Positions 1 to 39,550 of a stretch of 39,550 nt of DNA are shown piece after piece. Source of the stretch: Pyrinomonadaceae bacterium (GTDB lineage: Bacteria > Acidobacteriota > Blastocatellia > Pyrinomonadales > Pyrinomonadaceae); contig JACMJZ010000016.1 of NCBI GenBank assembly GCA_014380365.1, positions 1-39,550 on the forward strand. Direction: 5' to 3'. Positions within the stretch are counted from its first letter, which is position 1; every line of letters starts with the position of its first letter. The notes beneath the pieces are model-generated. The model was given only the letters and a program-made list of their open reading frames with translations. It made no database searches and was not told where the DNA came from. Position numbers and translations under genes: made by a program.

Positions 1-11
1 CCGATTCAACA

Positions 12-38
12 TTGAGGCGGCGGGCAATGCCCGCCTCT
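12..38. repeat. GC-rich hairpin at window start
   Basis: GAGGCGGCGGGC and GCCCGCCTC pair around AAT with a three-base bulge. This could be the terminator of a gene lying outside the window, but no T-run follows. Confidence 0.3.
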
Positions 39-84
39 AAACGTAGCTAGTTAGACCGCAATTAGAAAGGAGAGAGGGTTATTC

Positions 85-267
85 ATGTCCGACAAAGATC
101 GCAAAAAGAAAGATGGAGAAAACAAGGATAAGAAGAACCAGAGAATGCGTGAGAGCGTCGAGGCTCGCCGGCAGGACAATCCAACGCCTCGGCAGGTTGA
201 GAAACATAAGGCAAAGATGACCGATTCAGTGCCGGAAGGCGCAGCCAGGATGAAGAAGAAGCGGTAG
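85..267 (+). CDS. Small highly charged hypothetical protein
   Basis: This encodes 60 residues, more than half of them Lys, Arg, Asp or Glu, with no hydrophobic stretch, so the product is probably disordered and cytoplasmic. The ATG is preceded by a purine-rich AGGAGAGAGG about ten bases upstream, which supports translation. It stands alone: the next gene, yebC, converges on it. No domain is recognised and no function is assigned. Its composition resembles small basic nucleic-acid-associated or stress proteins, but that is only an impression. Confidence 0.6.
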   Translation: MSDKDRKKKDGENKDKKNQRMRESVEARRQDNPTPRQVEKHKAKMTDSVPEGAARMKKKR

Positions 268-279
268 GGTTCTGGCCAC

Positions 280-302
280 TGCTGACTGCCGACTGCTGAC
301 TG
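280..302 (+). repeat. Short heptad tandem (CTGCTGA / CTGCCGA)
   Basis: Three 7-bp words, CTGCTGA, CTGCCGA and CTGCTGA, stand in tandem between the convergent ends of the 60-residue gene and yebC. They are the smallest member of the heptad-word elements seen at 15.4, 21.8, 22.9 and 24.4 kb. No inverted partner is seen here. Confidence 0.6.
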
Positions 303-303
303 T

Positions 304-1047
<744 letters not shown>

Positions 1048-1155
1048 TTAGCTAACGGTCCTTATGCGAGATATTCGTTTGTAGTTTGCAGGCTCCGCAA
1101 TATATCACAAGATACATGGTGAAACATCCGTGAGCTGGAGCGGATTGCTGAATTC

Positions 1156-1206
1156 GATCCACGAAACCGCACGAACGAACACAAAAAGCCTGTTAGTATT
1201 TCGTGG
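1156..1206. repeat. CACGAA-word imperfect palindrome
   Basis: GATCCACGAAA at the left and TTTCGTGG at the right enclose further CACGAA-like words. The right arm runs into the last codons of the DUF167 gene. The same GATCCACGAA termini bound the element at 9011-9074. Confidence 0.5.
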
Positions 1207-1531
1207 CATTCTGGGGAGCGTTTTGGATTTTAGTAATAACTCTTTTGAGTGAAGCCGGTTCAACACCAGTCGCCCTCACAGTCTTGAGTCTTGAAGTGTG
1301 GCCGGCGACGATCTCGATCGCGTCGCGTGAAACCGAAAACGCGGCCGCCAGTGTTCGGACAAGTTCCTCGTTCGCCGCACCGTCAACCGGAGGTGCTGCA
1401 ATTCGCAGGCGCAGGGCGCCGTCATGCTCGCCCACGATTTCGCTGCGCGACGCTCGCGGCACCACCCGCACTTTGAATATTAACGTTTTGTCTTTCTCGA
1501 GGTAGGGAATCATAAGAGCACGGTCGCGCAT
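1193..1531 (-). CDS. yggU: DUF167 family protein (YggU)
   Basis: This encodes 112 residues of the DUF167/YggU family, a small alpha/beta fold of unknown biochemical role. Diagnostic segments are KVRVVPRASRSEIVGEHDG, then LRIAAPPVDGAANEELV and the IVAGHTSRLKTVRA strand. The reading frame is open further upstream, into yggT. The ATG at 1531 is preferred because an AGAGGG overlaps the yggT stop codon at the right distance, giving a 112-residue protein of usual family size. It is the last gene of a yggS-yggT-yggU cluster, an order common in bacteria. Its final codons coincide with the arm of a palindromic repeat. Confidence 0.9.
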   Translation of the reverse strand: MRDRALMIPYLEKDKTLIFKVRVVPRASRSEIVGEHDGALRLRIAAPPVDGAANEELVRTLAAAFSVSRDAIEIVAGHTSRLKTVRATGVEPASLKRVITKIQNAPQNATKY

Positions 1532-1542
1532 GAGCGGACCCT

Positions 1543-2154
1543 CTACGCAAAGAAGACGATGCGCAGGCCACGTAAAAGCGTTCCCGCGACTGCCGCCTGA
1601 AAAAGCCACACTATGAGGAAGGCGACAATGGGGGAGATGTCAAACATGCCAACAGTCGGAACGATGCGCCGCAAGGGACCAAGGAGCGGTTCGGTTGCGT
1701 TCACTATCCAGCGCATCAGGCGATTCGAATAGCTTACCCTGCCCCAGGAAAAAATTATCCGAATGAAGATCAGAAGAGAATAGAAACTAAGCAGGCCATA
1801 CAGGACATACCCGATCGCTGGTACAAACGCCTGCGCAGCAAGACTGAGTACAATACCGGCCAATGTATTGGCAATGCTCGTCAACAACTGCAAGGCAAGC
1901 CACCCCAACAACACCGCCAGCAGGATTGTGACCAGCGGCGCGAATTTTGGATCAACTCCCGCACTCGCGATGGCGCGACGGACCGGCCCAATCAGCGGGT
2001 CCGTGAGACGACGTATTGTCCGGGAGCTCCAACTAAACGGGTTAAGGTCGGCCTGGTTGGCGATCATACGCAACACCAGCAACACGATCATGCCAACTAT
2101 CGCAGCAATGAGCGCCCAATTAACAAACCAGTAAACGCGTTCAAGAATGATCAT
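1543..2154 (-). CDS. yggT: YggT family integral membrane protein
   Basis: This encodes 203 residues with several hydrophobic helices arranged as two YggT repeats, as is normal for the family. Each repeat carries the loop in which a short amphipathic segment follows TDPLIGPVRR or TEPLLGPLRR and leads into the next helix. It is an inner membrane protein; homologues have been linked to osmotic stress and cell-division clusters, with no established activity. The open frame extends 20 codons further, but the added segment is atypical and falls in an inverted repeat, so the ATG at 2154 (MIILERVYWF) is chosen. It lies between yggS and yggU. Confidence 0.92.
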   Translation of the reverse strand: MIILERVYWFVNWALIAAIVGMIVLLVLRMIANQADLNPFSWSSRTIRRLTDPLIGPVRRAIASAGVDPKFAPLVTILLAVLLGWLALQLLTSIANTLAGIVLSLAAQAFVPAIGYVLYGLLSFYSLLIFIRIIFSWGRVSYSNRLMRWIVNATEPLLGPLRRIVPTVGMFDISPIVAFLIVWLFQAAVAGTLLRGLRIVFFA

Positions 2155-2162
2155 AATATGTA

Positions 2163-2262
2163 TCCGCAGATTACGCCGACCGGACGGAAACATGCAGCAT
2201 TGCGTCGCGCCCAAAGTGGTCGGCAGGAAAGTCTAAGCTGTGAAATCGGCGTAATCTGCGGA
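2163..2262. repeat. 17-bp perfect inverted repeat (CCGCAGATTACGCC)
   Basis: TCCGCAGATTACGCCGA at 2163-2179 is exactly repeated in inverse orientation at 2246-2262, with a 66-bp spacer. It fills the gap between yggS and yggT. Similar GCAGATT/ACAGATTA words occur near 8940 and 20791. Confidence 0.8.
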
Positions 2263-2286
2263 CAAAGTCCTTATTACCAAAGTCAC

Positions 2287-2994
2287 CTAGCTGCGTTCAC
2301 CGAATATCGCAGTGCCCACCCGAATCATCGTCGCCCCTTCTTCAATCGCAACCTCGAAGTCGTGGCTCATGCCCATCGACAATTCACCGGAAACGCCGCC
2401 AAAGCGTCCCTCGCTCTGAAGTTGATCGCGCAACTCGCGCAGTGTCTTAAAAAAGGGACGTCCGTCTTCGGCGTTCTCAGAATATGGCGGCAAGGTCATC
2501 AATCCAATTAAGCGAAGCCGTCGACATTCGGCCACCGCGTCGAGCAGCGGTTTCAATTCTGTTGGGTCAGTGCCCGTCTTTCTTTCTTCGCCGCCCAGAT
2601 TTATCTGCACCAACACCGGCAGTTCATCTCGTCCTTCAGAAACGCACAAACGCTCGAGACGTTGCGCCAGAGAAATAGAATCGAGCGAATGAATAATATC
2701 GAAAAGACCAACCGCGCGCCGCGCCTTATTCTCCTGGAGATGCCCCACCAGATGCCAGCGCGCCGCTTTCCTTCCCAGCTCTGTTATCTTCGCATCCGCC
2801 TCCTGCACGCGGTTTTCACCCAGATCAGCGATGCCTAAGTCGATTGCCGCTCTGAGTGTTTCGGTTGGATGAGTTTTGCTAATTGCGATCAGAGTAATCT
2901 CGTCAGTAGCACGATTACACCCGAGCGCCGCCGACTCAACTCTTTTGCGAAGGGCGTTGAGCCGCGTGCGCAAATCTTTCGCAACATCACTCAT
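2287..2994 (-). CDS. yggS: YggS family pyridoxal phosphate homeostasis protein
   Basis: This encodes 235 residues of the YggS/PROSC (PLPBP) family, a single-domain type III-fold PLP-binding protein that buffers pyridoxal phosphate. The PLP lysine lies in TLIAISKTHPTE. The conserved LGENRVQEADAKI, WHLVGHLQENKARRAV, VQINLGGEERKTG, RLRLIGLMTLPP and ELSMGMSHDFEVAIEEGATMIR-type segments follow in order, ending with IRVGTAIFGER. Length is normal. It is first in the yggS-yggT-yggU set. The start has no strong ribosome binding site. Confidence 0.95.
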   Translation of the reverse strand: MSDVAKDLRTRLNALRKRVESAALGCNRATDEITLIAISKTHPTETLRAAIDLGIADLGENRVQEADAKITELGRKAARWHLVGHLQENKARRAVGLFDIIHSLDSISLAQRLERLCVSEGRDELPVLVQINLGGEERKTGTDPTELKPLLDAVAECRRLRLIGLMTLPPYSENAEDGRPFFKTLRELRDQLQSEGRFGGVSGELSMGMSHDFEVAIEEGATMIRVGTAIFGERS

Positions 2995-3000
2995 GGAGTT

Positions 3001-3335
3001 TTCGATTGAGTTGGCATTCGCAAGAGGAGCGGGGCCCCACCGCTACCGGATTCGCCCGCTACCGCACGCGGTTCTGACAGAACTACCTCTCCGGCGGATC
3101 ACCTTATCAGATCATCGGAGGCGGCGCATCCGCGCGAAGTCTGAAGTCTAGGCGTATCGTGTAGGAACGATTGACCGTACCATTTGACAACGATTCAACT
3201 GCTTCCCCACCTATTAACACCAGTTACAAATGGCACGAGTGTTGTTACTCGAAAACCGTACTCTCCCGGAAAATCTAGATTGAAGGAAGAAGGTAAGGCG
3301 CGGGTTGCTTTCGCACACTCGCTTCGGAGGATTAT
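3001..3335. other. Gene-free stretch with repeat remnant and leader
   Basis: No gene is seen. The part at 3040-3085 holds CGCTACCG words followed by GCGGTTCTGACAGA, matching the ends of the TCAGAACC palindromes at 12510 and 23585. The rest is presumably the promoter and leader of the exported protein at 3336. A TTGACA occurs at 3184, but no well-spaced -10 follows. Confidence 0.5.
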
Positions 3336-3683
3336 ATGAAAGTCACAAGAGGCAGACAAAATTTGATATCCGTCGTCGTGCTTGGATTATTGCTGATGCT
3401 GGCGATGCCGGGAACAGCATTTGGCGATAACCGCGATAGGAACGACCGCAACCGTCGCGGCCAAAACAACGAGTGGAATAGACACAATCGGAAGTGCGGC
3501 AAGTTTGTGAACTGCCACGACGCCCGGAGTGGCCGTTGGGATCGAAGGGGACCACGGCGTGCGCGTATCAATAATCGTTGGCGCAATCGGAATCGCGACA
3601 ACTGGGCATGGCAGAACAGGAATCGCTCTAGATTCGACCGCAATGGCCGTCGTTTGATCGTCCGCAGATCTAATTTCCGGTAA
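3336..3683 (+). CDS. Exported Arg/Asn-rich low-complexity protein
   Basis: This encodes 115 residues starting with a clear Sec signal peptide: basic start, hydrophobic core LISVVVLGLLLMLAMP, then a likely cleavage at GTAFG-D. The mature part is very rich in Arg, Asn and Trp in NRDRN/NRWRNRN-type runs, with two Cys (KCGKFVNC) that could form a disulfide. A GGAGG-containing sequence precedes the ATG closely. The mature protein would be strongly basic and could bind nucleic acid, surface polysaccharide or metal-phosphate. No family is recognised. It has its own leader and is followed by the tRNA gene. Confidence 0.75.
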   Translation: MKVTRGRQNLISVVVLGLLLMLAMPGTAFGDNRDRNDRNRRGQNNEWNRHNRKCGKFVNCHDARSGRWDRRGPRRARINNRWRNRNRDNWAWQNRNRSRFDRNGRRLIVRRSNFR

Positions 3684-3724
3684 GCCTGGACGGCGCAAGT
3701 AAGCATAGGTAAACGCGGGCGGAT

Positions 3725-3753
3725 TTGACACTCTTCAGACGCGTTCGCATAAT
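3725..3753 (+). promoter_or_regulatory. Consensus sigma-70 type promoter of tRNA-Leu
   Basis: TTGACA at 3725-3730, a 17-bp spacer and CATAAT at 3748-3753 lie directly upstream of the tRNA, whose 5' end is 13 bases past the -10 box. Confidence 0.75.
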
Positions 3754-3766
3754 GATTTCCCCGCAT

Positions 3767-3853
3767 GCGGATGTGGCGGAACTGGCAGACGCGCAGGTCT
3801 CAGAAGCCTGTGATGGAGACATCGTGGAGGTTCAAGTCCTCTCATCCGCACCA
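3767..3853 (+). tRNA. tRNA-Leu (anticodon CAG)
   Basis: This folds as a class II tRNA of 87 nt. Acceptor GCGGATG pairs with CATCCGC. The D-arm is GGCGGAACTGGCAGACGC. The anticodon stem CAGGT/GCCTG encloses loop CTCAGAA with anticodon CAG. A long variable arm (GATGGAGACATC) and T-arm GAGGTTCAAGTCCTC follow. The 3' CCA is encoded. It reads CUG codons. It has a consensus promoter upstream and an intrinsic terminator downstream, so it is a single-gene transcription unit. Confidence 0.96.
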
Positions 3854-3870
3854 GCTTCTAAAAAGAGACG

Positions 3871-3899
3871 GCGAGCCCTTGAGTAAGGCTCGCTTTTTT
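3871..3899 (+). terminator. Rho-independent terminator after tRNA-Leu
   Basis: GCGAGCC and GGCTCGC pair around a nine-base loop and are followed directly by six T residues. Confidence 0.9.
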
Positions 3900-3947
3900 A
3901 TTGCTCGACTGCGTCGAGACTCGGAATGCACAAAGACTAACGTCTTT

Positions 3948-4385
3948 CTAGTTAACAGCCTGTGACGCGTTCTCGGTGCTCAACTCACGTCCATCGGAGA
4001 CAGTCAGTTCCTGCTCGTCGAAGAGGTTGGAATCGACAAGCGTCTGCACCCAGTATTGACCGGCGGTGGGAAAGGTCACGTTTACGAAGAAGCTGATGTT
4101 GTCGGCGAAACCGCCGGGCGTGATCTCGAAGCTGGTGGGTTGCGAGACAACCACCGGATGTTGGCGATCAGGCGTGAGGATTCTAACTTCGGAGAGGTGC
4201 GTGCCCTCACCGCGCCAGTGGTTGACTACAGCAAACTTGATCAACGACACAGGTAACTGCTGGACCATGATGTTTTGGAAAACTCCCATGAAGGAAAGCT
4301 TGTTGCCCACTTCAAGGCGCACGTCGTCGCAGAACATTGTGTAAAGCAACTCGAGCTTCGAATTTTTATTTATTGCCTCAGCCAT
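3948..4385 (-). CDS. DUF6941-like conserved hypothetical protein
   Basis: This encodes 145 residues. The N-terminal part reads LELLYTMFCDDVRLEVGNK and leads into FMGVFQNIMVQQLP, a pattern of the uncharacterised DUF6941 type as far as can be recalled. The remainder is a predicted beta-rich domain ending in an acidic tail. There is no signal peptide or membrane helix, so it is probably cytosolic. The ATG at 4385 is chosen over one nine codons upstream because GGGAGA lies six bases before it. It converges on the tRNA gene and sits downstream of ligA on the same strand. Function is unknown. Confidence 0.7.
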   Translation of the reverse strand: MAEAINKNSKLELLYTMFCDDVRLEVGNKLSFMGVFQNIMVQQLPVSLIKFAVVNHWRGEGTHLSEVRILTPDRQHPVVVSQPTSFEITPGGFADNISFFVNVTFPTAGQYWVQTLVDSNLFDEQELTVSDGRELSTENASQAVN

Positions 4386-4424
4386 TTGATCTCCCGTGTA
4401 TTCAATCTTCAATTAGCCCGCTCG

Positions 4425-4530
4425 GGGCTGTAGCTCGCGCGTCAGCAAGGGCGTGGTCTTTTGATCGAATGCATTCTACGCCCTCCCTGACGGTCGGGCC
4501 ACTGCCCCGATTTCGGTCGGGCTACTGCAC
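4425..4530. repeat. Degenerate copy of the CCCTCCCTGACGGTCGGGC element
   Basis: CCCTCCCTGACGGTCGGGC with ACTGCCCC after it matches the arm of the perfect palindrome at 38505-38581. Here the opposite arm (CGCGTCAGCAAGGGCGTGG) is strongly diverged. It separates ligA from the DUF6941-like gene. Confidence 0.6.
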
Positions 4531-4539
4531 CGTCTGCGT

Positions 4540-6657
<2,118 letters not shown>

Positions 6658-6673
6658 TTGCGAGCTAACAAAC

Positions 6674-8101
6674 TCAACCACGCGAAATAGTGGTTCGCGC
6701 TTCCCGGATACCACTAACTTTAGTTATGCCGCTGGTCTTGGTCTTGGTTTCACCAAGCTTATGAATCACGCGACCGATGAACTTAATACTCTGAAGGAAA
6801 TCGTCAACGCGAATGTTTTCGTCGGGCCCGTGGGGATTCGATCCGGCGTAGCTAATGCCGAAGGAGGCGACTGGCGTCGGCGGCGACGAAGCTCCGCAAA
6901 CTGCCCCGACCGGCCCGCTTGAAGGATCCATTGGATAAACGAGTGGCGCCACGCCATAGACTTCCGCCGCGGACCCGATCACTGCGCGCGCGACGGCGGA
7001 ACTCGGCGAAGATTTCGCCAGCGAAGCGCTGCCAAGTTCGATAATGTCGATGTCCTTGAATCCACGAACGTCGAGATGCGCTCGTAGAAGTTTGGTCACC
7101 AGTTCCGGAGTCAGATCAGGCACCAGGCGAAAGTCCAGACGGGCCATCGCCGCGCTCGGCAGAACTGTTTTTGCTCCCGCTTCGGTGTGGCCGGTCCGGA
7201 TGCCGCAGATGGTGCACGTCGGACCGAAGATATGTTCCTTCACCAGCGCGGCACCCTTCATCGAGCGAACCCAGCCGCCAATGTGAAACTCTCGCTTCAG
7301 GCCAGCCTCGTCCAGCTCAATCGCTTTGAGTGCCTCTTGATCTTCATCGCTAACGGGAGCGATGTTTGACGAAAAACCATCAATCGTGATCACGCCTTTC
7401 GGAGAAGTGATCGTCGCCAGCGCCTGCACCAGCCGCCACGCCGGATTGGGAACGATCGCACCCCACTTTGAATGGAGATCCGCGCGCGCTCCGTGGGCCC
7501 GCAGCTCCAGGAACTGAATGCCTTTGAAGCCCAAACTGATAACCGGGCGCTCCTTCGTGTCTTTGTAACCCTCATCCCAGATACAACCCTGCGCCGTCAG
7601 CATTTCAGGATTTTCAGCGGCAAAGCGGTAGAGACTTGTGCTACCCAAGCCATCCTCGCCCTCTACAAAAAATCGTAACGTCACGGGCAGCTTGCCAAAC
7701 GTCTTTTGATAAGCCTCGACGGCCGCTAGTCGCGCCGCCAGGTCGCCTTTACTGTTGGCCGCTCCGCGCGCGTAGAGTTTGCCGTCGACGATGGTTGCGG
7801 CGAACGGCCCCACTGACCACTCACTTAAATGCCCGACCGGCTGCACGTCGTAGTGGCCATAGACGACGTAGCTCTGGCTGCCGGCGCCGCATTCGCCGTA
7901 GAAGATGGGATACCCATTGCCCATGCGAAACGCACGCGTGCCCATCCCAACACGCTGCATCATCTGCTCGACAGTTTCGGCCATCGCCGCCATGCCTGTG
8001 CCGCGCGCGGCGACCGAAGGCATGCGGCAAAGCGCTTGCAACCGCTCGGAAAAGTTGCGCGCATGCCGGTCAACATATCGATCGAAACGAGTGAACGTCA
8101 T
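6674..8101 (-). CDS. M20-family metallopeptidase-like protein with altered active site
   Basis: This encodes 475 residues with the M20 dipeptidase/carboxypeptidase fold: catalytic domain, inserted dimerisation domain (about 195-320) and a return to the catalytic domain. His83 and Asp85 of YGHYDVQP, Asp176 (WDEG), His210 (DLHS) and His424 (NPHGPDEN) match metal or active-site positions. However, the position usually held by the metal-bridging Asp is Asn116 (RGAANSKGD), and the usual Glu-Glu pair is Asp150-Gly151 (EGEDGLGS). That suggests changed or lost hydrolysis. It overlaps the upstream acetyltransferase gene by four bases (ATGA), so the two are translationally coupled. Family is secure; activity is doubtful. 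Confidence 0.88.
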   Translation of the reverse strand: MTFTRFDRYVDRHARNFSERLQALCRMPSVAARGTGMAAMAETVEQMMQRVGMGTRAFRMGNGYPIFYGECGAGSQSYVVYGHYDVQPVGHLSEWSVGPFAATIVDGKLYARGAANSKGDLAARLAAVEAYQKTFGKLPVTLRFFVEGEDGLGSTSLYRFAAENPEMLTAQGCIWDEGYKDTKERPVISLGFKGIQFLELRAHGARADLHSKWGAIVPNPAWRLVQALATITSPKGVITIDGFSSNIAPVSDEDQEALKAIELDEAGLKREFHIGGWVRSMKGAALVKEHIFGPTCTICGIRTGHTEAGAKTVLPSAAMARLDFRLVPDLTPELVTKLLRAHLDVRGFKDIDIIELGSASLAKSSPSSAVARAVIGSAAEVYGVAPLVYPMDPSSGPVGAVCGASSPPTPVASFGISYAGSNPHGPDENIRVDDFLQSIKFIGRVIHKLGETKTKTSGITKVSGIREARTTISRG

Positions 8102-8937
8102 AATTCCGGACTCTGCATAAGCTCCAAATCCTTAGACTCGTAAAGCAAATAACGCGGCTCTGTCGATGAACGCTCGAAGCCGGCCGCCACCAACCCACCT
8201 GCAAATGCCTTTTGAAATTCGCTTCTGACTCGCAACTGCTCAATCTTCGCCATCGGGGGGTCTTCTTTTACCAGCCTCGTCCATTCGGCTGGAATCACTA
8301 TTTCAACTGCGGGCGTGGCGGAGACCGCCAACTCGTCGGCCTTCGATCCATGCTGGGCTAACGCCGATACCCGCCGTGAACGAAGTCGCCAATCGGCAAA
8401 AAGGCGATCGCTGGCGATTCCCTGCTGGTCACCAGCTTTGAGCGTTGGGATGGTTAAATAGGCTGAGCCGTAAAAATTCTCAGCATAGCTACTAACAGTC
8501 ACCCCCAGGCGATTGAGGTTGAAGTAGGCGTTGCGGGCTTGCATCGGATCCCAGGTCCACTTGACCCTGTTTCGTCCCTGTTCGAGCGCTCGTTCTCTTT
8601 GGCTCCACTTCAAACGCGCTCCCACGCCCTTGTTCTGATAATCCACAGCGACTGCCATCATGTGTGAATAACCAAAAATCTCACTGCCGCTTACCGCTGC
8701 AAGATGGTGAACGAATCCGACCAGCCGCTCAGCTTCTTGCTCCCCATCTGAAACGAAAGCCCCCAGCGTCCAGCCACCCGCCTCGCGCGAAACAATCAAA
8801 TGGCGCTGCGGCGAAACTTCAAGGTCTGGGAGGCCAAAAACCTCTCGCTGCAAACGGATGCAGCTATCAAGTTCGCCAAGCGAGACGCATTCCCGGATTA
8901 CGATGTCTTCCATTTTCTTATCGAGCTTAGTCATCAT
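8098..8937 (-). CDS. GNAT-type N-acetyltransferase, coupled to M20 gene
   Basis: This encodes about 279 residues. The N-terminal half shows a GNAT acetyltransferase fold: IRECVSLGELDSCIRLQREVFG, then a GAFVSDG strand and the acetyl-CoA loop region MMAVAVDYQNKGVGARLKWSQRE. The overall look recalls the predicted acetyltransferases of the COG3375 type. The stop codon overlaps the start of the M20-like gene, so both are made from one message. The open frame continues to 9111, but that part lies in a CACGAA palindrome and does not look like protein. ATGs at 8937, 8934 and 8913 are all possible and none has a well-placed ribosome site. Substrate unknown. Confidence 0.75.
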   Translation of the reverse strand: MMTKLDKKMEDIVIRECVSLGELDSCIRLQREVFGLPDLEVSPQRHLIVSREAGGWTLGAFVSDGEQEAERLVGFVHHLAAVSGSEIFGYSHMMAVAVDYQNKGVGARLKWSQRERALEQGRNRVKWTWDPMQARNAYFNLNRLGVTVSSYAENFYGSAYLTIPTLKAGDQQGIASDRLFADWRLRSRRVSALAQHGSKADELAVSATPAVEIVIPAEWTRLVKEDPPMAKIEQLRVRSEFQKAFAGGLVAAGFERSSTEPRYLLYESKDLELMQSPEL

Positions 8938-9010
8938 CCGCAGATTTCGCGGATTCTCCTCACCTCTATCGGCGTTTCTTGTGCTTGAGGAAGGTTTACT
9001 AAGAGCCGGC

Positions 9011-9074
9011 GATCCACGAATCACACTAACCAACACGAAATATTGTTCGTGTGACTTCGTGTGTTTCGTGGATC
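9011..9074. repeat. CACGAA-word palindrome (GATCCACGAA termini)
   Basis: GATCCACGAA at 9011-9020 is inverted at 9065-9074, and inside it ACACGAA is inverted as TTCGTGT. The related element is at 1156-1206. Confidence 0.75.
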
Positions 9075-9149
9075 CTTCCGTCGTGAAATTTGACTGCCGC
9101 ATCCACCGCATTTTCGGAATCCGTGGAAGCGGCTGGTTCCTGCATTACT

Positions 9150-9959
9150 TCAAGTCTTCGGTAGCCCGATCGGTATTTGAATGGAAGTGCGCAGCCCCGA
9201 CTCCAGATTCTGAAGAGTTACGATTCCTGAGATCACGTCGAGCAAACGCTTGCCGATGATTATTCCCAGTTCGTTTAGGTCCGTCTTTCCGGCATGCGGC
9301 ATCTCTTCCGGATCGAAGACTCGCAACATGTCTTTTACCGCCTCACCTTCGTCGCTTATCTGAATGAGCAGATTAGGACCGGGAAGCGCCTCGGCATATA
9401 TTCTGACAACCTGCCCTTCCCGGCTGCGGCTGATGGCCCAAGCCAGAAACGTGTAAAGAATCTGTCGCAAGCGACCCTGATCCCCCACAATGGTGGAAAT
9501 GTCCGGCGCCTGATCACACTCCAGTGTCACTTCCTGCCTCTGCGCCAGACGTGCCACGGCTGCACAACTCTGGCGTAACGTTTCTGGCAACGAAAACTCC
9601 TGAAGAAAAATCTCCGACGATCCAACTTCCAGCCGGGACAAATCGACCAGCTGATTGAGGCTGGTCAACAGCTGCATGCCTGAGTTTTGAATCTTCTGGC
9701 AAAAGCGCTGCTGTGTTTCAGTCAGTCTCTCCTGTTCCAGGAGGATTTCCGTAAAGCCGAGAATCGACGTCAAGGGGGTGCGCAGCTCGTGCGACATTCG
9801 CGCCAGGAAAAGTGAACGATAGTTCGAGACAAAGCGCAGCTCGCGGTTTGCCTCTTCGAGTTCGACTGTTCGCAGCTTCAACTGTTCAATCAGATGCGCA
9901 ACGCGTTGGTCGGACTGTTCTACGTTTGGTTTTGCAACTGTCGTCGGACTATCGCTCAC
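9150..9959 (-). CDS. Soluble histidine kinase-like protein with degenerate ATP-binding domain
   Basis: This encodes 269 residues with no membrane segment. A coiled coil (about 15-45) precedes a good HisKA dimerisation domain with His57 in ARMSHELRTPLTSILGF. The following HATPase region is eroded. The N-box that normally reads NLLxNAIKF is YTFLAWAI (169-176), with both Asn positions lost. The G1 loop is SDEGEA, and the G2 GLGL is replaced by NELGI. It may be a phosphatase, dimeric scaffold or receiver-docking partner rather than a kinase. Start is GTG without an obvious ribosome site. No response regulator is adjacent. Confidence 0.8.
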   Translation of the reverse strand: MSDSPTTVAKPNVEQSDQRVAHLIEQLKLRTVELEEANRELRFVSNYRSLFLARMSHELRTPLTSILGFTEILLEQERLTETQQRFCQKIQNSGMQLLTSLNQLVDLSRLEVGSSEIFLQEFSLPETLRQSCAAVARLAQRQEVTLECDQAPDISTIVGDQGRLRQILYTFLAWAISRSREGQVVRIYAEALPGPNLLIQISDEGEAVKDMLRVFDPEEMPHAGKTDLNELGIIIGKRLLDVISGIVTLQNLESGLRTSIQIPIGLPKT

Positions 9960-10134
9960 GGGTTTTTCGGTATCAAGATAACGATGAATTGCGAGCCTGC
10001 CACCAGCTTCAGCCGGGGATCGCGCGCACCTTTATTTGTTAGATAACTCAATATAAGTCTGGCCCCGACGGGTGTCAAAGCCTTGCTTCTTCTTTAACTA
10101 AATCGTGCGTTATGATAATTGGCGCACGCGTCGG

Positions 10135-10220
10135 TGTAACGCAAACTGTTAGTTTGCGAGACAGTACCAAGGTCAACAAAGTGGCGACGGGCCAATCGCA
10201 AACTAACAGTTTGCGTTACA
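10135..10220. repeat. 25-bp perfect inverted repeat, GTAACGCAAACTG family, copy 1
   Basis: The 25-base arm beginning TGTAACGCAAACTGTTAGTT at 10135-10159 is exactly inverted at 10196-10220. Each arm is itself a short hairpin (GCAAACT-GTT-AGTTTGC). The right arm ends four bases before the start codon of the DUF4388 gene. Copy 2 is at 28419-28491. Confidence 0.92.
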
Positions 10221-10224
10221 ACAC

Positions 10225-11775
10225 ATGAACGGAAAACTAACCGAACAACCGCTCGCGGAGCTTATTCGCGAGATAGGTTCCAAGGGCTTGTCCGGAGCGT
10301 TGCGGCTGGAACAGGCACTCGCAAAGACCGTCGTCTATTTCGAGAAAGGCCGAATCGTATTTGCCGCTTCGAACCTTCGCACGCTGCGCTTGGGCGAATA
10401 CTTGAAGAAGACCGGCGTTATCTCAGAAAAGGAATTTGCCGCATTGGCGACCCCAGCGGCTGACTTGAGCATGGCTTCGTCGTTGCGCGCCGGCGGCAAG
10501 TTAAGTCAAAAAGACTTTGATTCACTCCTTACCACGCTGGTCTCCGATGTCTTACGGGTCCCGTTGTTGTGGACCGATGGAACCTGGGAGTTTGATGAGC
10601 GGGCCCGCCTCGACGATCCCGTCCGCGTGACGCTTGACCCGACTAGTCTGCTTAAGGAAGCTGCACAGCGGCTGCCGCTGAAGTTCATATCGCTACGCTT
10701 TCAAAACCCAAAAGAGACTATCTCGCGATCCGCCGACGGTGCCACTAACAGTTTTCTGTCCGGCGAGAGTTTCATCTTGTCCCGACTCGATGAACCGACG
10801 AAGCTCGAAGAGTTAGTTGCGGTAAGTGGGCTAAGAGAGCTCGATGCTTATCGAGTGATCTATGGCCTCGCCCTCAGCGGATTCGTGCAGCGTGAGTATT
10901 GGCAAAATGCCTTTCGGACGGAAGCCGCAAAGACCAGCCCTGGCACGCCGCCGGTAACAGCGCGTGGTCTGCCGGAAGTCGCCGCCAATAAACCTGAAGC
11001 TACGGATCGCTGGACCCAGGGGACGGAGAAAGACAGCGAAGACAGCCTGGGAGATTTTTTGGAACGACTGCGCGCTGCTACGAGTTTCTACGAAGTCATC
11101 GACGTCGCGCCGACCGCCGGGACTAATGAAATCAAGGAGGCTTACTATGCATTGGCCCGTCGTTACCATCCTGACAGGTTCCATCTGAAATCGGGAACGC
11201 GTTTGCACGAGCAAATTAGTTCGGCGTTTGCGCGAATCACTCAGGCCTACGAAACGTTAATCGACGTCAAAGCACGTTCGACTTACGATGCAACCCTCGA
11301 GAGATCCAGAAAATTTGCCGAGACCGCGCCGAAGTCGGAAAAGGCTCGTCCAACCTCAGTCGAAGCGGATGCATTGGAAGTCGATCCGACGCAATCAACG
11401 TCTGAACAGGCTGAGCGGTATTTTCGCGAAGGATTCAGCTCTTTGCAGCAAGGTCAAATTAGTGCGGCGATAACGCATCTTGCCGCGGCCTCACGGATGA
11501 ACCCGCAGGAGGCAAGGTTTCGCGCCTATTATGGTCGCGCCCTGGCGGCCAATGATAAAACACGCCGGCTGGCGGAGAGCGAGATTCAAACAGCGGTAAG
11601 GCTTGAACCTTCAAGCTCGCTTTACCGAACCATGCTGGCGGAGCTGTACGTAGATCTGAAGTTTTACCGGCGGGCTCAGACCGAGTTGGATAAAGCACTG
11701 GAGCTTGAACCAAACAATGCCACCGCGCTTGGCGTCTTGCGAAAACTAACAAAGTTGCGCAAAGTCGAAGCGTAA
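10225..11775 (+). CDS. DUF4388-DnaJ-TPR multidomain protein
   Basis: This encodes 516 residues. Residues 1-110 form a DUF4388 (PATAN-like) domain (LTEQPLAELIREIGSKGLSGAL, then GRIVFAASN), a module often found in signalling and gliding proteins. Residues 287-355 are a J domain with the HPD motif at 315-317 (ARRYHPDRFH), which would stimulate an Hsp70. Residues 400-510 are TPR repeats ending in ALELEPNNATALGVLRKL. It probably links Hsp70 chaperoning to a signalling or surface process; the client is unknown. The ATG is just downstream of a perfect palindrome and has no visible ribosome site. An HD-domain gene follows 41 bases later. Confidence 0.88.
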   Translation: MNGKLTEQPLAELIREIGSKGLSGALRLEQALAKTVVYFEKGRIVFAASNLRTLRLGEYLKKTGVISEKEFAALATPAADLSMASSLRAGGKLSQKDFDSLLTTLVSDVLRVPLLWTDGTWEFDERARLDDPVRVTLDPTSLLKEAAQRLPLKFISLRFQNPKETISRSADGATNSFLSGESFILSRLDEPTKLEELVAVSGLRELDAYRVIYGLALSGFVQREYWQNAFRTEAAKTSPGTPPVTARGLPEVAANKPEATDRWTQGTEKDSEDSLGDFLERLRAATSFYEVIDVAPTAGTNEIKEAYYALARRYHPDRFHLKSGTRLHEQISSAFARITQAYETLIDVKARSTYDATLERSRKFAETAPKSEKARPTSVEADALEVDPTQSTSEQAERYFREGFSSLQQGQISAAITHLAAASRMNPQEARFRAYYGRALAANDKTRRLAESEIQTAVRLEPSSSLYRTMLAELYVDLKFYRRAQTELDKALELEPNNATALGVLRKLTKLRKVEA

Positions 11776-11816
11776 CAACGAAGCTGGTGGATGTTTTAAT
11801 GGAGTAAGGCGCAGAC

Positions 11817-12503
11817 ATGTCCGCAACCCATATCCGGAGTGATCAGGATCGAGAAGCACGGGAAGCCTATTTGCATCTGGCTGAAGCGGCGGATCGATTT
11901 GAACAGTATGTTAATCCGCATGGCGTGCGCATCGCTGCAATTGCAGACGCGCTGGCGGAAGCGTTTCACCTCGCTCCACAGGATCGCAAGTCTCTACGCA
12001 TCGCGGCGCGGATGCACGACCTCGGTGAGGTGGCGATGGAGCGTGAGTACATCAAGCGTGCCGGCTCGCTGACTGACGAAGAAAGGACAGATCTCGAACG
12101 GCACCCAGTGATTGGCGAACAGGAGGCGGCCCGCGCGAGCGCTGACCGAGCCGTGCAGTTGTTGGTCAGATGGCATCATGAATGGTGGAACGGCGGCGGC
12201 TATCCCGACGCGCTCAGACAGAATGAAATTCCCCTGGCGGCGCGGCTTCTCCGCGTCGCGGATTCCTACGCGGCCCTGACTGACGCGCGACCCTTTCGCC
12301 CGGCGATGAGCGAAGAGAAAGCCAGGGAACAACTGGTGGAACGCGCCGGGTTAGAATTTGATCCGGCCGTGGTTTCGGCGTTTCTGTCGCTGGAAGACTT
12401 CGAAGAGTTGCGCTCTTTTGCAAGCCCTCCACTGGACCCGGAGCCATCTCCCGAATCGCCGACTAACGATGGATGGCCTTTCTTTTCGTCTTTCATGAAA
12501 TGA
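11817..12503 (+). CDS. HD-GYP-like domain phosphohydrolase
   Basis: This encodes 228 residues, a stand-alone HD domain of the HD-GYP type. Metal-binding residues are visible: His67-Asp68 (ARMHDLGEV), His96 (RHPVIGE), His120-His121 (RWHHEWWNGGGYP) with the GYP signature at 128-130, and the RVADSYAALTDARPFR segment with Asp149. Such domains hydrolyse cyclic-di-GMP or related cyclic dinucleotides. The short N-terminal part has no receiver. It follows the DUF4388-DnaJ gene by 41 bp in the same direction and is probably cotranscribed. Exact nucleotide substrate is not determined by sequence. Confidence 0.88.
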   Translation: MSATHIRSDQDREAREAYLHLAEAADRFEQYVNPHGVRIAAIADALAEAFHLAPQDRKSLRIAARMHDLGEVAMEREYIKRAGSLTDEERTDLERHPVIGEQEAARASADRAVQLLVRWHHEWWNGGGYPDALRQNEIPLAARLLRVADSYAALTDARPFRPAMSEEKAREQLVERAGLEFDPAVVSAFLSLEDFEELRSFASPPLDPEPSPESPTNDGWPFFSSFMK

Positions 12504-12509
12504 TGACTG

Positions 12510-12655
12510 CTGTCAGAACCGCCTGCGGACCGGGGTCCCCGGCGGGGCAGCCCGCTGGGGTGGTGGTAGCGGGCGGGCCGACTCGGTTGGCTTGTGCAGT
12601 GTTATAGGAAACTGATGTGCCCGCACGCTACCCCGACGGGTCGGGGTTCTGACAG
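12510..12655. repeat. TCAGAACC-family palindromic element
   Basis: CTGTCAGAACC at 12510-12520 is inverted as GGTTCTGACAG at 12645-12655. GC-rich blocks (GGTAGCGGGCGGGCC and GCCCGCACGCTACC) lie inside. It shares its termini with 3042-3085 and, in part, 23585-23684. Confidence 0.75.
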
Positions 12656-12666
12656 AGCAACAGCAT

Positions 12667-13605
12667 ATGGCGTCAGCAACTTTTCCCAACGGATGGTTAA
12701 ATTTTGAGCTCAGCGTTTTGCGGCGCTTGAAGTTTTCTTCCGTGGCCCTTCCCTTCACCGGCGAACCCAACCTCGGCTCCCAATTAAAGCGCTGGCAGGT
12801 TCGCGTGGCCGCAAATGATCCGATGGCCTGGGCTTTCACGAAGGCTACGGCCACAGTCGAAAATAATTCCGAACGCCTGAGCGCCGAGGAGATCGATTCG
12901 GTCCTCGAGGACGCTTACGTGCCGCGCGAGCGACTAGATAACCCTTCGCTCTTGAACCGGTTCAATGAAACTGACGCGTGGTGGTTTGATAACGTGCGCT
13001 TTAACGCGGAGCGGCTGGAGACGCCCAATAAACGTGCCATAGCTTTAACACTCGGCATGATGGTCGGGGATTATGTTCGCTCTTTCGGCCCGGACAGCCG
13101 CCATCTGCGAGAGCCTCTATCGCTCTCACGCGTCTTCCGTCAGTTGTGGGATACTTTCCCCGTTCCCCACGACAACTCGATGCATAACAAAGCGACGAAT
13201 CAGGACGTGCGCGCCTTTATTGCCGAGCGGCGGCACACTGACTTGATGTTTCTGCGTCTACCTACTCCCGTCGAGTTGCAACCTCTCCAACAGAGCGTGG
13301 TCGGCTGGCGCGAGGAATGGCTTCTGGGTGGCGATGATTTCTGGGACGAGATAGAAAGAACTCGCGCGGGTAAACTCGGCTCACGCGTTCAAAGCAAACA
13401 GCAATACCTGGGCTTCGTCGAGGATCTGCTACACACTGCGGCTCACATTCCCACCTGGGCTGTAGCGTTGATGGAAAATGGTTTTATTTCCAACGATGAA
13501 TTGGTGGAAGCTATCGAGCGGGTACGCAAAGTGGACGCGGTCTATACAAAAGATTTTTCGGATTTACTCGGCGTGCGCGCGTCGATCGTGACCGCAGAGA
13601 GCTAA
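12667..13605 (+). CDS. Degenerate D12-class (Dam-like) DNA methyltransferase relative
   Basis: This encodes 312 residues. The layout recalls a D12 adenine methyltransferase. A motif-I-like strand and loop (VALPFTGEPNLGSQLK) is followed by VRVAANDP where Dam-type enzymes have an acidic ND. A helical target-recognition-like insert comes next. The strand TDLMFLRLP stands where the catalytic DPPY normally follows. The glycine loop is changed (FTGEP rather than FxGxG) and DPPY is absent, so methylation is unlikely. It may be a DNA-binding relic with a new role. It lies downstream of the HD gene behind a palindromic repeat. Family placement is an inference from pattern only. Confidence 0.5.
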   Translation: MASATFPNGWLNFELSVLRRLKFSSVALPFTGEPNLGSQLKRWQVRVAANDPMAWAFTKATATVENNSERLSAEEIDSVLEDAYVPRERLDNPSLLNRFNETDAWWFDNVRFNAERLETPNKRAIALTLGMMVGDYVRSFGPDSRHLREPLSLSRVFRQLWDTFPVPHDNSMHNKATNQDVRAFIAERRHTDLMFLRLPTPVELQPLQQSVVGWREEWLLGGDDFWDEIERTRAGKLGSRVQSKQQYLGFVEDLLHTAAHIPTWAVALMENGFISNDELVEAIERVRKVDAVYTKDFSDLLGVRASIVTAES

Positions 13606-13612
13606 AGGCCGT

Positions 13613-13698
13613 TCGGAGTAGCGCCTTCAGGCGGGCTATATCTGATCGGGCTTGGTAATCGTGGTGGAGAAAAAGCCCCTCTGAAGGCGGTACTCCAA
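13613..13698. repeat. Imperfect inverted repeat between convergent genes
   Basis: GGAGTAGCGCCTTCAGGCGGG on the left pairs with CCCCTCTGAAGGCGGTACTCC on the right (a few mismatches, 40-base loop). It separates the methyltransferase-like gene from the response regulator gene and may also end both transcripts. Confidence 0.7.
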
Positions 13699-13701
13699 AC
13701 T

Positions 13702-14463
13702 TTACTTCTCGCCTTCCGCAACAAAGCGGTAGCCCACGCCTCTGACGGTCAGTAGATGTATCGGCTTCGCCGGATCGTCTTCAAGATATTTCCTTAGCCG
13801 CACGACAAAGTTATCAATCGCACGCGTGTCAGTGTCTTCGTTCAAACCCCAGACGTCTTCCAGAATTGCTTTTCGCGAAACCACATTGCCGCCATGCCTA
13901 ATCAAGTAACGCAGGAGCTGCGCTTCCATCAGCGTTAATCTGATCGTTTGTTGAGGTGTGCGCAGTTCGAGGTTTCCAAAGTCGATGATGCGGCCGGCAA
14001 AGCGAAACTCTTCCGGCCCCGCGTCGGCTGTGGGTGGACTGCTCTGCTCAGGAATTGCGCTGGATTGACTCTGCGTTTGATCTCGATGAAACCATTCGCG
14101 CCGCCGCAATAAACCATTTAGCCGTGCCAACAAGACCGACAGTTCAAATGGCTTCGGGAGATAATCGTCGGCGCCGGATTCGAAACCCCGGAGCACGTCT
14201 TCCGGCCGGCCCCGCGCCGTCAGCATCAGTACGGGCACATAGTGCCCGGCCGCGCGAAGTTCGGCGGCTACCTCAAATCCATCCTTGCCCGGCAGCATTA
14301 CATCGAGCACGAGCGCGTCGTAACGCTGCTGCTCATCGACCAGCAGCGCCAGGGCCGACTCGCCGTCGTTCACGGTGTCCACCGTGTAGCCTTCCGCCTC
14401 CAAATTGAAACGCAAGCCATCAGCAAGGTGCTGCTCGTCTTCCACTATTAACACAGCGCTCAT
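13702..14463 (-). CDS. OmpR/PhoB-family response regulator
   Basis: This encodes 253 residues. The receiver domain (1-120) has the acidic pair in IVEDEQH, phosphoacceptor Asp in YDALVLDVMLPGKDGFE, and Lys in YLPKPFELSVL. A Gln/Ser/Pro-rich linker joins it to a C-terminal winged helix (LRTPQQTIRLTLMEAQLLRYL and VVSRKAILEDVWG, ending RGVGYRF). It is a DNA-binding transcription regulator controlled by phosphorylation. The sensor kinase gene ends 18 bp upstream on the same strand, so the two form an operon and very likely a cognate pair. Signal and targets are unknown. Confidence 0.95.
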   Translation of the reverse strand: MSAVLIVEDEQHLADGLRFNLEAEGYTVDTVNDGESALALLVDEQQRYDALVLDVMLPGKDGFEVAAELRAAGHYVPVLMLTARGRPEDVLRGFESGADDYLPKPFELSVLLARLNGLLRRREWFHRDQTQSQSSAIPEQSSPPTADAGPEEFRFAGRIIDFGNLELRTPQQTIRLTLMEAQLLRYLIRHGGNVVSRKAILEDVWGLNEDTDTRAIDNFVVRLRKYLEDDPAKPIHLLTVRGVGYRFVAEGEK

Positions 14464-14481
14464 CGTATGCAGACTCTCTTT

Positions 14482-15381
14482 TCAAACTCTCGGGAGTTGA
14501 ATAGTAAAAGTAGTTCCCAGTCCCGGTCCTTCGCTTTCGGCAAAAACTTTTCCACCGTGCTTCTCTACTATTGAACGCACGATGAAGAGACCCAGCCCGG
14601 TTCCCTTAACGCGGGCCATCACCCGACCAGGCACGCGATAGAACCGCTTGAAGATGCGGTTCAACTGCGCCTGCGCGATACCCACGCCGCTATCCGCCAC
14701 ACGCACCGCAACTTTCTTGTCGGCCAATGCCGCGACTTCGACGGACAGACGAACACCCTTGTCGGAATATTTGACCGCGTTGTCCAGGAGATTTAAGACG
14801 GCCGCCCTCAGTTCCTCGGCATCACCCTTAACATGTGCCGGCTGTCCATCGAGCAACTCGGTGTATACCACCGCATCTGGATCGAGGTGGTAGCGCGTGT
14901 GGGCCAGCGCAATGCATTCGCCCACCATCTCGCCAACATCGATAATGGTCCGGTTAAGCCGCCGCCGGGGCTGTCCGACGCTGCCCGCACGCAACACCTG
15001 CTCGACTGTTTGTAGAAGCCGATCGCTGTCCGCCAGCATGATGTCGTAAAACTTCTGTTGCTGCTCCTCGCTCGTCTCGCGCTTTTTCAGGGTCTCGAGG
15101 TAGAGACGGATTGAAGCGAGCGGTGTCTTCAACTCGTGCGTCACTGCGTTGATGAAGGCGTCGTGCTGTTCGTTTCGTCGTATTTCGCGAATTAGAAAAG
15201 TGGTGTTGAGTACGAGGCCGACGATTATTAACATGAAAAAGATGATGCCAAAGACGAGGAGCGCAACCTCGCGCCAACTAAGGAGAATCCAGCCGACGTT
15301 TAGCGCGGTCGCCAGCGCTACGAGGCATGCGCCGAGTGTGATAAAGAAGGCTATGGATTTACGACGACCGCTGACGGGCAT
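14482..15381 (-). CDS. Membrane sensor histidine kinase
   Basis: This encodes 299 residues. Two transmembrane helices (about 9-28 and 37-62) are joined by a very short loop, so there is almost no periplasmic sensor. It may sense membrane state. Next come HisKA with His in VTHELKTPLASIRLYLETL and an intact HATPase domain: N-box LNLLDNAVKYSDKG, G1 VADSGVGI, and G2 GTGLGLFIVRSIVEKHGG. It would phosphorylate the response regulator encoded directly downstream. Length is compact for the family because no HAMP or PAS domain is present. Upstream lies the nested repeat at 15395-15581. Confidence 0.94.
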   Translation of the reverse strand: MPVSGRRKSIAFFITLGACLVALATALNVGWILLSWREVALLVFGIIFFMLIIVGLVLNTTFLIREIRRNEQHDAFINAVTHELKTPLASIRLYLETLKKRETSEEQQQKFYDIMLADSDRLLQTVEQVLRAGSVGQPRRRLNRTIIDVGEMVGECIALAHTRYHLDPDAVVYTELLDGQPAHVKGDAEELRAAVLNLLDNAVKYSDKGVRLSVEVAALADKKVAVRVADSGVGIAQAQLNRIFKRFYRVPGRVMARVKGTGLGLFIVRSIVEKHGGKVFAESEGPGLGTTFTIQLPRV

Positions 15382-15394
15382 GTAGCGATTGTAA

Positions 15395-15581
15395 CAGTGG
15401 GCAGTGGGCAGTGGGCAGTTGGCTGGGGAACTGAATTACTGGGACCGCGGACGCCCTCGTCCGCATTGAGCCCCGCCAGGGCGAAAAGCCTTCCACGCGG
15501 CGGCGGACGAGGGCATCCGCGGTCCCAAAATGCAAAAGGCAGCAAGCAGAGTGTCTTCTGCCCACTGCCCACTGCCCACTG
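15395..15581. repeat. Nested inverted repeat: TGGGCAG heptads around a second palindrome
   Basis: The outer arms are tandem 7-bp words (CAGTGGG) at 15395-15418, with a perfect 24-bp inverse at 15558-15581. The inner arms GGGACCGCGGACGCCCTCGT plus CCGC (15441-15464) and their near-perfect inverse (15503-15526) form a separate palindrome. Together they fill the gap between the kinase and desaturase genes. Confidence 0.92.
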
Positions 15582-15591
15582 TTTTTTGTGC

Positions 15592-16491
15592 TTACGCCGC
15601 TTTTTGTAGTTCTTCAAACCGCGGCTTGGCTGCAGCCGCTATCTGCTCTTTGCTTATCTGCCGGATGTTTTTGGCTAAGCCAAGGAATTGGAGTGCGCGG
15701 ATGCCGTACCAGTTGATATCAATTTCATACCAGGTCAAGCCATGTTTGGCAGCGCGCGGATGGGCATGATGATTGTTGTGCCATCCTTCGCCGAATGACA
15801 GCAGAGCGACCCACCAGCTATTGGTCGAATCGTCGGTCGTTTCAAAACGGCGCGTGCCCCAAAGATGGGTCGCCGAGTTGACCAGCCAGGTTGCATGCAG
15901 TCCAACTGTTACGCGCAGGAACGTTCCCACGAACAACAGGCTCCAACCACCAACCGCCAGCAGAACGATTCCGGAGAGAATCAAAGGAACGAAATAGAGA
16001 CGATTCATCCAGACATGCACGGGATCCTTCATCATGTCGGGTGCGTAGCGTCGCATCACACTCTCTTCATGCTGTTGCGCAGTCCCGCGTAGGATCCAAC
16101 CCATGTGTGCCCACCAACGGCCATCTCTGGGCGTGTGTGGATCACCGTCGTTGTCAGTGTGCGCATGATGGATGCGATGAGTCACGACCCAATTGATCGC
16201 TCCGCCCTCAAGGGCGAGCGAGCCGCAGAAGGTCAAAAAGTATTCGACAAACTTCGGTGTCTTGTAGCCGCGATGCGTTAACAAACGATGGAAGCCCATG
16301 CCGATTCCCAGGCTGCCCGACACCCACCAAAGCGCCATACTGATAAAGAGCGCTTTCCAACTAAGCATGAACAGCGCCGCAATTGCTCCCGCATGAAAGA
16401 TCACCATAAAGGTGACAGTGATCCAGTTGAGGCCTGCCTGTTGACCAGCAGTAAATTTCTTGTTTCCGATCGCTTCAATATTCCGGTTCAT
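15592..16491 (-). CDS. Acyl-CoA (delta-9 type) fatty acid desaturase
   Basis: This encodes 299 residues with hydrophobic helices and the three His boxes of membrane di-iron desaturases: HRLLTHRGY, HRIHHAHTDNDGDPH and HNNHHAHPRAAKHG. It introduces a double bond in an acyl chain at the inner membrane, adjusting membrane fluidity. The ATG at 16491 is chosen because GGGGAG lies seven bases before it; the longer frame adds 17 unlikely residues. A second desaturase is encoded at 25831-26709. The leader is long and repeat-rich, and a divergent RRM gene lies beyond it. Confidence 0.93.
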   Translation of the reverse strand: MNRNIEAIGNKKFTAGQQAGLNWITVTFMVIFHAGAIAALFMLSWKALFISMALWWVSGSLGIGMGFHRLLTHRGYKTPKFVEYFLTFCGSLALEGGAINWVVTHRIHHAHTDNDGDPHTPRDGRWWAHMGWILRGTAQQHEESVMRRYAPDMMKDPVHVWMNRLYFVPLILSGIVLLAVGGWSLLFVGTFLRVTVGLHATWLVNSATHLWGTRRFETTDDSTNSWWVALLSFGEGWHNNHHAHPRAAKHGLTWYEIDINWYGIRALQFLGLAKNIRQISKEQIAAAAKPRFEELQKAA

Positions 16492-17120
16492 CGTGACTCC
16501 CCAGGTTAAAAGTTTCAAGTCTGCTATATGATGCAAACTCACGAATCATCCTACCAAGTTGAGAGTCAAGCGTTTGTAATACTTGTGTAAGCAGACGTGA
16601 GCCAATTCAAACGCAACAGCGTCGCAACAAACCGCTAAACCTGGGAGCGCAAAAGCTGGGAGTGCAGGCATCCTGCCTGCAGTGAGCGCGCAGCGCGAAC
16701 AAAACGTCCGAGGTCGCGCACTCCCGAGAACTGACTCCTCGTGTTGCTCAAAGCGGGCGAGGCGCCCGCGATCCCAGTGAAGAGCTTGAGTCCGCTAGTG
16801 GCGTCGCCCTTAAGTGTCCTGCCAAGTCATCACCCTGAAAACGCACTGCCTTCCAAAACTGGACCCCGGCCTAAACTTGCAAGAATGGCCCAGATAGTGC
16901 ATTATTCACTGCATACTTCTTCTCTTATGCATATAACGGTGGTGCGCCAGGCCTCGATGGCTGCGGCGCCTTAGGGCATGAGAGTGGGCAATAGAAATCT
17001 GTAGAAGCTGCTCTGTTGAGCTCCCGAACGCAAGTCTTCGCTGCTAAACCGTTACTCCGAAGCCGCCTTAGATTCGAAGCTTCTCTTAAGGCCCCCAGGC
17101 GGGCAAGGAATCCTTACATT
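16492..17120. other. 629-bp gene-free region between desaturase and RRM gene
   Basis: No convincing gene is seen. Several hairpins lie at 16641-16777: CTGGGAGCGC inverted loosely as GCGATCCCAG, GGGAGTGC/GCACTCCC, a perfect GCAGGCA-TCC-TGCCTGC, and GCGGGCG-AGG-CGCCCGC. The stretch 16880-17120 is probably the promoter and leader of the RRM gene. RRM and cold-shock genes often have long regulatory leaders, but no specific structure is claimed. Confidence 0.55.
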
Positions 17121-17474
17121 ATGGCGATGAAACTTTACGTAGGAAATCTTTCCTTTCAAACCAGTAACGAAGATCTAAAGCAACTATTTTCCCAGGCGGG
17201 GACCGTCGAGTCGGCTTCAATAGTCGAGGATCGCGACACGGGTCGGTCTCGCGGGTTTGGCTTTGTCGAAATGGCTTCGAAGGAAGAAGGTGAAGCCGCA
17301 ATCGCACAGTTTAACGGCCAGGAGTTCGCCGGCCGAGCTTTGACAGTCAACGAAGCCCGACCACGCGAGGATCGTGGTGGTGGTGGCGGGCGTGGTGGTG
17401 GTGGTGGTGGTGGTTACGGTGGCAATCGTGGCGGCGGTGGCGGCGGCGGACGTGATCGCGAATCTCGCTGGTAA
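17121..17474 (+). CDS. RRM-domain RNA-binding protein with Gly-rich tail
   Basis: This encodes 117 residues. A single RNA recognition motif shows RNP2 (LYVGNL, 5-10) and RNP1 (RGFGFVEM, 44-51), followed by a tail of about 30 residues made almost only of Gly and Arg (RGGGG runs). This is the bacterial/cyanobacterial Rbp type, often cold-induced and thought to act as an RNA chaperone. The ATG at 17121 has AAGGA upstream; the longer frame to 17016 lies in the leader. A paralogue with a shorter tail is at 38725-39021. A hairpin at 17493-17525 follows. Confidence 0.93.
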
Positions 17475-17492
17475 GTCTACCAAGTCGTGAAG

Positions 17493-17525
17493 GGTAAATG
17501 GGTGAAGTCGTTTCAGCCATTTACC
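17493..17525 (+). repeat. Hairpin downstream of RRM gene
   Basis: GGTAAATGG and CCATTTACC pair with an inner TGAA/TTCA extension. There is no T-run, so it could be a weak terminator or a 3' stabilising stem. Confidence 0.5.
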
Positions 17526-17611
17526 ACTTACTTTGCGTTACGGCCCCTGGCCATCAGTAACTCTTTTAACTGTTCACTATTTACAATTCGCTATTTGCTC
17601 GAAAGGTGTCT

Positions 17612-18013
17612 ATGGAAAAGATCGAAAAGATAGAAAAAGCGGCCAAGGCGCCGAAACCTGAAAGACAAACTTACGCAGTCGGCGACCGCGTCGAAAAACT
17701 TTGCGTTCCCTGCCAGGAAGAGCGCGGACACGTAGTGGCGTCAGTTACGAAGCGCGGCTTGATTTCTCGAGTCACTTGTCCGAAGTGCAACACGCGTAGT
17801 TCCTTTTCAAACGGCGCCAAGCTCACCAAGGGACGTTCGAAGTCTGTGAATAGCGAGCCGTATGACAGAACGCGCACCTATCGAACCGGCCAGACCATGA
17901 GCCATCCGATTTGGGGCTCGGGCGAAGTGACCGCGCTGATCGAACCTCGCAAAATCGACGTCCTGTTCGCGGATCGCATCCGTAGACTAATTCACTCCCG
18001 AGCTGACGCCTAA
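17612..18013 (+). CDS. Zinc-ribbon protein with UvrD/PcrA-tail-like C-terminus
   Basis: This encodes 133 residues. A Lys-rich start leads to two Cys pairs (CVPC near 32 and CPKC near 59) that form a zinc ribbon. The last 40 residues (SHPIWGSGEVTALIEPRKID, then VLFADRIRRLIHSRA) resemble the small Tudor-like tail at the end of UvrD/PcrA helicases, which contacts RNA polymerase. A role near transcription or translation is a reasonable inference. ATG at 17612 is preferred over GTG at 17606 because AAAGG is then well placed. A strong terminator follows. Confidence 0.7.
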   Translation: MEKIEKIEKAAKAPKPERQTYAVGDRVEKLCVPCQEERGHVVASVTKRGLISRVTCPKCNTRSSFSNGAKLTKGRSKSVNSEPYDRTRTYRTGQTMSHPIWGSGEVTALIEPRKIDVLFADRIRRLIHSRADA

Positions 18014-18039
18014 GTAGTACCTAACTCGCAGAAGGTTAT

Positions 18040-18067
18040 GGGCGGACCAGCCTGTCCGCCCTTTTTT
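18040..18067 (+). terminator. Rho-independent terminator
   Basis: GGGCGGA and TCCGCCC pair around an eight-base loop and are followed by six T residues. It ends the zinc-ribbon gene transcript. Confidence 0.9.
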
Positions 18068-18108
18068 CCAAGGTTCCAACAGTCCGGGTAACACTGATGT
18101 TGTGGGTC

Positions 18109-18720
18109 CTAAACCTTCACAGTGCCCCGACCCAGAATCTTTGTTACGGCATCGGCGACTAAGGGGACTACCAGCCTATCGATAAGCCTAATCAGAAGCC
18201 AGCCTGCAACAACGATTAAAGACTTCTTAATGATACCCCACGAAGCAAGGTGCAGTCCGATCACCGCACCACCTATCAAGAGAGCGTATATGGGACCAGT
18301 AAACGCGTAAAACGCGTATGCTCCAGTCAATCTTTTTTCAGCTGGAGTCAGAGTTGAGAAGTCTCGTCGCCTCATCTTCAGCAGGGTCGTGCATTTTGTG
18401 ATGGTATCAATAATACAAATGAGGAAGAGATTGACTAGTAGCCATCCTGGCGCATCCAGAGGAATGGCAGAACTAGTACTTCGAGCAAGATACAAGAAGG
18501 GAATGCACGAATAGCTGAGAGCTGCCAGAAGATACAAAACAACTTCCCAAACAAGTTCGACGTCGATGACACGAATGTAAAGGTGAAGGTAAATCCAATT
18601 ATCAAGAACGATAAAGAAAACGGCTACGACAAGAATGGCATCCGCAAGTTGCCACTGAGAGGTCGCAAGGAAGTCGAAACTCTTATCGAAAGCGAGACCT
18701 GCAAGGACACTATAAACCAC
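18109..18720 (-). CDS. Hypothetical multi-pass membrane protein
   Basis: This encodes 203 residues with about five to six hydrophobic helices (QLADAILVVAVFFIVLDNWI, a central LVNLFLICIIDTI, and a C-terminal GIIKKSLIVVAGWLLIRL among them) and a charged loop (KMRRRDFSTLTPAEKR). No family is recognised. Start is GTG with no clear ribosome site, and the frame stays open upstream, so the N-terminus is uncertain. It lies 44 bp after the 95-residue gene on the same strand. Both genes look AT-richer than their neighbours, which hints at recent acquisition. Confidence 0.65.
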   Translation of the reverse strand: MVYSVLAGLAFDKSFDFLATSQWQLADAILVVAVFFIVLDNWIYLHLYIRVIDVELVWEVVLYLLAALSYSCIPFLYLARSTSSAIPLDAPGWLLVNLFLICIIDTITKCTTLLKMRRRDFSTLTPAEKRLTGAYAFYAFTGPIYALLIGGAVIGLHLASWGIIKKSLIVVAGWLLIRLIDRLVVPLVADAVTKILGRGTVKV

Positions 18721-18764
18721 AAGAACGTGGCTGTCCCATTTTATTCGTGGCGACCCGGTGACAT

Positions 18765-19052
18765 CTATCTGTGGATTGTCGTGGGAACTGGTGATAAGTT
18801 GGCCCCCTTCACGGTTTTGACACTGGGCTCAAGGTCGAGGTTGACCCCCAATCTCTGGGCAGCGTCGATAATGGCCAAAAAACTAATCGGCCGACTCTTG
18901 GAGTCCGAGTCGACAGCATTTAGGATTTCAATTGCGAGGAATTCGACTATCTCACCCAAAGCACTGACGCCCTCATCGCTGAGTGACAGCCCCAGTGAGT
19001 GGGCTAAATCGTCGAAATTATCGACATTAAGATATGTTGGACAACGTCCCAT
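18765..19052 (-). CDS. Small protein with possible histone-fold-like region
   Basis: This encodes 95 residues. Residues 11-72 have the spacing of a histone fold. A short helix (NFDDLAHSLGL) comes first. A loop starting SLSDEG leads into a long helix (VSALGEIVEFLAIEILNAV). The turn SRPI then precedes a short helix (FLAIIDAAQRLG). Archaeal histones read ...VSDDA..TLAKILEEM... and ...GRKTI... at the same places. The strongly basic surface of true histones is absent; the protein is rather acidic, so DNA wrapping is not implied. It precedes the membrane protein gene at 18109-18720. The fold call is an inference by eye. Confidence 0.5.
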   Translation of the reverse strand: MGRCPTYLNVDNFDDLAHSLGLSLSDEGVSALGEIVEFLAIEILNAVDSDSKSRPISFLAIIDAAQRLGVNLDLEPSVKTVKGANLSPVPTTIHR

Positions 19053-19305
19053 AGCGGCAGTATAAGTTTGATGCTTTGCGGAGGCAAGTGGAATTATTGA
19101 GCCGAACCCTCAAGCATAACCAGGCAATTCTAACATCGTCCTTACCGTCAAGACAGTTTAACTCGCGTGACCGCATTCTCAGCAGAGTTGTGAAGTTCGT
19201 TCGGGTATTAAGGGTACCACTCAGCTTGATCTCATGCGGGAGCCCCCCAAGCTATTTCTGACCCACTACCGCTATTTCAGGTTACTCGGCAGTTCTTTCG
19301 AGAAT

Positions 19306-20100
19306 TCATCCACCAACAAACTTCGGCGGTCTTTTCTCGATAAAGGCTGCGACGCCCTCCCCGAAATCCTTTGTTTGTCCAGATCGAAGTTGCGCTTTCC
19401 TCTCCAGTTCCAGTTGCGCTCCGTAGTCGTTTGTCGCGCTGGCTTCTAACAACTCCTTGATTCGCCCGATCGCCTGAGTCGGTGCCCCGGCCAACGTTTC
19501 GGCCATAGCCATCGCATGGGCCATCAACTGATCATCGGGAACGACTGAATTTATCATCCCCATTTCCAGCGCGCGGGCTGCGCTCGTAACTTCGCCCGTC
19601 ATCATCAACTCGGCCGCGCGTTTCCAACCAATCAGCCGAGGCAAAATAAACGTCCCGCCGCAATCGGGCGAAAGCCCAATCTTTATGAACGCCTGGTTGA
19701 ATCGCGCGCTTTCCCCGGCGATCACCAGGTCACACGCAAGCGCGAAGTTGCAGCCGCCCCCGGAAGCCGCGCCGTTAACTGCGGCGATAAATGGCAGCGG
19801 CGTTTGCCGGATTAACAATATGCAATCGTTCAGCAGCCGCAAGGGTTCGTCAAAGAAGGCATCAACTCGTCCATCCCGCTCCGCAATTTTTCGCATTTCG
19901 CGCAGGTCGCCTCCCGCACAAAACGCTCGCCCGGCCCCCGTAATTATCACGACTCGCGCGCCGTGTTCGCAAAGCTCTTTAACAGCCCGTTGAAACTCCT
20001 CACCAACTTCGCTGGTTAAGGCATTCAGAGATTCAGGACGACTCAGCGTGATGACTGCCACCGCGCCGCGCATCTCGAGTTGAATAGTTTCGTAACTCAT
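19306..20100 (-). CDS. Enoyl-CoA hydratase/isomerase family protein
   Basis: This encodes 264 residues of the crotonase superfamily. The CoA-binding and oxyanion-hole segments are present: GAGRAFCAGGDLREM and AAVNGAASGGGCNFALACDL. The segment IGLSPDCGGTFILPRLIG resembles PaaG-type isomerases, which carry Asp at that place rather than the Glu pair of classical hydratases. It acts on acyl-CoA in fatty-acid or aromatic breakdown; the precise substrate cannot be read. No other beta-oxidation gene is nearby. The ATG has no strong ribosome site. Confidence 0.92.
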   Translation of the reverse strand: MSYETIQLEMRGAVAVITLSRPESLNALTSEVGEEFQRAVKELCEHGARVVIITGAGRAFCAGGDLREMRKIAERDGRVDAFFDEPLRLLNDCILLIRQTPLPFIAAVNGAASGGGCNFALACDLVIAGESARFNQAFIKIGLSPDCGGTFILPRLIGWKRAAELMMTGEVTSAARALEMGMINSVVPDDQLMAHAMAMAETLAGAPTQAIGRIKELLEASATNDYGAQLELERKAQLRSGQTKDFGEGVAAFIEKRPPKFVGG

Positions 20101-20258
20101 AGTTCTGAGCGGAGCGCACTCCTCTCGCGAGGGGGGCCCTCAGACTACGCACCTGCTTCGCGGTTATGCTCGTCTTGTTAGCGATGGACAGTTCGGCCCG
20201 ACTGAAACTTCAATCGGCCAGAGCTGTAGCAAAGATGCCGGCCTAGACGCAGGATTAC

Positions 20259-20558
20259 TCAGGTTCTCGGTTGCGCGGCGCGACTGGCACCAAAGCACTC
20301 ACCGCATAGAACGGGTCTACCGCTTGACGGCTTGAATGGCACCGTATCGGTCTTACCACACTGATCGCAAGTAATCTCAAATCTCTCGCGTTCGCCGCCG
20401 GCGCCTTTTGGGCCACCGAAGTTGGACCGGCGTGCGTCCCGGCAGGGTTTGCAGCGTTTCGGATGAGTCAGGTTGCGCTCCTGATAGTATTCCTGCTCGC
20501 GTTCGGTGAAAGGGAATGGGTTTCCGCATTCTGCGCAAGTGATCTCCATGTCTGGCAT
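20259..20558 (-). CDS. Double zinc-ribbon protein (CxxC...CxxC)
   Basis: This encodes 99 residues with two zinc-binding units. The first is ITCAECGNPFPFTEREQEYY followed by PKRCKPCRDARR, matching the probable zinc-ribbon family often called zf-trcl. The second is ITCDQCGKTDTVPF followed by PVLCGECF, matching the CxxC-x17-CxxC type. Basic linkers suggest nucleic-acid or ribosome contact. ATG at 20558 (MPDMEITCAE) follows GGAG; the longer frame adds non-family sequence. Function is unknown. Confidence 0.82.
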   Translation of the reverse strand: MPDMEITCAECGNPFPFTEREQEYYQERNLTHPKRCKPCRDARRSNFGGPKGAGGERERFEITCDQCGKTDTVPFKPSSGRPVLCGECFGASRAAQPRT

Positions 20559-20877
20559 GTCGCTGGTTCTCCATGAGGTGAAACTGAGGCGTTCCACCAT
20601 CTTTGTCTCGGGGCGCTGCAAATTCAAGGTGTCCCGTCTCCATTGGCTGCCGGTCCAAACCTGGAGTAAACGCCAAACTCGAACCTTCGCCTACGGTGTG
20701 CAACGTTCCAAAAACGGTTAAGTGGGGCTGAGTCTACTCCTCCGTCACATAAGGTTCAATGATTATTCAGATATTTGCGGGGAGCTGGATCCACAGATTA
20801 CACAGATTATTGAACCTCATGCGACGGTTAGCAGTCCGCACAAAATCTTTGTAATCTACGGATAGCCTGTTTCTCAA
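20559..20877. other. Gene-free stretch with ACAGATTA words
   Basis: No gene is seen. CACAGATTA repeats in tandem at 20791-20809, and CTTTGTAATCTACGGAT near 20850 is a loose inverse. It belongs with the GCAGATTACG words near 2163 and 8940. Confidence 0.5.
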
Positions 20878-21819
20878 CTATCGCGCGAGTTCAGCGACAT
20901 GGGCCCGCACAGTTTGGCCGAGCGTATCCAGGTTATATCCGCCCTCAAGACACGAAACGATTCGGCCCTGGCAAGCAGAATCAGCCCACTGACGAGCAGT
21001 CCGGGTGAGTGAAATGAAATCGTCATCCTCGAGCCGCAACTGTCCCAACGGGTCGCCGCGGTGAGCATCGAAGCCCGCGGAAATGATTATCAAGTCGGGT
21101 TTGAAGTGTCCGCTGATCTCATCGAGGGCGGCATCAAACATTCGCTTCTGTTCAACTGCCGGAGTGCCCGCACGCAAGGGAACATTCAGTGTGGAACCGA
21201 CGCCGCGGCCCACTCCGGTTTCAGCGCGTGAACCTGTGCCCGGGTACCATGGATATTGATGCGTGGAGAAAAAGAATACGGAAGGGTCGTCGTAGAAAAC
21301 GCCCTGTGTCCCGTTGCCGTGATGCACGTCCCAATCAATAATCGCCACGCGTTCGATCTCCTGATAGTGGTTCTGTGCATAACGAGCAGCCACGGCCACG
21401 TTATTGAAGAGACAGAATCCCATCGCGTTTTCGGAAGTGGCGTGATGCCCTGGCGGACGCACAGGAACAAACACATTGCTCGCGCGGCCCCCCATGACCA
21501 GATCAATAGCCTGGCACGCCGCGCCCGCCCCGTGCAGAGCCGCGTCCAGCGACCGCATCGAAACCACGGTATCGGCGTCGAGGTAACCCGTGCCGGCGCT
21601 AACAACCTTCTCGATCTGCTTATAAAGCTGCGGCGTGTGACACGCCTGGATATCGCCGCGCGGCGCTTCCCTCGCCTGGACTTCTACTAAGCTGGACCAC
21701 AGCGGCGCGTCTTCCCGCAGCGCTTTCATCACAACGCTGTAGCGCGACGGAGACTCCGGATGTCCTGGGCCGGTGTCGTGTTCCGCGAAGATCGGATGAT
21801 GAACGATGGCGGTAGTCAT
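20878..21819 (-). CDS. Histone deacetylase-like (class II / AcuC-AphA type) amidohydrolase
   Basis: This encodes 313 residues of the arginase-deacetylase fold. Zinc and catalytic residues are visible: the His pair of [45 protein letters not shown], and the transition-state Tyr in [11 protein letters not shown]. Bacterial members remove acetyl groups from polyamines, proteins or small molecules. The substrate is not evident. Length is typical of the class II prokaryotic group. The gene is transcribed away from the BON-protein gene, with the 7-bp tandem array in the gap between them. Confidence 0.94.
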
Positions 21820-21846
21820 TGCAGCGATAATAGCAAACAGCGGGAG

Positions 21847-22007
21847 CAGTCGGCAGTCGGCAGTCGGCAGTCGGCAGTCGGCAGTCGGCAGTCGGCAGTC
21901 GGCAGTCGGCAGTCGGCAGTCGGCAGGAATGAAACGAAATTCAATCGCTAAGGATTCTTACTTTGATCGTTGGGATCCCTGCCGACTGCTCCTGCCGACT
22001 GCCGACC
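21847..22007. repeat. CAGTCGG heptad array, 11 copies, with inverted partner
   Basis: Eleven identical CAGTCGG units run without a break from 21847 to 21923, followed by a partial CAG. After a 52-bp spacer, 21979-22007 carries the inverse words (TGCCGACTGC, CTGCCGACTGCCGACC). A transcript could fold into a long, register-shifting hairpin. Confidence 0.97.
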
Positions 22008-22264
22008 TTTTTCTGTGTCTTAATCTCAACCCACCAACTCCGCTGGAGACTCAAAAGCGTACGGTCATTTCCATTCTCAAGGGCTTTCAATGAGAAAAAG
22101 TTGGTCAATTTTCAATAAATTCCTCTAACTAACTGGAGGTGCAAACCTTCGGTGCACCTGCCTGCAGTACGTGGGAATAAGGATTGCACAACGCGGCTGT
22201 AGTCGGAACTGTCTCGACGTTCTACAAGTCTTAATTGGATCTAACTATCATAGGAGGAAGCAAG
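22008..22264. other. Leader region of the BON-domain gene
   Basis: No gene is seen. GGTGCA-AACCTTCGG-TGCACC at 22138-22158 is a clean hairpin in the likely 5' leader. No terminator T-run follows. Confidence 0.5.
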
Positions 22265-22855
22265 ATGGCATACGATGATGAGCAGGCAAAGAGAAGCAGG
22301 GTGGTGGTGGAAACACCTACTTCACGACGTGAAGTGACCCACACCGAAGCCGTGCGAAATGATCGAGGGGGTGTTTCCGGCGCGACGGTTGGAATAATCG
22401 TGGTGGTGGCGATTGCGCTGATCACGATTGTCGTCCTGTTTCTGATGAACGGTCAAAACACAGATACGACCAACGAAAATCTGGTGGCGCAGCAGCCGCC
22501 GGTACAGCAACAACCGGTGATCATTCAGCAGCCGGCCCAACAGCAGCAGCCGCCGGTGATCATTCAACAACCCGCAGCGCCGGCCTCGCAGCAGGCTCCA
22601 GTGATCATTAATCAGCCCGCTCCCAGCGGCGGAACCAATAGTTCGGAAGACGGCAACATACAGTCGGCCATCGACAAAAAGATCAGTGACGATTCAACTT
22701 TCTCAACTCTGGGAATCACGGCCACAGTTCTGGACGGCAAGGTAACACTTACGGGCACCGTAAAGACCGAAGGCCTGAAGTCACAGGTTGAGCGAATGAT
22801 CCGCGCAATCAGGGGCGTCAAACAAGTCGATAATCAGATTGTTGCTATGGGATAG
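22265..22855 (+). CDS. Membrane-anchored BON-domain protein with Gln/Pro-rich linker
   Basis: This encodes 196 residues. A charged cytoplasmic start is followed by one transmembrane helix (GATVGIIVVVAIALITIVVL). A linker of repeated QQPPV/VIIQQPA units spans about 75-125. A C-terminal BON domain (AIDKKISDDSTFSTLGITAT to VKQVDNQIVAM) completes it. BON domains bind phospholipid or outer-membrane partners, as in OsmY, so it probably spans the envelope from the inner membrane. GGAGGAAGCAAG before the ATG is an excellent ribosome site and fixes this start. Confidence 0.9.
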   Translation: MAYDDEQAKRSRVVVETPTSRREVTHTEAVRNDRGGVSGATVGIIVVVAIALITIVVLFLMNGQNTDTTNENLVAQQPPVQQQPVIIQQPAQQQQPPVIIQQPAAPASQQAPVIINQPAPSGGTNSSEDGNIQSAIDKKISDDSTFSTLGITATVLDGKVTLTGTVKTEGLKSQVERMIRAIRGVKQVDNQIVAMG

Positions 22856-22860
22856 AAAAA

Positions 22861-22931
22861 GACCGACGACGGACGACCGAAGACGGTTGACAATCGATCC
22901 ATCGTCGGTCTCCGGTCGTCGGTCTTCGGTC
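22861..22931. repeat. GACCGAC-type heptad words in inverted arrangement
   Basis: GACCGAC, GACGGAC, GACCGAA and GACGG (22861-22886) are followed by ATCGTCGGTC, TCCGGTC, GTCGGTC and TTCGGTCC in inverse orientation (22902-22931). The word length is 7 bp. It separates the convergent BON-protein gene and the 56-residue gene. Confidence 0.85.
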
Positions 22932-22935
22932 CTGA

Positions 22936-23106
22936 TCAGTAGCCTTCGGTGTGTTGACGTAGCCATTCATCCAACTCGTCTTCAGTTGGCTCCCGGCCAA
23001 GCTCCTCTCGGAGGCGCTGATGAAGATACTTGTGCTCTGTCTCAGCCATCTTGCTGAGTTCGGAACTTTTATCCACGGTCTCGTCTTTTTCGTTATCAGA
23101 GTCCAT
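22936..23106 (-). CDS. Small acidic protein, translationally coupled
   Basis: This is a 56-residue gene. The protein begins MDSDNEKDETVD and ends EDELDEWLRQHTEGY. It is acidic and helical, with no hydrophobic region. Its ATG at 23106 lies inside the last codons of the 144-residue gene upstream (TTTATGGACTCTGA), an 11-bp overlap, so the two are likely made together. REELGREPTEDELDEWL resembles linker helices found in sigma factors, but it is too short to call. Function is unknown. Confidence 0.65.
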   Translation of the reverse strand: MDSDNEKDETVDKSSELSKMAETEHKYLHQRLREELGREPTEDELDEWLRQHTEGY

Positions 23107-23530
23107 AAACTTGAATCTCAGCCGTCGTCAATGACGTTTCTATTGCCAGGCTCGCTGCCTCGCCCGTGATTATCAACCGCCTTCGGTTGCCCTGCCCGAA
23201 GAAGCTAACTTCCTTAATCTGACACCCAACCGGCGTTTGAATCAATTGCGAAAGGCCATCGGGAGAAACTTTGTCACTGAGCAGAAGGTCAATATCGGCC
23301 TTGATCTGGTTTCGCAATGGCTCGGCAATCTCCAATTCGTTGACAGCGACGGGATGCGGGAGCAACCCCATCTCGCAATCAACGAAAATCATCCACACAA
23401 ATCCAATGTCCAGCAGGATGTAAAGCGCCTCATCAAAAACAAAATAGCCGAGCGCCGACGCGCCAATGACATGGGCGATCACGTGGTCCTGGTGCGTGGT
23501 CGTCTCTCGCGCTTGCCAGTCTCCGTTCAT
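23096..23530 (-). CDS. Conserved-looking hypothetical protein
   Basis: This encodes 144 residues with no recognised domain. The first half includes HQDHVIAHVIGASALGYFVF and EALYILLDIGFVWMIFVD, which look like buried beta strands and helices rather than a membrane span. The second half is more charged and ends in beta-strand-like sequence. ATG at 23530 is chosen; the TTG six codons earlier has no better ribosome site. It overlaps and is probably coupled to the 56-residue gene. Confidence 0.65.
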   Translation of the reverse strand: MNGDWQARETTTHQDHVIAHVIGASALGYFVFDEALYILLDIGFVWMIFVDCEMGLLPHPVAVNELEIAEPLRNQIKADIDLLLSDKVSPDGLSQLIQTPVGCQIKEVSFFGQGNRRRLIITGEAASLAIETSLTTAEIQVYGL

Positions 23531-23584
23531 AGATTTGCATCGTGACAATTTAGCTTCATTAAGCAGGATACGCGTGCCAAGACA

Positions 23585-23684
23585 AAATCAGAACCGGGAG
23601 CGGTAGCGACTGGGTTCCTGCAAGCCTTTATAAGCCCTGTAAGCCCAAGTGTGACCCGGTCGCTACCGCTCCCGGTTCTGATTT
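23585..23684. repeat. 31-bp inverted repeat, TCAGAACCGGGAGCGGTAGCGAC
   Basis: AAATCAGAACCGGGAGCGGT followed by AGCGACTGGGT at 23585-23615 is inverted at 23654-23684 with one mismatch. The 38-base loop holds AAGCC words. It lies between divergent genes, upstream of marC. Confidence 0.92.
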
Positions 23685-23780
23685 ATTCGAACCATGCCAC
23701 TTTGGGAATCGGTATCGATTCCGTTTGAATCGCCCGCGTCTCTGCCTTATTCTGCTATCCGGAAATCGGGTAGCAGAACA

Positions 23781-24425
23781 ATGGATCAGGACTTCATTAG
23801 ATTTGGATTGGCGGCATTTGTCACGCTGCTGGTCGTAGTTGACCCACCGGGCGTAGTCCCAATCTTCGTCGCGCTCACCAGGGATGAAACGCCGGCTCGG
23901 CGCCGCGCGATCCTGATGCGAGCTGTGGTGATCGCTTTTGGGGTGGCGCTGTTCTTCCTTGTCGCCGGTCGGGCGGTGCTTTCGTATCTCGGCGTGACGG
24001 TGCACGCGTTTGCGATCAGCGGTGGGATACTTCTCTTCGCTACGGCGATGCCGATGCTCTTCGGTCAGCGCGGAGGATTGCAAGCGCCCGAGCGCAGGGA
24101 ACGCGGTTCAGTAGGCCAGGATATCTCCGTCTTCCCTCTCGCGATCCCCATGCTGTCGGGCCCTGGTTTGATCGCTACAATCCTATTGCTCACCTCACAG
24201 GCAGCGGGCGATATGCGCCGCCTGGCCGCCGTGTCGGCTGCGATCACGCTGGTTTTTCTGGTTACCTTTATTTCTTTGTATTTTGGCGCACGCCTGATTT
24301 CGCGGCTGGGCGACGGCGGAGTTCACATTGCGACCCGCGTAATGGGTATTGTGTTGGCAGCACTCGCCGTACAGTATGTACTCAACGGAGTGGCGGGTTA
24401 CTACACTTTGCTGGTGACGAGGTAG
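23781..24425 (+). CDS. MarC family integral membrane protein
   Basis: This encodes 214 residues with six predicted transmembrane helices. It contains the family segments TLLVVVDPPGVVPIFVALT, FAISGGILLFATAMPMLFG and ISVFPLAIPMLSGPGLIAT. MarC/YchE proteins are inner membrane proteins of unclear role; the older link to multiple antibiotic resistance was not upheld for MarC itself. ATG at 23781 (MDQDFIRFGL) starts just before the first helix. The frame extends to 23694, but that would add a non-family segment and no ribosome site is better. Confidence 0.92.
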   Translation: MDQDFIRFGLAAFVTLLVVVDPPGVVPIFVALTRDETPARRRAILMRAVVIAFGVALFFLVAGRAVLSYLGVTVHAFAISGGILLFATAMPMLFGQRGGLQAPERRERGSVGQDISVFPLAIPMLSGPGLIATILLLTSQAAGDMRRLAAVSAAITLVFLVTFISLYFGARLISRLGDGGVHIATRVMGIVLAALAVQYVLNGVAGYYTLLVTR

Positions 24426-24437
24426 CCCAAATAAAGA

Positions 24438-24524
24438 AGGCAGAAGGCAGAAAGCAGTCGGCAGAAAACATTCTGCGCTGTTTACTTCAATCTGCCTTCT
24501 GCCTTCTGCCTTCTGCCTACTGTG
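24438..24524. repeat. AAGGCAG heptad words in inverted arrangement
   Basis: AAGGCAG, AAGGCAG, AAAGCAG and TCGGCAG (from 24438) face four TCTGCCT/TTCTGCC-type inverse words at 24492-24524. One TCGGCAG unit matches the array word at 21847. It separates two convergent genes. Confidence 0.92.
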
Positions 24525-24526
24525 CT

Positions 24527-25639
24527 TTAGTTGCCGTTGTAGCCGTCGTTGTATCCGTTCTCAAATCCCTCACGGTAGTAACGGCGGTAAAGTTCGCGAT
24601 CGCCCAGGCGTGAGCTGTAATCCTTCGTAGCTTCCCGATACGCGCTGGAGTTGCGGAAGTCGGTGCCTCTGTTTCCATTCCGGTCTTCCCGACCAACCTT
24701 AATGCCTTCGTTATAGCCCGCGTTCAGAGCTGTTTGACGAAGCTGAGAAGAACCGCCGTAGGTACCGTAACGATTCCAGTCTCGCCCACGTCGATCGCGA
24801 TTGTCGGTCGGATTAACTGGGATCGGCCAATTAGTGCCTTGCGGGTAACCAACCTGAGTCCCGTAGCCATCGTTGTAGCCGTTCTCAAATCCCGCTCGAT
24901 AGTAGCGCCTGTAGAGTTCACGATCACCAAGTCGCGAGCTGTAATCGGTAGTGGCCCTTTGATATGCGCTGGTGTTGCGGTAGTCGCTGCTTCGGTTTCC
25001 GCTGCGAGCGTCTTGTCCGACCTTTATGCCTTCGTTGTAACCGGCGTTCAGAGCTGTCTGGCGAAGATCGAAAGAGCCACCGTAGTTTTCATAACGATCC
25101 CAGTTGCGGCCATTGCGCCGACCGTCGTTTGAGACATCGCGGCCAATTGGATCATAGACTCGGTTGTCCCGATTGTCCCATCGCCAGCTAACCCCGTACG
25201 CGTTCGCCAACGCATCCAAGTCAGTTCTAACCAGTGTCCAATCGCTCTGGGCTCGAGAGACCCCGCGACCGCGACCGACGAAACTGTCGATCACCGCCGC
25301 TTTTTGCAGGACAGTCTCGACATCAGCTGCGACCGATTGGCGACTATTGAATCGCTGACGCAGTTGGTCGGTGGCGTTCTCAAAATCACGCACAAACGCA
25401 TTGATGTTGTCTTCGGCCCTGGTCCCGTCTCGGCGGCTTCGATCAAGCGATGCATCGAGGCTGGCGCGGAACCTATCGGTGTTCTGCTCTATCCTTGTGA
25501 TTAAGGAGTTGATCTGACGGTCGTTCTGGCGGGAGGCCCGTCGCTGGCCCTGCACGGTCACATTGAACGCGATGCCAATGCCAAGCATTAAGGAAAGCGC
25601 CATGATTGCGGGCGCGAATTTGTTTGATAAGTGTCTCAT
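24527..25639 (-). CDS. Exported protein with duplicated GYNDGY-rich module
   Basis: This encodes 370 residues. A Sec signal peptide (APAIMALSLMLGIGIAFNVTV) is followed by a helical region (about 40-150). Then come two near-identical modules of about 85 residues. Each begins with YGGS..LRQTALNAGYNEGIKVG, continues through a Y..R..LGDRELYRRYYR segment and ends GFENGYNDGY. Tyr, Asn, Gly and Arg dominate. The repeat pair suggests a surface or periplasmic binding protein that arose by internal duplication. No known domain name is assigned. It converges with marC. Confidence 0.8.
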   Translation of the reverse strand: MRHLSNKFAPAIMALSLMLGIGIAFNVTVQGQRRASRQNDRQINSLITRIEQNTDRFRASLDASLDRSRRDGTRAEDNINAFVRDFENATDQLRQRFNSRQSVAADVETVLQKAAVIDSFVGRGRGVSRAQSDWTLVRTDLDALANAYGVSWRWDNRDNRVYDPIGRDVSNDGRRNGRNWDRYENYGGSFDLRQTALNAGYNEGIKVGQDARSGNRSSDYRNTSAYQRATTDYSSRLGDRELYRRYYRAGFENGYNDGYGTQVGYPQGTNWPIPVNPTDNRDRRGRDWNRYGTYGGSSQLRQTALNAGYNEGIKVGREDRNGNRGTDFRNSSAYREATKDYSSRLGDRELYRRYYREGFENGYNDGYNGN

Positions 25640-25830
25640 TTCCAGTCTCTACCTCCGTAATTCTGTGTAGGATTCCTACGGTTCCGCTGAATTAGTCCAG
25701 CACTCTTAAACCTTGATCCTATTCAGAGCAATAGCCTCTCCACAATGCTGGCAGGGAGCAAATCTGACACAGATTCTTTTGTCTCAGGGGAAGTGGAAGA
25801 GAGTGGAGAGGGGGTGGTCGAACGTCGCAA

Positions 25831-26709
25831 TCACCAGGTTTTGGGTGCGCGTACGACGTTTTGAACTAATCCTACTTTGGCCATCAAGCGAATGACATAT
25901 CCGGAGAAGTCCACTTCGTACCAACGCCAGCCATGGCAGGCTGCTGTAGGCCGCGCATGATGGTTGTTATGCCAGCCTTCGCCCAGCGTGAGCAGACCCA
26001 GCCACCAAACGTTGCGACTTTCGTCCCGAGTCTCATTCGGGCGTTTGCCAATAACGTGACAGACGCTATTGATAGACCAGGTGAAATGCCAGAGGGCCAG
26101 AGTTCTGACTACCGTGCCCCATAAGACGCCACGCCAACCGCCAATCGCGTAAGAAAGAAGCGCTGTCAGGACCCAGGGCAGCACGAACAGAATCTTATAA
26201 TCCAGCACTCTGAGCCACGGATCCTGGCCTGAGACATCCGGGACCAACTCGCGATAATCGCTGCCTTCCTTCGCGTCCTTCTTCAAAATCCATCCAACGT
26301 GCGCGTGAAGAAATCCCATCAGGGGTGAATGCGGATCGCCGTCTTTGTCAGCCATCTGATGATGGCGGCGGTGAATCGCAACCCAGCGCGCCGGGCCGCC
26401 TTGAAGAGCAGCTGCGCCCAACCAGGTAAGTACTCGCCGCATCCATCGCGGGCTTACAAAACCGCGATGCGTCAGCAGACGGTGGTAACCAATCCCGATC
26501 GCAAAAGTTGTGGAAAGATAGAGACCCAGAAAAAGCGCGACATCAATCGGCCGAGGCCAAAACCAGAGGCCCAGCAGTCCGCAGATGTGTAAGCTCACAA
26601 CCAGAAAACTGTGAGTCCAGTTGAGCTGAGAAAACCAACGCGTACTATTCAGTTGGGTGGAATTAAGTGCGGAATCGGTAGTCAATTCACGTCCTGTTCG
26701 GCTCATCAT
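25831..26709 (-). CDS. Second acyl-CoA fatty acid desaturase
   Basis: This encodes 292 residues with the same His-box set as the desaturase at 15592: HRLLTHRGF, HRRHHQMADKDGDPH and HNNHHARPTAACHG. Hydrophobic helices lie between. It is clearly a diverged paralogue. Two desaturases may serve different chain lengths, positions or growth temperatures. ATG codons at 26709 and 26706 are both possible. No redox partner gene is adjacent. Confidence 0.92.
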   Translation of the reverse strand: MMSRTGRELTTDSALNSTQLNSTRWFSQLNWTHSFLVVSLHICGLLGLWFWPRPIDVALFLGLYLSTTFAIGIGYHRLLTHRGFVSPRWMRRVLTWLGAAALQGGPARWVAIHRRHHQMADKDGDPHSPLMGFLHAHVGWILKKDAKEGSDYRELVPDVSGQDPWLRVLDYKILFVLPWVLTALLSYAIGGWRGVLWGTVVRTLALWHFTWSINSVCHVIGKRPNETRDESRNVWWLGLLTLGEGWHNNHHARPTAACHGWRWYEVDFSGYVIRLMAKVGLVQNVVRAPKTW

Positions 26710-26781
26710 AAATTTGGTCGATTGCCGGCTTCTTCGGGTTGGCGGTGATGCCGGCTTGCTCGCCTGGCTTCAGCCCCGCCG

Positions 26782-27024
26782 CTAGTCCTGGTAATGTTCG
26801 CCGAGTCGAGTCTGGAGGTTTTCCGGCACCGACTTCCAACTGGCTACACAAAGCTCGCGTTGTGTGATATCCGCTGCATGCATGCGCGCGACCCGCCAGT
26901 AGCTTATCGCTGCTTCATACCGCCAGCAATAAATCGGCCCATCCCCCCGACGGCTGTAGAAGACGTTTTCGCCGTTGACCAGCCCTCGGGTTTCAGTTTT
27001 GATATAAACGCGCAGTCCATTCAT
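26782..27024 (-). CDS. Small hypothetical protein
   Basis: This encodes 80 residues. The first half is beta-like (LRVYIKTETRGLVNGENVFY, then a Gly-rich turn and IYCWRYEAAISYW). The second half is helical and ends in LQTRLGEHYQD. AGGGA sits six bases before the ATG, which supports translation. It is 42 bp downstream of the omega-subunit gene on the same strand and may be cotranscribed with it. No family is recognised. Confidence 0.65.
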   Translation of the reverse strand: MNGLRVYIKTETRGLVNGENVFYSRRGDGPIYCWRYEAAISYWRVARMHAADITQRELCVASWKSVPENLQTRLGEHYQD

Positions 27025-27066
27025 GTAAGTCCCTGGCTGCCCGCGTGTGTCCGCGGACTTCCCACC

Positions 27067-27348
27067 TTATGAATTCACTTCGGTCTCAACTCCGCCATCG
27101 AATGGCGAGCCATCTGTATTGAACCTGGTGAAATGAATAAGTCCTCTTTTAACTTCCTCGAGTGCGATGCTGGTATTTCTGCGTCGTTTCGGATCGACCT
27201 CGATCCTTGGTGTCGAGCCGTGCAGCAATTGCTTGGTCCGTAAACCGGCAAGGATGATGAGCCGAAAACGGGAATCAATACCCGGCCAGGTCCCTTCATT
27301 CGCCACTCCCGTTAGATCGTTCCCATTTACTTTTTCAGTAGTAATCAT
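27067..27348 (-). CDS. rpoZ: RNA polymerase omega subunit
   Basis: This encodes 93 residues. The family core is visible: DSRFRLIILAGLRTKQLLHG aligns with the N(R/K)(Y/F)RL..(V/I)A..RA.QL signature, and RNTSIALEEVKRGLIHF aligns with the conserved T.(I/V)ALEE(I/V)..G.(I/L) segment. Omega assists assembly and folding of the beta-prime subunit. Usual neighbours (gmk, coaBC) are absent. Small unknown genes flank it instead, so it could be a second or relocated omega. The start has only a weak ribosome site. Confidence 0.85.
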   Translation of the reverse strand: MITTEKVNGNDLTGVANEGTWPGIDSRFRLIILAGLRTKQLLHGSTPRIEVDPKRRRNTSIALEEVKRGLIHFTRFNTDGSPFDGGVETEVNS

Positions 27349-27548
27349 AATGTTCGTCTCAAGACTTCTGGTCCTGACATAGAAGCTTTCCGTAACACGC
27401 TATAGAAACTTTGAAAGAACAAATAGGGCAGGCACCGCTAGAACTACGATACCCAGAACCTGCAGCCAATTCATCGCCGACTTTTTACAGTATGGGCAAC
27501 TTATCCGCCACAGTTGCAAAATTCTGCCACACTGGTCGCATGAAGAAA

Positions 27549-27878
27549 TCATTTGGCAACCTCGCTGGTTACCTGTCGTCCTGCTCCGTTTTTCATGAAC
27601 TGCTCGAGCCCCTTACGGTCGAGCGAGCGGCCGCGGCTCAAATTCATCAGAGGATCGTCAACCAGCCAAAAGCAGGCCTTGCCTTCATCCGTAGTCGTAA
27701 GATTCCTGAAAGCCGCCTCATCAAGGGCCACGGGCCGGAAGCATTCCATTCCGAAATCACGCGAACGTGCGACCATCGCCGCGCCACTACTGCGAAAGAC
27801 GGGCACGCGGAACAACCCTGCATCGTCGAGAGCAAACCAGTCGCCATTCGCACGCCGCAGCGCAAAGAGTGTGTTCAT
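27549..27878 (-). CDS. Hypothetical protein
   Basis: This encodes 109 residues, probably soluble, alpha/beta in look, starting MNTLFALRRANGDWFALDDA. The region GMECFRPVALDEAAFRNLT and the acidic FWLVDDPLMNLSRG are the most structured parts. GAGG is placed five bases ahead of the ATG, so it is likely translated. It stands alone upstream of the omega gene on the same strand, separated by 200 bp with no gene. No domain is recognised. Confidence 0.6.
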   Translation of the reverse strand: MNTLFALRRANGDWFALDDAGLFRVPVFRSSGAAMVARSRDFGMECFRPVALDEAAFRNLTTTDEGKACFWLVDDPLMNLSRGRSLDRKGLEQFMKNGAGRQVTSEVAK

Positions 27879-28179
27879 TAGTCCTCATTCCTAGGAGCAG
27901 AGGGCGAGCGAAAGTAGCCACACGCGAATCGGGGTTCCCTTGAAGACCCGAGATCGGAGGCCGCAGCTGGAGTCAAAATTGGTGATTGTTAATGCGGTCA
28001 TCAGAATTTCCTGCACGCTCCGGAGTTAGAACAAACAGACGGCACAAGGAGACGGGAAGCAAATCCTGATGTCGAGAGTAAATTTTCGAAGAACAGTTAA
28101 CTGCTAAGACTCTAACATACCATAGATGCGCTCGCGCACCGGAACGCGCTCAACGACGTCGAATCCAAGGCGGCGTGTG
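27879..28179. other. Gene-free stretch
   Basis: About 300 bp with no gene, clear repeat or terminator. It presumably holds the promoter of the gene ending at 27549. Confidence 0.4.
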
Positions 28180-28407
28180 TTACTCGTGCCGGTTCTGTGA
28201 CCATTCCTTGTACATCACCTGGTGTTTCCGTCGAGTACTCGATCGACTAGCCGCCGGCGACGCTGTAGTGACTGCGACCGCGCCAGACTTCGCGATCATC
28301 GGCGGTCTGTCATCCGATTGCGGCTCAACCTTCCACTGGTTAATGAAAGCCCATCGCAACCTACCCGGCTCACTGGCCACGACCGGGACCTTAGGAATAT
28401 CCGTCAC
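28180..28407 (-). CDS. Small hypothetical protein, GTG start
   Basis: This encodes 75 residues. The start is taken as GTG at 28407 because AGAGG lies seven bases before it. The protein has an ordered-looking N-terminal half (PKVPVVASEPGRLRWAFINQ) and a Ser/Arg/Ala-rich basic tail. Copy 2 of the GTAACGCAAACTG palindrome lies directly upstream. An opposite-strand frame of similar length exists but has no ribosome site. No family is recognised. Confidence 0.5.
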   Translation of the reverse strand: MTDIPKVPVVASEPGRLRWAFINQWKVEPQSDDRPPMIAKSGAVAVTTASPAASRSSTRRKHQVMYKEWSQNRHE

Positions 28408-28418
28408 GTTCAAACCTC

Positions 28419-28491
28419 TGTAACGCAAACTGTTAGTTTGCGACTGTGGTTGAAAACCCGCGGGCCGTTCGCAAACTACAGTTTGCGTTAC
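28419..28491. repeat. GTAACGCAAACTG inverted repeat, copy 2
   Basis: The arm beginning TGTAACGCAAACTGTTAGTT at 28419-28443 is identical to copy 1. The right arm at 28469-28491 is the inverse with two bases missing (ACTACAG for ACTAACAG-type sequence). The spacer differs from copy 1. It fills the gap between the STAS gene and the 75-residue gene. Confidence 0.9.
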
Positions 28492-28496
28492 GTTGA

Positions 28497-28886
28497 TTAA
28501 ACGAAGACCAGCTGCGGCTTTTCCAGCTTTGATACTGTGGTCGCAAAGTTTTCGATTGCGTCTGCTTCGTTTTGGAAAACCTCGAAGATCGCCAGGAGTC
28601 TGGTCGCCGTAAATAATTCACGAAGCGTTTCCGTGAGACCCACCAGCTTCATTTCCCCACCGCTGTTCTCTACCGAGACCTGGCTCGCAACCAGCTCGCC
28701 CAGGCCACACGAGTCGATGAAGGTAACGCCCGATAGATTCAAGAGAATCATGCTCTTCTTCTCCGAAATCAGACAGCGTATCGACTTGTGCAATGACAGG
28801 GTGTTCCCGCCCACTCGCAACTTGCCTTTCAGGTCGAGAATTGTCACAGCTCCGGTCCGGCGCTCGTTGATGTAAAGGTTAATCAC
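28497..28886 (-). CDS. STAS-domain anti-sigma factor antagonist
   Basis: This encodes 129 residues of the SpoIIAA/RsbV type. The core strand and phosphorylation loop read LLNLSGVTFIDSCGLGELVA, with Ser in the DSxGLG position normally phosphorylated by an anti-sigma kinase. It would act in partner switching that releases a sigma factor. No RsbW-like kinase or SpoIIE-like phosphatase is encoded nearby, though an ECF-type sigma gene lies 1.1 kb downstream on the same strand side of the block. Good family confidence; partner unknown. Confidence 0.9.
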   Translation of the reverse strand: MINLYINERRTGAVTILDLKGKLRVGGNTLSLHKSIRCLISEKKSMILLNLSGVTFIDSCGLGELVASQVSVENSGGEMKLVGLTETLRELFTATRLLAIFEVFQNEADAIENFATTVSKLEKPQLVFV

Positions 28887-28989
28887 CGCTCGACAGTACG
28901 GTAGTAAGGCATGTATGTCAAATGCAGCATATATTGCAGATGGACAATATTCACCGGATGTGGTAAGTAGTGTCTGCGTGGAAACAACT

Positions 28990-29259
28990 ATGATTGAGAT
29001 TCGAGTAGATCATTTACTGGCGGAGCACGGCCGAACTTTCTACTGGCTGGCTAAGGAAACCGGCATTAGCCACACGACACTGTGGCGCCTGAAGAAAGGC
29101 AAAGCGCTGGGCATCAACTTCGAAACGCTGGAAAAGATCTGTCAGGCACTCAAGTGCCAACCGGGCGACATGTTGACGCTGGCGACCACGAAGGCGAACG
29201 GAACCAGGGATTTGAAGCAGCGCGCTCCCAGAACAGGCGCGAGAAAGAAACCCCAATGA
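28990..29259 (+). CDS. Cro/C1-type helix-turn-helix regulator
   Basis: This encodes 89 residues. The HTH spans about 5-68: LLAEHGRTFYWLAKETGISH, TTLWRLKKGKALGINFETLE, and KICQALKCQPGDML. This is the short YozG-like subclass. A basic tail (KQRAPRTGARKKPQ) may add DNA contacts. ATG at 28990 is chosen; the frame from 28915 adds non-family sequence. Its stop overlaps the start of the next gene (ATGA), so the two are coupled, as in many regulator-partner pairs. Confidence 0.88.
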   Translation: MIEIRVDHLLAEHGRTFYWLAKETGISHTTLWRLKKGKALGINFETLEKICQALKCQPGDMLTLATTKANGTRDLKQRAPRTGARKKPQ

Positions 29260-29636
29260 GTGCTAACACCGAGAAGCCTTTAACCTTTAGTTTCATCGAT
29301 GACGATGCCGATATTCGTTTGCAACTAAGCAACGACGCCGATCACGCCCTCAAGTGTGTGGAAATTCTGACGGTCTTCCTGAAAGACCTGGAAACGCCAG
29401 GCGGTGGTCCTTCACAAGCGCATATCAGTTTCGACGCAGTTGGTTCCATTCGGCCTAAAGAGAATGTTGTCCTTTCGCATAAGGCCTGGGTTAACGGGAA
29501 GATTGCCGATGCCAGCTCCGACCTGTTGGCGCGACTGAAAGTCGTCTCCGGCGAAGTTAAACCTTATGTGCTGGATATTTCCTGGCAGGATCCGGAAGGC
29601 AAGACACGTTTTCAACGGATCCCGGTTGGACACTGA
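29256..29636 (+). CDS. Hypothetical protein coupled to HTH regulator
   Basis: This encodes 126 residues of predicted alpha/beta protein without membrane segments. It starts MSANTEKPLTFSFIDDDADI and contains a helical LKCVEILTVFLKDLE and a beta-like ending (VKPYVLDISWQDPEGKTRF). The ATGA overlap with the HTH gene implies a joint product, perhaps a partner or effector of the regulator. No family is recognised. A toxin role would be a guess, since no catalytic motif is seen. Confidence 0.7.
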   Translation: MSANTEKPLTFSFIDDDADIRLQLSNDADHALKCVEILTVFLKDLETPGGGPSQAHISFDAVGSIRPKENVVLSHKAWVNGKIADASSDLLARLKVVSGEVKPYVLDISWQDPEGKTRFQRIPVGH

Positions 29637-29713
29637 CTGGCGCAAAGCCAGGATGGCAGCCCTTTTAATTGTTTGTTAGTCTGCGAGTCTTAAACTCCGA
29701 AGGAAGTGTGCTC

Positions 29714-29956
29714 TTGAAAGTTTGTGAGTTCTGCATGCAGTTTCAGCCGGACGGCCAGTGTGGGCTTGGCCTACAGATCCCAAAGTCGATGACCTGCCGT
29801 GAATTTGGTCCCACCATGGAGAAGTTCTGTTCTGACGCCAGTGACTTCGTAGATCCAAAACAGATTATGCAGATGGCCACCTACTTCGGAATTAAAGGAC
29901 CGGAATTAAAGAAAGTTAAGTTAATGGCTGCCCGAGAAGTAAGCATCCGGCTCTAG
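29714..29956 (+). CDS. Small Cys-rich protein, TTG start
   Basis: This encodes 80 residues. Five Cys stand in the first 45: CEFC, QCGLG, MTCREF and EKFC. They could bind zinc or an iron-sulfur cluster. The remainder is helical (PKQIMQMATYFGIKGPELKK). TTG at 29714 is preferred because GAAGGAAG lies seven bases upstream; a frame start at 29669 has no ribosome site. No family is recognised. Confidence 0.65.
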   Translation: MKVCEFCMQFQPDGQCGLGLQIPKSMTCREFGPTMEKFCSDASDFVDPKQIMQMATYFGIKGPELKKVKLMAAREVSIRL

Positions 29957-29997
29957 CCGCCAACCCACCCATTTCCGCTCCTCCTTCGCGCGGGCCT

Positions 29998-30603
29998 TTA
30001 CGCCTCTCTAAGAAATCCCTGGCTCTTGAACAAATTGTAGAGTTGCGCGATTGCGTATTTCAGGCTGGTACTTACTGAATCTGGCGACTGTCGCAGTTTC
30101 AGCGCGATCGCGTGTGGCGTCATTCGGGAAAAGTAAGTCAACTCAACCATCTTCAGCTCTGTGGGCGAAAGAGCGTTGAGCGTAGCGCCCACCAGTCTTC
30201 GATGCGCTGATTTGCTGATGCAAAAGTGCCTGACCGGACCAGGACCAGGTCGATTTGCCAACCCAACTGAGACCAGGAACTGCTGATCCTCGCTGCTGGA
30301 ACAGAGGTGTTCAAGCGCACGCCGATGAGCGATTGTTACCAGCCAGGTTAACAAGCTTTCCTGATTTTTGTCGAAGTGTACGGCGTGCTGGCTTACTTCT
30401 GAGTAAACCTCCAACAACACCTTCTCGGCCGTCGCTGTGTCGCCCAGAATCAACAGCAGTAGTCCGAAGAGCAGGCCGCTGGTGGCGTCGTAAAAGCGGG
30501 AAAGGGCCGCTTCATCCCCGGCTGCAATCGACGGATCCAACCCGTCCGGATTGAGACTGCACGAAACCCCGTCGACTATTCTCAGGACAGATCTTTGCGC
30601 CAT
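29998..30603 (-). CDS. ECF-like (SigK-type) RNA polymerase sigma factor
   Basis: This encodes 201 residues. Region 2 (ALSRFYDATSGLLFGLLLLI, then a segment ending TWLVTIAHRRALEHL) and region 4 (LNALSPTELKMVELTYFSRM followed by ALKLRQSPDSVSTSLKYA) give a complete two-domain ECF layout, closest by eye to SigK-like factors. The -10 recognising part reads HRRALEHLCSS, where Asp-Arg-Leu-Arg is common, so promoter recognition may differ. No anti-sigma gene is adjacent. The STAS protein and other regulators nearby suggest a shared stress circuit, as inference. Confidence 0.88.
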   Translation of the reverse strand: MAQRSVLRIVDGVSCSLNPDGLDPSIAAGDEAALSRFYDATSGLLFGLLLLILGDTATAEKVLLEVYSEVSQHAVHFDKNQESLLTWLVTIAHRRALEHLCSSSEDQQFLVSVGLANRPGPGPVRHFCISKSAHRRLVGATLNALSPTELKMVELTYFSRMTPHAIALKLRQSPDSVSTSLKYAIAQLYNLFKSQGFLREA

Positions 30604-30738
30604 GCTACCGAACCTTCTTCTTTCGGACCAGAGGGCGACTCAACCTAAACAACGGAATTCATTCCTGAGAAAACTTTAAGGGCGGATCGTCGACTAACGG
30701 TGAGAACCTCTGCATCTCCGGTGAAAACTGATTTCGCG

Positions 30739-31212
30739 TCAAGTGCAGACGGTTTCGAGGCTAAAGTACTGAGCTGAGGGCGAGGTCACGTCTGGACGTC
30801 GCTGGCTACCGGCGCGTAGCGCGTCGAGGTCATTTTCCCTGGACATTGCCATTAGTTGCACCATCGTTTCAATCAGACCCTCGACGTCTGGTTTAGCGAC
30901 GTAACCATTTGCCCCGGCGGCAATCCCTTTTTGCCTGTCAGCGTCGTAAGCGGCGCCTGAATAAAAAAGAATTGGCGTCTTAGAGTCAGACCTGCGAATC
31001 TGGCGGCAGAATTCGAAACCATCCTGGTGCGGCAACCAACCGTCCAGCACATAGAGATCAAAGGAATTCTTCTTGATCTCTAACCATGCCTCTGCCGCGG
31101 ACTTAGCGCAGGTCGCGTCAATTCCGTACGCGTGCAGCAGCACGGTCAACATCTCGCAAGCGTCTGCGTCATCATCAACACAGAGCACTCGGGATCGGTT
31201 TTGGGATGGCAT
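30739..31212 (-). CDS. Single-domain response regulator
   Basis: This encodes 157 residues. The receiver domain contains the acidic cluster (VLCVDDDADACEML), phosphoacceptor Asp in DLYVLDGWLPHQDGFEFC, the Ser of LFYSGAAY and Lys of YVAKPDVEGLI. It is followed by a tail with no output domain. The ATG at 31212 is fixed by AGGAGG six bases before it; the frame continues upstream without support. It is divergent to the Crp-like gene at 31412 and could share a control region. It may receive phosphate from the hybrid kinase at 33348. Confidence 0.92.
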   Translation of the reverse strand: MPSQNRSRVLCVDDDADACEMLTVLLHAYGIDATCAKSAAEAWLEIKKNSFDLYVLDGWLPHQDGFEFCRQIRRSDSKTPILFYSGAAYDADRQKGIAAGANGYVAKPDVEGLIETMVQLMAMSRENDLDALRAGSQRRPDVTSPSAQYFSLETVCT

Positions 31213-31411
31213 TAGCTGCCTCCTGATTGGGGGTTTTGCATTTGCTGTGGCCCCCATTCTGGGCCTCGCTGGCGGCCTTGTCTGTGCGTTGACGCACTTA
31301 TGAAAAAGTAATACTATTCCCGCACGGGTTGCCTGATTGTTTGCCTCCAACAGCTTCCAACCATGGGATTCTTTTTTCGCTGTCAAGCAACCCCTAACGA
31401 CTGGACCAGGA

Positions 31412-32125
31412 ATGGTAGCTGCTACTTCCATCAAAGAAGCGCGTCTGAATCATTTGCTTGCGGGCGCTAGCGACGAGGAGTTGGAGCGTTTGCTTCCCGA
31501 TCTGGAACTTGTCACTCTCAAGCTTGGCAAGGTACTTTATGAATCCGGCGAAAAAATGGACTACGTCTATTTCCCGACAACTGCCATCATTTCCCTGCTT
31601 TACATAATGGAAAACGGCTCGACTGCCGAAATCGGGGTGATAGGCAACGACGGGCTGGTAGGCATCGCCATATTCATGGGTGGGGACACCACTCCCAACC
31701 GGGCCGTAGTGCAGAGTGCGGGCAAGACTTTCAAGATCAAGTCAGAACTAATGAAAGATGAGTTCACCCGCGGCGGCCGTTTTCATAATCTTTGCCTGCG
31801 TTACACCCAGGCGTTGATTACGCAGATCTCCCAGACTGCTGTCTGTAACCGGCTCCACTCGGTGGATCAGCAACTTTGCCGATGGCTGCTATTGAGCCAC
31901 GACCGCTTGCCGTCAGATAGACTAATCATGACGCAAGATCTAATTTCCAACATGTTGGGCGTGCGCCGCGAAGGGATAACTCACGCCGCCAAACGCCTGC
32001 AAAAAGCGGGCTACATTAGCTATGTACGCGGCGATATGACGATCCTCAATCGCACAGGGTTGGAGTCCAGCGTCTGCGAATGCTATCAGGTTGTCAGGAC
32101 CGAATATGATCGCCTCCTCGCCTAA
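31412..32125 (+). CDS. Crp/Fnr-family regulator 1
   Basis: This encodes 237 residues. The cNMP-like beta-barrel (LGKVLYESGEKMDYVYFP, then GSTAEIGVIGNDGLVGIAIF) is followed by the dimer helix and a winged helix (IMTQDLISNMLGVRREGITH, then AAKRLQKAGYISY). The Arg and Glu of a cAMP phosphate-binding cassette are not evident, so the ligand is probably something else or absent. The segment QTAVCNRLHSVDQQLCRWLL is shared with the next gene. ATG at 31412 lacks a good ribosome site; a TTG at 31337 is also possible. Confidence 0.9.
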   Translation: MVAATSIKEARLNHLLAGASDEELERLLPDLELVTLKLGKVLYESGEKMDYVYFPTTAIISLLYIMENGSTAEIGVIGNDGLVGIAIFMGGDTTPNRAVVQSAGKTFKIKSELMKDEFTRGGRFHNLCLRYTQALITQISQTAVCNRLHSVDQQLCRWLLLSHDRLPSDRLIMTQDLISNMLGVRREGITHAAKRLQKAGYISYVRGDMTILNRTGLESSVCECYQVVRTEYDRLLA

Positions 32126-32310
32126 TCCCCTCTCGTTTCCTCATCAGAACCAATAAGTGTGGCAACGCACAGACTCGCTTGCCCTGATACTCCATAATCA
32201 AATTGGCTCCTATTGCTATCTAAACAGTTGCTATCCGACATTGGGACCAGTTTCCGCAAACCCTCCTTGTGCCGTTTTACTGTCGTTTTCACGAAACCAG
32301 GGAGTTCTCG

Positions 32311-33018
32311 ATGTCATCCGCAAAGAGTCCAACTATTCCAAACCAACTGCTTGCCAGCTTACCGAAGAAAGAGTATCAGGCGTTGCAAGTTCACCTGGAA
32401 GAGATCCCTCTGGTCTTTGAGGAGTTTCTCTACCGGCCCCATATGGTGATTAGTGACGTCTATTTCCCTAACAGCGGAATTATCTCACTGGTCGCCGGTG
32501 TCAACGAGCGTTCCACCCTCGAAGTGGGCTTGGTTGGCAACGAAGGCATGGTTGGTCTAGGTGTTTTCATGGGCGTGGACACAGTTCTCAATCACGCGGT
32601 GGTGCAGGGCGCAGGTTCGGCCATGAAGATGAAGGCCACCGCGTTTCGCAAAGAATGCAACAACGGCGGAAGTCTGATGCGGCTTCTGTTGCGCTACTCT
32701 CATTCGGTATTTACGCAAGTCACGCAGTCCGCAGTTTGCAATCAACTGCACTCAATTGACGCACGTCTCTCTCGTTGGCTGCTCATGACGCATGACCGCA
32801 TGGGCGACGACGAGTTTCAGATCACACAAGAATTTCTGTCTAACATGTTGGGCGTGCGCCGCGAGGGTGTAAACAAGGCAGCCGGAGATTTACAGAAACG
32901 AGAATTAATTCGCTACAGCCGAGGCCGGCTTACCGTCCTGGATCGGCCTGGCCTTGAAGCAGCCACATGCGGGTGTTATCAAATCATCAAGGACGAAACC
33001 AGTAGCGTGCACATGTAA
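32311..33018 (+). CDS. Crp/Fnr-family regulator 2 (tandem paralogue)
   Basis: This encodes 235 residues with the same plan as the gene at 31412: sensor barrel (GSxx-type VERS TLEVGLVGNEGMVGLGVF region), dimer helix with QSAVCNQLHSIDARLSRWLL, and helix-turn-helix (QEFLSNMLGVRREGVNKAAG). The two are clear paralogues. C-terminal Cys pair CGC resembles the CEC of the neighbour, perhaps a metal or redox site. GGGAG seven bases before the ATG at 32311 fixes the start. A 185-bp gap separates the pair, so each may have its own promoter. Confidence 0.92.
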   Translation: MSSAKSPTIPNQLLASLPKKEYQALQVHLEEIPLVFEEFLYRPHMVISDVYFPNSGIISLVAGVNERSTLEVGLVGNEGMVGLGVFMGVDTVLNHAVVQGAGSAMKMKATAFRKECNNGGSLMRLLLRYSHSVFTQVTQSAVCNQLHSIDARLSRWLLMTHDRMGDDEFQITQEFLSNMLGVRREGVNKAAGDLQKRELIRYSRGRLTVLDRPGLEAATCGCYQIIKDETSSVHM

Positions 33019-33347
33019 AGGACGCGCGACGCGTTCTCAACATCTTCCTGACGTAAAACTCTGCTCATTACCACACGGCCGCTTCAACTCTTCGAATATG
33101 GGAAACGTTCTATTCGCATCGCTGATTCTCTAAGGAGTTATCAGCCGGTGCCGATGCTCGTCAATCACCCGCCAAGACACAAAAATGTGAGGAATTCCGG
33201 AGCGGCAATTTTACCTTACCGCTGGCCTGAAGCGAGGAGCCGGGATAAGATGGGCAGGTTTCAATGAACCCCTTAAATTTGCCCCTTCAAACACGGAAAC
33301 CCAATAAGTGAGTTTCTGACGAATGCGAACAGGACCCGGGAGGCTTC
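33019..33347. other. Gene-free stretch upstream of hybrid kinase
   Basis: A 37-codon frame at about 33155 has no ribosome site and is not called. No repeat element or terminator is evident. It probably contains the kinase promoter. Confidence 0.4.
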
Positions 33348-35312
33348 TTGATCCAAGTAGACAACGACGGCAACTTACTTGACGATGCAGTTCAGCTTCA
33401 CTCTGACGAGGTCGCCAAGTGGAACTTCGCGCCCCGCGCCGATTGGGCTTCGATGAACGACACGGAGCACTTCGTGCAGTTCTATGAGGGCGACGGTTTT
33501 CTTTTGAACTCGCTCAGCGGATTCATCGGCACGGCGATCAGTTCGAATGATGCCGCTTTGGTGGTGGCAACGCAGGCGCACCGCGACAGCCTTGATGAGC
33601 TGCTGATCGCAAATGGCCTGGATGTCGCCAACGCGAAAGCGCGTGGTCAGTTCGTTTCGCTCGACGCTGCCGAGATGCTAACCAGGTTTATGGTTGACGG
33701 CTCGCCGGAGCCTGGCCGTTTCAATGAGGTCATAGGCGGATTGATCGCCAGCGTCTCGGATGGACGCCCCCGCGTAAGGGCTTTCGGAGAAATGGTCGCG
33801 TTACTTTGGGCGGACGGTCAGTATCAGGCCGCGATTCGCCTGGAAGAGCTGTGGAACGATCTGCAGAAGGCCCACACATTTTCGCTTTTCTGCGCCTATC
33901 CCATGAATAGCCTGGGCGGCCATAAATATACTGAACCACATAGCGGGGTCTGCACGGTCCACTCTCGCGTTATTCCCGCCGAAAGTTATGCAGGACTGGA
34001 CGACCAGGATGAACGCCTGCGCGCCATCGCCAAGCTGCAACAGAAAGCGGCGTCGCTCGAGGCCGAGGTTCAGGAACGCATGCGGGCTGAGGAAAAGCTG
34101 CGGCTCGCGCTGGTTGGCGAACAGATGGCCCGCGCCGAAGCCGAGACTGCGAATCGTATGAAGGACGAGTTTCTGGCGACGGTGTCACATGAGATCCGCA
34201 CTCCGCTTAACGCGATTATCGGCTGGTCTCATTTGCTGCGCAGCGGCAGTTTGGACGAAGCGACAATCGCGCGCGCGGTAGAAACTATTGATCGCAATGC
34301 GAAGTCGCAGGCCCAGTTAATCGAAGACATCCTCGATGTCTCGCGCATGATTACGGGCAAGCTGCGGCTCAATAATGAACCGGTGGACATTGCCTCAGTC
34401 ATAAACGCGGCAATAGACTCCGTGCAGTTGGCGATAGACTCGAAAGAACTGCACCTCGAGGTAACTCTCGATCCTTCCGCACGCCATACCGTAGGCGATG
34501 CAAGTCGTTTGCAGCAGATTGTTTGGAACTTGCTGGCGAACGCGATCAAATTCACGCCTGCCGGCGGGCGTATTGAAGTGAAGGTCGAACGCGCCGCAAG
34601 CTACTTAAGACTCAGCGTTAGCGACAGTGGTCAGGGCATTGGCGAGAACTTCCTGCCGTTTATTTTCGATCGCTTCCGCCAGGCTGACGGCACTACCACG
34701 CGTTTACATGGTGGACTCGGTCTAGGTCTGGCAATTGTGCGGCAGCTGGTGGAGCTTCATGGCGGCACCATCAAAGCCGACAGCGCGGGTGAAGGCCAGG
34801 GTTCGACGTTTACGATCAAGCTGCCACTGGCGCCCCAGGGTTCAAGCCGCCGGAAAAAGACAACTGGAGGTCTGCGCGCAAAGGAAGTCACTGACGGGCA
34901 TTTCACTACGGTGCCAGCGCTTGACGACGTGAAGGTGCTGTTGGTTGACGATGATCCGGATACGCTGCAATTCCTGAGCGTGATGTTAACCGAGTCGAGA
35001 GCTGTGGTGCAGACTGCGAATTCGGTCGGCGAGGCCATGGAAATCCTCGAGTGGTACCGGCCGCATGTGTTGGTCTCCGATCTGGCAATGCCAAACGAAG
35101 ATGGCTATTCGCTTATCGCCAGGCTACGGGAACTCGAAGGTGCCAATGGAACTGAAATTCCAGCCGTCGCACTCACATCTTACGTCCGCGTTGAAGATCG
35201 GGCGCGCGCTTTGGCGGCAGGCTTCAATATGTTTGTGCCAAAGCCGATTCAACCCAACGAATTAATCACGGCCATCGCCAACTTGGCAGATACTGCTGAG
35301 CTGTCTGTCTAG
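33348..35312 (+). CDS. MEDS-domain hybrid histidine kinase with receiver
   Basis: This encodes 654 residues. Residues about 38-195 are a MEDS sensor (HFVQFYEGDGFLLNSLSGFI and IRLEELWNDLQKAHTFSLFC), first described in the DcmR regulator. A coiled coil (228-270) leads to HisKA with His281 (SHEIRTPLNAIIG) and an intact HATPase: N-box NLLANAIKF, G1 SDSGQGIG, and G2 GLGLGLAIV. A C-terminal receiver has Asp578 (LVSDLAMPNEDGY). No membrane segment is present, so it senses a cytosolic signal. The start is TTG at 33348 with GGGAGG four bases upstream. Phosphorelay partners may include the lone receiver at 30739. Confidence 0.93.
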   Translation: MIQVDNDGNLLDDAVQLHSDEVAKWNFAPRADWASMNDTEHFVQFYEGDGFLLNSLSGFIGTAISSNDAALVVATQAHRDSLDELLIANGLDVANAKARGQFVSLDAAEMLTRFMVDGSPEPGRFNEVIGGLIASVSDGRPRVRAFGEMVALLWADGQYQAAIRLEELWNDLQKAHTFSLFCAYPMNSLGGHKYTEPHSGVCTVHSRVIPAESYAGLDDQDERLRAIAKLQQKAASLEAEVQERMRAEEKLRLALVGEQMARAEAETANRMKDEFLATVSHEIRTPLNAIIGWSHLLRSGSLDEATIARAVETIDRNAKSQAQLIEDILDVSRMITGKLRLNNEPVDIASVINAAIDSVQLAIDSKELHLEVTLDPSARHTVGDASRLQQIVWNLLANAIKFTPAGGRIEVKVERAASYLRLSVSDSGQGIGENFLPFIFDRFRQADGTTTRLHGGLGLGLAIVRQLVELHGGTIKADSAGEGQGSTFTIKLPLAPQGSSRRKKTTGGLRAKEVTDGHFTTVPALDDVKVLLVDDDPDTLQFLSVMLTESRAVVQTANSVGEAMEILEWYRPHVLVSDLAMPNEDGYSLIARLRELEGANGTEIPAVALTSYVRVEDRARALAAGFNMFVPKPIQPNELITAIANLADTAELSV

Positions 35313-35358
35313 AAGTTTAAACTGGCGGCCGGCAACATCACACGGTTCGAAAAATCTT

Positions 35359-35387
35359 AAAGGGGCACGACAATGTCGCGCCCCTTT
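35359..35387. terminator. Bidirectional intrinsic terminator
   Basis: AAAGGGGC and GCCCCTTT pair, with an inner CGAC/GTCG extension. A-rich and T-rich flanks serve both directions, between the convergent kinase and glycine-zipper genes. Confidence 0.8.
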
Positions 35388-35438
35388 ACCATTGGAACTT
35401 CTCCTGTTCGTCGAAAAGCCGCCGCTTGCGCTCCGTTG

Positions 35439-35807
35439 TTAGTAGCGACGATTCCGATTGCGCTTACGAATTTTGTAGGTGTAGACAGCGCCGCTACCGC
35501 CCCCTACCAGCGCGCCAATTGCCGCACCTTTCTTTCCGCCAGCCAAGCCACCGACCGCTGCGCCGCCAACTGCCGTGCCCGCCACCGTCAGTTTGTCCCG
35601 ATGCTTCTTCCAAAAAGAGCGCTTACGTCGTGTACGCCTTCTTTGCGCCGCTGCACCCGCGTTCGCTGATGCACCCGCATTCGCCGCCGCAAGTGAGCGT
35701 GCCGAAGCAACTGAACTTAAAGGCTCTATTGTGAAACCCAGTGTTAACAGGACTAAGACAACGGCTAGATACCGCCTCATTCTCTGAACTATTAAAGATG
35801 TGTTCAT
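35439..35807 (-). CDS. Exported glycine-zipper protein
   Basis: This encodes 122 residues. An N-terminal signal sequence (YLAVVLVLLTLGFTIEPLSS) is followed by an Ala-rich region and a very basic segment (QRRRTRRKRSFWKKHRDK). A glycine-zipper stretch (GTAVGGAAVGGLAGG, AAIGALVGGGSGAV) comes next, then a basic tail. Glycine zippers insert in membranes, as in Rick_17kDa/OmpA-associated proteins. It is probably an envelope protein, of unknown role. Confidence 0.8.
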   Translation of the reverse strand: MNTSLIVQRMRRYLAVVLVLLTLGFTIEPLSSVASARSLAAANAGASANAGAAAQRRRTRRKRSFWKKHRDKLTVAGTAVGGAAVGGLAGGKKGAAIGALVGGGSGAVYTYKIRKRNRNRRY

Positions 35808-36219
35808 CAGCTTTCCCCCTCCAAATCCTCTATTGATGATTCTTCAGCGGCAAGACCCGTGCCCGTTGCATAACGGCAGGAAGCTGGCGTTTTTCTACTA
35901 TTGCGGCACTCATGCGTACTCTTAGGAGGCAGTCTGTACCAGAGTGGCTCAACTTATGGGTTTGAACGAAAGGTGTATTGATCCATGAATAACGCTGAAA
36001 GCGTTAGCTAATTCCAGCCCAGGGTTGCCGCAACCCTGGGACTGTGCACCCTCAGAGAATCAAAACGCTGAAAGCGTTGGCTATCGTGCCAAAGCGAGTT
36101 CGCAAATTCCTTCAGAGTTCGCGAACAGATTTTTGTGCATTGGAATCCCAGGGCTGCAACAACCCTGGGCTGGAATTAACCAACGCTTTCAGCGTAACTC
36201 GTTTTCGGAGTCCGCGAGT
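35808..36219. other. Gene-free stretch holding the GCTGAAAGCG element
   Basis: No gene is seen. The 35991-36195 element, listed separately, takes up half of it. The remainder is presumably the promoter of the glycine-zipper gene. Confidence 0.5.
35991..36195. repeat. 205-bp inverted-repeat element (AACGCTGAAAGCGTT ends)
   Basis: Two arms of about 50 bp, 35991-36041 and 36146-36195, are inverse copies with about 90 percent identity by eye. Each arm contains a GCTGAAAGC palindrome at the end and a CCAGGGTTGC..GCAACCCTGG palindrome within. A third copy of the terminal word (AACGCTGAAAGCGTT) is at 36064. The layout resembles a miniature transposable element without coding capacity. Confidence 0.9.
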
Positions 36220-36750
36220 TTATTTAACTGTCTTCTCCTTCACAAACTTCAGCGCCACACCGTTCATGCAGTAACGCAGGCCAGTAGGTCTGGGGCCATC
36301 GTTGAAAACGTGGCCAATGTGGGAGTCACACCTCGCGCACAACACCTCGGTGCGGACTTCCGCAAGGCTGCTGTCAACCTCTTCACGTACATTCTCTTTT
36401 GCTATTGGCTGCCAAAAACTTGGCCAGCCCGTGCCTGAATCAAACTTGGCTTCAGAGCTAAACAGCGGCAGCCCACAAGCGACGCATTGGAAAAAGCCTT
36501 CCTGGTGATTCTCATTAAGCGGACTCGAGAAAGGTCGCTCAGTCCCCTTCCGGCGGGTCACGTTATATTGATCCGGCGTCAGGATGCGTTTCCACTCTGC
36601 GTCTTTCTTTATCACTTTTCTGATTCCTTTATTATTTGGCTGACTACGATTGCGATCCTGCAAGAGAGGCGCCCCGACAACCGACGACTTGAAGAACGCC
36701 GCAAAAGTCCCCAGCGCTACGGAAGATGAAAGAAAGTTACGTCTATTCAT
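36220..36750 (-). CDS. msrB: Tat-exported peptide-methionine (R)-S-oxide reductase
   Basis: This encodes 176 residues. The start MNRRNFLSSSVALGTFAAFF is a twin-arginine signal, so this MsrB acts outside the cytoplasm. It reduces methionine-R-sulfoxide in oxidised proteins. Zinc is held by Cys89, Cys92 (CVAC) and Cys138, Cys141 (CARC). The catalytic Cys161 is in GLRYCMNGVAL. GTGWPSFWQPI and HIGHVFNDGPRPTG are intact family segments. ATG at 36750 follows GAGG; the longer frame overlaps the upstream gene. It lies 46 bp after the exported kinase-like gene on the same strand, probably in one operon. Confidence 0.95.
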   Translation of the reverse strand: MNRRNFLSSSVALGTFAAFFKSSVVGAPLLQDRNRSQPNNKGIRKVIKKDAEWKRILTPDQYNVTRRKGTERPFSSPLNENHQEGFFQCVACGLPLFSSEAKFDSGTGWPSFWQPIAKENVREEVDSSLAEVRTEVLCARCDSHIGHVFNDGPRPTGLRYCMNGVALKFVKEKTVK

Positions 36751-36796
36751 TTGCCTCAACATGATCTGCGCTATGCGCCGTGAACTCTCCGATCCG

Positions 36797-37942
36797 TTAG
36801 TTGGAACAACGCGCATCGATGATCGTCTTAGCCTTGCGCTCAAATTCCGCGGTCCACACCTCAGGCGCCTCGTCGCGTTCTTGATTGCGGGAGGCGCGAA
36901 ACACCCTGGTGATTAAGCCGTTGCTCTTCTCCGCCTCCAGAAGTCTCTGCAGGCCGGTGGCCAGCAGCTGGCGGCCCGCCTCGCTGACACTCGCGTCGCC
37001 GACCCCTTTCGCGGTCGTAGTGCAACGTCCACCGCTCACCTTGATCGGGTCCTTGCCCTTCCAGGCGTCGAGCCTCGCCTTCTTCTCGCTGGCGCTGTTA
37101 TGACCAAACGTCGAGCCCATGTCGCTCACGTAGTACACCGCCTGCCCCGGCTTGCAGGTGCGCGTACCGTCATCGTTCTTCTGCGAATCGAGGCAGGCAA
37201 ATCGCTGGTTGTCGGTCTTGGGATCACCATGATCTATGAAGGCGAGCCAAAGTTTAAACGCGTCGATCTCGGCGCGTGGAGTTCCACTCGTCGCCAGTTT
37301 CGCCAGTGAGTCCTTGAGCGCCCCGGAGTCTTTGTCGTTGCACTTCACATCGATGCCACTGCCCAGCGGAAGCTCGATTCCCGCGGCCGGCTGCAGCGGC
37401 GTAAAGCTCGTACCCTGGAAACTGCTGGTCAAACTCTTCTCGCAGTCAGGACAGTTAACGTCTGCAACCCACTCATCATCGGCGAAGAAGCCCAACGCCC
37501 TGGAGAAACGCGAGGAGAGGAACTCGCCGTAGATCTCGCCGTTCCGCTTCTCTCTCGACTGTCCCTTGAAGTGTGGTTTCACCTTGTACCTGATCAGGTC
37601 TCCGTCCTCGTCCACCACGCCGGCGACCGAGCAATGGAATTTCGGCGTGGTGCCGGCGCCTTTGTTCAGGTCCTTGTTCGCAACGCAATTGAGCGGCAGC
37701 GCCAGCCCGGCGGAGTCCACTGGCAGCGCACCGGCGCGAGCGCCCTTAGTCGGGTTGAACCCGAGTACTGGGTCGTAGCCGGGATCGGGCTCCTGCCAAA
37801 CCTTCGCGGTTCTCTCCGCGAGCTCTCGCACCTCCGCAGTGAAACAGGATTTGCCTTTCTCCTGGGCTGCGACGGGCAATGCGATTGAAAGAATAAAGAG
37901 GAGGAGAGCTGGGACGACGGACATTTGCGATTTACGAAGCAT
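36797..37942 (-). CDS. Exported Cys-rich protein with kinase-like catalytic motifs
   Basis: This encodes 381 residues. A signal peptide (VVPALLLFILSIALPVAAQ) precedes a mature part with ten Cys, which suggests disulfides. Motifs suggest a protein- or lipid-kinase fold of the HipA/FAM20 sort. A Lys-bearing strand (IRYKVKP, 117-123) is followed by a helix with Glu (GEIYGEFLSSRF, 135-146). HGDPKTDN at 238-245 has the HxDxKxxN spacing of the catalytic loop. VSDMG at 272-276 stands in the DFG place. N-terminal and C-terminal parts match no known domain. ATG at 37942 follows AAAGGG. Function is an inference; family not recognised. Confidence 0.65.
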   Translation of the reverse strand: MLRKSQMSVVPALLLFILSIALPVAAQEKGKSCFTAEVRELAERTAKVWQEPDPGYDPVLGFNPTKGARAGALPVDSAGLALPLNCVANKDLNKGAGTTPKFHCSVAGVVDEDGDLIRYKVKPHFKGQSREKRNGEIYGEFLSSRFSRALGFFADDEWVADVNCPDCEKSLTSSFQGTSFTPLQPAAGIELPLGSGIDVKCNDKDSGALKDSLAKLATSGTPRAEIDAFKLWLAFIDHGDPKTDNQRFACLDSQKNDDGTRTCKPGQAVYYVSDMGSTFGHNSASEKKARLDAWKGKDPIKVSGGRCTTTAKGVGDASVSEAGRQLLATGLQRLLEAEKSNGLITRVFRASRNQERDEAPEVWTAEFERKAKTIIDARCSN

Positions 37943-38089
37943 AGCGGACCCTTTCTCGGGAGAAGTGGAGACTGCGCTGGTTGTTGTGGGGGGTACAGAC
38001 GAAATTCTAACAACCATTCAGAACAAAAGAAAGACTCGTGGTTGTCGGGTACCGGTGCAGTTTGGAATTGGGCTAATTCTCTTTGCGTA

Positions 38090-38172
38090 ACTTTGCGTCT
38101 TACTTTGCGAACTTTGCGGTCCTTCTTGCACGTTTACCGCAAAGGGTTCGCAAAGCACCGCAAAGCAAGCTG
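38090..38172. repeat. CTTTGCG-word repeat with inverse copies
   Basis: CTTTGCG recurs about every 10 bases at 38081-38120, and CGCAAAG recurs in inverse orientation at 38139-38168. It is a word-built palindrome without a fixed 7-bp spacing. Confidence 0.75.
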
Positions 38173-38174
38173 CA

Positions 38175-38381
38175 CTAGTACCGGCTGCCTGCTTCGATAA
38201 CAGCGATGGCCTGTTCGCGTTTTACCGTGGGAAATGCTTCGAGGAAGTCTTCGACCGATTCATCACCTTCGAGATAGTCAATGAGGTTCTGCAACGGAAC
38301 GCGCGTGCCAACAAAAACCGGCGTTCCACCCATGATTTGGGGGTTCGAGTGGATGATTCCCTTGAGTTCTTCGGTATCCAT
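38175..38381 (-). CDS. DUF433 family protein (antitoxin-like)
   Basis: This encodes 68 residues, a full DUF433 domain: IHSNPQIMGGTPVFVGTRVP, then LIDYLEGDESVEDFLEAFP and a helical end (REQAIAVIEAG). The domain has a winged-helix-like fold and is usually the first gene of a pair with a PIN-like DUF5615 nuclease gene. Here no such gene follows; the repeat region and then the exported kinase-like gene come next. It is therefore an orphan antitoxin or a regulator in its own right. No strong ribosome site is seen. Confidence 0.9.
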   Translation of the reverse strand: MDTEELKGIIHSNPQIMGGTPVFVGTRVPLQNLIDYLEGDESVEDFLEAFPTVKREQAIAVIEAGSRY

Positions 38382-38504
38382 AAGTCGAAGATTATTGTGC
38401 CAGGTTCTGAGTACATAATCTCATCAAAATCAACGGCGCGGCGATGGTGAAGGTGCGGTGGGTACTGGGGTAATTGTGTGTTGCCACCTGTCGGGTCGCG
38501 ATGC

Positions 38505-38581
38505 GGGGCACTAGCCCGACCGTCAGGGAGGGCTCCATTCATGCACCTCGGAGCCCTCCCTGACGGTCGGGCTAGTGCCCC
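38505..38581. repeat. 32-bp perfect inverted repeat (GCACTAGCCCGACCGTCAGG)
   Basis: The arms 38505-38536 and 38550-38581 are exact inverse copies separated by 13 bases. Sequences in the arm recur in degraded form at 4425-4530. Confidence 0.95.
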
Positions 38582-38660
38582 GGAGATTAGCAACATACTC
38601 TTACCCCACTACGGTGCGGTGCGTGTGTTCCTTGAACCGTCGTACTGCCCATCACAAGAC

Positions 38661-38695
38661 AAAGCCTCCGGCGAAAAACTTCCACCGGAGGCTTT
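38661..38695 (-). terminator. Strong stem-loop after the RRM gene
   Basis: AAAGCCTCCGG and CCGGAGGCTTT form an 11-bp perfect stem with a 13-base loop 30 bp downstream of the RRM gene stop. The flanking T/A bases act in either direction. Confidence 0.85.
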
Positions 38696-38724
38696 ATCAA
38701 TCGCAATTACTTGCGAGCTATCGG

Positions 38725-39021
38725 TTAGTAGCGTGAGCCGCCGTTGCGTCCGCCGCCACCGCCGCCGCGATCTTCGCGGGGCTTGGCTTCGTTGACGTTC
38801 AGCGCGCGTCCGCCCAGGTCCTTGCCGTTAAACTGCTGGATAGCAGCAGCGCCTTCTTCCTTCGTCGACATTTCGACGAAGCCGAAGCCGCGTGAGCGAC
38901 CTGTTTCGCGATCTTCAATCAAGGACACGCTCTCGACCGTGCCCGCTTGCGCGAACATTGTCTGCAGCTCATCGCTCGTGGTTTGAAACGCGAGATTACC
39001 AACATAAAGTTTCATAGACAT
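38725..39021 (-). CDS. RRM-domain RNA-binding protein, short Gly-rich tail
   Basis: This encodes 98 residues, a paralogue of the protein at 17121. RNP2 is LYVGNL and RNP1 is RGFGFVEM, and the whole RRM is nearly collinear (AGTVESVSLIEDRETGRSRG). The tail is only about 15 residues (GGGGGGRNGGSRY). The first codons give MSMKLYVGN. It is probably an abundant RNA chaperone. A strong terminator follows, and the groEL gene lies upstream on the same strand. Confidence 0.93.
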   Translation of the reverse strand: MSMKLYVGNLAFQTTSDELQTMFAQAGTVESVSLIEDRETGRSRGFGFVEMSTKEEGAAAIQQFNGKDLGGRALNVNEAKPREDRGGGGGGRNGGSRY

Positions 39022-39138
39022 AATTTTCTTACCTTTTCCCGTTTTGGGATTTCACCTTGGGAGACTTCTCCCTTGGCGACGTAACAGAAGCAGCATGCGG
39101 AACATGGTAGCTTCCCAATTTGCTAAGGACGTTTGGGA

Positions 39139-39549
39139 TTACATATCCATGCCGCCGGGCATTGCACGGGGCTTATCATCTTCCTGTAGCTCAGAAATGA
39201 GCGCCTCGGTCGTGAGCATTAAGCCCGCGATCGATGCGGCGTTTTGTAACGCGCAACGCGTGACTTTCGCGGGATCGATAATCCCGGCGGCCACGAGGTC
39301 CTCAAAAGTTTCAGTGGCGGCGTTGTAGCCGAAGTTTGGGTCTTTATTGGCCCGAACTCTCTCCACAATCACCGCGCCCTCTTTGCCGGCGTTCTGCACG
39401 ATCTGACGCAGCGGCTCTTCGAGCGCGCGCCTGATGATGTTGACGCCAATGCGAATGTCGCCCTCCCCTGTGATGTTCTCCAGTGCCTCGATGCCACGAA
39501 GCAGAGCCACACCGCCGCCGGGAACGATGCCCTCTTCGACGGCAGCCTT
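39139..39549 (-). CDS. groL: Chaperonin GroEL, C-terminal part (cut by window edge)
   Basis: The frame is open to the window end; the N-terminal part lies outside it. The visible 136 residues include the conserved [18 protein letters not shown], then [32 protein letters not shown] and [20 protein letters not shown], closing with a PGGMDM tail typical of GroEL. GroEL forms the ATP-driven folding chamber with GroES. The stop lies 117 bp before the start of the RRM gene on the same strand. Any CIRCE element would lie outside the window. Confidence 0.97.
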
Positions 39550-39550
39550 A

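Follow-up and report, generated by a model that had tools for sequence, protein, structure and literature searches.

Is a protein that combines kinase-like catalytic motifs with an export-type N terminus and ten cysteines a functional kinase of the cell envelope, given that few bacterial kinases are known to act outside the cytoplasm, and which genes does it work with? The question is raised by an open reading frame (ORF) in a 39,550-nucleotide stretch of Pyrinomonadaceae DNA, referred to here as the window. A first-pass annotation had described its product as an exported, disulfide-rich, kinase-like protein paired with an exported MsrB. We consider it probable (approximately 0.7) that the protein is an exported phosphotransferase with a protein kinase-like (PKL) fold, probably stabilised by disulfides, which acts on the envelope and whose family occupies the DUF4956-linked place of CotH. 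The features of the locus are collected in Table 1.

Table 1. Features of the kinase-like gene and of the adjoining msrB gene (window coordinates)
Feature	Position	Strand	Basis
Kinase-like gene, family A	36797..37942	-	381-aa ORF; relatives; AlphaFold2 model and structure matches
N-terminal hydrophobic export signal, ~residues 1-27	37862..37942	-	sequence; hydrophobic stretch; low model confidence there
Lys120, presumed donor-binding Lys, strand 119-122	37583..37585	-	37/37 in A, 66/66 in A+B; DSSP strand
Glu136-Glu140, presumed C-helix glutamates, helix 135-149	37523..37537	-	conservation; helix in model
Presumed catalytic loop HGDPKTDNQ, residues 238-246	37205..37231	-	D240 and N/Q245 66/66; between helix 223-235 and strand 246-250
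DMG 274-276, presumed metal-binding DFG equivalent	37115..37123	-	D274 and G276 66/66; just past strand 268-272
MsrB (SelR domain), possible Tat signal RRNFL	36220..36750	-	SelR E 3e-51; TAT_signal E 0.033, below its cut-off

The ORF begins with an ATG at position 37942, and a stop follows its 381 codons; an alternative in-frame ATG at 38017 would give a product of 406 aa. The sequence features originally read from it are all present, namely (i) the export-type N terminus, (ii) ten cysteines (residues 33, 86, 104, 164, 167, 201, 250, 263, 307 and 379), and (iii) correctly spaced kinase-like motifs. The strand IRYKVKP carries K120 and K122, with E136 and E140 coming next, while HGDPKTDN occupies residues 238-245 and DMG residues 274-276, D274 lying 29 residues past N245. 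The pattern HxDxKxxN with D[MFLVI]G 15-60 residues on, which was composed once the motif had already been seen, turned up in 5 of 200,000 shuffled versions of this protein. The ORF is a real gene, because a search of assembled genome contigs yielded 11 loci whose products share 66-77% identity with it, and matches were obtained in 17 of 396 searched genomes from the phylum. A random ORF or a chance motif was rejected on the basis of these relatives, the profile search and the shuffle test.

The same part of the window contains a perfect 33-nt inverted repeat with a 13-nt spacer (38504-38582). With as many as 3 mismatches allowed, the core of this repeat is found 85 times across the genome, 46 times in forward and 39 times in reverse orientation, compared to none for a reversed control. 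It is a member of a REP-like palindrome family, and three spaced copies are found at the starts of contigs C6 and C9.

All 11 close loci lie in records titled Acidobacteriota or Acidobacteria, Pyrinomonadaceae or Blastocatellia; the scope beyond Acidobacteriota is that of one genome-contig scan, sensitive to close relatives only. Within the phylum, the 17 genomes matched by the single-sequence search (the window's own counted) carried relatives with identity down to ~30%, and a profile built from 35 members (A1) extended the matches to at least 54 of the 396 genomes. The strong places of this search, designated family A, number at least 26 in 17 genomes, and the weaker places at least ~75. The family A alignment comprises 37 rows (14 close and 23 distant), including the window (L001) and the duplicate pair L002/L029. 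Profile A1 leaves out L001, so that the window is entered once, as well as L029 and L035, the last having masked bases.

Thirty-one weakly matching proteins from the fetched loci constitute a second family, B (alignment A2), which was found to be homologous to family A (hhalign 99.9%, E 1.5e-34). This alignment covers 31 of the ~75 weak places, some of the others lying in frames of 580-821 aa that may be something else. Three family B proteins are encoded in the window's own genome. Five weak A1 matches (G008:C138, G080:C57, G156:C1, G253:C29 and G090:C541) cover approximately columns 57-222 within long frames (580-746 aa); they differ from family B and possibly represent a third related family. 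Searches of plasmids and viral contigs found nothing useful, and the literature consulted (mostly open-access papers on CotH and polyphosphate, exported and bacterial kinase-like families, and DUF4956) contained no description of this family. We place the window protein in family A, which is undescribed and has family B as its sister in Acidobacteriota; the family may be listed in the KINtaro table or in the review of forty bacterial PKL families.

Comparison with known families by sequence was negative throughout. The window protein matched no family of Pfam, NCBIfam or PHROGs even at E 10, and its one match in the PDB was a designed protein (E 1.5). PDB searches with the window protein and with the profiles of A and B gave best E-values of 1.5 and 1.8, to unrelated proteins. 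The 35 family A members matched nine Pfam families at E≤1, one member each (best E 0.0044), and these nine include no kinase family, neither HipA (PF07804) nor Fam20. For the 31 family B members, the best E-values were 0.011 in Pfam and 0.02 in NCBIfam, likewise to no kinase family, and CotH (PF08757) was matched by none of the 35 A or 31 B proteins at E≤1. In profile-profile comparisons, 12 CotH proteins of the phylum scored 0.6% with A and 0.4% with B, against up to 1.9% for unrelated controls, and 17 HipA proteins of the phylum scored 0.2% with each; a merged A+B profile aligned with HipA over 132 columns at 1.6%. The same method links CotH with HipA at 78.6%. Membership of the CotH or HipA family by sequence was rejected on these Pfam and profile-profile results, and at the level of sequence the failed links count as a real negative against the kinase reading.

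The predicted structure gave a different picture. An AlphaFold2 model computed from A1 (pLDDT 87.1, pTM 0.87) has both lobes of a kinase, as the first-pass annotation would lead one to expect, and the motifs occur in it in the following order: strand 119-122 carries K120, helix 135-149 carries both E136 and E140, the D240-N245 segment is flanked by helix 223-235 and strand 246-250, and D274 immediately follows strand 268-272. The best 50 matches listed by VIA-align 2 were all kinases or pseudokinase kin, with identities of 7-15%. They included CtkA (Z 13.1, 4.4 Å over 230 residues), PI4K-IIalpha (Z 12.0, 4.5 Å over 236 residues, 11% identity), Fam20A (5wrr; Z 11.4, 4.4 Å over 256 residues), CotH (Z 11.0, 4.0 Å over 238 residues), Fam20C (Z 10.8) and HipA (Z 9.4, 5.0 Å over 231 residues), scores to be read against a typical best Z of 7 to 8 without a clear match, or up to 14 for mostly helical models, which the family A model is not. 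Foldseek against the PDB placed CtkA (3akl_C) first with a modest E-value of 3.5e-4 and TM-scores of 0.34 by query and 0.43 by target, followed by PI3K-like kinases and CotH, the best TM-scores being below 0.5.

A separate alignment was used to model family B (pLDDT 89.1). VIA-align 2 matched this model with CtkA (Z 14.2), Fam20C (11.9), PI4K-II (11.8) and HipA/HipT kinases (11.1-9.6), and Foldseek placed the Rio2 kinase first (E 9.9e-5) and CtkA second. CotH is absent among the 50 structure matches listed for this model, which excludes nothing. A viral fold library returned mostly kinases and was counted as fold support only. On the strength of the models, the window protein almost certainly adopts a PKL fold. 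The kinase assignment is supported by this predicted fold together with the motifs, the grounds on which it is made because no link to CotH or HipA was obtained with sequence profiles.

The conservation of the presumed catalytic residues was examined in both families. Within the 37 rows of family A, K120, D240, D274, G276 and R324 are invariant, E136, E140 and K242 are each kept in 36 rows and H238 in 34, and residue 245 is N in 27 rows and Q in 10. In the joint alignment (35 A and 31 B proteins), K120, D240, D274 and G276 are present in 66/66 and residue 245 is always N or Q, while E136 is kept in 65/66 and E140 in 63/66, with Asp in two. The presumed donor-binding Lys, helix-C Glu, catalytic Asp, metal-binding Asn/Gln and metal-binding Asp thus follow each other in the order expected of a kinase (66, 65, 66, 66 and 66 of 66). 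Among the residues that the first-pass annotation had singled out, K120, E136, E140, H238, D240, N/Q245 and D274 are indeed kept, but K122 is retained in the close family A rows only and varies outside them. The two refuting outcomes named in the first-pass annotation, a confident model lacking kinase lobes and free variation of these residues, thus did not occur.

Eight of the ten cysteines are general in family A (C104, C164, C167, C250, C263 and C307 in 37/37 rows, C379 in 35 and C86 in 34), and C33 and C201 are not. The median number of cysteines in family B is none, so the cysteines belong to family A and not to the fold. A crude rule detected a hydrophobic stretch at the N terminus in 30 of the 37 family A rows, several of which have uncertain start sites, and in 30 of the 31 family B rows; lipobox-like motifs were found by such a rule in five A and two B proteins. 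The N-terminal stretch and the conserved cysteines agree with the proposed location outside the cytoplasm, and, judged by its sequence, the window protein is probably exported. ATP is not expected there, which counts against the reading of an exported kinase.

The genomic neighbourhoods of many relatives point to phosphate chemistry. The close family A loci carry PPK1 and DUF4956 genes, often with a calcineurin-like phosphatase, for example in the order kinase-PPK1-DUF4956-phosphatase (L032, L033) or kinase-phosphatase-PPK1-DUF4956 (L039). By the crude rule used for calling neighbour genes, PPK1 and/or DUF4956 are present in 7 of the 11 close named loci and in none of L027, L030, L034 and L037, of which L027 and L034 are short contigs. 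Among the distant family A loci, L040, L042, L057 and L060 have DUF4956 and PLD-like genes, three of the four together with calcineurin-like phosphatases, and L044, L055, L056 and L058 have a calcineurin-like phosphatase without DUF4956; the remaining ones showed none of the tested neighbour genes in the stretch read. Family B loci are arranged as PPK1-kinase-DUF4956 (L108, L110) or phosphatase-kinase-DUF4956 (L111, L112). Two arrangements may be recorded separately: L042:7809-13152 encodes a pair of same-strand family A kinases separated by one ORF, with DUF4956 and PLD-like genes adjoining on the other strand, and L020:1093-3318 (= L049:7779-10004) is a 742-codon open frame in which a family A kinase is fused in frame to PAP2.

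Neither DUF4956 nor PPK1 is found beside the window gene itself. In its genome, phosphatase, PPK1 and DUF4956 genes are grouped on a different contig, where no A or B gene is present. In a genome of the same genus, a stretch of 29 residues resembling the C-terminal end of PPK1 (69% identity, E 1e-5) is located just upstream of the kinase gene (L038:9465-9551) and is probably a remnant. A PPK1 fossil was also searched for upstream of the window gene, and was not found. The window gene was, we infer, formerly part of a PPK1/DUF4956/phosphatase cluster and now lies beside msrB.

The association with DUF4956 was then compared with that of CotH across 297 genomes of the phylum (taken to be G000-G296), in which 54 DUF4956, 51 CotH and 20 VTC places were counted after second pieces of one protein had been merged. 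The merging, done by hand, removed five of the 56 rows for CotH, one of the 21 for VTC and several for the kinases; three of the 54 DUF4956 places score below the family cut-off. VTC lies within 10 kb of DUF4956 at 19 of its 20 places. CotH is found within 10 kb of 22 of the 54 DUF4956 places, and at 14 of the 22 VTC is that close as well. Kinase places were taken from the A1 profile search and their counts are lower bounds: at least 13 of the 54 DUF4956 places have a family A or B kinase within 10 kb, and none of the 54 is near both a kinase and CotH. Nineteen are near neither, although one of them (L117) was seen on reading to adjoin a family B gene. The combination of CotH, VTC polymerase and DUF4956 occurs in genomes G280, G294, G253 and others.

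Viewed from the kinase side, DUF4956 is no more than 10 kb away at 7 of the 18 family A places, compared with 0.08 expected if places were uniformly distributed in a 5-Mb genome. The same assumption predicts 0.18 of the 59 weak-hit places, and 8 were found, all of them family B genes. The other 11 of the 18 family A places, the window's gene among them, are not near DUF4956. In PMC7112168, an accessory set of genes adjoining pel operons is made up of CotH, a poly-phosphate polymerase, DUF4956 and DUF4832, and a similar set is described in PMC12345266. Most likely, families A and B fill the place that CotH takes in a DUF4956- and polyphosphate-linked envelope module.

As to mechanism, the window protein is likely an active phosphotransferase. 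Outside the cytoplasm, K120 and E136 would position a nucleotide or another phosphate donor, D240 would activate the acceptor hydroxyl, and N/Q245 and D274 would hold Mg or Mn. The phosphate would then pass to an acceptor in the envelope, more likely Ser/Thr residues in a surface protein, by analogy with CotH, and less likely a lipid or glycan; a protein acceptor as such has somewhat less than an even chance. According to PMC7821199, CotH transfers label to coat proteins in vitro from gamma-labelled ATP; the same source treats the origin of the ATP used in phosphorylating the spore coat as an unanswered question. In view of the recurring polyphosphate link a different donor is conceivable, and we consider it improbable that the A and B kinases use polyphosphate, or a membrane phosphate carrier, as their source of phosphate. 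In such a scheme, PPK1 would make the polymer, the MgtC-like DUF4956 protein would pass it or its energy across the membrane, the kinase would phosphorylate the envelope and the phosphatase would reverse this, CotH, VTC and DUF4956 being the same machine built of other parts.

An exported lipid or glycan kinase (PI4K-II- or Fam20B-like) would instead modify a membrane lipid, a lipid carrier or a surface sugar, with the neighbouring PLD-like, PAP2 and metallophosphatase proteins acting on the same pool. A lipid acceptor is kept open because one family A member is fused to PAP2 (E 4e-19) and a PLD-like gene lies near five distant family A loci; in addition, one family A gene is divergent from BacA/UppP, and PI4K-II is among the best structural matches. 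We nevertheless regard this reading as unlikely: PAP2 and BacA each occur once among the scanned neighbours, the close set has PPK1 and DUF4956 instead, and the DUF4956 place is elsewhere occupied by a protein kinase, CotH.

Known AMPylating PKL proteins have altered active sites, and in families A and B the K, E, D, N/Q and D positions are all kept. This counts against a PKL enzyme with another chemistry, such as SelO-like AMP transfer, SidJ-like glutamylation or some other nucleotide transfer, which we judge very improbable, even though PMC10870513 describes both AMPylation and glutamylation within the PKL fold. Similarly, a catalytically dead pseudokinase, with a scaffolding role or one in sensing nucleotides or polyphosphate, would suit an export signal that points to an ATP-scarce place, but the catalytic and metal-binding positions are invariant in 66/66 proteins (N or Q at 245 counted as one). 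It was rejected as first choice on this conservation, and appears very unlikely.

The envelope modification and repair pair originally suggested, in which the kinase-like protein would work with an exported MsrB, is extremely unlikely: msrB lies downstream on the same strand with a gap of 46 nt (if started at the ATG at 36750), has a possible Tat signal and is possibly cotranscribed with the kinase gene in the window, but among the loci read it adjoins the kinase gene in this genome only, and it is beside no other relative searched, including the same-genus L038 (18 kb read). A tblastn search with the window MsrB over loci L001-L125 found only two copies of the window's own locus, and MsrB was rejected as a conserved partner on this basis. 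Downstream of msrB, positions 35987-36200 form an inverted repeat whose 55-nt arms, 104 nt apart, are 87% complementary and which is composed of the smaller palindromes AACGCTGAAAGCGTT and CCCAGGGTTGCCGCAACCCTGGG. Further downstream, 35439-35807 on the reverse strand encodes a small Gly/Ala-rich protein with a hydrophobic N terminus, possibly, as judged by eye, an exported glycine-zipper protein.

If the window protein is an envelope phosphotransferase in the place of CotH, the position of A and B genes beside DUF4956, and often PPK1, makes a general envelope phosphorylation system, and its feeding by polyphosphate, testable. It also provides a lead on DUF4956, a membrane family without an assigned function.

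Among known systems, the best structural match is CtkA (Z 13.1), with HipA at 9.4, and the D-x-K-x-x-N/Q of the family resembles the D-x-H-x-K/R-N of the 17 HipA proteins of the phylum. HipA and CtkA are, however, not known to be exported by a signal of this kind, and HipA profiles do not match A or B. Type II PI 4-kinases are similar in fold (Z 12.0) but are eukaryotic and lipid-directed, at 11% identity. Fam20A/B/C are likewise secreted atypical kinases with disulfides (Z 11.4-10.7), a likeness judged by overall structure, whereas the window family is bacterial and without a sequence match to them. CotH shares with families A and B a bacterial atypical PKL fold (Z 11.0) and, for part of their members, the link to DUF4956, both in this phylum and in the published pel-associated gene sets. 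It differs in that A and B have no Pfam or profile link to it, adjoin PPK1 or phosphatases and have no place within 20 kb of CotH, and in that family A has eight conserved cysteines. By analogy, CotH is the best guide to how the window protein works, though not its family by sequence. What is new in comparison is two exported kinase-like families, so predicted from their models, that appear to replace CotH beside DUF4956, with a recurrent link to phosphate genes that hints at envelope phosphorylation.
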